Assembly (NCBI GenBank): GCA_963575745.1
Contig: CAUYUJ010004979.1
Span: forward strand, 1-64,000
Direction: 5' to 3'
DNA length: 64,000 nt
From: Prorocentrum cordatum
Lineage: Eukaryota > Sar > Dinophyceae > Prorocentrales > Prorocentraceae
Part shown: in pieces, positions 1 through 64,000 of the stretch
Numbering within the stretch: position 1 is the first letter of the stretch
How the letters are laid out: each line of letters starts with the position of its first letter
Notes under the pieces: model-generated
Told to the model about the DNA's origin: nothing
The model's input: the letters and a program-made list of their open reading frames with translations, nothing else
Database searches by the model: none
Translations under genes and position numbers: made by a program

Positions 1-702
1 GATAATCCAGCTCCAGCAGGCTCCTGCAGGTGGGGCCCCCAGAGCAGGCACCTCTACGACAGCGTCCTCGGCGGAAACTCGGCAGTCCGTGCAGAATTTC
101 CCCCATCGTTCGTCGAGCTCAAGTGATGGGTGACGGACTGGAGGGATGCAGAGAAGCGTCAGGAGGAGATGTTATCACAGCAGGCGTTGAATTCACTGCT
201 GAATGAGGTCCTGGCTGGAGAATGGTTCAGTGGTGTGAAGGAGTTTCTGGACCTGAACCAATCCAAGAGGTTCAACACAGGTAGAGAGGCGTGTGGGTAT
301 TCGCGTGCTCGGCTCTATTTCCAGAATGGGGTTACCAGTGACCAGCTGTGGGATCTTCGTCGTCGACTCGTTGCCGCGATCGCCGACAACAAACTCCAGC
401 ACGCTCCCAGGGCCCTCAAGGTCCACGTGGAGGCCCCCCCCCTGGAAGAAGCCCCATCTGGATGCCGCTGGGATCTTTCAGGCCAAGTTCAAGAGTTTCA
501 AGAAGCTTCATTCGAATCTCAGGGCTGAGACGGGACCACCGATTACGTTCATGTGGGGCTCCAGTGACCACTTACCACCTCCAGGGAAGATTGTGGCCAA
601 GTTCTCTCTGCAGAATGGCTGGAGATTACTCGTGCAATGAATCAGCTTGAGCCAGGGATCAACATTGATGAGTTGCGAGCGAGGATTTCCAGTACGAACT
701 AG
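1..702 (+). pseudogene. LINE-A ORF1, C-terminal part, broken
   Basis: This is the C-terminal half of the ORF1 protein, recognised by similarity to ORF1 of LINE-B1. The segment around PPSFVEL (about 105-123) matches PSYVEL there, and VHVEAPP-WKKPH matches VRIEAPPWKRDH. Breaks: an in-frame TGA at 124-126; a frame change in the nine-C run near 434-443; another frame change near 633. After these the frame ends in NQLEPGINIDELRARISSTN and a TAG at 700-702. ORF1 proteins of non-LTR elements usually bind the element RNA; no catalytic motif is expected or seen. The start lies outside the window. Confidence 0.75.
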
Positions 703-3700
703 AGGTGCCACGACAACATTGCGTCATGGAATGTGCGTCGGGCAGGTGCAGAGAACGGCCATGACATAATTAATTCACTACGTCGTTTAGATGTGGGACT
801 CGCGGGGTTGTGCGAGTGTCATTTCCTTTCAGTTCGTGATCTCAGCATGCGAGGTTACACAATTTTTCGGAGTACTTGTCGGAAGGCTGCGGTGATTATG
901 TCTAAGTCTTGGAGAGACTCGCTCAGAGCCTCATATCGTGGCAAAGGTTTTGTCATTTGTAGTTATTCTAGTGTTACGGTTATTGTTGCATATATGCCAC
1001 ATGAGAGTATCAATGCCCTTACGGAAGAACAGTATGAGCATGATGTGTATGAACAGATATTGTTTGATATATCCCAAGTGCTTCGCACACATAGGTCTAA
1101 GTTCCCGAAGCAGCCGCAGGGCCTGGTCTTCTTGACAGATGCTAACGTCGAACTCGAGCCAGATTCGGAGGTCAACGGCTTTAGAGTTACTGGATCAGGG
1201 CTTCTGGAGGCGTCTGGGATTGCTGGGGAGTCTACGGAGATTGATACTGGGATGGAGGAGGGAGCGGATGACGGCAACCCGTATATGACTCAAGCAAAAC
1301 GTGGTGCACGCAAAGCCAGACCTCATAGGCTTGTCTCGGGCTTCGAAATTCGACGGGCGTCTAGGTTGCAATCGATGAGGAGGGCCCTACTGGACTTCTG
1401 CGGGCTCTGGGGCATCAGGATGGAGAACACATTCTGGCAGAGGAGGTTGCATCGATGAGGAGGGCCCTACTGGATTCTGCGGGCTCTGGGGCATCAGGAT
1501 GGAGAACACATTCGGGCAGAGGAGGGTTACTTTCAAATCAGGTACGGGGGTGGAGAAGGTGCTCGACTATGTTGGTGTCAGCCGTCGTTTACACAGGCAG
1601 GAGCTCACCGTTGGCTGGATGCTGCCTTCGGAAGTCGGCCACGCCTGGACGGGGCACCCTTGCAGCAGATACGGGCGTGCGCTGTCTGACCACGCCTGCA
1701 TAGTTGTTCGCTTGTCTTGTGCACCGTCTGCGAAGAGACGGACCCAGCCTGCTCGAAAATTCATCCACTTGCAACCGGTGTCACAGCTGGAGTTTGCGAA
1801 GAACATGGACGATCGGGGCAGTCGTTACCGTGCTCTGTGCCAGGAAAATGCTGACCCAGAGGATCGACAGGAGATGTTGGATACGCTGGGACCTGACCTC
1901 CTAAAGGCCGCCGAGGAGACCCCCCAGAAAGATATCAATCCCAGGAATAATGTGCCAAAGAAATCCGAGATCCACTGGGCCGCCCAGGCAAGTAAACGTG
2001 AAGCTCTTCGTCGGGGGGATAGAGAGGAGGCTAAACGGTGCTCAAAGATTGTGAGGAGAGAAAGAAGGAGGCTAGAGGCAAGAGTACAGAGGTGGAGGAC
2101 GGAAATGAACACGAGGAGGAGGAGGAGGGCCAAGACGGAGACGTTGATCCTTGCCAACGGGATGGAGTCTCAGAACCGCGAGGAGTGGGGGGACGAGATA
2201 TTGGGGCACATGAAGTCTAAGGTGGAGGACCCCGAGGCCAGAGAGGTGACCCTGCGTGAGCTTCAGTCGCTGCGTGGTCTATGTTCGGGAAGCGGATCCT
2301 CAGAGGTGTTCTCGATGTCGCTCCTGCTGCGGGCGAGGGCGAAGCTGTCCACGGGAAAGGCCCCAGGTCCCGACAACGTGACTGTCACGATGTTGAAACA
2401 GCTCTCGTGGGCATCTGTGCGACGTGTTCTGGTGAGCTTCCAAGGTGTGTATTCCAGAAGGTTATGTTGTCCCGACAGTTGGCGTCAACTAGCTGCCACA
2501 CTCATGCCAAAAGAAATGGACATACAACATTTGACAGATACACGTATGCTATGTCTACAGTCGTGTCTTATGAAATGGTACATGACATGTATTGTGATGT
2601 TGATTGAGAAGAGGATTGAGGAGCACCGACACTATGTATGCCTGTACGGATTCAGATCGGGACGCAAAACATCGGAAATCACCAGCGTTGCCAAGAGGCT
2701 CAGCCAGCACTCCGCTGTCTGGGGCAAAGGAGACAGTTTGTGGCTTGCCAATCTTGATATCTTACAAGCTTTCGATAATGTTACTCCGTGCCTCGCCATG
2801 CGCTGTCTTCGTGCTCTTGACATACCTGCTGATCTCATTGTGGCGTTGATTGAACCCATGATGGATAATCAGTGCGTGGCCAGCTTCGAGGGCATCGAGG
2901 CATCGTCAGCGGTCTATTGGGACAAATCTATCGAACGGGAGGAGTAGAGGGACCTATGATTTTTCTGGCAGTTTCTATTGTACTCTGGAGAGATGTTATC
3001 GACAGATGGAGGCAAGAAACGCAGTACGGCATCAAATTGGAAAATGATGAGCGCATGTTCAATGGTGAGCGTATGACCCACAGTTTCTGGGCAGATAATC
3101 TTTTGTTGTATGCGAAGACCCGCACTGACCTTGAGTTGATGGTGCGTGACATGAGTATCCCCCTGATGAATGCAGGAATGACCTGGAAGCCGAAATCTTT
3201 GATGTATATTTACTTTGGTGCGCCGCCTGGCATCCCGCCGTCCCCTGAGCAGGATATCCGTGTGCTGGTGCCGTCTAGTGACGCCGCTCTTGGGACCCGA
3301 GAAGTGGTCCTACCGCGTGTTCAAGCGTTTGAGATCCTGGGAGCCACTCTGGAGGAGACCTGGAAGGACCACTCGGACTCAGAGGCCATGCTCCAGAAAG
3401 CCCAGAGGATGTTCTTTGGGGAAATCGCGTATTACCGCTGTTCTGGGATTGACTTGGCTGAAAGATTTACTCGCTATCAAGCTAAAGTGATTGCTGCATT
3501 ATTATTCAACTGTGAGGGCAGAACGCCCGACTATTCTACAATTGCTGCTGTTCACTATTTTGAAGGCAGATGTCTAGCTATAATGTCAGGTATACGCAAG
3601 CGGAGAACTGAAGGCTGGTCTGAGTTTCAACGTAGGCGATACAAAGCGGGACGACAGAGTTTTGCTGGACTTGGATTCCGAAGTGCGGTGCAGATATGGA

Positions 3701-4948
3701 TATTTCGTTGTTGGGATTGGGCTAAGGATGTCTCAGTTGCTGCAAGTATTCGTATGAGGAGATACACAACACACACAGAGGAGGAGGAGGGAGAGACGGT
3801 ACCAAATCGGCGTCAGAGGAAAACTCGGGCGATGGCGGCGGCGGCGACTTCTCAAACATATCATGTATCTCAGATATCCCAGATGTCGAGTGGCTGTCGC
3901 CGGCGTACACCAGATGATCAGCCTGCCATATCGACATGTCACGTGAATGGATGATATCTAGGCTGGCCATGTTACATGGAAGGGGGAAGTGGACGGAACA
4001 TCGTGACACATGTATTCTAGCAATGCCTGTAAAAGATAGGAAGCAGCTGACACGCATGAACATAGGCGGCCGCCCCCGTGGACATACTGCGTGGGACTGG
4101 TGCTTGTGCGATCTCTTTGGTTGTGAGTGGTACCTCTCATTCGACAGTTCCGCTGGGTCCCGTGAGAAATCTGCAAGCATTTGCTGACTGTGATTGGTAT
4201 GCAACACTTGTTCGACTTGTTTGTTCTACCCAGGCCGCCTGGTGTGAGACATGTGAAGGCAGAGGAGGAGGAGGAGAGTGAGATGAATGAGAGGATGAGC
4301 AAACGTATTGCCGCAAATTTTGAGAATGAAACGGAGTGGAGGTGTGAGAATATTGAGCGTCTTGGGATGGAGATCTTGGGAGATAGTAAGACTGTTGTAA
4401 ACTGGATGTGTGGTGAGTGGCAGATTCGCAACAAGCAGTATGTACGACTGGTGGGAACACTACAAAATACGGTATCGATGCTGTCTGGATGGGGACTGAC
4501 CTCACCTGCATCGGGACAGAATCTGTATAAGCATTTCTTTCGTGAGGGTAATGAGCGTGCGGATAAATTGTCGTGGGAGGCCAGAGGTGGCCAAACTATT
4601 ACTCGCTGGTTTGCATATGATAAGTTCCTCAGTACTCGTAAGACTGCTCTCCGTGGTGCATTCGATGGGGGTGTCAGTAATGAAGGATGTGGAGGTGGGT
4701 GGTGGCTTCAGATTGGCGTTGTAGGTAGGGGTTCCAGCGTGCAGGTTGATTTTCCCATCTCCTCCTCCTCCTCCTCCTCCTCCTCTTCCTCCTGCACCAG
4801 CTCGCACAGCTTCCATTGGCACGATGTGGCCGAGGAGGCGATGAGCTTGCCTCCTGGTAGCACGGTAACCTGCTGTGAACTAGCTGCCTGCGCTGCCCTG
4901 ACGAGAGCTGCTGCTCAGGTGGCGTGCGCTCTGCTACGACCTACCTAA
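703..4948 (+). pseudogene. LINE-A ORF2: endonuclease, reverse transcriptase and RNase H-like polyprotein, broken
   Basis: ORF2 follows the ORF1 TAG in the same frame with no ATG before the endonuclease. The first EEP motif SWNV is at about 724-735; then come CEC (about 811-819), TDANVEL (about 1136-1156) and SDHAC (about 1687-1701). An ~80-bp tandem duplication (about 1364-1443 and 1444-1523) shifts the frame within the EEP domain. The RT follows: LSTGKAPGPDN (about 2345), YGFRSGRKTSE, motif A LDILQAFDNV (about 2754), motif B RTGGVEGP after a frameshift near 2932, and motif C FWADN (3085-3099). Another frame change lies near 3955-4180. The RNase H-like part has Asp codons at 4382 (GDS), 4562 (RAD) and 4664 (FDGG) and Glu at 4877, an order discussed in the findings. 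A serine run coded by TCC repeats (4759-4793) sits in a loop. The frame ends in a TAA at 4946-4948. Confidence 0.88.
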
Positions 4949-5030
4949 GATGGTGGGGGCTCAGTTGCACTGCTCCGCCGATTCGGATTCGGATTCTAGT
5001 GGCGGACCGCAAACCGCAAAAAAACCAAGG
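4949..5030 (+). other. LINE-A 3' UTR and tail
   Basis: About 80 bases separate the ORF2 stop from the junction. They hold a short ATTCGG repeat, then two ACCGCAAA-like units and an A run ending in ACCAAGG. The same tail pattern ends the other LINEs and the non-autonomous elements here. The 3' end is where target-primed reverse transcription would start. Confidence 0.7.
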
Positions 5031-5379
5031 TTGACGGTTTACCGCCGGCGCCCAGTTTAAAGATATTTGACCATTTATTTGGAGAAAGCAGATTTTTGCG
5101 CGTCGCATTGGCATATAAACTCCTCTCTAACAGCAGCTCAGCTCTCTCGATGCATTTTTGCATGAGTTGACTTCCAGGAACTGAGCGAATATGAACATCG
5201 AAAAAAATCGAATTTGAAGATTGTCGAAAAAATTGTATTTTTCCACTCTTTGTCGATTCTCTGCACTCTTTCCAGTGAGAGGAGCTCTACGAGGTTCCCG
5301 GCGGTGACCAGATTGACGGTTCACCGCCGGCGCCAGTTGAGATTCTCTTCGCTCTCCGGGTTCTGGGCGCTACCAAGTA
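5031..5379. repeat. Target-dyad right half and ~350-bp unit fragment
   Basis: This begins with the right arm of the dyad that received LINE-A (TTGACGGTTTACCGCCGG). It then holds the right half of a ~350-bp interspersed unit (TTTGGAGAAAGCAGATTTTT onward), and an intact dyad listed separately. No coding potential is seen. Confidence 0.7.
5284..5337 (+). repeat. Intact (empty) target dyad
   Basis: GAGCTCTACGAGG precedes a dyad with perfect 10-base arms CCGGCGGTGA (5298-5307) and TCACCGCCGG (5321-5330) and a 13-base loop CCAGATTGACGGT, followed by CGCCAGTT. This is the uninterrupted form of the sequence found split around the retroelement insertions. Confidence 0.85.
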
Positions 5380-5719
5380 CCTCGTAGACTTCTCGTCGTC
5401 GATGAGTCAGAGGAATTCCGCGGGGTGGAGCTAGTTGGCCCAGCCGGCCGAGGCGGAAAATGTGGCAACTTTTGGGTAGTTTTGGAAATATTTGAAAGAC
5501 AATTCATTTTGAGAAAGCACATTTTTCGCACCTGTAGACAACTTTGAGGGCCTCTGCGTCCTAATATGAGCGTTGAAGGCGCAGTTTTATTATTAAAACA
5601 CTTGGCGCAACCAACTTTATATCGACATGAAAAATTCAAGATTCAATTTTTCGAGAAATGCCCCGAGAAGCTCTCTCCTTCGACTCTTAGCACTCACGCG
5701 TGAAAAGAGCTTCACGAGG
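5380..5719. repeat. ~340-bp unit with inverted ends
   Basis: The unit starts CCTCGTAGA and ends in a slightly mutated complement (GCTTCACGAGG), so its ends are inverted repeats of the CCTCGTAGAGCTC type. The interior includes GGTGGAGCTAGTTGG near the left, an AT-rich middle with TTTGAGAAAGCA, and CACGCGTGAAAAGAGC near the right. It has no coding capacity. It could be a MITE-like DNA element or a tandemly spread repeat; no target duplication was identified. Confidence 0.6.
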
Positions 5720-5763
5720 TTCCCGGCGGAGACCAGGTTGACGGTTCACCGCCCGTGCCAGTG
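5720..5763 (+). repeat. Target dyad, mutated arms
   Basis: TTCCCGGCGGAGACCAGGTTGA then CGGTTCACCGCCCG: the arms still pair apart from one mismatch and an altered base. It lies between two ~350-bp units, giving the larger mirrored arrangement CTTCACGAGG-dyad-CCTCGTAGAGC. Confidence 0.7.
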
Positions 5764-6115
5764 CCTCGTAGAGCTTTTCGGCATCGATGAGCTAGAGGAA
5801 TTCTGGCGCGGGATGGAGCTAGTTGGTCGACCCGGCCGACGCGGACAATGTGACAACTTTTGGGTGGTTTTGCAAACAATTGAAAGATATTTGACAATTC
5901 ATTTTAGGAGAGCAGATTTCTACTCTGAGCATTGAGATATAAACCTTGTTCTCTGAGCAGCTGAGCCGTCTAGAGCCATTTTTAGTACCAGTTGACTTGG
6001 AGGAACCGACTTCAGTTGACTCCGAAAATCTGAACTTGAAGTTTTTGTAAAAAAGCTCACAGAAGCTCTGGCTTTGATGCTGAGCTTTCTCGCGGATGCA
6101 AGGAGCTCTACGAGG
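5764..6115. repeat. ~352-bp unit with inverted ends
   Basis: Second copy of the same unit. It starts CCTCGTAGAGCTTTTCGGC and ends AAGGAGCTCTACGAGG. The interior order matches the preceding unit. It is noncoding. Confidence 0.65.
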
Positions 6116-6888
6116 TTCCCGGTGGTGTGACGGTTCACCGCCTCCGCCAGTTTCCCGTCCCGGAGGGTCTTTTCGCTCTCCGGATTTTGTCAAGTAGCTC
6201 GTAGAGGAAGCTTAAGAGTAATTCCGGGGCGCTGGAGAGCTAGTTGGCAAGAAAAATCTCGACGGACCTTTTGGTGACTTTTGGTCGGTTGAAAATTTTG
6301 TTCTCGAAGTTTAACAATTCGTTTGAGTTCTAGTATTTTTTCCCGTGATATTCGATCTTATTTCCTCTCGCCATCTTGGTCTGTTCGAGTCATCTTGAGA
6401 GGTGCGGTCGATTCACGCACGTAACAACTCGGGCTGTAGGAGAGCTAGAGAGCTCGTACAGAAGAAAATCCAGAAGCATCGGGGGCGTTCGGCTGTTGAA
6501 TCCAAGAGGTCTGAAATTGCTTGGGCTGAAAAACTATTTTTTTTGGGGTCATTTTTTTCCACATTACATGATGTCAGGAAGCTCTACGAGTCCCGGCGGT
6601 AGCAAAGGTGGACGGTTTACCGCCGGCGCCCAGTTTTCTCTTCCCGACGGTCTCTTCGCTCGAGTTTTGGACGCTACCAAGTGCTCTATGGGTTTTGGAC
6701 GCTACCAATCTAAGCTCTTGCGCGTGCAGAGCTCTAAGAGGTCTCCGGGGGTGACTAGATTGACGGTTCAGCGCCGGCGCCAGTAGAGCTCCTTTACGCG
6801 TAAGAGCTCAGGATAAAAGCAGAGATCTTCTCAGAGGATAACTCGTAGAGCTTCCCTCAGCAAGTTGTACCTGGGAGATTGAATCAAT
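6116..6888. repeat. Mosaic of repeat fragments
   Basis: The stretch contains a damaged dyad (about 6116-6150), a fragment reading CGCTGGAGAGCTAGTTGGC (about 6221-6250) that recurs at 7998, 10672 and 35390, one ~175-bp repeat unit (about 6385-6560), a variant dyad (about 6586-6636, GGCGGTAGC and TTTACCGCC) and further unit ends. No gene is seen. Confidence 0.6.
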
Positions 6889-7938
6889 GCCTCGTAGAGC
6901 ATTGATGGTAAAAGAGCTAGAGAAATTCGGCCATAGGGTGGAGCTAGTTGGCGAAATGTCGAAAAGGGATGCGATAATACCTTCCGCGGCCGGCTCACCC
7001 GATTTTACAGTTCTAACAATTCGTTTGGGCTGCAATGTGCGCAGAGCCAAGCTTGGCATGACAGAAGAAACCTTAGAAATTCTTAGTTCATTCCGTCGAA
7101 AATTCCTCCCGAGCACAGCCGGGGACCGACTTCACGTTGGCAGTGCAAAAATGCAATTCTCCAGTTTTTCAGAAAATGCCATCAGAAGCTATCTGATTGC
7201 ACTTCTAGTTCTCTCAGGCGTCTGCTTGCACTTCTAGTGCCTCGTAGAGCTCTGATGGTAGAAGAGCTAGAGGAATTCGGCGACAGGGTGGAGCTAGTTG
7301 GCGAAATGTCGGAAAGGGACGCGATCATACCTTCCGCGGCCTGGCTCAGCCGATTTTGCAGTTCTAACAATTCGTTTGGGCTGCTATTTGCGCAGGGCAA
7401 AGCTTGGGATGACAGAAGTTACATCACAAATTCTCAGTTCATTCCGTCGAAAAATTCTCCCGAGCGAAGCCAGGGACCGACTTCACGTTGGCAGTTCAAA
7501 AATGCAATTTTCCAGTTTTGCAGAAAATGCCATCAGAAGCTATCTGCTTGCACTTCTAGTTCTCTCAGGCGTCTGCTTGCACTTCTAGTGCCTCGTAGAG
7601 CTCTGATGGTAGAAGAGGTGGAAGAATTCGGCGACAGAGTTGAGCCAGTTGGCGAAATGTCGAAAAGAATCATACCTTCCGCGGCCTGGCTCAGCCGATT
7701 TTGCAGTTCTAACAATTCGTTTGGGCTGCAATGTGCGCAGAGCGAAGCTTGGCATTGCAGAAGTTACCTCACAAATTCTTAGTTCATTCCGTCGAAAATT
7801 CTCCCGAGCGAAGCCAGGGGCCGACTTCACGTTGGCAGTGCAAAAATGCTTCAGTTTTGCAGAAAATGCCATCAGAAGCTATCTGCTTGCACTTCTAGTC
7901 CTCTCAGGTGTCTGTGCTTGCACTTCTAGTGCCTCGTA
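6889..7938 (+). repeat. Three tandem copies of a ~350-bp repeat
   Basis: GCCTCGTAGAGC recurs at 6889, 7239, 7590 and 7931, giving three near-identical tandem copies. Shared blocks are GGTGGAGCTAGTTGGCGAAA, CCGATTTTGCAGTTCTAACA and ACTTCACGTTGGCAGT. Short open frames exist but differ in frame between copies, so coding is unlikely. Partial copies lie at about 9138-9385 and 22397-22630. Confidence 0.85.
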
Positions 7939-8191
7939 GAGCCCTGATAACTTGTAGAGCTTCCCCTAGTTATTGCTGGAAGCTTAAGAGTAATTCCGGG
8001 GCGCTGGAGAGCTAGTTGGCAAGAAAAATCTCGACGGACCTTTTGGTTACTTTTGGTCGGTTGAAAGTTTTGTTCTCGAAACTCAACAATTCGTTCCGTG
8101 TTATTCGATCTTATTTCCGCCCGCCATCTTGATCTCAGCTCGATCGGGTAACTTTTACTGCCAAAAAGCACACGGGCGGGATCGGCTGTTT
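7939..8191. repeat. Linker repeat fragment
   Basis: A recurrent segment (TTCCGGGGCGCTGGAGAGC, then AATCTCGACGGACCTTTTGG, then CAGCTCGATCGGGTA) seen also near 6230, 10670 and 35370. Noncoding. It leads into the ~175-bp array. Confidence 0.6.
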
Positions 8192-9066
8192 CGAGTCATC
8201 TTGATACGCGCTGTCGGTATTTCGCACTTAACTCGAGCTGTAGGGCAGCTACAGAGCTGGTAAGCACATCTTATCGATTCAGAATGATCAGGCGCGTTTG
8301 TCTGTTGCATCCAGAGGTCTGAACTCGGTCTGCTAGCCGAGCTAGGTCCGCCGTATTATTTGAGTCATTTTGAGAAGCGCTCTCGGTTTTCTCCACTTAA
8401 CTCGAGCTATATGACAGCTACAGAGTTGATACTTACAGAAACCGATTCACAATCATCAGTCGCGTTTGTCTGTTGAATCCAGAGCTTGAACCCGGTCTGC
8501 TGCCCGATCTAGAATCGGGAAACTATTCGTATTGTTCGAGTCATCTTGAGAGGTGCTGTCGGTTTTCTCTAATTAACTCGGGCTGCTGGGTGGCCACAGT
8601 GCTGGTAGTCACAGGAATCGAATTTGAGACATCAGGCGCGTCCGCCTGTCCAATCCAGAGCTCCGAACTCGGTCTGCTGCCCGAACTAGGTCTGCGAAGC
8701 TATTTTTATTGTTTGAGTCATCCTGAGAGGTGCTGTCGTTTTTCTGCACTTAACTCGGGCTGTAGGGGGGCTGCAGGGCTGGGAATCACAGGAATCGATT
8801 CGGAGACATCAGACGCGTTCGCCTGTCGCATTTAGAGGTCTGAACTCGGTCTGATACTCGAGCTAGGTTTGCCAAACTGTTCGTATTGTTCGAGTCATCT
8901 TGAGAGGTGCTGTCGATTTACGCACGTACTTCGGGCTGTATGAGAGCTACAGAGCTCGTACAAAAGACAAACCAGAAGCATCGGGGGCGTTCGGCTGTTG
9001 CATCGAGAGGTCTGAAATCGCTTGGACTGAAAAACTATTTGTTATCGGTATTTTTTTTTCGACCTT
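8192..9066 (+). repeat. ~175-bp tandem array, five units
   Basis: GAGTCATCTTGA-type starts recur at about 8193, 8362, 8538, 8715 and 8892, a spacing of 169-177 bp. Each unit carries ACTCGAGCTGTAG, a paired CTACAGAGCTG, a CAGGCGCG block and GAACTCGGTCTGCT. CTGTAG...CTACAG forms a small internal dyad. Noncoding; the array ends in a variant target dyad. Confidence 0.85.
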
Positions 9067-9640
9067 ATTTGTTGTCAGGAAGCTCTGCGAGTTCCCCGGC
9101 GGTAAGAAAGGTTGACGGTTTACCGCCGGCGCCCAGTGGTAGAAGAGCTAGAGGAATTCGGCGACAGGGTGGAGCTAGTTGGCGAAATGTCGAAAAGGGA
9201 CGCGATCATACCTTCCGCGGCCTGGCTCAGCCGATTTTGCAGTTCTAACAATTCGTTTGGGCTGCTATTTGCGCAGAGCGAAGCTTGGCATTACAGAAGT
9301 TACCTCACACATTCTTAGTTCATGCCGTCGAAAAATTCTGCCGAGCGAAGCCAGGGGCCGACTTCACGTTGGCAGTCCAAAAATACCTCGTAGAGCTCTT
9401 TGGCATCGATGAGCTAGAGGAATTCCCGCGCGGGGTGGAGCTAGTTGGCCGACCCGATCAAAAGAGACAATGTGATAACCTTGGGTCGCTTTTGCTTTGA
9501 TTTGAAAGATATTTGACAATTCATTTTGAGAACCGGTATTTTTTCTCACGTGTAGTGGGTTATGCCGCGTCTGCCAGTTAAATTGTCAGGTCCGTAGCTG
9601 CAATATTACTATCAAAAGCCTTGCTGGAACCAACTGCGTT
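9067..9640. repeat. Variant dyad, partial ~350-bp repeat and unit end
   Basis: A dyad with arms CCGGCGGTAA and TTTACCGCCGG lies at about 9096-9129. It is followed by a partial copy of the ~350-bp tandem repeat (about 9138-9385), then the left half of an inverted-end unit starting ACCTCGTAGAGCTC at about 9386. Noncoding. Confidence 0.65.
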
Positions 9641-10200
9641 CCGAGTCATCTTGACACGCGTTCACGGTTTTCTGTACTTAACTCGAGATTTCGAGAGCTA
9701 CAGAGCTGATGCTTTACAGAAACCGATTCAGAATGATCAGGCGCGTTCGCCTGTTGCATCCAGAGGCCTGAACTCGGTCTGCTACTCGAGCTAGGTCCGT
9801 CAAAGTCATCTTCACCAGTGATGCCGGTTTTCTGTACTCAACTCAAGATTCAGAGGAGCTACAGAGCTGGTACGCACATAAACTGATTCAGTATCACCAG
9901 GCGCTTGCGTCCGTTGCGTCGAGAGGCCTGAACTCGTTCTGCTAGTCGAGCTAGGTCCACAACACTATTCGTATTTCTCAAGTTCTCTTTAGAGGCGCTG
10001 TCGGTATTCTGCACTTAACTCTAGCTGTAGCACAGCTACAGAGGTGGTACGCACAGAAACCGATACATAATCATCAAGGGCGTTTGGCTGAAGCATCTAG
10101 AGCTCTGAACAGAGTCTGCTTCTCGAGCTAAGTCCGCAAAACTATTTGTATGCGATCGATTTTTTAGATTTTTTTGGCTCTCGCTTAAGCTTGCTTCACG
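9641..10200 (+). repeat. Diverged ~175-bp repeat units
   Basis: About three diverged units of the GAGTCATCTTGA / GAGCTACAGAGCTG family, followed by the right end of an inverted-end unit (AAAAGAGCTCTACGAGG, about 10222-10238). No gene is seen. Confidence 0.7.
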
Positions 10201-10259
10201 TGTTCCGAGGAGCTGGGCAAGAAAAGAGCTCTACGAGGTCCCCGGCGGTAACCAGGTTG

Positions 10260-10635
10260 ATGGCGGAGGCAGCTGGTGGCAGTTGGTGGCGGAGGAAGCT
10301 GTCTCGCTTGATGCCTCTGCTTCTGTCATGTTTTGTGAGATGATTGCAGCACAACGGCTCTGTATGGCCGTGGAGCACATTTTGGGTAGCATCTTTCATC
10401 CAAGCAGCTGACTCACTTCATCTTGCTTGGAGCTCTCCAACACCTTTACATTTTCACATGTTGTATTGCATCCTTTTCCTTGTTCCTGCATCCTATTCCG
10501 TTGCCTATGCCTCAGTGGCTCGGCAGTGTGATGATAAGAGTTGCCCTCTCCAGCTACCCTGTGCTCCGTTTGGGAGTCTTAGGGCTCAGCTGTCACAGCT
10601 GTCCGCGCCCTGACTCAAACTCAAACTCAAAAACC
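10260..10635 (+). mobile_element. N1: short non-autonomous insertion in the target dyad
   Basis: The insert is flanked by AACCAGGTTGA on the left (10250-10260) and ACCAGGTTGAC on the right (about 10633-10643), a duplication of the dyad loop. The left dyad arm (CCGGCGGTAA) and right arm (TTACCGCCGG) are split by it. It is about 375 bp, has no open frame with recognisable content, and ends in an A-rich tail of repeated ACTCAAA units. It therefore looks like a non-autonomous element moved by target-primed reverse transcription. Confidence 0.75.
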
Positions 10636-10870
10636 AGGTTGACGGTTTACCGCCGGCGCCCAGTTCCGGGGCGCTGGAGAGCTAGTTGGCAAGAAAAATC
10701 TCGAAGGACCTTTTGCTGACCTTTGGTCAGTTGGAAATTTTGCTCTCGAAATTCAGTCATGAAGCTGTAGTATTTTCCCGTGATATTCGATCTAATTCCC
10801 GCTCGCCATCTTCATCTCAGCTCGATCGGGTACCTTTTACTAACAAAAATCACTGCGACGGGATCGGCTG
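10636..10870. repeat. Dyad right arm and linker repeat
   Basis: Right arm of the N1 target (GACGGTTTACCGCCGGCGCC) followed by the recurrent GGGGCGCTGGAGAGCTAG linker segment also seen at 6221 and 7998. Noncoding. Confidence 0.6.
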
Positions 10871-11760
10871 TTTCGAGTCATCTTAATACACGCTGTTGGT
10901 ATATGGGACTAAACTCGAGATATATGACAGCTACAGAGCTGGTAAGCACACCTCATCAATTCAGAATATTCAGGCGCATTCGTCTATGCATCCAGAGGTC
11001 AACTCGGTCTGCTAGCCGAGCTAGGTCCGCAAACCTTTTCGTATTATTCGAGTCATCTTGACAGGCGCTCTCGGTTGTCTGTACTCAACTCGAGCTATAG
11101 GACAGCTATAGAGCTGATACTTATATAAATCGATTCAGAGTCATCAGTCGCGTTTGTCAGTTGAATGCAGAGCTCTGGGCTCGGTCTGCTGCCCGATCGA
11201 GAATCGCGAAACTGTTCGTATTGTTCGGGTCATCTTGAGAGGTGCTGTCGGTTTTCTGCACTTAACTCGGACTGTTGGAGGGTTACAGCGCTGTTGGTGA
11301 CAGCAATCGATTCGGAGAGGTCATGCGCGTCCGCCTCTGGAATCCAGAGCTCGGAACTCGGTCTTCTGCCCGAACCAGGTCCGCAAAACTGCTCGTATTG
11401 TTTGAGTCATTCTGATAGATGTTGTCGGCTTTTTTCTCCACTTAACTCGGGCTGTAGTGGGCTGGTAATCACAGAAATCGATTCGGAGACATCAGACGCG
11501 TCCGCCTATCGCATTCAGAGGTCTGAACTCGGTCTGATACTCGAGCTGGGTCTGCAAAACTATTCGTTTTGTTCGAGTCATCTTGGGAGGTGCTGTCGAT
11601 TAACGCACGTAACTCGGGCTGTAGGAGAGCTACAGAGCTCGTGCAGAAGACAATCCAGATCATCGGGGGCCGTTCGGCTGTTGCATCGAGAGGTCTGAAA
11701 TCGCTTCGGCTGAAAAACTATTCGTTCTCTGCAATTATTTTCGTCATTATATAATGTCAG
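10871..11760 (+). repeat. ~175-bp tandem array, about five units
   Basis: Same family as 8192-9066, with GAGTCATCTTGA-type starts near 10875, 11050, 11227, 11404 and 11575. It ends, as the other array does, in TGTCAGGAAGCTCTACGAGT and a remnant of the dyad (GGCGGTAAGAAAGG). Confidence 0.8.
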
Positions 11761-12039
11761 GAAGCTCTACGAGTCACTTGGCGGTAAGAAAGGCGCAGTT
11801 CCTAAAAACATCAAATTGACATTTTCTGGTGTAAATCGGTTCCTGGAAGTGATCTGATACTAAAACTGCTTCAAGAGAGCTCATCTGTTCTAGGAACAGG
11901 TTTTATAGGCAAATTCTTGGCGTAAAAATCTGCTCTCTCAAAACGAATGGTGCAATATCTTTCCAATCTTGGCAAGTCCGACCAAAAGTTACCACATCGT
12001 CCGTTCTGGCCGGGGAGGTTCCCGGCGGTGACCAGGTTG
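11761..12039 (-). repeat. Inverted copy of part of the ~350-bp unit
   Basis: The sequence is the reverse orientation of the inverted-end unit: CTGCTCTCTCAAAACGAATGG is the complement of the CATTTTGAGAAAGCAG block. It runs into GAGGTTCCCGGCGGTGACCA, the left half of the dyad that received N2. Noncoding. Confidence 0.6.
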
Positions 12040-13193
12040 CTGCTGTCCCTTCTCGGGTATCTCAGCCGTGGCCTGGCCCGTCGGGGGCTTCCTCAAGCCT
12101 GTCTCCTTAGGCTGCGCCCTGGGCGGTCGTGTGCGCGCGGGCGGGCCGTGCAATAAATTCGTGTACTTCGTCGGCTGCGACGACCTTCTCTCCTTGGGCC
12201 TACAGACGATAGGTGCTGGAGCCAGCTCTGTTTGGCATCAGAAGTGGTACTGACTTCAACGCATAGGCCGCTGTTGTTGCTTTGTACTTGTTTGTACTGC
12301 CTGCTTGCGCTTTCTCCATTATTGCTCTTGCACACGTGTGTGTTCTTTGTCATTGAGGTACTTTGACAGTTCTGTGACATTGGAGTATCTTGAGATTGAG
12401 GTTCTCTGCATTGTATCGGCGTGCCTGTTTTCATTGTTTCTTTCAATCGTATCGATCAGAATTCAAGATACTTGAGTGCGTTATCAGACATTTAGTTATG
12501 CAGGTGATTCAAGATACTGAGTGCGTTATCAGACATTCAGTTATCCGAGAGTATTTCTTGAGTGCGTTATCAGACATTCAGTCATCACACATTTGACGTG
12601 AGCATACGACTCTTGTCTTCCCGCGGTTGTTACGACATATTTCGGACTTTGTGTTTGCGTTGACTCTTGCCTCGCTGTGTGTGTGTCGGACATGCGCGCA
12701 TGTTGGTATAAGAGCTCCGCGTGATCTTCACTTTGTTCGGAATAAGAGTTTTGCATTTGCCCACTCCCGCTCAAAGAGTGGTGGGTGTCTTGCCTGACTC
12801 TGTGCACAGTCGACCGCAAATTCGTTGTGTTTCGTCATTTCAGTTGTTAGTTTTGTGTTTGTCTCAGTGGTGTTGAGACGGTAATCGCTGTATAAACTAG
12901 TGGTTATTGTATGGTCTCTCACTGCTTTTATTTTCGGTAATCGCTGTATGTGGTTACTGTATGGTCTCTCACTGCTTCTTGCTGTCTTGTACAGCTTCTT
13001 TCATCATCTTTGTTGTTTTGTATTCTAGTGTATTGGCAGTCTTGTGCTTATCTGTGCAGCTTCGCTGTTTGATGCACCTCTGCTTTAATCTTTGCAGCTT
13101 CGCTGTCTTCCTGTACAGCTTCGCTGTTTAGGTTCTTTGTGTTTAGGCCTGCTCCCATGGGAGCTCGAACCGGCCTTCGCAAAAGACGCAAAA
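12040..13193 (+). mobile_element. N2: non-autonomous element in the target dyad
   Basis: The insert is bounded by GACCAGGTTG (12030-12039 and 13194-13203), a 10-bp duplication. The dyad arms CCGGCGGTGA and TCACCGCCGG lie outside it. The head (CTGCTGTCCCTTCTCGGG, then GGCCTGGCCCGTCGGGGGC) is shared with N3. The tail has repeated CAGCTTCGCTG motifs, a stem-loop CTCCCATGGGAG, then CGCAAAAGACGCAAAAGACC. No long convincing frame is seen. Mobilisation by LINE proteins is inferred from the shared 3' end and target. Confidence 0.8.
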
Positions 13194-13400
13194 GACCAGG
13201 TTGACGGTTCACCGCCGGCGCCAGTTCATTTTGAGAAACCAGATTTTTCGCACCTGTAGACGACTGTGAGGCGAAATCAACTCTCTGTCGACATGAAAAA
13301 AGTAATATTCAATTTGTTCGAGAAATGCCTCCAGAAGCTCTCTCCTTCGACTCCGAGCACTCTCACGCGTGGAAAGAGCTCTACGAGGTTCCCGGCGGTT
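13194..13400. repeat. Dyad right arm and left flank of LINE-B1
   Basis: The right arm of the N2 target, then the right half of an inverted-end unit (ACGCGTGGAAAGAGCTCTACGAGG), then CCCGGCGGTT, the left dyad arm into which LINE-B1 is inserted. Confidence 0.7.
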
Positions 13401-13541
13401 CCCCGGCTCAAGACATCTCGGCTCTAGGGCTCCTGGATCCCACAGGAGCTCAGGGGGTGTCGGCGCCGCGGGGAAGCGGCGCGGCGGCCATCGCTGCCAT
13501 CGACGAGTACGGCATCTTCCAGGCAAGCCAGGCCGCCTGCT

Positions 13542-15158
13542 TTGTGTGCTGTAATTGTTGTTGTTTTGCTTGTCGTGTGTGCAACGACGGACGGGCACGA
13601 CTTTTCAATACTTGCTAGACGTTTCCAGCTGGAGGATATTTCCCCGACTGTACCTTATATGCAGGACTCGCAGGATTACGGACAGAGACCAGATTCTGCT
13701 TTTGAGAGGGCGTCTCGGAAGAGGCAACTTCAGGATACCGAGCAAATTGTGCGTGACCTTCCACTGGACGGGAGATTGAATACTGCCGACTCCACACCAG
13801 ATAGTGATAGTCATTGTGTTGTCCCATCTTCATTTGTGAATATGAATACAGGGCTCATGAATATGATGCAGACTCCTTCCAACGCAGCTGTGGCGGGAAA
13901 TACAATCAACGGAGGGCGTGTGGGAGGGGCTCCAGCAGGTCAGGTCAGTCCTGGAGGTCAAGGATCTGGAGGCGCTCCTGTTGTTCCTAGAGGCCCAGCT
14001 CCACAAGGTGCTCTAGGGGGACCCCCAGGTATGCCCACGGAGGCACAACAAGCGGCGGCCCAAGCGGCTGTTGTCCCTGAAGGTGCTGGAGAGCGTCAGG
14101 GTATGCAGGGTGTTAGCGACGACGCCCAACGAAATGTCAAACATCGTGTCAACGGTCCTCAGGAGGCACTCTTGGGGGAACTCGAGGAGAAGCGAAAGAA
14201 ACTCAGTGTGGTCTCGGACGAGGCCCCATCCTGGTTCAAGGCCTTCGCGGAGCTCAACGTACTCGAGAGCAAAGTTAGGCAACAAGAAAACGTCGAAATT
14301 AGGGCCGATATTCAGAGCATCTCGAACCGTCAGGAGGCCTCCGACATCAGGATGAGCAACTTGGAACGACAAATGCAGGATCTCAAGAAGAACCCCAGTG
14401 TGATATCAGGTGCTGCCTCGACCACGGCACCTTCCTATGGAGGAGGCCCACCAGGACTCTCGGGACCATCCAGCTTCAATCCCAGCTATGTGGAGCTCAC
14501 AGGCTGGACTGACTGGAGCGGGACAGCGGTTACACGTTCGGCCAGTATGATGAGAGACGCGGACGCTGCACAATTCATCGCTAATTTGAAGACGGCCATC
14601 GCTGCAGAGGATGAAGCTAGGATCGATTACGAGGGCACATTACGTATGAATGGAAGTAGAATAATGTTGAGTACGATCAAAATCAAATTCATTGTAGGAA
14701 CCGACTCTTCGACACTATACAACGTGAAGCGTGCTTTTGACGATGCTTTAACCCCGAATCCCCAGAGGAATGCGGCTCAGGTTTCGAGGTCACCTCCAGA
14801 CTATGACAGCATGTTCCAGGGCATGTTACAACGACCCAGTTGGGTCCGCGTACGTATAGAAGCTCCACCATGGAAACGTGATCATATCGGAGCTGTGGGA
14901 CGCTTCTACGGGACATACCGCGAGTGCACCAACAGTGAGGCCATGGAGATCAGGGGGGAGACAGGATCGGGACCCAACGGACGGAGCACAATGTGGACCA
15001 AGCCGCAGGATCCTCAGCATCGACCTGTGGAACTGGCATCCTTTCGTATCAATACGGGGTGGACAGTGGACCGCGAGATCTGGGAGGGTGTACTTATGCG
15101 CAGCGGTGTGACGACTACATACGACACATTTGTTGCGAGTCTTGCCGGCAGGGTGTGA
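13542..15158 (+). CDS. LINE-B1 ORF1: RNA-binding-type protein with coiled coil
   Basis: This is a 538-residue frame. The first ATG would give a hydrophobic Cys/Val-rich start that is probably untranslated or spurious; ATG at 13659 (residue 40, MQDSQDYG) is a plausible alternative start. Residues ~120-190 are Gly/Pro/Ala-rich and look disordered. Residues ~205-290 (ELEEKRKKL, ELNVLESKVRQQ, SNLERQMQDLKK) have coiled-coil character. The C-terminal ~250 residues (from about YVELTGWTDWSG) form the part conserved in LINE-A ORF1, including VRIEAPPWKRDHIGAVGRFY. A coiled coil followed by a basic C-terminal domain resembles the plan of L1 ORF1p, which forms trimers on element RNA; similarity to that fold is inference. 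It ends in TGA at 15156 with ORF2 open in the same frame behind it. Confidence 0.8.
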   Translation: MCAVIVVVLLVVCATTDGHDFSILARRFQLEDISPTVPYMQDSQDYGQRPDSAFERASRKRQLQDTEQIVRDLPLDGRLNTADSTPDSDSHCVVPSSFVNMNTGLMNMMQTPSNAAVAGNTINGGRVGGAPAGQVSPGGQGSGGAPVVPRGPAPQGALGGPPGMPTEAQQAAAQAAVVPEGAGERQGMQGVSDDAQRNVKHRVNGPQEALLGELEEKRKKLSVVSDEAPSWFKAFAELNVLESKVRQQENVEIRADIQSISNRQEASDIRMSNLERQMQDLKKNPSVISGAASTTAPSYGGGPPGLSGPSSFNPSYVELTGWTDWSGTAVTRSASMMRDADAAQFIANLKTAIAAEDEARIDYEGTLRMNGSRIMLSTIKIKFIVGTDSSTLYNVKRAFDDALTPNPQRNAAQVSRSPPDYDSMFQGMLQRPSWVRVRIEAPPWKRDHIGAVGRFYGTYRECTNSEAMEIRGETGSGPNGRSTMWTKPQDPQHRPVELASFRINTGWTVDREIWEGVLMRSGVTTTYDTFVASLAGRV

Positions 15159-15224
15159 CGGTGCAGAGGTGCCAGTCGGGCTGGTGGCCCCACAGCCCAG
15201 CATAGGCTAGGCACCCAGAATCTT
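15141..15224 (+). promoter_or_regulatory. ORF1-ORF2 junction: possible stop-codon readthrough site
   Basis: ORF1 stops at GTG-TGA-CGG (15153-15161). The same frame stays open for 22 codons to the first ATG at 15225 and on through ORF2. UGA followed by CGG is a known permissive readthrough context in some viral genes. A 5-bp hairpin, GCCAG-TCGGG-CTGGT, begins about 14 bases downstream (about 15172). The Asn of the first EEP strand (TQNL, codon 15219) lies before the ATG, so starting at 15225 would leave out a conserved residue. LINE-A shows the same layout at its TAG (700-702). Confidence 0.5.
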
Positions 15225-18200
15225 ATGAAACAAGGGGCTACAGCAGATCGGGGATTTGCTTGCATGAGGGCACTTCTTTCTCACGGCTGTGAAGTGTTCT
15301 GTTTACAGGAGTGTGAACACTTACCGTCCAATTCAATTCAGCTGCTTGGCTGGCACCTAGTTTACTCAAGTGACAGGAAGGCTTCCATAGCTTTGAGGGG
15401 GAAGTCTTGTCACAACATAGTTCGTTCTTGGAATAATCATGCTCGTCTTGCTATTGTGTGTTTGCGTCATCCGTGTATCTTTCTTGTCTCTGCGTACTTT
15501 CCGAATAGATCGGAGAATCGTTCATTGGAGGTGGCTTTTGAGATGCTGAAGACAATCGAAACAACTTATCGGAGGTGGAAGGAGGAGTGCAGATACACAT
15601 GTGGGCTTGTGATTGCAGGGGATTTTAATGTTGAGCTTGCGCCCGACATCACCTGTTCAGGAGGCACGGTGACTGGAGGCGCTGTGCAGATTCTCGACGG
15701 GAGGGGATATGGGAATGATACGGAGGATAGACGGTGGGAGGAGGACATGTGGCGATCTCAGCTGCAGGAGTGGCTATGTCGGATGCGCTTGCTGGCAGTC
15801 AATTCTCTTGGCTCGCCGTACTCTCGGCAGCCGACCTTCGTGCATCGTGCGAACAATGCTCGACGCAAGTCTGGGGCGAAGACTATTGCGCCAAAAGTGC
15901 TTGACTATCTCATGGTCCCACAATCCTGGGAGGGTGACTTGGTTGAATGCCGAACGGATTGGATCCCAGAGACCCCGACTACCAACTTCTCGGATCACGC
16001 CTGTGTCTACGCCGAGTTCCAGATGCAGAACCCTCAGGTCACGAAATATCAAGGCCCCCCTAGCCACCACACAAGCCACAAAGAGTTCCAATCGTATCGG
16101 GAGGAGGCCCAATTCCAGGTCCTGGCGGACGTACAGATCCCGACGGTGCCCCCACAACGTATTGCTGGAACGATCGCTGGACATGCGTTACCACTCCTCA
16201 CGGTGAGGGCCCCCAGGTACTCCAGAGGGCTCCCACCAAGTAGGACTCCTCAACATGCCGAGCTGGAGGTACAACTCAGAGAGGCACGTGCTAGGAAGGA
16301 CAGAGCGTTGGCTCGAGACCTTCGACGTCGCATCAGACCGCTGGCGCGGGAATATCGCCGACGGAAGGTGGAGTGGGAGGCACTACCATCTAGGAAGGGG
16401 AGGAGGACACGTGTGACGGAGTTGAGGGTGACGGACACTGGGGGAGGGGATATGGGGCCTACGACTATGATGACGGAGGACAGGGAACTGTGGGCGGAGG
16501 AGGTGGAGCGATATGCTGTGCAGAGTATGACTTGTGATGACTCCAGAGCCCGCAATCGGGAGCTTGTGTCCACATTGCGTCGCCATGCATCTCAATCAAC
16601 AGCCTCTTCGGACAACGCACTTACGATCACATACTCTACTATTCTGCAGGCGCGGAGCAGGCTCCGAACAGGACGGGCCTGTGGGCCCGACGGCATCTCG
16701 GTTGAACTTCTCAAGGCTCTTTTGTTGAGGTCAGTGCGTTCTATTGGTAAGGTTTTCTCTGATATATTCAACGGGCTTCGCCCGACGCCAAGGGAATGGC
16801 AGGAAGTATACCTAACACTTATGCCGAAAACGAGTAAACTGGAAACATTGCGACAAACAAGGAACCTGCTTGTTGGAAATACCTTGGCCAAGTGGTATCT
16901 CACGTGCGTGACGATTTTACTGGAAAGATGTGTGGAACCCTTCATGAGTGATCTGGCGGTTTACGGTTTTACCAGCGGACGGCGTTGCTGAGAGATTTCA
17001 TCGGCCATGAAATGTATTGCACAGCATGCTTCCACATGGGGGCGAGATCAAACGGCGTGGCTCCTCAGCTGTGACATCGAGCGGGCGTTCGATGCTGTGA
17101 CGCTGCCGACAGTCTCGAGAGCGATGACGGCCCTGGGGATCAGTGCACGGTTACAGTATGCGTTATTGGAGCCTCTCTCATCTACCTCATGCACGGTGCT
17201 GTTTGAAGGAGTGACAATCCCAAATGTGCAGTGGGATAGGTCGCTCCGTACTGGGGGTACCGAATCACCTATCGCGTTTACTATTGTCACTATTGCTATG
17301 TGGCGTGATGTGATTGCTCGCCTGGACCAGCGCGGTGTCGGAGTCGAGATGCCATGCCATGATGATCACTGCCGGTATGCACGATGGAATCATGCTCTCT
17401 GGGCTGACAATATTTTTCTGGCCGCCAAGTCAGCATCGGAGGCGCAGGTAGCAGCCGCTGCCTTCACTACTGCTCTCAGGGATTGGGGGATGGAGTGGAA
17501 GGAGGAGAGTTTAGAAATGATGGTGTGTGGTACTCAGTACACTGATACGGTCACGGTTCAGATTGGCTCGCGGATTGTACCTTTCAAGCATGTTGAGAGT
17601 TTGAATGTGCTGGGGTATCAGATTCCCAGAAGTTTCACTGCTATCCACACGGATGTGCAGGAGCGCGTCCAGCAGGCCCGACGGGCGTTCTTTGCGCAGG
17701 TGCAGTATTTTACGTGCAGGGCGCTGCCTCTGGTGAAGAAGTTTCGTCGATATCAATCGACTGTGCAGAGCCGCCTTTTATATGCAGCAGAGGCCATCAC
17801 GATTGACAGTGAGTGTGTGAGGGTTATCCATGCGTTCGAGGGTATGTGTCTTCTGAGAATGTCAGGGAGGAGGAAGCCAGGAGATGTGGGGTGGGAGGTA
17901 TGGCGGCCAGCTGCACTGACACGAGTCAGGACAATCTTCTGCGATGGGGGTTTCCCATCGGCTGTGCAGATGCTGTGCTGGAAGAGCTGGGGCATGATGC
18001 GCTCCACGAGGCAATATTTACTATCTTTGGAGGAGGACAGGACGGCAAGGACGGAGGTTGAGGTGGAGGGATCAACGACTCAACGTGCTAAACGTGTTCG
18101 CTTTACGGAGGGACGGGGGGAGGATGTTCCTGCTACGACTATGATGGAGGTGGAGGGGAGGATTACGGATATGGAGAGACGGCTGGAGGATCTATGCGCG

Positions 18201-19556
18201 CATGTCGCCTGTTCCATTGCCCGCTCACAGCCGATGCCCTCTGGAGAGGGAGCAGCCCAAGCTCTCAGAGACGAACCACTTGCCGTCTCAAGAGGGAGGA
18301 GGGCCTTTCGCGACTCCCGACGTGCACTTATGATGTACAATGTGGGCTGGATCACGGCTCGCGATACAATGACAGAGGTTCTACGACGACACGGCAACAG
18401 GGCCTTATCTAGTTCGGGCAAACGGCTTCGTGGAGGCCCTGTGTCTGTGGGCGGACGGTCTTGGCAGTTCCCATGCATTCAGTTCTTTGGGGAAAAGTGG
18501 TGGGAGTCTGTGCGGGGTGATTGGGTTCAGTTCTTGGAGGTATGGAAGCAACTCCTTATACAATACAACAAAACTAAGGTCTATGATTACTTTGTGGTGT
18601 CTTGGAAGGGCTCTCCTAATGGGCCTCGAGGCTCCCCTGAGGCTCGAGAGAAGGCCGATACTGAGATGGTCGACGCCGCGACCAACCCTCTGCACCCCAA
18701 GTATGACCCCAAAGAGTCCGCCAAGCTTGCAATACGTTATGCGATGGTCCAGGAGCGTGCGACTGTGTGGGATATATCGTCAGAGGGTTTTGCTGCTGAG
18801 TTCAAGGGTGACTCACTACTTATCTGCTCCTGGCTCCAGGGTAAATGGAGATGTGAGAATCGGGGCTACTGCAAGAGGACAGCTGCCATGATTGATTGTA
18901 CCTTTGAGCTCGCTGCGTGTTTCAATCTGAGGCCTGCTGCCTTGGGACGTGAGATATGGAGACACGAATTCAGGGAGGACAATACACGAGCGGATGAATT
19001 GACGCATGAGGCCAGATATGGCCGCACATTCTACAGAACTCATTGTTATCTATATCCATTCGAAACTTATCTCGTACCGTTCGCTATCAGGGGAGGCTTT
19101 GATGGCGGGGTTGACCAGCAAGGATCAGGATGTGGTTTCTGGCTTCAGATCGGCTTAATCAATACTCAGTGCAATCCCAGTGAGATAGGCATCGCTTCCG
19201 CGAGAACCGTGGGCCCCTTCCCTGCTGGGCATGAGTTTGCTGTTTCTAGTGCCGTGCCCCTCGTTTGGAGGGATGTGGCCGAGGCCGCGTGGCTCCTCGA
19301 AGGAGCTACAGTCACAGAATGTGAATTGTCGGCAGCCGAAGCGCTGCTCAGCGCTGCCCGTGTGTTGCTGCGGGACCGGTCCTCGCCCAGCTGCACCCAG
19401 CTGGGAACGCGAGTCCAAACAAACAAACAGACCAGGTTGTTTGTTTCTTCGATGTGTGTATATTCCTGTGCAGCCACGCTGTTGTATCATATCTGCACAG
19501 CTACGCTGACTTGTATATTCGCACAGCTCCGCTGTTGGTGCTTAGGTTGCCTGTAG
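15159..19556 (+). pseudogene. LINE-B1 ORF2: EEP endonuclease, reverse transcriptase and permuted RNase H-like polyprotein; one nonsense codon
   Basis: About 1,400 codons, counted here from the ATG at 15225. EEP: E29 in LQE, D133/N135 in GDFNVEL, D257/H258 in SDHACVY. RT: LRTGRACGPDGIS (about 16668), TLMPK, YGFTSGRRC, motif A CDIERAFD (Asp codon 17073), motif B RTGGTESPIAF, motif C LWADN (WADN at 17400-17411). A TGA at 16989-16991 interrupts RT; LINE-B2 has TGG (Trp) there, so this is a single nonsense change. A segment of unknown function follows, with GGRSWQF and GEKWWESVRGDW (about 18450-18530). The RNase H-like domain has Asp codons at 18810 (GDS), 18993 (RADEL) and 19101 (FDGG) and Glu at 19323 (ECELSAAE). 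There is no stop before the 3' junction; the frame runs into flanking sequence and ends at 19556. Confidence 0.9.
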
Positions 19557-19615
19557 GTAATCCTACCGCTGGCCCTGCCCCCTAAGGGGGCTCGAATCGG
19601 GCCCCGCAGACCGCA
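19441..19615 (+). mobile_element. Short 5'-truncated insertion stacked on the LINE-B1 3' end
   Basis: GACCAGGTTG occurs at both 19431-19440 and 19616-19625. The ~175-bp segment between them is absent from the sister LINE-B2, which goes straight from its tail into the dyad. The segment has three CAGCTNCGCTG-type motifs, a stem-loop (CCCCCTAAGGGGG) and a CCGCAGACCGCAGACC tail, like the ends of N2 and N3. It is best read as a 5'-truncated non-autonomous copy that used the target regenerated by LINE-B1. Confidence 0.75.
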
Positions 19616-19960
19616 GACCAGGTTGACGGTTTACCGCCGGTGCCAGTTGGTCGACCGACGAGAAAGGACAAAGTGATAACTTTTCGGTGGTTTTGCGAAT
19701 ATTTGAAAGATATTTGACCATTGATTTTGAGAAAGCAGTTTTTTCGCACCTGTAAACGACTATGAGGGCCTCTGCGTCTGAACGTGTGCTCTGTAGGCGC
19801 AAATTTACGATCAAAACACTTGGCTGAACCCACTTTATGTCGAAATGAAAAAAATGAATCTTGATTTTTTCGAGAAATGCCTCATAAGCTCTCTCTTTCG
19901 ACTCTCAGCTCTCCCACGCGTGAAAGGAGCTCTACGAGATTCCCGGCGGTGACCAGGTTG
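19616..19960. repeat. Dyad right arm and ~350-bp unit
   Basis: Right arm (TTGACGGTTTACCGCCGG), then a ~300-bp stretch of the inverted-end unit with TTTGAGAAAGCAGTTTTTTC and ACGCGTGAAAGGAGCTCTAC. It then holds CCCGGCGGT and GACCAGGTTG, the left half of the next target. Noncoding. Confidence 0.7.
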
Positions 19961-22363
19961 CTCAAGGTACCCGGCGGTAACCTGGTTGCTGCTGTCCCTC
20001 CTCGGGATCTCAGCGGCGACCTGGCCCGTCGGAGGCCTCCTCGAGCGGCATCGTGCCGTGCCTGGCGTTTGGTTCTCTTTACTGTACACGGTGCTTCAGT
20101 GTCTGTTTTGCCTGAGTACCGTACACTCTTATTGATTGTCGAAGGCCTGTCCACGCCCATTGTCGTCGGAGTGCATATAATTGTTGATTGTCGGAGTATC
20201 GTTGGAACAGCATTTTCCTTGGTTATCTCAACTGTCCATCTAGTTATTGCTTGTGATTTGCCTTCTTGTAGAGCGAGTCCACGTTTTTATATATGGAGTT
20301 CGTTTCATCTGAATTGTCAGGCGCGGATTTTCTTGCTACAGATTGGACAGATACGGCGTTGTTTACTTCCGAGTCTCTCGCTTGTTTGTCTGCTCGTTTT
20401 TCTACGGTCGAAGTGTGTGTTAGTGATCTATATTGCCGTGTTCGCCCTTCGTGCGGAGGTGAGTCTCGCATGCATGAGCGAAACCAGCTGTATGGGCATG
20501 GTGTCAAAGTTTTTCAATCGAAGTTGCTCCGCCTGCGGGCGAAACGTGTCAGGTATTGTTTGTGGTCCACGGCTCGGGAGCCAGATCCGTCGTGCCTTGT
20601 TCGCGCGGGCATTTTCGCGCCAGATATTATCGGAATTTCTGCTCGGACGATTCTGAGGAAGAGGAGTGGGTTGAGGACACTTGTGGAACACAGACTGATA
20701 TGGATGCTGTTGAATTGGCTGGCAACTCTTTGCGTTCGCAATGTTCCGATTGTGGGACTCAGACAGATCCCTGTGTTCACATTGAGTGTGGGACTCAGAC
20801 TGATCTTTGTGTTCTCTTTGTTGGTGAGGAGGAGAAGGAGGAGTGTCATCGAGTGCGCGCTGATCAGGGTGATGCTTCTGCAGTTGGGAGTTCCTGTGCA
20901 GTCGTGAGTTCCACTGTTTGGAGTGCAGTAGGAAGTTCCACAGTTCGGAGTTCCGCTGATGCAGGTGAGGATGCAGTTGGGAGTTCAACAGCTGGGAGTT
21001 ATGCAGTTGGGAGTACCGCGGTTTGGAGTTCAGCTGATGCCGTGGCATCGAACCCTGGCTGCAAGGACGAGGAGGAGGATAATGTTCATAGCGAAGCAGT
21101 TGCTAAGATGGAGCAGGAGGTGGTGGCTGAGGAGGATTTTGTTCATGTTGGTGAGGGGGAGAAGGAGGAGTGTCATCGAGTGCACGTTGATCGGGGTGAT
21201 GCTTCTCTCAGAATGAAGAGATATTGTTTCAAACGAGCGGAGACTATCGAGAGTACAAAGTTGCACGCTTCAGAATTGCATGCGACCAACGGGAGTGCGG
21301 TGGAGAGTACCGCAGTTTCGAGTACAGTTGATGCAGTCGGGAGTTCCAGTGCAGTCGGGAGTTCAACACTTGGGAGTGCAGTAGGAAGTTCCACAGTTCG
21401 GAGTTCCGCTGATGCAGGTGAGGATGCAGTTGGGAGTTCAACAGCTGGGAGTTCTGCAGTTGGGAGTTCAGCTGATGCAGTAGGGAGTTCCATGAATGGG
21501 AGTTCTGCAGATCGACCGAGTGAGACACGCTCTGAGTGCCAAGCTGCCAGGGACTGGGCCCTTGCCGGTGTCGATGTAAGGGCTCTTTGGCTTGAGCTAC
21601 ACCGACTCCCGACACAGGAGTTTCAGCGTAGGACTGAGGCTCTTAATGCATACAGGCTGCAATTGGGAATTGCAAGTTCCGAGGGGGATGATTCGCAACA
21701 AGGGGGTCCTCAGAGTTCGACTTCCAGGAGTGCATTGACGCGGAGCGGCAAGAAGCATCCGAGACGGCACAGATGATGCACATGTGATTGATCCTGCACG
21801 CTTGATTTGTCATTGCGTTGCCTTTCTTCATGCCTGTGTGTGTTGTCGGGCATGCGCGTGTGCTGAATAAGAGCTTCGCTTGATCCTTCAAAGTAGGTCA
21901 TTCGTTGCTTCCTTGATTTGAGTGCTCATTGACCTTTGAACGTGACTTTCCGTGATTTGTCACGTGGTGCCTCAAAGTAGGCCTTTGATCTGGTCGACAC
22001 TACGGTTGCCTCAAAGAGGACTGGAGTGTACTCGTCCTTTTAGTTGTTAGTTTTGTGTTTGTCTCAGTGGTGTTGAGACGGTAATCGCTGTATAAACCAG
22101 TGGTTACTGTATGGTCTCTCACTGCTTTTATTTTCAGTGGTGCTGAGACGGTAATCTCTATATGTGGTTACTGCATGGTCTCGCACTGCTTTCAATCCTA
22201 CATTCTTTGAGTTGCATTCTCGTGTATTGTATACTTGTGCATTCCTGTACAGCTTTGCTGTTTGTGCACTTTACTTAATCTTTGCAACTTCGCTGCTTAG
22301 GTTCTTTGTGTTTAGGCCTGCTCCCATGGGAGCTCGAACCGGCCTTCGCAAAAGACGCAAAAA
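19961..22363 (+). mobile_element. N3: 2.4-kb non-autonomous element carrying its own ORF
   Basis: Bounded by GACCAGGTTG on both sides (19951-19960 and 22364-22373), splitting dyad arms CCGGCGGT(GA) and TCACCGCCGG. A second damaged target copy (CCCGGCGGTAACCTGGTTG, about 19970-19988) sits just inside the left end, so the insertion may be nested. The head resembles N2 (CTGCTGTCCCTCCTCGGG) and N5 (CGAGCGGCATCGTGCCGT). The last ~330 bp are nearly the same as the end of N2, including GTGTTGAGACGGTAATC, the CTCCCATGGGAG stem-loop and the CGCAAAAAGACC tail. It encodes no RT or endonuclease. Confidence 0.82.
20293..21776 (+). CDS. Repetitive ORF of unknown function inside N3
   Basis: Two frames overlap here. 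One opens at ATG 20293 (MEFVSSELSGADFLATDW) and looks protein-like up to about 20550. The second is open from 20478 to the TGA at 21774-21776. The simplest reading is one gene with a frameshift near 20550. The second part has an acidic stretch (SDDSEEEEW), three CGTQTD motifs within ~45 residues, and many AVGSS-type repeats from a ~15-bp tandem DNA repeat. Two near-identical acidic blocks each contain EKEECHRV. It ends in a Leu-rich segment (VRALWLELHRLP) and a basic tail. I do not recognise the family. It may be a captured host gene fragment or an accessory protein of the element; codon-biased repeats alone could also produce it. Confidence 0.4.
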
Positions 22364-22734
22364 GACCAGGTTGACGGTTCACCGCCGGCGCCAGTTCCTC
22401 GTAGAGCTCTCATGGTAACAGAGCTAGAGGAATTCGGCGACAGCATGGAGCTAGTTGGCGAAATTTCGAAAAGGGATGCGATCTTACCATCCACGGCCTG
22501 GCTCAGCCGATTCTGCAGCTCTAACCATTCGTTTGGGCTGATAATTGCGAAGAGCGAAGCTTTGCATCAGAAGTTGCCTTTCGAATTCTTAGCTCATTCC
22601 GTCGACAAATTCTTCTGAGCGAAGCCAGGAACCTGACCGCAGATTGACATAAAAAATTGGAAATTGAAGATTTGAAGAAAATCAACTGCGAAGTTCTCTG
22701 CTTCGATTCTGGGCACTCTTACGCGTGGAAGGAG
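22364..22734. repeat. Dyad right arm and partial ~350-bp repeat
   Basis: Right arm of the N3 target, then CCTCGTAGAGCTC and a partial copy of the tandem ~350-bp repeat (about 22397-22630), then the end of an inverted-end unit (ACGCGTGGAAGGAGCTCTAC). Noncoding. Confidence 0.7.
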
Positions 22735-22788
22735 CTCTACGAGGTTCCCGGCGGTGACCAGGTTGACGGTTCACCGCCGGCGCCAGTT
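22735..22788 (+). repeat. Intact (empty) target dyad
   Basis: GAGCTCTACGAGG, then arms CCGGCGGTGA (22748-22757) and TCACCGCCGG (22771-22780) with loop CCAGGTTGACGGT, then CGCCAGTT. It is the cleanest uninterrupted target site in the window and shows what N2 and N3 were inserted into. Confidence 0.88.
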
Positions 22789-23412
22789 CACCCAGCCGGC
22801 CCGGGCGGACAATGTGTGAACTTTGGGTCGATTGGTCGAACTTTCTGAGAGATTTGAACATTCGTTTTGATAACCGGTATGTTTCGCACCTGTAGTGGGT
22901 TATGCCGCGTGCGCCAGTGAAATTTCCAAGTCCGTAGCGGCAGTATTGCCATCAAAACACTTGAAGGAACCATTCAGAGGTCTAAAATCGGCCTGCTACG
23001 CGAGCTGGGTTTGCGAAACTATTCGTATTGATCGAGTCATCTTGAGAGGTGTTGTCGATTCTCGCGCGTAACTCGGGCTGTAGGAGAGCTAGAAAGCTGA
23101 TGCGCACAGAAAGTGATTCGATATCATCGTGCGCGTTCGTCTGTTGCATGGCTAGGTCTGCAAAACTGTTTGTATTCTTCAAGTCACCTTGACAGATGTT
23201 GTTCCTTTTCTGTTTGAACTCGGGCTGTCGGCTAGCTACGAGCTGGTAATCACAGAAAACAATCGAGCATCAGGGGCGTTCAGCTGTTGCATCGAGAGGT
23301 CTGAAATCGCTCGGCCTGAAAAACAATTCGTTCTCTGCATTTTTTCTGACATCAGAAGCTCTACGAGTCCCCCGGCAGTTGGAAAGGTTGGCGCCGGCGC
23401 CTAGTTTTATCA

Positions 23413-23451
<39 letters not shown>

Positions 23452-24007
23452 CATATATATGCGATCTTTATCTTAGCTCGATCGTTTTACTGCCAAAAAG
23501 CACACAGGCGGGATCGGCCGTTTCGGGTCATCTTGACACGCTGTGACGGTTTTCTGAAGACAACTCGAGTCATAGAAGAGCCACAGAGCTGACACTTGTT
23601 GAGTCCGGCTCGTTTGTCTGTTGAATCTTGCGGTCTGAATTCGGTTTGCTGCTCGAGCAGATTGGCAAACCTTTTCGTATGGTTCGAGTCATCTTGAGAG
23701 GTGCGGTCGTGATGGTGAATTCCTCACTGAACTCGAGCGGCCGAACTCTAGACGCTTGGTTTGGGTCTGTTGTGAAACGCCAAACACTGATTTGTACTCT
23801 GCGACTTTCGCCAAAATTGTATTTCCTGCACGCTGCACATGAGCTATAGAACTGTTCAGCACAGCAATGGGATATCACTCGCCTAAGATCAATCTGCTAT
23901 CAGCTCGGGCGAAAAACTATTCGTTCTGTGCGATTTTTCTGGACATAATACATGGTTAGGAAGCTCTACGAGTCCCCCGGCGGTAAGACAGGTTGGTTTA
24001 CCGCCGG
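22789..24007. repeat. Unit fragment and diverged ~175-bp repeats
   Basis: A unit fragment (to about 22975) is followed by diverged ~175-bp units (GAGTCATCTTGAGAGGTG at about 23035 and 23689). There are two dyad remnants: about 23351-23405 (with a short GGTTGGCGCCGGCGCC version) and about 23962-24013 (GGCGGTAAGACAGG...TTTACCGCC). No gene is seen. Confidence 0.65.
23414..23461. repeat. (AT)n microsatellite
   Basis: About 18 AT dinucleotides in a row followed by a short imperfect extension. Simple repeat only. Confidence 0.95.
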
Positions 24008-26145
24008 CGCCCAGTTGGCAGACCCGACGTTAAGAGACAATGTGGTGACCCGGAATCCGTTTTTCTGAGATTTCAAAGATATTCGACCATTGATTTTGAG
24101 CAAGCAGATTTTTTTGCACCTGTAGTGGGACGTCTGCCAGTTAAATTGTGAGGTCCGTCGGTGCAGTAAAATTGTGAAAACCGACCTTGTTCCGAGTCAG
24201 CTTGAGAGGCGTTAACTTTTTTCTGAACTTAGCTCGAGATTTCGGAGAGCTACAGAGCTGATACTTACAGAAACCGATTCAAAATCATCAGGCGCCTTCG
24301 TCTGTTGCATCTAGAGGTCTGATCTCGGTCTGCAATCGAGCTACGTCCGTAAAACTATTTGTATTCTTCGAGTCATTTTGATTAGTGATGTCGGTTTCCT
24401 GTTCTGAATCCAAGATTCAGAGGAGCTACAGAGCTGGTGCGCACAGAAAGCGATCTAGAATCATCCGGGGCGTTCGGCTGAAGCATCCCGAGCTCTGAAC
24501 AGAGTCTGCTACTCGAGCTGGGTCCGTGAAGCTATTCGTATGCGACCGATTTTTTTTCGAGTGTTTGACCCTTCCTCTAGAAGCTTCCTTCGCGTGTTTT
24601 GAGAGCGCTGAGCAAGAAAAGAGCTCTACGAGGTCCCGGCGGTTCCCTGGTTGACGGTTTACCGCCGGTTTCAAGTGCCTCGTGGAGCTCTTCGTTGTCG
24701 ATGAGCTAGAGGAATTCCGGCGCGGGCTGGAGCTAGTTGGCAGACCCGGCGAAAATTAAAGACAATGTGGTGACCCGGAATCGGTTGTTCTGAGATTTGA
24801 AAGATATTTGGCCATTCATTTTGAGAAACCAGTTTTTCCGCACCTGTAGTGGGTTATGCCACGTCTGCCAGTCAAATTCTCAGGTCCGTAGGTGCAGTAT
24901 TACTATGAGAACACTTGGAGCAACCGACTATGTTCCGAGTCATCTTGACACGCGTTCACTTTTCTGTACTTAGCTCGAGATTTCGGAGAGCTACAGAGCT
25001 GATACTTACAGAAACCGATTCAAAATCATCAGGCGCCTTCGGCTTTTGCATCTAGAGGTCTGATCTCGGTCTGCTACTCGAGCTACGTCCGTAAAACTAT
25101 TTGTATTATTCGAGTCATTTTGACTAGTGATGTCGGTTTTCTGTTCTGAATTCAAGATTCAGAGGAGCTACAGAGCTGGTGCGCACAGAAAGCGATCTAG
25201 AATCATCCGGAACGTTCGGCTGAAGCATCAGAGTCTGCTACTCGAGCTGGGTCCGTGAAGCTATTCTGCGACCGATTTTTTTCGAGTGTTTTGACCCTTG
25301 CTCTAGAAGCTTCCTTCGCGTGTTTTGAGAGCGCTGAGCAGGAGAAGAGCTCTGCGAGGTCACCGGCAGGTCCCTGGTTGACTGTTTACCGCCGGTTTCA
25401 AGTACCTCGTAGAGCTCTTCGTTATCGATGAGCCAGATGAATTTCGGCGCGGGGTGGAGCTAGTTGGCAGACCCGACGTTAAGAGACAATGTGGTGACCC
25501 GGAATTGGTTTTTCTAAGATTTGAAAGATATTTGACCATTCATTTTGAGAAACCAGTTTTTTCGCACCTGTAGTGGGTTATGCCACGTCTGGCAGTCAAA
25601 TTCTCAGGTCCGTAGGTGCAGTATTACTATGAGAACACTTGGAGCAACCGACTATGTTCCGAGTCATCTTGACACGCGTTCACTTTTCTGTACTTAGCTC
25701 GAGATTTCGGAGAGCTACAGAGCTGATACTTACAGAAACCGATTCAAAATCATCAGGCGCCTTCGTCTGTTGCATCTAGAGGTCTGATCTCGGTCTGCTA
25801 CTCGAGCTACGTCCGTAAAACTATTTGTATTCTTCGAGTCATTTTGATCAGTGATGTCGGTTTTCTGTTCTGAATTCAAGATTCAGAGGAGCTACAGAGC
25901 TGGTACGCACAGAAAGCGATCTAGAATCATCCGGGGCGTTCGGCTGAAGCATCCCGAGCTCTGAACAGAGTCTGCTACTCGAGCTGGGTCCGTGAAGCTA
26001 TTCGTATGCGACAGATTTTTTCGAGTGTTTTGACCCTTGCTCTAGAAGCTTCCTTCACGTGTTTTGAGAGCGCTGAGCAGGAAAAGAGCTCTACGAGGTC
26101 CCCGGCGGTTCCCTGGTTGACGGTTTACCGCCGGTTTCAAGTTGG
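24008..26145 (+). repeat. Three tandem units of ~730 bp
   Basis: The junction TACCGCCGGTTTCAAGT recurs at about 24660, 25387 and 26126, spacing ~728 and ~738 bp. Each unit contains an inverted-end unit start (CCTCGTAGAGCTCTTCG), TTTTGAGAAACCAG, two ~175-bp-type segments (CAAAATCATCAGGCGCCTTC) and a dyad with loop TTCCCTGGTTGACGGTTT. So a compound of unit, array and dyad was itself duplicated. Noncoding. Confidence 0.82.
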
Positions 26146-26730
26146 TCGACCCGGCGAGAGAGGACAATGTGGTATCTGTGGGTAGGTTTGCGAAGATTTG
26201 AAAGATGCTTGACAATTTATTTTGAGAAACCAGATTTTTCGCACCTGTAGACGACTATGACAGCCTCTGCGTCTTAATATGAGCTTTTTAGGCAGACTTT
26301 TACTATCAAAACACTTGGCGGAACCAACTTCACGTAGACATGAACAAATATGAATTTGTTTTTGTCGAGAAACGCTTCCAGAAGCTTTCTCTTTCGATTC
26401 TGAGCAATCTCTCGCGTGTAAGGAGCTCTACGAGGTTCCCAGCGGTGACCAGGTTGATGGTTCACCGCCGGCGCCAGTTTCGCACCTGTAGTGGGTTATG
26501 TTGCGTCTGCCAGTGAAATTCTCAGGCCCGTAGCTGCAGTATTACTATCAAAACATTTGGGGGAACCGACTTTGGATGAAAACCGAAAGCTCGAGAAATT
26601 TTCGAGTTTAAGCTAACGCGTGAGAAAGCTTCCTCCACGTGATCTGAGCAGCGCCGTGCGAGATAGGAGCTCTACAAGGCTCCTGGCGGTAATCTGGTTG
26701 ACGGTTTACCGCAGGCTCCCAGTTGACATA
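26146..26730. repeat. Two ~300-bp units with dyads
   Basis: The segment 26146-26420 is the right part of an inverted-end unit ending GAGCTCTACGAGG. A dyad follows (about 26436-26478, arm CAGCGGTGA mutated). A shorter unit ends at about 26675 in GAGCTCTACAAGG with a further dyad (about 26679-26722, GGCGGTAATCTGG). Noncoding. Confidence 0.65.
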
Positions 26731-27500
26731 TTGTCTTAGAAGCCGGACTGGTGGTGCCCGCCAGCAGCGCATCTTCGCCGCTCCAGAATCCCGCAGCGGC
26801 TTGTTTGAGCCTGCAGCGGGTCCGGGAGCTGTTCCGGCACGCGCCGCGCGTGCCTGCACGTGTGCAGGCACGCGTGGAAGCGTGCCTGGCTGCGCTTCAG
26901 AAGCGCTTCAGGAGGGCTTCCGAGGACTCGCCAGGAAAGCTTCCCAGTGTGAGCTTCTCTTTGCTTTCCGGGTTTTGGACGCTGCCAAGTGATGACTTTG
27001 GCTCGGCTTTTGTACCTTCGTGTGAAATACCTTGTAGAGCTCTTTGGCATCGCTGAGCTAGAGGACTTCCGGCGCGGGGTGAGCTAGTAACTCGTAGAGC
27101 TCCCCCTTGCTGGCTGCTGGAAGCTTAAGAATAATTCCGGAGCGCTGGAGAGCTAGTAACTCGTAGAGCTTCCCTGGGCGAGTTGCTGGGAGCTTAAGAC
27201 TAATTCCGGGGCGCTGGAGAGCTAGTTCCCGGGGAGCTCCCTGAGAGCTATAGGGTTTCAGATGAGAAGCCGGACGTGGTGGTGCTCGCCAGCAGCCCAC
27301 TTCCGCCGCTCCACGATCCTCGCAGCGACTCGCTGGTCCAGGAGCCCGTCCGGGAGCGCTTCCGGCACGCGTCCACGCGTGCCTGCGCGCGTGCAGGCAC
27401 GCGTCGAAGCGTGCGTGGCAGCGCTTCTGATGCGCTTCAGAGGAGCTCCCACTTTGCTCTCCGGGTTTTTCCCGGAGAGCTCGCTGAGAGCTATAGGGTG
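26731..27500 (+). repeat. Palindrome-family repeats, plus orientation
   Basis: Two or three copies of a GC-rich repeat: AGAAGCCGGACKGTGGTG, CCAGCAGCCCA, CGCCGCTCCA, then a block of CACGCGTG / GCAGGCACGCG palindromes, then GCGCTTCAGAAGCGC. Each starts after GAGAGCTCCCTGAGAGCTATAGGG-like sequence. Open frames across these copies arise from the absence of A/T-rich stops and are not believed to be genes. Confidence 0.7.
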
Positions 27501-27629
27501 TAAGAGTAGCTGGACTGGGATCCGGGGGTGCACCGTCAACCAGGTAACCGCGGGAGCCTCGTAGAGTTCTGTTCTCGCGCGGCGCTGCTTGAAGCACGCG
27601 AAAAAAGCTTTCTCAAGCGTGAATAAAAA

Positions 27630-27668
<39 letters not shown>

Positions 27669-27784
27669 AACAGCGAAGACTGATAGGTTTCTAGTGGTCT
27701 CAAAAGAGAGCAGCAGATGACTCCACAGGGGGGTCTGGGCGGGTGCCGGACAGGGTGCCGCAGAAGTCGTTTTAAGCAAACAGT
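27501..27784 (-). repeat. Inverted dyad remnant and long T run
   Basis: GTGCACCGTCAACCAGGTAACCGCGGGAGCCTCGTAGAG (about 27528-27566) is a degraded dyad in reverse orientation. A run of about 33 T lies at 27632-27664; on the minus strand it would be a poly(A) tail of an inserted transcript, but no body was identified. The rest has no gene. Confidence 0.55.
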
Positions 27785-28200
27785 CACACACTTCGTGCTC
27801 TTCGACCTCCCAGAACTCCATTCCCGGGCCACATTCTGAATGCCCGGAGCCAACTGTAGGCCACTTCGTGCTCTTCGACTTCCCAGAACTCCATTCCCGG
27901 GCCACATTTTGAATGCCCGGAGCCAACTGTAGGCCACTTCGTGGTCTTCGAGTTCCCAGAACTCCATTCCCGGGCCACATTTTGAATGCCCGGAGCCAAC
28001 TGTAGGCCACTTCGTGCTCTTCGAGTTCCCAGAACTCCATTCCCGGGCCACATTTTGAATGCCCGGAGCCAACTGTAGGCCACTTCGTGCTCTTCGAGTT
28101 CCCAGAACTCCATTCCCGGGCCACATGTTGAATGCCCGTAGCCAACTATAGGCAACTTCGTGCTCTTCGACTTCCCAGAACTCCCATTCCTTGGGCCACA
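27785..28200 (+). repeat. 73-bp tandem repeat, block 1
   Basis: About 5.5 copies of a 73-bp unit containing CCATTCCCGGGCCACATTTT, GCCCGGAGCCAACTGTAGGC and CACTTCGTGCTCTTCGA. Both strands are open in several frames because 73 is not a multiple of 3 and stops are rare; no gene is proposed. Confidence 0.9.
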
Positions 28201-28204
28201 TTTT

Positions 28205-28590
28205 CAGCAGGGGCAAGAGCACGACGAGGAGGAGGACGAGCAAGACCAGGAGGACGAGGACGAGCAGGAGCAGGACGAGGAGCAGGAGGAGCAGGAGAAG
28301 AAGGACGAGCAGGAGGAGGAGGAGGACGAGCAGGAGGAGGAGGACGACCAGGAGGAGGAGGACGACCAGGAAGAGGAGGAGGAGGAGGAGGAGGAGGAGG
28401 AGGAGGAGGAGGGGGAGGACTACCAGGAGGAGGAGGAGGAGGAGGAGGAGGAGGAGGAGGAGAGGAGGAGGAGGAGGAGGAGGAGGAGGAGGAGGAGGAC
28501 GAGGAGGAGGAGGAGGAGGGGGGGGGAGAGCACCAGGAGGAGGAGAACGAGGACCACCAGGAGGAGGAGGAGGAGGAGGAGGAGTGCCGG
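28205..28590 (+). repeat. (GGA)n-rich microsatellite
   Basis: GAGGAGGACGAGCAGGAG-type sequence, almost pure purine on this strand. It splits the 73-bp array. The predicted Glu-rich or Pro/Ser-rich frames are by-products of low complexity. Confidence 0.92.
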
Positions 28591-29050
28591 ACAGGGTGCC
28601 GCAAAAATCGTTTTAAGCCAACAGTCACACACTTCGTGCTCTTCGACCTCCCAGAATTCAATTCCCGGGCCACATTCTGAATGCCCGGAGCCAACTGTAG
28701 GCCACTTCGTGCTCTTCGACCTTCCCAGAACTCCATTCCCGGGCCACATTTTGGATGCCCGGAGCCAACTGTAGGCCACTTCGTGCTCTTCGAGTTCCCA
28801 GAACTCCATTCCCGGGCCACATTTTGGATGCCCGGAGCCAACTGTAGGCCACTTCGTGCTCTTCGATTTTCCCAGAACTCCATTCCCGGGCCACATTTTG
28901 GATGCCCGGAGCCAACTGTAGGCCACTTCGTGCTCTTCAAGTTCCCAGAACTCCATTCCTGGGCATGATTTTGAATGCCCGGAGCCAACTGTAGGCCACT
29001 TCGTGTTCTTCTAGTTCCCAGAACTCCATTCCTGGGCCACATTTTGAATG
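28591..29050 (+). repeat. 73-bp tandem repeat, block 2
   Basis: Same unit as block 1, about six copies. It begins with the same lead-in (GCCGGACAGGGTGCCGCA, then CAGTCACACACTTCGTGC) as block 1 at 27733, so the array start is duplicated too. Confidence 0.9.
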
Positions 29051-29400
29051 CTGAGGCAGGCTGATGCTGCGGCCGAGGCAGGCTGAGGCTGAGGCAGGCT
29101 GAGGCTGAGGCCGAGGCTGAGGCTGAGGCTGAGGCTGAAGCACTGAGGCTGAGGCTGAGGCTGAGGCTGAGGCTGATGCTGAGGCAGGCTGAGGCTGAGG
29201 CTGAGGCTGATGCAGGCTGAGGCTGAGGCAGGCTGAGGCTGAGGCCGAGGCTGAATGCAGACTGAGGCTGAGGCTGAAGCAGGCTGAGGCTGAGGCTGAG
29301 GCAGGCTGAGGCTGAGGCAGGCTGAGGCTGAGGCTGAGGCAGGCTGAGGCTGAGGCTGTGACTGCGACTGCCGTTGCCGCTGCGACTGTCATCGCGAATG
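29051..29400 (+). repeat. (GAGGCT)n minisatellite
   Basis: Six-base GAGGCT repeats with periodic AGGCAG and occasional GATGCT variants over ~300 bp. Low complexity; no gene. Confidence 0.92.
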
Positions 29401-29960
29401 CGACTACGACTGCGAGAACAGCAGAATTATACAACTGGATTTTCATCTGAATCTTAAGGGGGATGCTTTCAGATATGCTTCTACACATCGCTGTTAGGTT
29501 ACTTTGCCGGGATATTTTTTTCCTTCTTCCATATATATATATATATACATATCGATGCGAGGAGAGAACGCGCCGGGTGATACTGGATCGATTTATATGC
29601 GTACCAGCTCTGTAGCTCTTCTAAATCTTCAGTTAAGTACAGGAAACCGAGAGGACTTGTCAAATGACTCGAAGAATACAAATAGTTTTGCGGACCTAGC
29701 TGGAGTATAAGACCGAATTCAGACCTGGATGCAACGCACGAGCGCGCCTCATGATTCCCGATAGGTTTCTAAGTATGAGCTCTGTAGCTATCCTAAATTT
29801 CGAGGTAAGTACCGAAAACCGTCAACGCGTTTCAGGATGACTCGGAACACAGTCGGTTCCCTCAAGTGTTTTGATAGTAATATTCCATCTACGGACCTGA
29901 GAGTTTTACTGGCAGACGCGGGATAACCCACTATAGCTCGCTGAGAGCTATAGGGTGTAA
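29401..29960 (-). repeat. Inverted ~175-bp repeats and unit fragment
   Basis: CCAGCTCTGTAGCTCTTCTA and CAAATGACTCGAAGAATACA are reverse complements of the ~175-bp family. The stretch ends in a reversed unit fragment (TGGCAGACGCGGGATAACCC). An AT microsatellite (TATATATATATATA) lies at about 29533. No gene. Confidence 0.65.
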
Positions 29961-30870
29961 GAGTAGAAGCCGGACGGTGGTGGTGCCTGCCAGCAGCCCA
30001 CCTCCGCCACTCCACGATCCTCGCAGCGACTCGCCAGTCCCGGCAGCTGGTCCGGGAGCGCTTCCGGCACGCGTCCACGCGTGCCTGCACACGCGCAGGC
30101 ACGCGTGGAAGCGTGCCTGGAAGTGCTTCAGAAGCTCTTCGTGGGGGTCCCCGGGCTCTTAAGGAAAGCTCTCCCAAGTGTTCAGAGCTGCGCGGGGGAG
30201 GTTTTTCAGCCTCTCCAGAGCTGCGTCGCGCGCGCATTCCAGCATCTCCACGCAGACTGAACCGCGTGCTTGTGCACTTTTCGTGGAGTGCCTCTTTGCT
30301 TTCCGGGTTCTACCTCGTAGAGCTCTTCGTCATCGATGAGCTAGAGAAATTCCGGCGCTGGCTGGAGCTAGTAACTCGTAGAGCTTTCCTTACCTAGTAC
30401 CTCGTAGAGCTCTTCGGCATCGATGAGCTAGAGAAATTTCGGTGCGGGATGCAGCTAGCGAAAAGACACACGCAGAAACACAGCACGCGCACGCGGCTCA
30501 GCGTGCGTGGAGACACTGGAAATCTCGCAAGACGGAGCTCTGGAGCCGCTGGAAAGCTTCCCTGCGTTGCTGTATGCTCTGGAAAAAAGCATTCCTTCAC
30601 AGCTCCGGGGGCTCCCCTGCAGCGCTTCAGAAGCGCTGCCAGGAACGCTTCCACGCGTGCCTGCACGCGTGCAGGCACGCGTGGACGCGTGCCGGAAGCG
30701 CCCCCGGACCAGCTGCTGGCACGGGCGAACTGCTGCGAGGATCGTGGAGCGGCGGAGATGGGCTGCTGGCGGGCACCACCACCGTCCGGCTTCTAATCTA
30801 AAATCCTCAAGCTCTCAGAGAGGTCCCCGGGAATGAGCTAGAGGAATTCCGGCGCGGGGTGCAGCTAGTA
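29961..30870. repeat. Palindrome-family repeats in both orientations
   Basis: A plus-oriented copy (about 29966-30170) is followed by a minus-oriented copy (about 30545-30830, ending GGGCACCACCACCGTCCGGC then TTCTAATCTAAAATCCTC). Between them are unit starts CTCGTAGAGCTCTTCG. The opposed copies make a large imperfect inverted repeat. Confidence 0.7.
30651..30684. repeat. Perfect 34-bp palindrome
   Basis: The half CCACGCGTGCCTGCACG is followed by its exact reverse complement. Near-perfect versions occur at about 27372, 30074, 35698 and 36096. It is the core of the GC-rich repeat family. Confidence 0.95.
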
Positions 30871-31225
30871 CCTCGTAGAGCTCTTCGTCATCGATGAGCT
30901 AGAGGAATTCCGGCGCGGGGTGGAGCTAGTTGGCCGAGCCGACCAAAGGAGACAATGTGGTAACTTTGGGTGGGTTTTGCGAAAATTTGAAAGATGTTTG
31001 ACAATTCATTTTGAGAAAGCAGATTTTTCGCACCTGTAGTGGGTCATGCCGCGTCTGCCAGTCAAATTCTTCGGTCCGTAGCTGCAGTATTACTACCAAA
31101 ACATTTGGAGGAACCGATGTTGGATAAAACAGAAAAGCGTGATTTTTCGAGTTTTTCGTATCTCGCTCCAGAAGGTTTCTTCATGTGTTTCGAGGATCGC
31201 CGTGCAAGAAAAGTGCTCTACGAGG
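30871..31225. repeat. 355-bp unit with inverted ends next to LINE-B2
   Basis: Starts CCTCGTAGAGCTCTTCG and ends GTGCTCTACGAGG. It has GGTGGAGCTAGTTGGC, CATTTTGAGAAAGCAG and TGCCGCGTCTGCCAG inside. The dyad left arm (CCCGGCGG) follows and is interrupted by LINE-B2. Confidence 0.7.
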
Positions 31226-31241
31226 TTCCCGGCGGTTCCCG

Positions 31242-34168
31242 GCGATATGCTGTGCAGAGTATGACTTGTGATGACTCCAGAGCCCGCAATCGGGAGCTTG
31301 TGTCCACACTGCGTCGCCATGCATCTCAATCAACAGCCTCTTCGGACAACACACTTACGATTACATACTCTACTATTCTGCAGGCGCGGAGCAGGCTCCG
31401 AACAGGACGGGCCTGTGGGCCCGACGGCATCTCGGTTGAGCTTCTCAAGTCTCTTTCGTGGAGGTCAGTGCGTTCTATTGGTGAGGTTTTCTCTGATATA
31501 TTCAACGGGCTTCGCCCGACGCCAAGGGAATGGCAGGAAGTATACCTAACACTTATGCCGAAAACGAGCAATCTGGAAACATTGCGACAAACAAGGAACC
31601 TGCTTGTCGGAAATACCTTGGCCAAGTGGTATCTCACGTGTGTGACGATTTTACTGGAACGATGTGTGGAACCCTTCATGAGTGATATGGCGGTTTACGG
31701 TTTTACCAGCGGACGACGCTGCTGGGAGATTTCATCGGCCATGGAATGTATTGCACAACATGCTTCCACATGGGGGCGAGATCAAACGGCGTGGCTCCTC
31801 AGCTGTGACATCGAGCGGGCGTTCGATGCTGTGACGTTGCCGACAGTCTCGAGAGCGATGACGGCCCTTGGGATCAGTGCACGGTTACAGTATGCGTTAT
31901 TGGAGCCTCTCTCATCTACTTCATGCACGGTGCTGTTTGAAGGAGTGACAATCCCCAATGTGCAGTGGGATAGGTCGCTCCGTACTGGGGGCACCGAATC
32001 ACCTATCGCGTTTACTACTGTCACTATTGCTATGTGGCGTGATGTGATTGCTCGCCTGGATCAGCGCGGTGTCGGAGTCGAGGTGCCATGCCATGATGAT
32101 CATTGTCGGTATGCACGTTGGAATCATGCTCTCTGGGCTGACAATATTTTTCTCGCCGCCAAGTCAGCATCGGAGGCGCAGGTAGCGGCCACTGCCTTCA
32201 CTACTGCTCTCAGGGATTGGGGGATGGAGTGGAAGGAGGAGAGTCTCGAGATGATGGTGTGTGGTACTCAGTACACTGATACGGTCACGGTTCAGATTGG
32301 CTCGCGGATTGTTCCTTTCAAGCATGTTGAGAGTTTGAATGTGCTGGGGTATCAGATTCCCAGAAGTTTCACTTCTATCCACACGGATGTGCAGGAGCGC
32401 GTCCAGCAGGCCCGAAGGGCATTCTTTGCGCAGGTGCAGTATTTTACGTGCAGGGCGCTGCCTCTGGTGAAGAAGTTTCGTCGATATCAATCGACTGTGC
32501 AGAGCCGTCTTTTATATGCAGCAGAGGCCATCACGATTGACAGTGAGTGTGTGAGGGTTATCCATGCGTTCGAGGGTATGTGTCTTCTGAGAATGTCAGG
32601 GAGGAGGAAGCCAGGAGATGTGGGGTGGGAGGTATGGCGGCCAGCTGCGCTGACACGAGTCAGGACAATCTTCTGCGATGGGGGTTTCCCGTCGGCTGTG
32701 CAGATGCTGTGTTGGAAGAGCTGGGGCATGATGCGCTCCACGAGGCAATATTTACTATCTTTGGAGGAGGACAGGACGGCAAGGACGGAGGTTGAGGTGG
32801 AGGGATCAACGACTCAACGTGCTAAACGTGTTCGCTTTACGGATGGACGGGGGGAGGATGTACCTGCAGCGACTGTGATGGAGGTGGAGGGGAGGATTAC
32901 GGATATGGAGAGGCGGCTGGAGGATCTTTGCTCGCAGGTCGCCTGTTCCATTGCCCGCTCACAGCCGATGCCCTCTGGAGAGGGAGCTGCCCACACTCTC
33001 AGAGACGAGCCACTTGCCGTCTCAAAGGGGAGGAGGGCCTTTCGAGACTCCCGACGTGCGCTTATGATGTACAATGTTGGCTGGGTCACGGCTCGCGACA
33101 CAATAACAGAGGTTCTACGACAACACGGCAACAGGGCCTTATCTAGTTCGGGCAAGCGGCTTCGTGGAGGCCCTGTGTCTGTGGGCGGTCGGTCTTGGCA
33201 GTTCCCCTACATTCAGTTCTTTGGGGAAAAGTGGTGGGAGTCTGTACGGGGCGATTGGGTTCAGTTCTTGGAAGTATGGAAGCAACTCCTTACACAATAC
33301 AACAAAACTAAGGTCTATGATTACTTTGTGGTGTCTTGGAAGGGCTCTCCTAATGGACCTCGAGGCTCCCCTGAGGCTCGAGAGAAGGCCGATGCTGAGG
33401 CGGTCGACATCGCGACCAACCCTCTGCACCCCAAGTACGACCCCAAAGAGTCCGCCAAGCTTGCAATACGTTATGCTATGATCCAGGAACGTGCGACTGT
33501 GTGGGATATATCCTCAGAGGGTTTTGCTGCTGAGTTCAAGGGTGACTCATTACTTATCTGCTCCTGGCTACAGGGGAAATGGAGATGTGAGAATCGTGGC
33601 TACTGCAAGAGGACAGCTGCCATGATTGATTGTACCTTTGAGCTCGCTGCGTGTTTCAATCTGAGGCCTGCTGCCTTGGGACGTGAGATATGGAGACATG
33701 AATTCAGGGAGGACAATGCACGAGCGGATGAATTGACGCATGAGGCCAGATGTGGCCGCACATTCTACAGAACTCATTGTTATCTATATCCATTCGAAAC
33801 TTATCTCTTACCGTTCGCTATCAGGGGAGGCTTTGATGGCGGGGTTGACCAGCAAGGATCAGGATGTGGTTTCTGGCTTCAGATCGGCTTAATCAATACT
33901 CAGTGCAATCCCAGTGAGATAGGCATCGCTTCCGCGAGAACCGTGGGCCCCTTCCCTGCTGGGCATGAGTTTGCTGTTTCTAGTGCCGTGCCCCTCGTTT
34001 GGAGGGATGTGGCCGAGGCCGCGTGGCTCCTCGAAGGAGCTACAGTCACAGAATGTGAATTGTCGGCAGCCGAAGCGCTGCTCAGCGCTGCCCGTGTGCT
34101 TCTGCGGGACCGGTCCTCGCCCAGCTGCACTCAGCTGGGAACGCGAGTCCAAACAAACAAACAAACAA
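31242..34168 (+). mobile_element. LINE-B2: 5'-truncated copy of the LINE-B family
   Basis: Similarity to LINE-B1 begins at GCGATATGC (31242, matching 16508) and runs to the ACAAACAAACAAACC tail. The left flank is CCCGGCGGTTCCCG and the right flank CAGGTTGACGGTTTACCGCC, the two halves of one dyad. 5' truncation is typical of target-primed reverse transcription that stopped early. Few substitutions separate it from LINE-B1. Confidence 0.92.
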
Positions 34169-34203
34169 ACCAGGTTGACGGTTTACCGCCGGTTCTCAGT
34201 TGA
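31243..34203 (+). CDS. LINE-B2 ORF2, 5'-truncated: reverse transcriptase and permuted RNase H-like domain, frame intact
   Basis: About 986 codons without interruption, starting just upstream of RT. The frame even extends upstream into flanking repeat to an ATG at 31039, which is fortuitous. RT motifs: GRACGPDGIS, TLMPK, YGFTSGRRCWE (the Trp that is a stop in LINE-B1), CDIERAFD, RTGGTESPIAF, LWADN (WADN at 32134-32145). The middle segment has GGRSWQF and GEKWWESVRGDW. RNase H-like: Asp codons at 33544 (GDS), 33727 (RADEL), 33835 (FDGG), Glu at 34057 (ECELSAAE). The element supplies no stop codon: the frame crosses the 3' junction and ends at TGA 34201-34203 in the target. No endonuclease is present. 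Confidence 0.9.
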   Translation, partial: RYAVQSMTCDDSRARNRELVSTLRRHASQSTASSDNTLTITYSTILQARSRLRTGRACGPDGISVELLKSLSWRSVRSIGEVFSDIFNGLRPTPREWQEVYLTLMPKTSNLETLRQTRNLLVGNTLAKWYLTCVTILLERCVEPFMSDMAVYGFTSGRRCWEISSAMECIAQHASTWGRDQTAWLLSCDIERAFDAVTLPTVSRAMTALGISARLQYALLEPLSSTSCTVLFEGVTIPNVQWDRSLRTGGTESPIAFTTVTIAMWRDVIARLDQRGVGVEVPCHDDHCRYARWNHALWADNIFLAAKSASEAQVAATAFTTALRDWGMEWKEESLEMMVCGTQYTDTVTVQIGSRIVPFKHVESLNVLGYQIPRSFTSIHTDVQERVQQARRAFFAQVQYFTCRALPLVKKFRRYQSTVQSRLLYAAEAITIDSECVRVIHAFEGMCLLRMSGRRKPGDVGWEVWRPAALTRVRTIFCDGGFPSAVQMLCWKSWGMMRSTRQYLLSLEEDRTARTEVEVEGSTTQRAKRVRFTDGRGEDVPAATVMEVEGRITDMERRLEDLCSQVACSIARSQPMPSGEGAAHTLRDEPLAVSKGRRAFRDSRRALMMYNVGWVTARDTITEVLRQHGNRALSSSGKRLRGGPVSVGGRSWQFPYIQFFGEKWWESVRGDWVQFLEVWKQLLTQYNKTKVYDYFVVSWKGSPNGPRGSPEAREKADAEAVDIATNPLHPKYDPKESAKLAIRYAMIQERATVWDISSEGFAAEFKGDSLLICSWLQGKWRCENRGYCKRTAAMIDCTFELAACFNLRPAALGREIWRHEFREDNARADELTHEARCGRTFYRTHCYLYPFETYLLPFAIRGGFDGGVDQQGSGCGFWLQIGLINTQCNPSEIGIASARTVGPFPAGHEFAVSSAVPLVWRDVAEAAWLLEGATVTECELSAAEALLSAARVLLRDRSSPSCTQLGTRVQTNKQTNQVDGLPPVLS

Positions 34204-34930
34204 CCCACCCAGCCCGGGCGGACAATGTGACGACTCTGGGTCGATCTAGCTAATTTTAGAATGATATTCGACCATTCATTTCGAGATAGACAAGATATTC
34301 CCGGAGAGCTTTCTGAGAGTTAGAGGGTTCTAGATAAGAAGCCGGACGGCGGTGGTGCCCTCCAGCAGCCCACCTCCACCGCTCCACGATCCCCGCGGCA
34401 ACTCGCCCGTGCCGGCAGCCCGTCCGGGAGCGCTTCCGGCGCGCGTCCACGCGTGCCTGCCCGCGTGCAGGCACGCATGGAGGCGTGCCTGGCAGCTCTT
34501 TCGAAGCGCTCGAAGGGAGCCCCCCAGAGCTCCCCAGAAAAGATTGGCGCCGGCGGTGAACCGTCAACCTGGTCACCGCCGGGAACCTCGTAGAGCTCCT
34601 TGCACGCGCAACAATGCTCAGGCAGACAGCTTCTCGGAGCATTTTTAGAAAAACGTCAAATTGACATTTCTGGGTGTCAACATGGAGCCGGTTCCCGGAA
34701 GTGAACTGATACTAAAACTGGAACTAGAGAGCTGAGCTGCTCTGGGAATAAAGCTTGTATGCCAATGCTCGGCGTAAAATCTGCCTTCTCAGAATGAATG
34801 CTCCAATATCTTCCAAATCTTAGCAACACCGACCCAAAGTTGTCACATTACCTCTTCTGGTCGGGTCGGCCAACTAGCTCCACCCCGCGCCGGAATTCCT
34901 CTTAGCTCATCGATAACGAAGAGCTCTACG
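34169..34930. repeat. Dyad right arm, palindrome-family copy and inverted unit
   Basis: The right arm of the LINE-B2 target is followed by a palindrome-family copy (about 34330-34545) and an intact inverted dyad (listed separately). A reversed ~350-bp unit comes next (about 34640-34930, with CCAACTAGCTCCACCCCGCG and GAAGAGCTCTACGAGG). Noncoding. Confidence 0.65.
34540..34600 (-). repeat. Intact (empty) target dyad, minus orientation
   Basis: Arms CCGGCGGTGA (34550-34559) and TCACCGCCGG (34573-34582) with loop ACCGTCAACCTGG, followed by CCTCGTAGAGCTC. It is the exact inverse of the plus-strand sites. Confidence 0.85.
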
Positions 34931-36340
34931 AGGTATTCCCCGTCCCCGAGGGTTTCTTCGCTCTCCGGGTTTTTCCCGGAGAGCTCTCTGAGAGCTAGAG
35001 GGTTTTAGATTAGAAGCCGGACGGTGGTGGTGCCCGCCAGCAGCCCATCTCCGCCGCTCCACGACCCTCGCAGCTACTCGCCCGTGCCGGCAGCCCGTCC
35101 GGGAGCGCTTCCGGCACTTGTCCACGCGTGCAGGCACGCATGGAGGCGCCCCTGGCAGCGCTTTCGAAGCGCTTCAGGGGAGCCCCCCAGAGCTCCCCAG
35201 ACAAGATTCCCCGTCCCCGAGGGTCTCTTTGCTCTCCAGGTTTAACTCGTAGAGCTTCCCGTAGCTAGTTGCTGGAAGCTTACGAGTACCTCGTAGAGCT
35301 CTTCGTTATAATTCGTAGAGCATCCCTTAGCTAGTTGCTGGAAGCTTAAGAGTCATTCCGGGGCGCTTAAGAGTCATTCCGGGGCGCCGGAGAGCTAGTT
35401 GCCAAGAAAAATCTCGACGGACCCTTTGGTGACTTGTGGTCGGTTGAAAATTTTGTTCTCGAAATTCAAAAATTCGGTAGAGCTCTAGTATTTTTCCGTG
35501 ATATTCGATCATATTCCCGCTCGCCGTCTTCATCTCAGCTCGATCGGGTAGATACTTGGTAGCGTCCAAAACCCGGAGAGCAAAGATATCACACACCGGA
35601 AAGCTTTCCTGGCGAGCCCTCGGACGCTCTCGTGAAGCGCTTCTGGAGCTCTGGGGGGCTCCCCTGCAGCGCTTCCGAAGCGCTGCCAGGAACGCTTCCA
35701 CGCGTGCCTGCGCGCGTGCAGGCGCGCGTGGACGCGTGCCGGAAGCGCTCCCGGACGGGCTGCTGGCACGGGCGAACCGCTGCGGGGATCCTGGACCGGC
35801 GGAGGTGGGCTGCTGGCGGGCACCACCACCGTCGGGCTTCTAATCTAAAACCCTCTAGCTCTCAGAGAGCTCTCCGGGAATTACGGCCAAAAAGCATCCC
35901 GGCGGGATCGGCTGTTTCGAGTCATCTTGATACGCGTTGACGGTTTTTTTCCGGGAGAGCTCTCTGGGAGCTAGAGGGTTTTAGATTAGAAGCCGGACGG
36001 TGGTGGTGCCTGCCAGCAGCCCATCTTCGCCGCTCCAGAATCCCCGCAGCGACTCGTTTGAGCCGGCAGCGGGTCCGGGAGCGTTGCCGGCACGCGTCCA
36101 CGCGTGCCTGCACGCGTTCAGGCACGCATGGAAGCGTGCCTGGCAGCGCTTCAGAAGCGCTTCAGGAGAGCCCCCGAGAGCTCCCCAGGAAAGATGTCCC
36201 GTGCTCGAGGGTCTCTTCGCTCTCTGGGTTTTTCCCGGAGAGCTCTCTGAGAGCTAGAGGGTTTTAGATTAGAAGCCGGACGGTGGTGGTGCCCGCCAGC
36301 AGCCCATCTCCGCCGGTCCAGGATCCCCGCAGCGGTTCAC
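34931..36340. repeat. Cluster of palindrome-family repeats in both orientations
   Basis: Plus copies at about 34970-35240, 35945-36235 and 36236-36330; a minus copy at about 35560-35880. Each plus copy is led by GAGAGCTCTCTGAGAGCTAG and TTTTAGATTAGAAGCCGG. Short pieces of the CGCTGGAGAGCTAG linker lie between. Long GC-rich frames here are not supported as genes. Confidence 0.7.
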
Positions 36341-39300
36341 CTGCAGGTCTCGGGAGATGGGGTTCTGCCTGATCAACGCGGCGGGCGTGGTGGGCATGAA
36401 AAACGTGCTAGGATCATCAGAAGAGGTATGAGCGAGGCCCTTGCGGCCACTATGGGTATCTTGGGACTCCTGCTGGCCAACGCCTTTGGGGCCCCGAGGC
36501 ACAGGAAGGAGGAGGGGGACACTACGTGGAGGAGTACGAGGGGCTATGAGCATGTATATGACTATCTTGCGGTACCCAAATCTTGGATGCTCCCACCAAC
36601 AACTACTACTTGGCTTATCCCTGAGGCCGCTGGAAGAAAGAGAGTTTTGGAAGGAGATTTGTTATTAGACACGTTCTGGAGTGACCATGAGCTTTTTTCA
36701 TTCACTGCTCCGAGCATCGAGGACATGCAGTTGGACCGCGCAAGTTGCCTACCCAGGAAAATGGCGCACTGGCAAGTGGACCCTGGCGTGCCTTCCCGTG
36801 ATGCTGCTGCGCTTTTCGACCGTGCCCTCCTCCCCAGCTCACACATCTTCTGCAGTGCATCCGACACAGACGTAAGGGAGGTGGTGGGTACCAAACAGTA
36901 TCACGAGGAGGTGGTTTTGGAGATGGAGGAGAACGACAAGGAAAAGAAGGAGAAGGACAGAAGGACGACGAGGAGGATGGCGGAGAACAGCGTGATGGGC
37001 ACACCCCTGGAGTCCATGAGTGACGGCCTCCTGAAGGCCGCGGAGTTAGCCCCGACAGGGGCCCAGAGGAAGAGCTCAGGGACACCCAGATGGTCTGAGG
37101 AGCACGTACAGATCAGACAGGCGCACTATGCTTTGCATAAGATGTGGAAGAGAGGGGAGGTGGATGAGGAGACGTTCAAGTGCAGTAGGAGGAGGTGGAA
37201 CAAGGTGAGGAGGGCCAGGAAGAGAGAGTGCATCGAACATGCCTATCGAGATGGAAGGAAGCGTACACCGATTGTTCGGAGTTTGATTATTGACGGGGCC
37301 CCATGCTCAGATCGAAGTAAATGGACTGAGGCCCTCCGTCGACACGGCCTCGCTAGATGCTCCAGCGAGGATGAGAAGTCACGTGCTGTGCACTGCCGGA
37401 GGGAGCTGAGGAAGAGGGCGGAGGAGGAGATGAGGAAGGCAGGAAGTGCCAAGTGCCCGTTGGACATGGGGGTGCTGCTCCAGACTCGTGCGAAGTTGAA
37501 AGTGGGAAGGGCGGTTGGGTCAGACGGCGTTTCGGCCGCCATGCTCAAGACACTCTCTTGGGAAACACTCTGTCTTGTACTTCAGGCCTTTCAGTCCCTT
37601 TATCAGCGCCAGATTGTCACACCAGACTCGTGGAGAAAGACCCTTGTTACGGCCATCCTGAGAAACAAGCTGAAGTGTTCCCTGGACGAATCCAGGGGGC
37701 TAGTGTTACTCAGTGTCTTCGGTAAATGGTACAGCGGGTGCCTCGCCCACCTAATTCAACGGCACATCAGAGCGAGGGGATCGGGATAATTTGTCCGATG
37801 CTATGGCTTTGTGCCGGAGCGTATATGTCATGAAGTAGCGGCGGGTCTTAAAAACGCCTGCCGCCATGCTGCCCAGTGGGGAAAGTCACATGTGCTCCGC
37901 CTCGCCAGTCTCGACGTGGCATGTGATTTTGATTCCTTTGCGGTACCTGTGGCTGCACATGCTCTGGATTATATTGGCGTCAAACATCAGCTTGCATGCG
38001 CATTACTTGAGTGCTATCTCGTCAACGAGGCGGAGTTCCGCTTCCAAGAGGTGTCGACAGCTGGTGTACCTTGGAACCGATGCGTCTGCGCGGGCTCGCT
38101 CGAGGCACCTGCCTTGTGGATCGCCCTCTCCATTGCTGTCTTTGATGAGGCTGCGAAGGGGTGGCAGGAGAAGGGTTGGGGGTGGTCTCTCTCGGATGCG
38201 GGTGCAAGTGTACGCAGCTGCGAACATCGGGACTGGAAAGTCACTAACATGTTGTGGGCCGATAATGTGATTTTGCTTGCTGCCAGTTCATTCCAATTGA
38301 CAAGCATGATTGCCGACATGACGTATGCCCTACGTCGCTTTGGGTTCGAGTGGAAAGAGAGCAGTCTTGAATATATGAAGCTAGGGTGTGATCATGATTT
38401 GGAAGTGCCTTTCATTCTTCCAACAGCTGGCCCAAGGGAGGGCCATGGAAGTCTGAGCAGTGCAAGCCATCTCCAGCTGTTTGAGCAGGAGAGGCGCACA
38501 CATGAGCACAACGTATTGCCACACGACATCAAACTCAAACAGGTTACGAAGATGGAGATCCTGGGTACTATGCTGGATAGAGAGTTCAAAACACATGTGG
38601 ATTTTGTTCACAGAATGAAAGAAATGGACAAAGCATTCTGGAGTGCCCGCCCCTTTTTCATGAACAGGCAGATCGCGATGAAAAAGAAAACCAGAAGATA
38701 TGTCACGATGGTGCAAACGCGCTTTTTGTATGGCATTGAGGGCGTCACCATCGGTACAAGCACGTTGAAGTACATCCATGCACGTGAGGGCGAGTTCCTG
38801 TCAAAATTGGTATGGCGCAGGAAAAAGCCTGAGACTGGTTGGTCCATGTTTGGCCGACGCATGTTCGACATGGGGAGGGAAATTTTGCAGAAGATGGGCA
38901 ATCCCAGCCTGGTCCAACTCACGCTCTACAAACAGTGGATGTGGGCCAAAGATGTTGCGCTATCTTGTTTCCCAGTTGAGTTGGATGGCCCGCCAGACTT
39001 CGTGCATAATGAACCCTCTGTGACGGGGGGTTCTCAAGAGCTTGGGGAGTCTGAAGGGAGGAAATTACCTGGTGAGGAGCAATCGCAACAGCATACCTGG
39101 AATCGCCGCAAACGTACCACACAATATGCGAGACAATGTCAAGAGGACCAAAAGCGGAGACGTGTTACCCTGGGGACCACCTTACCCACGGAGGCTGGCC
39201 CTGGGGGGGCTGGAGAGTTCCCCGAGGGACCGCGGACGAAAGTCAGAAAGATCATGTCAACCAGATCGAATCTCGGGACGGCTTTACAGGCACGTGCTCT

Positions 39301-40415
39301 TATGCTTGTGGGAGGGAGGCAATGGAGTGATCAAATCGGCGCTTTCTGTGCCAGCGTGGGCACACAGTCGGCGAGATTGCTCACCCGTAAGTGCGGGTGG
39401 ACAGAGCGGTGCTTTCACGTCTTGGGCTTCGCTCTTTGAACATGTTGGCACCGAGATCTGGATGACTGGCACTTTGGGCTGGACGTAAAGGGACTGGATC
39501 AGATTCCGTAAAGACGTTTGCACACACTATGAAGTACAACATAACAGATTCAAATACTTTGTTCTGAAGAAGCCGCAGACACATTACTGTAAGCAGGAGG
39601 AGGAGGCGAAGGATAAGGATAGCAAGGCGGAACAGAGAGCTATTAGGTTGGCCAGAGTCTTTGAAAAACAAGCGAAGTGGCTGTTTGACAGGCATTCGCT
39701 CGCAGTCAAACTTGCGGGTGACTCGCAGGTGGTGATCAACTGGCTCTTAGGGGTGTGGCAGACCTCTAACCTTGTATATTCTAACACGTTGCATGAGGCA
39801 CAAAATGAGTTGTATGAGTTAACCACCATTGCCAATATGAGACCTCCGAATGCTGGGCACAACATTATCAAATGGGTGTACCGTGAAGGGAATGAAAGGG
39901 CGGACGAGTTGACCTGGGAAGCACGAAGGGGCAACACGGGACGAAGATACAAACATGACATCATTCAGGAGATCCGTAATCACAACATTAAAATCAATGC
40001 TCTTCGTGGTGCATTCGACGGAGGGCGGTCCGAATTGGGTGTTAGATGTGGTTGGCTTATTGACGTGCATGCTTATTATTTCTCCCCCTCCCTCTCTTCT
40101 TCTTCCGAGCTGATTGGTTATGACCACGCACCGATCTTGATCAATAACATTATGGCTGACGCCTTCCTTCTCCCTCCCAGCTGCACTGTAACACAAGCCG
40201 AAATGAGAGCTGCCTGCCGCCTACTCTCTGGCTTGCAAGAGTTCGTGCGTTTGGCATGCCTCTGCTAGCCCACGCGAGTACGTGCGTTTGGCATGTTCTC
40301 CGCCTGCCCGCACCCTGGACTGAAAGAGCTCGTGCTTTTGGCATGTCTCTGCCTGTTGTGGTAACTTGGCCTGCGGCCCTGGCGGCCGCTGCCGGGTCTG
40401 ACCGCAAACCGCAAA
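36341..40415 (+). mobile_element. LINE-C1: 5'-truncated non-LTR retrotransposon
   Basis: The element starts within the EEP domain and runs through RT and the RNase H-like domain to a tail with ACCGCAAACCGCAAAAACC (40400-40418), joined to AAGGTTGACGGCTTACCGCC, the dyad right arm. The left edge is uncertain: it abuts a palindrome-family repeat, not a left dyad arm, so the left flank may have been rearranged. Confidence 0.85.
36428..40268 (+). pseudogene. LINE-C1 ORF2: endonuclease C-terminus, reverse transcriptase and permuted RNase H-like domain, broken
   Basis: The endonuclease end is visible in YDYLAVPKSW and FWSDHELFSF (about 36550-36705). The RT has VGRAVGSDGVSA (about 37502), YGFVPER, motif A SLDVACDFDSF, motif B CAGSLEAPAL and motif C LWADN (WADN at 38255-38266). 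A TAA at 37787 stops the frame within RT but the same frame continues. A frame change lies in the middle segment (about 39300-39440) and a further TAA at 39486. From 39489 the frame is open again: WIRFRKDV and FKYFVLKK, then Asp codons 39720 (GDS), 39903 (RADEL), 40017 (FDGG) and Glu 40200 (QAEMRAA). A Ser/Pro-rich loop again lies between FDGG and the Glu. Confidence 0.86.
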
Positions 40416-41410
40416 AACCAAGGTTGACGGCTTACCGCCAGCTTCCATTTTTCCTCTATCTGAAACATGTTTCGCGAAATTCATTCATTCGTTAGAGCTC
40501 TAGTATTTTCCCCCATGTCCGATTCTGCTCCCGCGGGCCATCTCAATCTCAGGTGGATCGGGTACAGATTACTGTCGAAAAGCATGTTGGCGGGATCGGC
40601 TGTTTAGTGTCACTTTGGCAGGTGCTGTCGGTTTCCCAACTTAACTCGAGCTGCAGTTTAGCTACAGAGCTGTTCGGCACAGCAATCGAAAGGGAATCAG
40701 CAGCAGCACTAGTCTCGAGTATCCAAATGCCCGAACTCGGTCTGCTAGCAAGGCTGGGTCCGAAAAACTATTGGTATGCTGCTTTTTTTTAGAGATGATG
40801 ATGAGTTTCTTGTTGTAGCTCGAGCTGCAGTTGAGCTACGGAGCGGTTCGGTGCAGAAATCGGGGGGGAATATGACCAGAGGCGCTACCCCGAAGTATCT
40901 AGATGCCCGAACTCGGTGTACTACCAGAGCTGGGCCCGAACAACTTTTCGTACCATGTTTTTCCAGATATCATGATGAATTTCTGGATGTAGCTCGAGCT
41001 GCAGCTGATCTACAACAGCTGTCCGGCACAGCATTAGGAAGAGAATGAGCGCAGCATTAGGAAGGGAATGAGCAGAAGAGCTAGTTTCGAGTATCTAGAT
41101 GCCCAAATTCGATCTGCTACCAAAGCTGGGTGCTTTTCGTACTCTGCTCATTTTCAGAGATGATCATACTCTCTGGAGATTACTTGAGCTGCAAATGAGC
41201 TACAGAGCTGTTCGGCGCAGCAATCGAACGGGAATCTGCTTCCAGAGTTGGAACAGAACAACTATTCGCACTCTATTCATTTTTCAGAGATGACGACGCC
41301 TCTCTTGATTAGAGCTGTTCGGCACAGCAATTGGACGACGATCATCAGGAGCGCTAGTTGCAATCATCTACATGTTTGAATTCAGTCTGCTACCAGAGCT
41401 GCAACGAAAA
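40416..41410. repeat. Dyad right arm and diverged ~150-175-bp repeats
   Basis: After the dyad right arm come diverged tandem units with GAGCTACAGAGCTGTTCGGC at about 40658, 41197 and partial forms at 40834, 41010 and 41312. They resemble the ~175-bp family but are more diverged and partly shortened. No gene is seen. Confidence 0.6.
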
Positions 41411-41700
41411 AACTACTTGTACTCCTGCTTCTCGTCCTCTTCCTTCTGCTCCTTCTTCTGCTCCTACCGTCTTCTTGCTGCTCCTGCTCCTTTCTCTCCT
41501 TCCTTCTCCTCATCTTCCTCCTCATCATCGCCCCTCTTGTTCCCCACCCTTTCCCCTCCTGCTCGTCGTCCGCCTCCTCCTACTCCCCCTCCTTCTCCTG
41601 CGCCTGCTCCTTCTCCTTCTCCTCCTTCTCTTCCTCAGCCTTCTCCTTCTCTTCTCCATCTCGCTCCTTCTTCTCCTCCGCGTCTTGCTTTATGAAACCG
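41411..41700. repeat. CT-rich low-complexity tract
   Basis: TCC/TTC/CTC-rich sequence over ~290 bp. The Leu/Ser/Pro-rich frames are low-complexity artefacts. Confidence 0.88.
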
Positions 41701-41990
41701 CGCCCTCGCGCGCGTGGAATGCGAGATTGCAGCGGCCGCGTTCAATTCATGTATATCGGAAGCTCTACGAGTTCCCTGCGGTGGCCAAGGTTGACAGTTT
41801 ACCGCCGGCTCCCAGTGCATTTCAAAATGTACATGCCTGTGAGGGGCGGTGCCTCGTAGAGCTCTTCGACGAGATGAGCTGAGAGGAATTCGGGCGCGGG
41901 GTGGAGCTAGTTGGCCGACCCGGCCAGAACGGGCGACGTGGTGACCTGGGGCCGTTTTTTTCCTCCACATCCTAAGTGGGGTTCTTGTTT
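41701..41990. repeat. Variant dyad and start of a ~350-bp unit
   Basis: GAAGCTCTACGAGTTCCC, then GCGGTGGCCAAGGTTGACAG and TTTACCGCCGG (about 41758-41812), followed by CCTCGTAGAGCTCTTCG (about 41851) and GGTGGAGCTAGTTGGCCG. Noncoding. Confidence 0.65.
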
Positions 41991-42212
41991 TTTCTGCGCA
42001 CCCTCCGCGCAGGATCTCCTCCTCCTCCCTCTCCTCTGCTCCTCTTTGCTTCCTCCTCCGCATCTTCATAACCATCACCATCACTCCCCACTCATCATCA
42101 TCATCACCATCAGCATCACCATCACCATCCCACGATCACTCACCATCATCGGCGCCGAACGATCATCATCATCATCATCATCATCACTACTCGCTGACTT
42201 GAGGCCTGAATA
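41991..42212 (+). repeat. CT-rich and CAT-rich lead segment of the 160-bp satellite
   Basis: TGCGCACCCTCCGCGCAGGA, a CTCCTCCTCC stretch, then ATC/CAT repeats and GAACGATCATCATC ending in ACTCGCTGACTTGAGGCC. The same segment precedes the other two 160-bp arrays (60310 and 62845). Confidence 0.8.
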
Positions 42213-43430
42213 TGGAGGAAGTATCAGGCGGGAGCCTCGTCTGTGAGTGATTTGTGAGGAAGTCTCAAGCGGAAGCCCCCTCCCTAAGGGGCCCGCACTC
42301 CATCTTGGTAATCCGAGCGGGTCATCCGAAACGTGTAACTGTCGTCACTTTTGGGCTCCCGAGGCTTGCTTCTGGAGGAAGTATCAGGCGGGAGCTTCGT
42401 CTGTGAGTGAATTGCGAGGAAGTCTCAGGCGGGGCCCCCCTCCTTATGGGGCCCGCAATTCATGTTGGTAATCCGAGCGGGTCATCCCAAACGTGTAACT
42501 GTCGTCACTTTTGGGCTCTTGAGGCCTGAATATGGAGGAAGTATCAGGCGGGGGCCTCGTCTGTGAGTGAATTGCGAGGAAGTCTCAGGCGGGAGCCCCT
42601 TCCTTATGGGGCCCGCTCTTCATGTTGGTAATTCGAGCGGGTCATCCGAAACGTGTAACTGTCGTCATTTTTGGGCTCTTGAGGCCTGAATATGGAGGAA
42701 GTATCAGGCGGGGGCCTCGTCTGTGAGTGAATTGCGAGGAAGTCTCCGGCGGGGGCCCCCTCCTTATGGGGCCCGCAGATCATGTTGCGAATCCGAGCGG
42801 GTCATCCTGAAACGTGTAACTGTCGTCACTTTTGGGCTCCTGAGGCTTGAACATGAAAGAAGTATCGCGCGGGCGCTTCGTCTGTGAGTGAATTGTGAGG
42901 AAGTCTCAGGCGGGGGCCCCCTCTCAATGGGGCCCGCAGATCATGTTATTAATCCGAGCGGGTCATCCTGAAACTTGTAACTGTCGTCACTTTTGCGCTC
43001 CTGAGGTTTGATTACGGAGGAAGTATCAGGTGGGAGCCTCGTCTGTGAGTGGATTGCGAGAAAGTCTCAGGCGGGGCCCCCCTCCCTATGGGGCCCGCAG
43101 ATTATGTTGCGCTTCCGAGCAGGTCATTTTGAAACCTGTTACTGTCGTCACTTTTGCGCTCCTGAGGTTTGATTGCGGAGGAAGTATCAGGCGGGGGCCT
43201 CGTCTGTGAGTGAATTGCGAGGAAGTCTCCGGCGGGGGCCCCCTCCTTATGCGGCCCGCACTTCATGTTCGAATCCGAGCGGGTCATCCGCAACGTGCAA
43301 CTGTCGTCATTTTTGGGCTCTTGAGACCTGAATATGGAGGAAGTCTCGAGCGGGGGCCTCGTCTGTGAGTGAATTGCGAGGAAGTCTCAGGCGGGGGCCC
43401 CTTCCCTATGGGGCCCGCTTCCCGAGGCGC
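42213..43430 (+). repeat. 160-bp satellite, block 1 (about 7.5 units)
   Basis: GGAAGTATCAGGCGGG recurs every ~160 bp from 42215. Each unit has GCCTCGTCTGTGAGTGAATT, GGGGCCC...GGGGCCCGC (a dyad around CCTCCYTATG), AATCCGAGCGGGTCATC and ACTGTCGTCACTTTTGGGCT. Noncoding. Confidence 0.92.
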
Positions 43431-43730
43431 TGGCCGAGGCGGTGACGGCGCTGAGGAAAATGGATTTGCTTGCCCCGACGAGGGGGAAGGGGAGGTGCAC
43501 ATGGAGAAAGGCAGGGGGATGGGGAGGGAAGGGGCATGGGGGGGGCCGACGACGAGGAGGAGGTGGCGCGAGAGGAGGAGGAGGAGGAGGAGGAGGAGGA
43601 GGAGGATCAGGAGAAAGAGGAGGAGGAAGAGAAATAGAAGGGGGAAGAGAGGGCAGTGCAGGGGGCGAGAGGAGAGGGTTTCCGCCAGGGGGAGGAGGAA
43701 AGGGCAAAGGGTAAGCTAAACAGATTCGCA
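43431..43730 (+). repeat. GA-rich low-complexity tract closing satellite block 1
   Basis: GAGGAGGAGG and GGGGGAAGGGG sequence, ending in CTAAACAGATTCGCATGGGG. A similar order occurs at 62220-62830 after block 2. Confidence 0.85.
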
Positions 43731-44420
43731 TGGGGGGTCCTACCGTCGGAGTAATTATTTCCTGCAGTCGATCATGGCGCGCTGGATGGTGCAATTCTCA
43801 GGGCTCTAGGTGCAGTATTTCGATTGGAACGCTTCCCGGAACCGTCGTCGCATAACACCAGAAATACAATGCATTTCCGAGTTTGAAACTGACGTTCGAG
43901 AGCGCTCTCTCCTCGCTTGGCACTGATGTGCTATGTTGAGAGCTCTGCGAGGGCCCGGTGGTACCCTGGTTGACGGTTCACCGCCGGCTCCCAGTTGTTA
44001 TCCAAGATGATGTGGAGACCGAAGCGTAACAAGGAGAGTTGGCCACGCTTTTGTTCAGAGTATGTATACCTCGTAGAGCTCTTCGGCATCGGCCCGGGCG
44101 GGCAATGTGACGACCCGGGGTCGGTTTTTCGAAGATTGCGAGAGATTTGAAAATTCGTTTTGGGAACCCGAATTTGTATTCCCTGCAGTCGATCATGGCG
44201 CATTTCATGGTGCAACCCTGAGGGCTGTAGCTGCAGTATTACGATCAAGACAGAAGGAGGAACCGACGCGGTATCAAACACCCCAGAATACATTTTTGCG
44301 AGTTTCCAAGCTGACATTCGAGAACGCTCTCTCCTCGTCATCTGGGCTCTGATTTGCGTGTTTAGAGCTCTACGAGGGTCCTGGCGGTTCTCTTGTTGGC
44401 AGTTTACCGCCGGCTCCCAG
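43731..44420. repeat. Diverged ~350-bp units with two dyads
   Basis: Two diverged unit right halves (about 43750-43950 and 44090-44370) end in GAGAGCTCTGCGAGGG and AGAGCTCTACGAGGG. Dyads follow at about 43954-43996 (GGTGGTACCCTGGTTGACGG) and about 44379-44420 (GGCGGTTCTCTTGTTGGCAG). A 44-bp left end of a unit with CCTCGTAGAGCTCTTCGGC is at about 44068. No gene. Confidence 0.6.
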
Positions 44421-45941
44421 TATTTGACTGCGCGGGGGGCGCTCAAGGCAGCGCAGATGCCGAGTGCCGCCCAGTTATTTCTGTTTGAGCAGTGTTGTTC
44501 GGCAAAAGACGTGGCGACGACAACTTGACAGTATCGTGTGGCGACAGATGAGTGTGCGGACGCACAGCTCACCATTGATCTTCTTGATGATGGTGGTGAC
44601 CAGGACTCTAACTTTTGCCCTGGGGGATTATTTCACAGAGTGCGTGGGCGGTTTCATGTATATCGCGAGGGGGCTCAGCTGATAGCAGTACTTGTGAGGA
44701 GAGGAGAAAGTTGTTCACAATTGTTGAGCCAACCCCTGCTGCACGGGGCGACCAGAAATGTGTGCGGCCACTGGCGCCGCCTGCACCAGCTCAGCCTCCA
44801 GCCCCTGCTACCAATCGTCGGAACCTCATTGTGCAGGCGTCGAGATCAGCTGCAGCTAAGAAGGACAGGACTGGACCAGGCCCAGCGCCCACGCGAACGC
44901 CTACGCCAGCGCCAATACCCGAGCAGAAACGCAGGCAACACCACAAAAACATGGTCGGAGTGAGCGCCGGCGACCCTTTCCTCCAGGCCCGTTTTACAAT
45001 GATGCGTGCTGCCAGTCCGTGGACACAACAGCGATGGCTCCCAGCAGGCTCAATCGCGTACTCGTCGTAGAGAATGCAAGACATGTGAGTATCCGTCCGT
45101 GGGGGTGCCCTTGGAGACGGTGGGATGGGGGTGCCTGGTATGAGAATTCATCCTGGACTCAGGCGGGTGGAGAAATTTTGTACGTGCGTTACTTGCCGAA
45201 TGGAACCTCCAGCATATCCTAGAGTATGTACTACTTCCTGAGCCGCAGCCCTGGAGGCCGAAGAACCACGTGGAGGAGGAGGAGGAGTTGTCGGAGGAGA
45301 CTAATGATAGGATTGTCAAACGTAAAATGCCAGTATTTGGAATTTTTAGGCCAAGGGGATCCCTATTTAACTCCGGGGGGACTCCCAGGTGGTGGTGAAT
45401 TGGCTTGGGGGTCTGTATGCTTGCAGGGCGGCGGTGTATTGTGACACGATTGCGCATATACAAAACATTTTATATCGTTTGCATTGTACCTGTGATGTTG
45501 AGCTTAGACCGCCGTCCTGGGCTTTCGATCCGTGGAAGATGTTTTACCGTGAAGGAAATGAGCGTGCTGATTCTGAAACTTGGAAGGCCCGAGCGGGCCA
45601 GTCTCACTGCACTTTCGACCCGCGCATTCACACTATCCGACGGGAAAAGCTAAACATATATTCGCGGCTACTTTGATGGTGGTCGCTCCCCCCACGGTGT
45701 TGGCATAGGTGGCTTTCTTGACATTTCCGTGCTCCATCGCCCTGCTCTTGATCCCTGTCGTGGCGTTTGGCAATGCAACATAGCTTCGGAGGCTGCCGCC
45801 GTCTTGCCCTCCTGCACGGTCTGTCAAGCTCAGCTTTTGGCCAGCAAACGCCTCGCTGAAGGTGTCGAGCACCTGATTCTCTGCGGACCTGAATCCTGAG
45901 CGGGGGCTCCTTGTCCCTTTGGGCTCCGAGCAAAGCAGAAT
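44421..45941 (+). mobile_element. LINE fragment C2, 5'-truncated after the RT
   Basis: This begins immediately downstream of a complete dyad and contains the region after RT through the RNase H-like domain. It ends in AGAATCCAAG fused to ATTGACGGCTTACCGCCGGC. The sequence TTTACCGCCGGCTCCCAGT on the left and CTTACCGCCGGCTTCCAGT on the right could be a longer flanking duplication than the usual 10 bp, or two separate sites joined by deletion. Confidence 0.75.
44424..45899 (+). pseudogene. LINE C2 ORF2 C-terminal remnant with permuted RNase H-like domain
   Basis: MPSAAQLFLFEQCCSAKDVA (about 44458-44517) matches the post-RT segment of the other LINEs (SAVQ...W.AKDV). Several frameshifts follow. 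GDSQVVVNWLGG (Asp codon 45380), NERADSETWKA (Asp 45569) and, after a frame change, YFDGGRS (Asp 45675) are in the permuted order. The final helix reads CTVCQAQLLAS, with Gln where the others have Glu. The frame ends in TGA at 45897-45899. Confidence 0.8.
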
Positions 45942-46113
45942 CCAAGATTGACGGCTTACCGCCGGCTTCCAGTCTGTAGCTGTAGTACCGCAACCACATC
46001 AGTTGCGAAACCAACTGCGTACACCACAAGAAAATTACACTTTCAGGCAAACTTTCTCGTTGTATTCTGAGCACTATTTGCTTGTCAAGAGCTCTACGAG
46101 GGTCCCGGCGGTA
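45942..46113. repeat. Dyad right arm and short unit end
   Basis: The right arm (TTACCGCCGGCTTCCAGT) is followed by ~100 bp of a diverged unit ending AGAGCTCTACGAGGG and the left arm CCCGGCGGTAA into which N4 is inserted. Confidence 0.65.
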
Positions 46114-46123
46114 ATCTGGTTGA

Positions 46124-46855
46124 ACGAGGTCTATGCTGACAGTTTCTACGGTGATTCTCGTGTGTCCTCACGAATCACCTTGCTGTGTGTGCCCCTTCTT
46201 GTGTGGCGCCCTCTTGGCAGTCTCGGAGAGATCATTGAGATGGAACATTGAGATATCTCAGGCCTTTCAACTCGATTCATGCTTTTCTTTGCTTATTGAG
46301 ACATGGATCAATCCTTGCATGCTGTGATTATTGAGACATTGGGACGTTCAACATTGAGTCATTGATTCTTGAGAATTCATTGCATGAGGTCCATGCTGAC
46401 AGTTTGTACTGTGATTCTCGTGTGTCTTCGCGAATCACCTTGCTGTGCGTGCCCCTTCTTGCGTCTCGCCCTCTCGGCAGTCTCGGAGAGATCATTGAGA
46501 TGAAACATTGAGATATTGTAGGCCTTTCAATTCAGTTCATGCGTTGTGCTTATTGAGACATTGAGACGTTCAACATGTAGTCATTGACAATTACTTCATT
46601 CATCAAGGTATTTTCAATTATCATTACTTGCTACTTGGTGCCTCAAACTAGGTCGCTCGTAGCTCTAGTCGACAGTGCAGTTGCCTCAGAGCAGGTCGCT
46701 TGTATGTGCTCTCATTTTCTTTGTATATACATGCTCCTCAAGAAGGTTGCTTGTGCTTGGAGGTCGTTTTCCTGGCTCATTGGGGCCTGCTCGCGGCCCC
46801 GTGGGGGGGGGGGGGGGGGGGGGGGGGCTGATTAGCGAGACCGCAAACCGCAAAA
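46124..46855 (+). mobile_element. N4: non-autonomous element in the target dyad
   Basis: Flanks are TCTGGTTGAA (left, about 46115-46124) and CCTGGTTGAA (right, about 46858-46867). Inside are two direct copies of a ~258-bp block (starting at about 46127 and 46386, GAGGTCYATGCTGACAGTTT), many CATTGAGA motifs, then a G run and GCGAGACCGCAAACCGCAAAAG, the tail type of the LINE-D family. No coding frame is recognised. Confidence 0.75.
46802..46827 (+). repeat. Poly-G tract
   Basis: An uninterrupted run of about 24 G inside the N4 tail. Its length is probably unstable and sequencing through it may be unreliable. Confidence 0.95.
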
Positions 46856-46867
46856 GACCTGGTTGAA

Positions 46868-49800
46868 GGGGGGGGGTGGAGGAGGAGGGGAGACGCAGCA
46901 GGGGCACACTCAGCCAGATCATCACTGAGAAGGCGGCCAGTATCCCTAGCCGTCGGGGGGCCGCTCTTCGTGCGCCGACGAGGCCAGAAAGCCCCTGGAC
47001 GCTCGAGAGGTTGTTGCGTCGTGCTTTATGGTCCAGAGAATTTCGATGCCAGACAGAAGTGAGGAGTCTTTGGAGATTGATCAAACGTTTATACTGAAAC
47101 AGTATGATGCCGAAATGCTCGAATAGAAGCACAAAGGGGAACATCGCAAGCTACGTGCACAAGCACAGGCACTAAAGGTCAAAAAGACGACGGGGGAGTG
47201 GGAGTTAACTTCTGATGTGGAGGCCAAACAGGTGGAAATTGGGAGGTATTTGAAGGGCAGGGTGGAGGGCCAGGGGGCCAGCGAGGAGGTGCAGTCTTTC
47301 CTGGGCGGTCTGGCATCGAAACTCAGCCCGACCCAGTGCGTCAGCATCGCCATGCACGATATCTTGCGCGCCCGCGCTCGCCTCAAGAGCGGGGCGGCAG
47401 GGCCCGACCATGTAACGCGGGATATGTTGCTGCTCATTCCTTTCGCCAGCCTCAAGAGAATCCGTCACCACTTCGATCGGATCGCCAATCGTCGTCCGCA
47501 TGTCCCTTCTGCGTGGAAGCGATTCCTCGTGGCGCTCATCCCGATGGCGCCGACCATCCAGGAGCTCTCTGAGACTCGGGCGGTCTGCCTCTTGAGCCTG
47601 GTTCAGAAGTGGTGCAGCCATGTCCTGGTCCTTGGGAACAACGCCTGGATAATATCAAACCTAGCCTGAACATGTATGGGTTTGTAAAATTCAGAAAAGT
47701 CTGTGAAGTCACGTTCCTTACCAAACATGGTAGCCAACATGCTGCCCAGTGGGGGAAATGCGAAAAACTTTACCTTGCCAGTCTCGACGTTTTACAGGCC
47801 GTCGATCATGGATAAGCTTGGCTGTGACCCCGCGTTGATATATGCCCTCCCCCCCCCCATGGCCCAGCTGCCTTTGAAGGGGCCAGAATCTGGATTGGAT
47901 CGGTTGGGGTCGGAGCATTAGAACGGGCGGGGTAGATGGACCATTTATTTCCAAAGTCGTGAGCGCGGCCCAGTGGAATGATATTGTTTGTGCCTGGGCT
48001 GGGCGTGATCTGGGATGCATTGTAGAGCCCCCTGTGCCCATGCCTACTAGAATTATTATTTCCCATGCCCTCTGGGCAGACAACCTTCTGCTCTACGCCG
48101 GAGATGAGCGGCAGATCAGAAGGGTGAAAACAGAGCTTACCACGCCCCTTCCCAAGGCCGGCCTCAATTGGAAGACTTCCTCTCTCGAGCTTATACCCTT
48201 CGGCGTTGACGGCTCGAACGATCTGGTTCTTGATGTTGTGACGCCTACACAGACCCACGCGTATACTCTTGAATGTGTCAACGCCTTGGTTTTTTTTGGG
48301 TTATCGACTGGACAGGTATCCGAAGCAACACAGCGACCTGCAATTCAATTTGGATCGTGTCCGAGGTGCGTTCTTCTCCGACATTGAATATTGCAGATGC
48401 CATCGTATCCCGATCGCGAAGAGATTTTAACGTTATCGTCTGCGTATTTAGAGTAAGATGCTCTTTGCAGTTGAAGGCATGTCGATTGACCACATCGCGG
48501 CTCGGAAGATTGCCTCATGGGAAGGAAAGCTCTTGGCAATCAATGGAGGAAGACGGAAAGGAGCTACTGAAGGCTAGTTTTTTTGGGGGATTCATTATTA
48601 TTCATATTAAAAAGATGATATTTAAGTTTGCACGCGATCAGTTCGTACAACACGGTTTTACCTCCTCAGTTGAGGAGCTCTTCGTTGGGAAAAAATTGTT
48701 GTGGGCGAACGATGTCGCCTGCTTTGCTTGTGGTTTTACACGCTCTTCCACGCCGTTGCTGCCTCCCGTTTTGCCCCACATCCGCTCAGAATTATCTTTG
48801 CCTCAGAGTTCTACATTTCGGACAGCTGCACTGAATAAACAAAACCTTGCTTGTCATCGTTCTTCTGCCCTGTTGCCCAGACATATTCCGACAGCTACGC
48901 TGCGCGCCCATAGTGAGAGCCATGCACGCGCGCGCTCATTGTTGCCCGGTGACCCGGTGCCCTTTTGGGGGCGGCGCGCAGAACAAAAAGGGCACCAGGC
49001 TCCTCAGTTCGTATTGAAGTTGCCAGAGCCTCAGGAAGACACGGCGATGTTTGGTAGCAGTGCTCGGTCGTCGTCGAACAAACAAAACATGGATTGTCAT
49101 CGTTCTTCTGCCTTGTTGCCCAGTCATATTCCGACAGCTGCGCTGCACACCCATGGCGAGGACCATGCACGCGCACACTCATTGTTGCCCGGTGACCCGG
49201 TGCCCTTGCGTGGGCGGCGCGCAGGACAGAAAGGGCACCAGGCTCTTCAGTTCGTATTGAAGTTGCCAGAGCCTCAGCATTAGAGTGAGATTTCTCGGTC
49301 CGCTTCGATGAGCAAACAACACATTGATCATGCCAGTTACATTCCGACAGCTACGCTGCACAATCAGAGTGGGGAGAGAGTTGTGGTTTCGGATTCATCC
49401 GCATGTGCTCCTCCACAGCTCGTATTGAAGTTGCCAGATTCACAGGAAAACGCAGCTATGTTTGGTAGCCGTGCTTGATTGTCGTGCTGGCCTTCTTCTG
49501 GTTTGTCCGCGTTAGATCCTCGCAGTCGTGTGTCGACTGCGTCCAAGATAAGAATTCCTTTGACCACTGATTGCCACTGTTTGAGCGATCCATTGCTACT
49601 TGCGCATCTGTTTGAGAGCGCCAGATTCCTTGAGCAACGTTGTTTTGCAGCGCGAATCGCAGGGTGCTCGGGGCCCTGCAGCCACGGCCCCCCCCAGACA
49701 GCGGCGAGGACGACCTCGCACCCGTGTCCAAGAATCGTCGCAAACAGATTGTGGATGCCCGCCTTGCCGCCATGGGGGAGAAATGAAGCAGAGGCCCGAC

Positions 49801-51084
49801 TCCCACTGAGAGCCAGGAGGATCTAGCCTAGCGTGTCAGACAGCCTCCGCGCCCATGCGACAAGAGAGGTTGCGATGAAGTTGCCCCACCACGCTGTAGC
49901 CAAAAGAGACGTTGTGTTGAAGCCTTGAATGACAATCCCATCGTTACCGCTAATCTTCCGTCTGTTGCTCCGCAGGGGAGCAAACGAGCCCGTGACTTCC
50001 CCTTTCTTGACAATGTGAAGGAACAGCCGGGTGCTCGACCCTCTGGCGAACGCGTGAATGTCTTCGAGCTCAACGCCTGCTCTCAGGCGCGGCTGGGCAT
50101 GATGCATGCGACGGGTGATTGGTCAGTCCATTGTCGCTCGTTCGCCTCGCGTGCGAGAGATGCCCGAGCGGCTTTCCTCGGCTGGCGGAATGGAGGTCTC
50201 CATGCTGGTTGGAGAATATGGGAGGATGTCTTCATTGCTGACCAGGACGGCAACGCGTAGTGGTGGGAAACAATGCAGTTCGGCAGAGATTGGTCGTCAT
50301 TCATTGAGAGATTGCTCAAGCGTTTGCATCTACCTGCCATCTTGGACCATCTGGCCAAACCCACGGCGACTGTTGTCCGCTAGGAGGAGGAGGAGACAAA
50401 TATCAATGATGATAGGATTGCCCGCCGTCCTGCCCATATCATCGAAAATGAAGCTGTCTTTGACTACGAACCGGACAAGATTCGGTTTGAAATACTGGGT
50501 GACAGCTTGTGTGTTGTCCAATGGATTAGAGGGCTCTGGAGGTGTACCAACATGGGCTATAACAGTACTGTTGAGGCTGCGCAAAACATCCTTGATGATT
50601 CAACAAACACTTGTCTGAGAGCAGCGTGTGCAGGTGCGGACCCATTTAAGCGCCTTCTATCGTGCAGGCAACACTTATGCGGATGAACTCACGTGGGCCT
50701 GCAGAGCGTGCCCACGCACATTAAAGACAAATCCGTATCTTGCACCACTGTGTATTTCGAAAGTGTTAGGATTGAGGGGATACTTCGACGTAGGTGCTTC
50801 CGATATTGGTGCCGGGGGTGGCTGGTGGCTGCAGGCGTTTGTAGAACACCATAGTGAAATGCAGTGTCGCGTGATTGCCGAGGAGGCGTTTGGCCTCGAT
50901 AGGAAATCAACCGTGACTGTCTGTGAGCTAACGGCCGCGGCTAAGCTTATTCACGCAATCTCTCAGATTGCGTCTATTCTAGATTTGCGTTTCGCTCGCT
51001 CGGTAGTGTCACTTGCGCCTGGTGGCCGCGGGGGGCACCGCTGCTCGCATGTGCTGGGGGATCCCGCCGCAAAGCCCGCAAAAA
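46868..51084 (+). mobile_element. LINE-D1: 5'-truncated, strongly decayed, stacked on N4
   Basis: It starts directly after the N4 tail and its regenerated target CCTGGTTGAA. It runs through RT, a tandem-repeat linker, the middle segment and the RNase H-like domain to AGCCCGCAAAAAACC, followed by TGGTTGACGGTTTACCGCC. ACCTGGTTGA occurs at both ends (about 46858 and 51085). It shares long similarity with LINE-D2. Confidence 0.85.
46876..51050 (+). pseudogene. LINE-D1 ORF2: reverse transcriptase and permuted RNase H-like remnants, many breaks
   Basis: RT N-terminal part: LKSGAAGPDHVTRDML (about 47382-47430) and AWKRFLVALIP. Motif A region SLDVLQ is damaged (about 47785). Motif C LWADN is intact (WADN at 48073-48084). 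After RT there are four ~250-bp-scale repeats with IPTA(T/A)L-H/R-T coding around CCGACAGCTACGCTGC (about 48888, 49130, 49338 and a partial). The middle segment shows WRIWEDVF. RNase H-like parts: EILGDSLCVVQW (about 50491), YADELTWACRA (about 50676), YFDVGASDIGAGGGWW (about 50783), VTVCELTAAAK (about 50916). Frames change at least six times. No intact protein can be made. Confidence 0.82.
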
Positions 51085-51363
51085 ACCTGGTTGACGGTTT
51101 ACCGCCGTCTCCCAGTTGTGAGAGATTTGGAAAGGTCGTTTCGAGAATTAGTTTTTTTACGTGAATGGGGGTTATGCCGCGTCTGCCTGTCGAATTCTCA
51201 GGTCCCTAGTTGCAATGTCATTGTCGCAAAACGTGGAGGCACCAACTTCGTAGAAAACACAGAAAAAATTCTGCGAGTTTACGAGCTGGCATTCCAGAGC
51301 GCTCTCTCCTCGTAATATGAGCGCTGATATGCGTGTTAAGAGCTCTACGAGGGCCCCGGCGGT
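51085..51363. repeat. Dyad right arm and diverged ~350-bp unit
   Basis: Right arm TTGACGGTTTACCGCC, a diverged unit with TGCCGCGTCTGCCTG, and its end AAGAGCTCTACGAGGG followed by CCCCGGCGGTG, the left dyad arm of the next insertion. Confidence 0.65.
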
Positions 51364-51510
51364 GATGCCTACGCCTGCGGGCTCGGCAGGACCATATTGC
51401 AGATGCCTCAGCCATCCTGGCTCGGCAGTGGTGTTGTTTTTCTTGGCTCGTTTGGAGCCCGCTCGCTGCCCCGCGAGGGCCTGACCGCGAGACCGCAAAC
51501 CGCAAAGAAA
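51364..51510 (+). mobile_element. Short tail fragment of an N5-type element
   Basis: GATGCCTACGCCTGCGGGCT through GACCGCGAGACCGCAAACCG matches the last ~145 bp of N5 (56577-56722). It is inserted directly after GGCGGT and joined at its 3' end to LINE-D2. It is therefore either a 5'-truncated copy followed by a second insertion or part of a chimeric transcript. Confidence 0.7.
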
Positions 51511-54500
51511 CGCAAAATTGAACAACGCAAACTACGTGCACAAGCACAGGCACGTAAGGTCAAAAAGACTATGGGGGAGTGGGAACTTACGTATGATGTT
51601 AAGGCCAAACAGGTGGAAATTGGGAGGTATTTGAATAACAGGGTGGAGGACTACGGGGCCAGGAGGGAGGTGCAGTCTGTACTGGAAGGTCTGGCATCGA
51701 AGCTCAGCCCGTCCCAGTGCGTGAGCATCACCATGCGCGATATTGTGCGGGCGAGGGCTCGCCTCAAGAGCGGGGCGGCAGGATCCGACCAAGTGACGCG
51801 GGAGATGTTGCATCTCATCCCCTCTGCCAGCCTCAAGACAATCCGACGCCATTTCAATCAGATCGCCAATCGTCGTCAACAGGTCCCCTCAGACTGGAAG
51901 AGATTCCTAGTGACACTCATCCCGAAGGCGCCGTCCATCCAGGAGCTCTCGGAGACTGGGGCGATCTGCCTCTTGAGCCTGGTCCAGAAGTGGTACAGCC
52001 ATGTATTTGTCCTTAAGGGGGAACAACACTTGGAGAAGATCAAGCATTCACTTAACATGTATGGGTTTGTACAACTCAGGAAAGTTTCGGAGGTCACGTC
52101 ATTTGCCATACATCTGTGTCAACACTCTGCCCAATGGGGAAAATGGGGAGAAGCTCTATCTTGCCAGCCTCGATGTCCTACAGGCACTTGACCATGTTAC
52201 TATTATGTTAGCCTTGCAAAGTATGGAGAAGCTTGGTTTTGACCCCGCTTTGATCTATGCCCTTCTCTGCCCTATGACCGAAAACACGTGTAAGGCCACC
52301 TTCGAAGGGACTCAGAATTTGCACTGGATTGGTTGGGATCGGAGTATCAGAACGGGAGGGGCGGACCGTTCATATTCAAAGTTGTGAGTGTGGCTCTGTG
52401 GAACGATATTGTTGGGACGTTGAGTCCCCCGTACCCATGCCCACTAGATCTACTATTTCCCAGGCCCTCTGGGCAGACAACCTACTGCTCTACGCCAAAG
52501 ACGAACGGCAGCTCAAAACCATGATAACCGAGCTCACCACTCCCCTTCTCCAGGCCGGCCTCATTTGGAAACCATCCTCTCTCAAGCTCATCCCTTTTGG
52601 CGTCGACGGCTCGAATGATCTAGTTCTTGAGTTTGTGACATCTACACGGACCCACGCGTGCACACTCGAAGGTGTTAACACCTCGGACATCTTGGGTTAT
52701 AGACTGGACAGATATTGGACGCAGCATAGCGACCTGCAATCCAACTTGGATCGTGCCCGTGGGGCCTTCTTTGCTGACGTTGAATATTATAGAAGCCATC
52801 GCATTCCGATTGAAAGACGATTGCAGCGTTTCCGACTTCGTATCCAGAGTGAGGTGCTCGTTGCAGTTGAGGGGGTGACGATTGCCAACGTCACAGCTCA
52901 GAAAATATTATCCTGGGAAGGGGAGCTGCTGGCAATCAATGAAGGAAGGAGGAAAGGAGCGACAGAAGATTGGACGGTATTTCAACAGAGGAGATTTAAG
53001 TTTGCACGCGACCAGTTCGCGCACCATGGCTTTATGTCTGCTGTGGAGCTCTTCATTCACAGAAACTGGTTGTGGGCGAAAGATGTCGCCTGCTTTGCTC
53101 GTGGCTTCTCGTATCAGACTGCAGAGCGGAATGAACAGAACAAGGATAACCAGCCTTCTCCAGTTGTACTGCCCAGATATATTCCGACAGCTACGCTGCG
53201 CACTGACAGAGTACATGCACACACACGGTCTCCGTTGCCAGAATCACAGGAAGACGCGGCTATGTTTGGTAGCTGCGCTCGGTCGCGAATGAACAAACAA
53301 AAGATGGATTGTCAACGTTCTCCTGATACTCTGCCCAGCGTTATTCCGACAGCTACGCTGCACACTAACAGTGAAGATCATACACATGCTCACTCTTTGC
53401 TGCCTGTGCCTCAAGTGGATGGTCAACGTTCTTCCGATACGTTGCCCAGCTATCTTCCGACAGCTACGCTGCACACTAGCAGTGGGGATCATGCACGCAT
53501 GCATGCTTTGTTGACGTTGTCTCAAGTGGATCGCCGACGTTCTTCTGATAAGTTGCCCAGTGATATTCCGACAGCTACGCTGCGCACACACAGAGAGGAT
53601 CTTGCGTATTTCCCTCTGCTATTGCCTGAGCATCAGAGTGAAACGGCTACGTTTGGTAGCCGCGAACGTTCGACGTGGAACAGACATCATACGGATTGAT
53701 CTGCTTTGTTGCCTTGTTATGTTCCGACAGCTACGCTGCGCACTCACAGTGCATACCATGCGCATTCTCGTGTGCCCTCTTTTGCGTCACCTCATATTGT
53801 TTTGCCTGGGCCCCAGGGAAGCGCGGTTATGTTTGGTAGCCGCGAGAGACTAGCGACGAACAAGCAAGATTGTCAACGTTCTTCTGCCGTGATGTTCAGA
53901 GCCTTGTCCTCGGCGGATCTCTGTGGTCGTGTGCCGTCTGCGTCCAAAATAAGAGTTCCTTTGGGCACTGACCGCCGTGGTGTGAGTGATCCACTGCAAC
54001 TGGCGCATCTGTTTGAGTGCGCCAGACTCCTGGAGCAACGGGGTTTGCAGTGTGAATCGCAGGGTGGTTCTAGTCCTGCGGCCACAGCCCCCCCCAGACA
54101 GTGGTGAGAGCGAACCCGCGCCTGTGGTCAAGAATCGTCGCACGCAGATCGTGGATGCCCGTCTTGCCGCCAGCGGAGAGAAACGAAGCATTGGCCCGAC
54201 CCCCACCGCGAGCCAGGAGGAGCTCGAAAGCGTGTCAGGCAAACCCCCGCGCCCTTGCGACAAGAGGGTTCGGGATGAAGACACCTCTCCGCGAGGCAGC
54301 CAAAAGAGACGCTGTGTTGCTGCCGTGAGTGACGACCCCATCGCTTTCGCCAATCGTCCGTCTGCCGCTCCACAGGGGAGCAAGCGACCCCGTGCCCCTC
54401 TTCCCCTCAGTTATGCTAGCGAGCCGCGTGATGCACGACCCTCTGGCGCACATGTGAATGCCTTCAAACTCAACGCCTACTCTCAGGCGCGGTTGGGCAT

Positions 54501-55482
54501 GATGCATGCGCCGGGTTATTGGTCAGCTCATCGTCGTGCGTTTGCTTCGCGCTCGAGAGATACCCAAGCTGCTCTTCTCGGATGGCGTGGTGGTGGTGTA
54601 TATGTCGGCCGGAGAAAATGGGAAGATGTCTTCATGGCGGGTCAAAATGGCAGTGCGGAGTGGTGGGAGACAATGCAGTTCGGAAGAGAAGATTGGGCAG
54701 TCTTCATTGAGAAGCGACTCAAAATGTTGCACCTTCCTGCCATCCTGGACTACGTAGCCAAACCTAGAGTGACTGTTGCCCGTTCGGGGGAGGAAGAGAA
54801 GAACATTGATGATAAGAGTGCGCGTCGGATTGCTCATAACTTTGAAAATGAGACGGCCTTTGACAACGATTGCGATAAGATACCGTTTGAAATACTGGGT
54901 GGCAGCTTGTGTGTTATCCAATGGATGAGGACCTTGGAGGTGTACCAACATGGGATACAGCAGTACCCTGGAGGCTGCGCAAAACACCCTTGATGAGCTA
55001 ACAAACACATGTTTGAGAACTGCGTGTGCGGGGAATGACCCGATTAAGCACCTATATCAGGAGGGTCGCACTTATGCAGATGAACTCACGTGGGCCTGCA
55101 GAGCATGCCCACACACATCGAAGAGAAACGAGTATCTAGCTCCATTATATACTTCGAAAGTTCTAGGATTGAGGGGTTACTGCGACGGAGGTACTTTTGA
55201 TATAGGGGCTGGGGGTGGCTGGTGGCTGCAGGCTTATGTAGAACACCGCTGTGAAATACAGTGTCACGTGATTGCCGCGGAGGCGTTTGGCCTCGATAGG
55301 GAATCAACTGTGACTGTCTGTGAGTTAACTGCCGCCTCGAAGCTTATCCACGCAATCTCACATATTGCGTCTATTATAGATAGCGTCTTACACGCTCGGT
55401 AGTGCCACTTGCTCCTGGTGGCCGCGGGGGGCACCGCTGCTTGCATGTGCTGGGGGACCCCTCCGCGAAGCCAGCAACAAAA
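51511..55482 (+). mobile_element. LINE-D2: 5'-truncated non-LTR retrotransposon
   Basis: It begins upstream of RT, in the segment AAACTACGTGCACAAGCACA shared with LINE-D1, and ends in AGCCAGCAACAAAAACC. It is less decayed than LINE-D1. The right flank is only CTGGT before N5 begins, so another insertion used the regenerated site. Confidence 0.87.
51514..55402 (+). pseudogene. LINE-D2 ORF2: reverse transcriptase, PTATL-repeat linker and permuted RNase H-like domain, broken
   Basis: RT: LKSGAAGSDQVTREML (about 51763), DWKRFLVTLIPKAPS, motif A SLDVLQALDHV (about 52165), motif B RTGGA, motif C LWADN (WADN at 52470-52481). Frameshifts lie near 52150 and 52350. The linker (about 53160-53600) has four in-frame copies of IPTATLRT/LPTATLHT, with a fifth DNA copy at 53722. 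A stop (53697-53699) and frame changes follow. The middle segment has GRRKWEDVF and AEWWETMQFGREDW (about 54610-54700). RNase H-like: EILGGSLCVIQW, where the conserved Asp codon is GGC at 54901 (Gly), then, after a frameshift, YADELTWACRA (Asp 55079), YCDGGTFDIGAGGGWW (Asp 55184) and VTVCELTAASK (Glu 55322). The frame ends in TAG at 55400-55402. Confidence 0.86.
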
Positions 55483-55489
55483 ACCTGGT

Positions 55490-56721
55490 CTCCTCGCCCT
55501 CGGGATCTGGAGGCTGGGGGCTCCCGTCGGTGGCCTCGTCTCGAGCGGCATCGTGCCGTCAGCGGGTTGGTTTCGCATGCGGTAATCTCCCATCCTGTGC
55601 TCTCGCTCTTTTGTGCTCCCCATACCGTGCACTCTCATCCTGCAGAAGGCAAGTTTGAGACTGTCCAGGTGAGCACTCATGCTGACAATGAGACATTCAA
55701 TTCAAAGTTCAATGCAATGAGACGTAGAGCAGTTGTTGTGGCCCCCCCGTTGGAGTCGACGGAGTGGCCTCATGCTGTGTTGTACTCTTCTCAATTCATG
55801 CAGCTTTGAGGTTTTCCAGGTGAAACATTCATCGCGATCCGTGGGTTATTCGACGGAGGGGTTTCTGATCTCGAGTTCTCTTACGTGTGCATTTCGCTTC
55901 AATTGTAGCGGTGACGTGAGGTTACTGCTGATCCTTACTCATGCAAGTTTTCGATGATGACAAGGAGACATCCAATTCAAAATGCAATGGGACGTGGAGC
56001 TGGTGTTGGGCCCCCCCGTTGGAATTGACGGAGTGGCCTCATGCCGTGCCGTGCTCTTCTCAATTCTTGCAAGTTTGTGATTGTCCATGTGAAACTCTCA
56101 TCGCGATCCGTGCGTTATTCGACGGAGGCGTTTCTGATCTTGAATTCTCATCTTGTGCACTTCGCTTCCTCTGTTGCCGTGACGTGAGGTTACTGCTGAT
56201 CCTTCTTGGTTGTTTGTGTGAGTCTGTATGTTTGTACAGACGTGTATGTAGTCTGATCGGTTGCATTTGCTACTTATTACCTGTTATTGGATGCTTCAAG
56301 GAAGGTCACTTGTATGCCTCAAAGAAGGTCCTTGTCCTCGACCTTGTCGTGTACTCGCGATGCCTAAGCCTACTGGGCTCGGCATTTCTCTTTTCTGGCT
56401 TGGCTTTTTCGGTATTCTTGATCTTATCTTATCTCTTCGGCCTCGTTTGGAGTGCTTGACGTTGCGTGAGTGCGTGACGGGCTTCCTCCTAGTGGGACCA
56501 CGCAGGCGGGATGTCTGGAGTCGAGTCCGCGGCGGTTTTGCCGTTGCGATTGTCATCTCTGGCTTGCTTTACTGGTGATGCCTACGCCTACTGGCTCGGC
56601 AGGCCCTTGATGCGTATGCCTCGGCCATCCTGGCTCGGCAGCGTCGCTGTTTTTCCTGGCTTATTGTGAGCCCGCTTGCTGCCCCATGAGGGCCTGGCCG
56701 CGAGACCGCACACCGCAGAAA
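55490..56721 (+). mobile_element. N5: non-autonomous element stacked on LINE-D2
   Basis: It starts at the LINE-D2 3' end with CTCGCCCTCGGGATCTGG and CGAGCGGCATCGTGCCGT, a head shared with N3. Two diverged direct copies of a ~270-bp block follow (about 55660-55935 and 55936-56205; GGAGTGGCCTCATGC and TCATCGCGATCCGTG in each). The tail has GCCCCATGAGGGC and GAGACCGCACACCGCAGAAAACC. Its right flank CTAATTGACGGTTTACC is a damaged dyad right arm. No protein family is recognised. Confidence 0.75.
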
Positions 56722-57036
56722 ACCTAATTGACGGTTTACCTCAGGCTTCCAGTTCCAGCGCGGGTCGGAGCTAGTACCTCGTAGAGCTCTTCGGCATCGA
56801 TGAGCCAGAGGAAATCCGGCGCGGGGTGGAACTAGTTGCCCCTTCCGGCCCGGGAGGACAATGTAGTGACATGGTTTTTTTTGGTGATTGTCAGAGATTA
56901 GAAAGTTTGTTTTGAGAACCCGTTTTTTTTTGTTACTTGTAGTGGGTTGTGCCGCGTCTGCCAGTCAAATTCATAGGTCCATAGCTGCAGTATTACTATC
57001 GAAACACTTGGCGGAACCGACTTCGTCGTGAAGTGC
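56722..57036. repeat. Damaged dyad right arm and ~350-bp unit
   Basis: CTCGTAGAGCTCTTCGGCAT (about 56777), GGTGGAACTAGTTGCC, TTTTGAGAACCCG and TGCCGCGTCTGCCAGTC mark a diverged inverted-end unit. Noncoding. Confidence 0.65.
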
Positions 57037-57420
57037 AATATATATACACACACATATATTCCATTTCTTTCAATATTCGAAGATGTTTGAGTATTTATTC
57101 AAACATATAGTATCGTTCCAGTGAGAATCGAATCTCGCTCGGTTTGCTGGTGGATGTCTCAGGGCTGTAGCTGCTATCTTTCTATCGAATTAGTATCAGC
57201 TAACAAATGCAGTCTTCTAAGAGACTAACTATTGTCTACGCATTGGGGGAATTCGCGATCTTTTCGGGCATTAACTTTCTCTGCCTTCATCTTTCCCTCT
57301 CTCGTTCGCTTGCGCGTTTCATGCCAGTGCCATAGTCTTACGGTGTTTGCAATATCCCACGAGATTCGGCAAATGGTTTCGTAGCGCAAGCTTCCTGCAG
57401 TGAGTTGTGGATTAAGCTAC
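57037..57420. other. Sequence without recognised features
   Basis: A short TATATATACACACACATATAT tract opens the stretch. The remaining ~350 bp resemble nothing else in the window and contain no long frame. This is one of the few apparently non-repeated segments here. Confidence 0.5.
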
Positions 57421-57860
57421 GTTTCCAATTAAAAGACTTGGGCTGTCATCTCTGTCTCTGCCTTCTTCGCCTCTTCTGTCTTCTTCGCCTCTTTTGTCTC
57501 TTTCTCCTTCTCCTCCCTTTTTCTTTTTTCCCGTCGCGTCTCATGTTTCTTCTCTTGCTCCTCTTTCTTCTCTGTCTCTTCTGCCTCCTCCGCTCGCTCT
57601 TCTTTCTTGCCTTCTCCGTCTTCTGCACCGCCTTCAGCCTCTTCGCATCGTCTGTCTCTGTCGCCGCCTACGCGCTCTCCGCCACATCTGTCTTCTTTGG
57701 TCCTATGACTGCTTCTGCTGCTTCTAATATTCACCCTTCTTCTCCCGTCTTTCTTCTCTCCTTCTTCTTCTGCGGCTTCTCTTTCTGGCTCCACTACACC
57801 GTCGATCAGCCTGGAACTTCAAAGAACTCCGGATACACAGACCAGTGCTATCAATCTGGA
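57421..57860. repeat. CT-rich tract and duplicated Ser/Phe-coding-like block
   Basis: CTTCGCCTCTTCTGTCTTC-type sequence, then a block (about 57655-57860) that recurs in diverged form at about 58045-58245 (both contain TCTGTCGCCGCCT and CGTCTTTCTTCTCTCC-like sequence). Long open frames are low-complexity products. Confidence 0.7.
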
Positions 57861-58850
57861 CCCGTGGCCGTGTCAGTCGTGCCCGTGGCCGTGGCTCTGC
57901 CGCCGTGGCTGTTTCCGTCGTGCCCGTGGCCGTGGCCGTGGCGGCCGTGGCCGTGGTGGCCGTGACTGTGGTGGCCGTGGCCGTGGTGGCCGTGGCCGTG
58001 ATGGCCGTGGTGGTGGCCGTGGTGGCCGTGGCCGTGGTGGCCGTCAGCCTCTTCGCATCGTCTGTCTCTGTCGCCGCCTGCGCGCTTCCGCCTCATCTGT
58101 TTTCTCTGCCCCGCTTGCTGCTTCTCCTGCTTCTACTACCCCTCTTTTCATGCCTTCTTCTTCTGCGGCTTTTCTCTCCTTCTCGCTCCACTGCGCCATC
58201 GACCAGCCTGAAATCGCTATTAATCTGGGCCCGTGGCCGTGGCCGTGGCCGTCGCCCCCTGGCCGTGGCCGTGCCGCCGTGGCCGTGGCCGCCGCGCCCG
58301 TGGCCTTGGCCGTGGCGGCCGTGGCCGTGGTGGCCGTGGCCGTGGTGGCCGCGGCCGTGGTGGACGTGGCCGTGATGGCCGTGGGCGTGGTGGCCGTCGT
58401 GGCTGTGGCCGTCGTGGCTGTGGCCGTCGTGGCTGTGGCCGTGGTGGCCGTGGCCGTCGTGGCTGTGGCCGTGGTGGCCGTGGCCGTCGTGCCGTGGTCG
58501 TGGCCGTGGTCGTGGTGGCCGTGATGGCCGTTGCCGTGAAGGCCGTTGCCGTGATGGCCGTGGCCCTGGTGGCTGTGGTCGTGGCCGTGGTGGCCGTGGC
58601 CGTGGTGGCCGTCGCCGTGGTCGTGGCCGTGGTGGCCGTGGCCGTGGTGGCCGTGGCCGTGGTGGCCGTGGCCGTGGTGGCCGTGGCCGTGGTGGCCGTG
58701 GCCGTGGTGGCCGAGGCCGTGGTGGCCGTGACCGTGGTGGCCGTGGCCGTGACGTCGCCGTGTCCAGTGGCCGTGGCCGTGGTGGCCGTGGCCGTGTTGG
58801 CCGTGGCCGTGGTGGCCGTGGCTGTGGTGGCCGTGGCCGTGGTGGTCGGG
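57861..58850 (+). repeat. (GGCCGTGGCCGTGGT)n minisatellite
   Basis: A 15-base repeat with variants covers most of this kilobase, split at about 58045-58230 by the duplicated block. Because 15 is a multiple of 3, every frame on both strands is open: Arg/Gly-rich and Ala/Val-rich on plus, Gly/His-rich on minus. An RGG-type protein is possible but no flanking domain or start supports one. Confidence 0.9.
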
Positions 58851-59770
58851 TGGCTCGCCGCGCGCCTCTGGCGCCAGCGCCAGGGCCTGCGCGTGCTCGG
58901 GCAGTGACGGAAAAATTGCGCAGGTCGAGGTGAGTTCTGTGGTCGGCACGGCAAACCCGAGGAGCGCCCATGCGGGAAGTGGGACCCCGAGAATCATCAC
59001 AGCTCTCTGACGCGCCAGTCCGTGGACCGGTATAGCCTGGCAGTGCGGGAGGCACAGTTGCGCGAGGAGAAGGCCGGCGGCGGCCCGCCCGCGGTGTTCG
59101 CGGCGGTCGCTGCCGTTCGCAAGGCGCGCGTGCGCGTGCCCCAGCCGAAGTGTGTGTTTGTGTGGGTCTGCTGCCGGAGGGGCGCTTGCCTATGTGGGAC
59201 TTCGCGGAGGCCCCAGAGGCTCCCCTGCCCTTCCCGTGCCGTCTCTGCGACGAGAACTTTGCCGCGCATGCCTGCTCCATGCAGCGCATGCGCAGTGCGC
59301 GTCGCGGGTGGCCTGAGTACAGGAAGCGCCCGTTCTATCTGGCGGAGCAGGATGACGGCGTGCGGCCCGTGACGCTGGAGGAGTGGCGGTAGTGCGTATG
59401 CTCGTTCTCTGAGCACCTCGTCACGGGCTCTGGGGACTAGCCGGCCTGCGCAGCGTCCGCCGAGTCGGGGGGCGCTGCCATTGCGCCGGACGCGTCGCGC
59501 AACTGGTGGAAGCCGCCTGGCTCGGACTGGGACGTAACGCGTGGGGGCGTGGAGTTGTCGCCCGTGGACATCGACGCGCTGGGCACTGCTCCGGCGGGGG
59601 CGGGCGCCGCGGGTGTTGGGCCCGGGCAGAGTCGCCGCGCCGTTCGTTCGAGGCTCGGCTGCTGCGTCTGCGCTTGTCTGCACTGGGCGGACGAGCTGCG
59701 GTGCGTCCATTCCTGGCGTCAGCCGGACGGTGCCAGGGAGCGTTCGCGGATGTGCGACGGCTTGTCGTTT
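58851..59770 (+). pseudogene. Doubtful gene relic: Cys-containing coding-like fragments
   Basis: Three plus-strand pieces in different frames look protein-like. They are FCGRHGKPEERPCGKWDPE and SVDRYSLAVREAQLREEKAG (about 58930-59070), PFPCRLCDENFAAHACSMQR with YRKRPFYLAEQDDG (about 59220-59360), and NWWKPPGSDWDVTRGGVELS (about 59500-59560). Cys/His spacing suggests small zinc-binding parts. Stops and frame changes separate the pieces; introns are an alternative (AGGTGAGT at about 58926 could be a donor). I do not recognise the family. The long minus-strand frame over this region is Pro/Arg-rich and looks like a shadow. Confidence 0.3.
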
Positions 59771-59880
59771 TTGTTTTTGTTTGGTCTTCATTTTTTTTTG
59801 CCCTCCCCCCGAGCGTGTTTTTTTTTTTTTGTTTGTATTTTTTTTTTTTTGGGGGGGGGGGGGTCCTCTCTCCCGTCTGT
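59771..59880 (+). repeat. Homopolymer tracts of T and G
   Basis: T runs (about 59792-59799, 59818-59830, 59839-59851) followed by a G run of about 13 (59852-59864). Simple sequence only. Confidence 0.9.
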
Positions 59881-60309
59881 GGTGAGTAGTACCAGGGGGG
59901 GGTCCCGTGACTGGGGGCGTCGCGGTGGGGCCGGCGGGGATCTCCAGCGTCGCGTCATGAGCGGCCGGGCCCTCGGTAATATGGGTCGCCCCAGGTTGAT
60001 TGTCTTGTGCGTGTGGAGGGAGGAGTGGAAAACCGAGCAGGTGGTTTTTGGGTTTTCGGAGTGGTGGGTCGCTCGGTAATATGGTGTGCCCTAGGTTTTT
60101 TGTGTTGAGCGTGTTAGTTTCTGGTTGCCTGGGGAGTTCGATTTGGATTTCGCGACAGATGTGTGCGTGGATTTTGGAGTGGGCGGCCGGAGCGGGAAGG
60201 AATTGAAAACGAAGCTGTGGAGCTGGCGCGATTAAGGGGGGCTCGCAGTTTTCTTTATTCCCCACATCCTAAGTGGGGTTCTTGTTCCCCACATCCTAAG
60301 TGGGGTTCT
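59881..60309. other. Sequence without recognised features
   Basis: GC-rich sequence with a duplicated CCCCACATCCTAAGTGGGG-like dyad at about 60261-60310. It holds no supported gene. That dyad also appears once at about 41966 before satellite block 1. Confidence 0.45.
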
Positions 60310-60663
60310 TGTTTTCTCTGCGCACCCTCCGCACAGGATCTCTCGTCCTCCTCCCTCTCCTCTGCTCCTCTTTGCTTCCTCTTCCGCATCATCATCACCA
60401 TCGCCATCACTCCCCACTCATCATCATCATCACCATTAGCATCACCATCACCATCCCGCGATCACTCACCATCATCGGCATCGAACGATCATCATCATCA
60501 TCATCAACACTACTCGCTGACTCACCACTTCGTCCCCATCATCATCACCACCATGTACCCTCAGAATCGCACGATCACTCACCCTCAGCAATCATCATCA
60601 CTACCATCATCATCACGTCGTCATCATCACCACCACCACCATCATCATCATCATCCTCATCAG

Positions 60664-60695
<32 letters not shown>

Positions 60696-60755
60696 ATCAT
60701 ATATCATCATCAAACACCGTCGTCATCATCCCATCACCATCATCCACCAAGAGGG
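60310..60755 (+). repeat. CT-rich and CAT-rich lead segment of satellite block 2
   Basis: Same order as 41991-42212: CTGCGCACCCTCCG, CTCCTCCCTCTCC, then long ATC/CAT repeats with GAACGATCATCATC and TCACTCACC. It is longer here because the CAT tract is expanded. Confidence 0.88.
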
Positions 60756-62110
60756 AGCCTCGTCTGTGAGTGAAGTGTGAGGAAGTCTCAGGCGGGAGCC
60801 GCCTCCCTATGGGGCCCGCAGATCATGTTACTAATCCGAGCGGGTCATCGGATTCTTGTAACTGTCGTCACTTTTGGGCTCCTCAGGTCTGAATTTGCAG
60901 GAAGTATCAAGCGGGAGCCTCGTCTGTGAGTGAATTGCGAGGAAGTCTCAGGCGGGAGCCCCCTCCCTATGGGGCCCGCAGATCATGTTATTAATCCGAG
61001 CGGGTCATCGGATTCTTGTAACTGTCGTCACTTTTGGGTTCCTCAGGTCTGAATTTGGAGGAAGTATCAGGCGGGAGCCTCGTTTGTCAGTGGATTGCGG
61101 TCAAGTCTCAGGCGGGAGCCCCCTCCCTATGGGGCCCGCAGATCATGTTATTAATCCGAGCGGGTCATCGGATTCCTGTAGCTGTCGTCACTTTTGGGCT
61201 CCTCAGGTCTGAATTTGGAAGAAGTATCAAGCGGGAGCCTCGTCTGTGAGTGAATTGTGAGGACGCGTCAGGCGGGAGCCCCCTCCCTATGGGGCCCGCA
61301 GATCATGTTATTAATCCGAGCGGGTCATCGGATTCCTGTAACTGTCGTCACTTTTGGGCTCCTCAGGTTTGAATTTGGAGGAAGTATCAGGCGGGAGCCT
61401 CGTCTGTGAGTGAAGTGTGAGGAAGTCTCAGGCGGGAGCCGCCTCCCTATGGGGCCCGCAGATCATGTTATTAATCCGAGCGGGTCATCGGATTCCTGTA
61501 ACTGTCGTCACTTTTGGGCTCCTCAGGTTTGAATTTGGAGGAAGTATCAAGCGGGAGCCTCGTCTGTGAGTGAATTGTGAGGAAGTCTCAGGCGGGAGCC
61601 CCCTCCCTATGGGGCCCGCAGATCATGTTATAATCCGAGCGGGTCATCGGATTCCTGTAACTGTCGTCACTTTTGGGATCCTCAGGTCTGAATTTGGAGG
61701 AAGTATCAAGCGGGAACCTCGTCTGTGAGTGAATTGTGAGGAAGTCTCAAGCGGGAGCCCCCTCCCTATGGGGCCCGCAGATCATGTTATAATCCAAACG
61801 GGCCATCGGATTCCTGTAGCTGTCGTCACTTTTGGGCTCCTCAGGTTTGAATTTGGAGGAAGTATCAGGCGGGGGCCTCGTTTGTCAGTGAATTGCGAGC
61901 AAGTCTCAGGCGGGGGCCCCCTCCTTATGGGGCCCGCAGATCATGTTACTAATCCGAGCGGGTCATCGGATTCCTGTAACCGTCGTCACTTTTGGGCTCC
62001 TCAGGTCTGAATTTGGAAGAAGTATCGAGCGGGACCTTCGTCTGTGAGTGAATTGTGAGGACGCGTCAGGCGGGGGCCTTCCTATGGGCCCCGCAGCTCA
62101 CGTGGTTCCT
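60756..62110 (+). repeat. 160-bp satellite, block 2 (about 8.5 units)
   Basis: GAAGTATCAAGCGGG recurs at about 60901, 61060, 61220, 61380, 61540, 61699, 61859 and 62018. Units are more alike than in block 1 and share CATCGGATTCCTGTAACTG in place of CATCCGAAACGTGTAACTG. Noncoding. Confidence 0.93.
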
Positions 62111-62830
62111 CCGGGTCATCCTCCGGCGCGCGCTTCCTCTGGGTCGTCCTCCGGCGCGTATCGGTTGGGGCGCACGTCGCGCGCTTCCTCTGGGTCGTGT
62201 TCCGCGCGTCGCGAGGGCGAGGAGGAGGGGGATTGCCAGGAAACGGAAGAGGGATGATGCAGGACGAGACAGGAAAGCAGGAAGAGGAAGAGGCTGAGGG
62301 GAGGAGGGGCGAGGAGGAAAAGGAGGAGGAGGAATGCCCGAGGAGGCCCCAGTAGGTCCCGGAAGGCCCAGAAGGCTCCAGGAGGCCCCAAGAGGCCCCA
62401 GGAGGCCCCAGGAGGGGGCAGGAGGCTTAAGGAGGAGGCAGGAGGAGGAGGAGGAGGAGGAGGAGGAGGAGGGGGGGGGGGGAGGAGGGGGGAGGAATAT
62501 GGAAACGAGGAGGAGGAAGCGGATGAGGGAGAGGGAGAGGAGGAGGACAGGGGATGAGGAGGAGGACGAGGAGGAGGAGGAGAAGGGAGAGGGAGAGCAG
62601 GAGGAGGAGGCAGGAGGCAGGAGGGGCAGGGGGAATGGGGGGGAGGAAGCATAACGAGGGGGAGGGGGAGGAGGTGGAGGAGGCAAGAAGAGGAGGAAGA
62701 GGCAGGGGTTGAGGCAGGAGGAGGAGCAGACAGGAGGAGAACGAGGAGGCAAGAGTAGGTGGGAGAAGGGAAGGGGCAGGAGGATACCCCCATGCAAGCT
62801 AAAGAGATTCTCATGTGGGGTCCTTCCGTC
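62111..62830 (+). repeat. GA-rich low-complexity tract closing satellite block 2
   Basis: TCCGGCGCGCGCTTCCTCTG repeats, then ~550 bp of GGAGGAGG sequence, ending in AGCTAAAGAGATTCTCATGTGG and TCCGTCGGAGTAATTTTC. The ending matches that of 43720-43760. Confidence 0.85.
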
Positions 62831-62969
62831 GGAGTAATTTTCTTGCGCACCCTCCGCGCAGGATCTCTCGTCCTCCTCCCTCTCCTCTGCTCCTCTTTCC
62901 TTCCTCCTAGCATCATCATCGCCATCGTCATCACTCCCCACTCATCATCATCATCACCATCAGCATCAC

Positions 62970-63046
<77 letters not shown>

Positions 63047-63155
63047 ATCAATCATCATCACCAGCATCACCATCGCCATCCCGCGATCACTCACCATCAT
63101 CGGCATCGAACGATCATCATCATCATCATCATCATCACTACTCGCTGACTTGAGG
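62831..63155 (+). repeat. CT-rich and CAT-rich lead segment of satellite block 3
   Basis: CGCACCCTCCGCGCAGGATC, CT-rich sequence, a long pure CAT/ATC tract (about 62961-63050) and ACTCGCTGACTTGAGGCC. Confidence 0.9.
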
Positions 63156-64000
63156 CCTCGTCTGTGAGTGAATCGTGAGGAAGTCTCAGGCGGGAGCCCC
63201 CTCCCTATGGGACCCGCAGATCATGTGATGAATCCGAGCGGGTCATCGGATTCCTGTATCTGTCGTCATTTTTGGGCTCCTCAGGTCTGGATTTGGAGGA
63301 AGTATCAAGCGGGAGCCTCGTCTGTGAGTGAATTGCGAGGAAACCTCAGGCGGGGGGCCCCTCCCTATGGGGCCCGCAGATCATGTTATTAATCCGAGCG
63401 GGTCATCGGATTCCAGTAACTGTCGTCACTTTTTGGGGCTCCTCAGGTCTGAATTTGGAGGAAGTATCAGGCGGGGGCTTCGTTTGTCAGTGAATTGCGA
63501 GCAAGTCTCAGGCGGGGGCCCCCTCCCTATGGGGCCCGCAGATCATGTTACTAATCCGAGCGGGTCATCGGATTCCTGTAACTGTCGTCACTTTTGGGCT
63601 CCTCAGGTCTGAATTTGGAGGAAGTATCAAGCGGGGGCCTCGTCTGTGAGTGAATTGCGAGGAAGTCTCAGGCGGGAGCCCCCTCTCTATGGGGCCCGCA
63701 GATCATGTTATTAATCCGAGCGGGTCATCGGATTCTTGTAACTGTCGTCAGTTTTGGGCTCTTCAGGTTTGAATTGGAGGAAGTATCAAGCGGGAGCCTC
63801 GTCTGTGAGTGACTCGTGAGGAAGTCTCAGGCGGGGGCCCCCTCCCTATGGGGCCCGCAGATCATGTTATTAATCCGAGCGGGTCATCGGATTCTTGTAA
63901 CTGTCGTCACTTTTGGGCTCCTCAGGTCTGAATTTGGAGGAAGTATCAAGCGGGGGCCTCGTCTGTGAGTGAATTGTGAGGAAGTCTCAGGCGGGGGCCC
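63156..64000 (+). repeat. 160-bp satellite, block 3, running off the window
   Basis: About 5.3 units of the same satellite, closest in sequence to block 2. The array continues past the right edge, so its full length is unknown. Confidence 0.92.

Follow-up and report, generated by a model that had tools for sequence, protein, structure and literature searches.

The C-terminus of the reverse-transcriptase proteins of the LINEs described here is very probably a circularly permuted archaeal-like (aRNH) RNase H, as judged from motif order, conservation, the homology of one half, and predicted structures. The usual linear order of RNase HI, b1-b2-b3-aA-b4-aB-b5-aE, is not encountered; the two halves are swapped, and the chain would fold as b4-aB-aC-b5-aE-b1-b2-b3-aA. 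The old termini (the end of helix aE and the start of strand b1) would be joined by a linker of ~20 residues, and a break between helix aA and strand b4 would have created the new ones. In such a fold, the Asp residues of GDS and RAD in the first (DS) half, the Asp of FDGG and the Glu of TVTxxEL in the second (DG) half, and the aRNH-type Arg of YREGN would meet in one two-metal site.

The window, that is, the whole stretch of 64,000 nucleotides of Prorocentrum cordatum DNA that was analyzed, contains seven LINE copies, all on the + strand, as found by tblastn of the window proteins against the window. They form four lineages (A; B1 and B2; C1 and C2; D1 and D2), with ~25–45% identity between lineages in most of the matching stretches of that comparison. 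We observed the C-terminal motif order D70-like, D134-like, D10-like, E48-like in all seven copies, three of which are damaged. The permuted order with all four catalytic acids is present in A (domain at 4307..4945; D codons 4382, 4562, and 4664, E codon 4877), B1, B2 (33523..34116; D 33544, 33727, and 33835, E 34057; modeled with AlphaFold), and C1 (39648..40265; D 39720, 39903, and 40017, E 40200). The damaged copy C2 (45371..45890) keeps GDS, RAD, and FDGG (Asp codons 45380, 45569, and 45675) but has Q in place of the E48-like Glu (TVCQAQLLAS) and a frameshift between the halves. D1 (50486..50984) is also frameshifted and retains the four acids in GDS, YADEL, FDVG, and CEL, with DVG for DGG. 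D2 (54886..55399), likewise frameshifted, has lost the D70-like Asp (GGS in place of GDS) and keeps YADEL, CDGG, and CEL, with D or E at codons 55079, 55184, and 55322. An earlier note on this DNA had claimed the permuted order for every LINE lineage, which agrees with all seven copies, and each of the 22 codons that it named (four each in B1, A, B2, and C1 and three each in C2 and D2) encodes D or E within the motif given. Its further claim that the four key residues are kept in A, B, and C holds for A, B1, B2, and C1. The residues that it omits for C2 and D2 are true lesions; for D1 it gave no residues.

In B1, a first ORF (15225..16991, +) encodes at its N-terminus a possible endonuclease, perhaps of APE type, followed by the beginning of the reverse transcriptase; the Exo_endo_phos match at residues 16–258 reaches only E = 0.011, below the Pfam cut-off. 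A second ORF (17007..19556, +) encodes the rest of the reverse transcriptase (RVT_1 2.9e-11, residues 11–206), a spacer, and the C-terminal putative permuted RNase H. The secondary structure of B1 was placed from the homologous B2 AlphaFold model by using the B1–B2 offset of 14734, all elements being on the + strand. Strand b4 (18789..18809; B2 model E80–86) is followed by the D70-like Asp codon 18810, and a long helix lies between b4 and b5 (18861..18923; H104–124). The Arg of the YREGN/FREDN motif (18972..18974) is the aligned counterpart of the PREEN Arg of archaeal-type RNase HI, and helix aE (18984..19016; H145–155) carries the D134-like Asp codon 18993. Then come strand b1 (19071..19115; E174–188) with the D10-like Asp codon 19101 (FDGG), strand b2 (19122..19163; E191–204), and, after a low-confidence loop (residues 211–234 of the B2 model, pLDDT < 50), strand b3 (19263..19295; E238–248). 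Helix aA (19311..19382; H254–277) bears the E48-like Glu codon 19323.

Can the two halves be recognized as RNase H by homology? An RNase HI HMM made from 63 bacterial and archaeal sequences, with the window scanned in six frames at E up to 5, lists six of the seven copies, every time through the DS half (model positions 54–125 of 127). The E values are 2.6e-7 for A, 4e-5 for C1, 0.05 for D1, 0.08 for C2, 0.45 for B1, and 0.6 for B2; of these, just A and C1 reach significance by themselves, and the frameshifted D2 is absent from the list. The next matches, two minus-strand stretches (E 3.9 and 4.8), were taken as chance. The DS-half profile matched five PDB chains at E < 0.001, all of them RNase H (best 6.1e-5, 3u3g), and hhalign aligned it with columns 64–126 of the RNase HI family (63 sequences) at E = 8.6e-13, with a score of 70.3 compared with at most 16.7 in column-permuted controls (0 of 60 reached it). 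By profile, the DS half belongs to the archaeal type of RNase HI. This type (S. tokodaii ST0753, 2ehg/3aly; LC11 RNase H1, 3u3g/4h8k; Pfam RVT_3, PF13456) shares GDS...RExN..AD with the DS half and has the same residue set, with Arg at the aligned Arg position; the LINE domain differs in its swapped halves and an extra N-terminal helix and, in LINE-B, in a long variable b2-b3 loop.

The DG half gave no PDB match by profile, no RVT_3 match in 12 sequences, no other RNase H family in Pfam, and nothing significant against an HMM of the RNase HI N-half. Its hhalign score was 14.2 compared with a null mean of 9.3, and 1 of 60 controls reached it. In a home-made global profile alignment, it was matched by 3, 17, or 19 of 100 controls according to the gap costs, whatever the choice of which the E48 column was never placed on the catalytic Glu. 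At a posterior threshold of 0.01, where confidence is low, the full hhalign path aligns FDGG to the TDG strand and places the TVTxxEL Glu opposite the TNNxAEY Glu. Because these statistics are weak, we do not claim the DG half as RNase H by sequence alone; of the separate half searches that the earlier note proposed, the one with the DS half matched RNase H and the one with the DG half had no significant match.

The match of the swapped-order profile to 3u3g reaches positions 72–169, into aA, at E 4.4e-5 compared with the 6.1e-5 of the DS half alone, and that to 4h8k is slightly better (5.7e-4 vs. 7.8e-4), with 3aly, 2ehg, and 4e19 worse and the Glu of TVTxxEL out of register. RVT_3 was found in 7 of 11 swapped sequences (best 0.0039) and in 10 of 28 sequences in natural order (best 0.018); among the single swapped sequences, C1 gave 0.0099 (profile positions 35–119) and A 0.034 (DS half only), and B2 and D2 gave none. 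No RNase H family was above the Pfam cut-off in the scanned proteins. The hhalign scores to RNase HI were 74.0 in natural and 73.7 in swapped order; thus, swapping alone is no sequence proof of permutation. The absence of a significant DG-half match to RNase H would suit a domain made of half an RNase H (DS) and an unrelated C-terminal beta-meander/helix module, with DGG and E conserved for some other reason, an explanation that we consider improbable. The permuted RNase H proposed in the earlier note draws its support from the DS-half homology, the motif order and its conservation, and the models; sequence statistics do not establish the DG half.

AlphaFold predicts strands and helices in the succession b4-a-a-b5-aE-b1-b2-b3-aA and puts the acids where RNase H has them, both for the homologue P0039 (pLDDT 92, pTM 0.88) and for B2 of the window (mean pLDDT 78, pTM 0.74). 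The structure prediction suggested earlier for the B2 domain thus gave RNase H elements in permuted order. An equivalent residue set, compatible with the sequence, would also be found in a domain-swapped or split enzyme, in which a DS half and a DG half from different proteins would combine; however, a single chain is predicted with the pTM of 0.88, in modeling confined to single chains, and such pairing seems very unlikely. For the permuted single-chain domain, structure comparison in chain order matches parts of the models weakly to RNase H chains. The CinA C-domain, TolB N-domain, Ham1, and XCC0632-like folds, which we take to be SCOP fold c.51, match the models in chain order, and the c.51 sheet order 21345 equals the RNase H order 32145 after the cut proposed here. 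PelC chains, which lead the Foldseek PDB matches (E 2.4e-4), were rejected, with an rmsd of 9–13 Å and a TM by query of ~0.3.

Conservation was examined in each half. Invariant in 12 of 12 rows are G13, D14, S15, W21, G24, Y33, G59, R68, E69, N71, A74, D75, A81, and R82 of the DS-half alignment and D11, G12, G13, G18, G22, and E53 of the DG-half alignment; the equivalents of the RNase HI catalytic set D10, E48, D70, and D134 are D11 and E53 (DG half) and D14 and D75 (DS half). Among the columns covered by at least five rows of a 14-sequence alignment, only six are at least 80% acidic (E185, D189, E244, D250, D287, and E360 in P0018 numbering), each in 14 of 14 sequences; four are the RNase H catalytic set and two are neighbors. 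No such column lies upstream of E185 in the 14 sequences, which gives no hint of a concealed D10/E48 pair in the usual order, a feature that the earlier note had named as evidence that would count against permutation. A conserved upstream helix (RLAxxxE....W) before b4, like aA in RNase HI, could hint at the ordinary order, with a degenerate b1-b3-aA ahead of the GDS strand and the DG half as a duplicate. On the other hand, this upstream part lacks columns that are 80% acidic in the 14 sequences, and the models ahead of b4 show helices and low-confidence sequence and no strand (the B2 model covers 79 residues before b4); an ordinary order is very unlikely.

The permuted domain also keeps its fifth residue. 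R243 (P0018 numbering), at the position where aRNH enzymes carry Arg, is invariant in the 14-sequence alignment, and R141, invariant in a 20-row alignment, pairs with the REEN/REQN Arg of RNase HI, which points to Arg, not His, as the fifth residue. Rows that share 24–43% identity with the first row retain all four acids as well as this Arg. Could the domain be a permuted RNase H fold without hydrolysis that serves only as a hybrid-binding tether? A catalytic residue has been lost in C2 and D2; however, the losses are confined to damaged, frameshifted copies, and together with the retention across divergent rows this makes a mere tether unlikely. The dN/dS of B1/B2 is 0.16 for the C-terminal ORF and 0.09 for the DS half, and that of D1/D2 is 0.24 for the DG half (15 synonymous and 14 nonsynonymous changes) compared with 0.52 upstream of GDS; the B1/B2 ratio of 0.68 for the DG half comes from just 3 changes and is uninformative, and C1/C2 is saturated. 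At the sequence level, conservation in divergent relatives is a stronger argument against chance than the HMM matches in the window. The view that the permuted form is kept and not a chance rearrangement accords with the four acids conserved in those relatives and with the significance of A and C1 by the RNase HI HMM.

A homologue search with B2 residues 690–1035 found no relative among 8000 candidates scored. With a four-row and a 15-row domain alignment as queries, 23 and 25 proteins were found, each among 8000 scored, giving 33 distinct homologues in combination (P0012–P0044), many of them fragments. Most come from ENA, JGI, NCBI, and 'lgn', six from EukProt Pyramimonas sp. AAC.1, and five (P0039–P0043) from the dinoflagellate Prorocentrum cordatum; P0039, P0041, and P0042 carry the UniRef label 'RNase H type-1 domain-containing protein'. 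P0021 and P0032, from the Pyramimonas sp. AAC.1 transcriptome, which might be contaminated, are partial B relatives with 83% identity, and P0015 (from an NCBI contig) is another with 98%. In IMG/VR, 39 stretches fit the pattern, none a relative, and P0039 had no match among plasmid sequences. Two sets of sequences, both limited to those that cover the two halves, served for the counts: 17 sequences (B2, A, C1, and 14 of the 33 homologues), excised by the motifs themselves, and 14 sequences (B2, A, and 12 homologues). Fragments were left out of both, as were P0019 (frame lost past the DS half), P0028 and P0043 (internal deletions), and P0040 (RVD for RAD, Asp retained); P0013 is in the 14-sequence set only, and P0017, P0022, P0024, and C1 are in the 17-sequence set only. 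The permuted order recurs in all aligned metagenome and Prorocentrum cordatum relatives that cover both halves. We think it likely that dinoflagellates, and possibly other algae, harbor a large group of LINEs, ancient and widely distributed, with a permuted RNase H, to our knowledge the first in a retroelement, that was fixed before the A–D, Prorocentrum, and metagenome lineages split and has been kept active by selection.

The reverse transcriptase lies in the same ORF as the domain in B1, B2 (RVT_1 2.1e-12), and the metagenome relative P0035. In A and C1, the two are in separate frames or ORFs, the RVT_1 match of A (2.6e-6) being just under the cut-off and in a frame separate from the domain; the A and C ORFs scanned gave no Pfam endonuclease match. 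Motif C of reverse transcriptase is ordinarily F/YADD. In the six window copies scanned (B1 residue 125ff, from 17007; B2 residue 359ff, from 31039; A 2872–3954; C1 37811–39439; D1 ~48049; D2 52329–53699; C2 left out) it reads WADN, with Asn for the second Asp, as it does in P0035. A conserved Trp/Arg-rich segment of ~100 residues, with no Pfam match, lies ahead of the RNase H (~33067–33480 in B2; W46 in 9/9, R71 in 10/11, W84 in 10/11, and W96 in 11/11 rows, P0018 numbering).

Several repeats accompany these copies. The first ~60 codons of the B2 ORF (31039–31240) do not belong to the LINE; they are part of a dispersed repeat that recurs at 9555, 22895, 24849, 25573, 26491, 29931 (minus), 44188, and 56942; B2 is a 5'-truncated LINE joined to this repeat. 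The 17-mer TTGACGGTTTACCGCCG (at most 3 mismatches) occurs 27 times in the window, 25 of them on the + strand, compared with 0.10 expected (5031, 19623, 34175, 40424, 45948, 51091, and 21 other sites). It sits 3' of the domain in A, B1, B2, C1, C2, and D1, preceded in several copies by an A-rich run, e.g., CGCAAAAAACC, and is either a common 3' tail or a single insertion target shared by unrelated lineages. A 160-bp tandem satellite forms three arrays (42200–43418, 60748–62100, and 63154–64000), and tandem arrays with 73-, 177-, and 351-bp units occur elsewhere in the window.

LINEs of the I, R1, LOA, and Tad types likewise have RNase H downstream of the reverse transcriptase, in the usual order. 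Archaeal-like RNase H is also known in non-LTR elements as the aRNH of plant L1 and oomycete L1/Utopia (PMC5348765), where the marked residues read D-E-D-R/H-D along the alignment, in contrast to D70-D134-D10-E48 in the window LINEs; 'permut' is absent from the main text of that paper and from that of a survey of the RNase H-like superfamily (PMC3985635). The CIRPIN preprint (PMC12667903) reports a single pair of Ribonuclease H-like domains related by circular permutation, which could even include a relative; it names no mobile element, and 'transposon' has 0 occurrences in its accessible text. In their accessible parts, PMC5890265 treats Symbiodinium LINEs, with Pfam RNase_H named in the Fig. 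1 legend and permutation unmentioned, PMC5408684 concerns a permuted scaffold, and PMC3710099 (HEPN), PMC1079889 (kinases), PMC3150331 (HD domain), PMC7824862 (methylases), and PMC2628886 deal with different permuted folds or with no permutation. No paper of the open-access literature searched contains the phrase 'permuted RNase H', and the texts consulted there describe no retroelement whose RNase H is permuted, subscription papers being mostly outside this scope; within the text accessible, this fits the earlier statement that no such non-LTR element has been described. The domain is best read as a known kind of LINE RNase H with a new topology.

If so, the domain would superpose on RNase HI and hydrolyze the RNA of the RNA:cDNA hybrid by a two-metal mechanism. 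The permuted RNase H probably removes RNA following target-primed reverse transcription, and this clearing of the template would let second-strand synthesis proceed. The likely source of the permutation is a tandem duplication of the domain, after which the outer halves would have disappeared, copy 1 losing its first half and copy 2 its second. RNase H is among the most studied folds, and retroelement annotation uses profiles with a fixed active-site order. A natural permuted form would explain why the scanned proteins lack a Pfam RNase H above the cut-off and would provide a test of how far topology constrains a two-metal nuclease. The permutation, if natural, would also mark a single rare event that is helpful in classifying algal LINEs.
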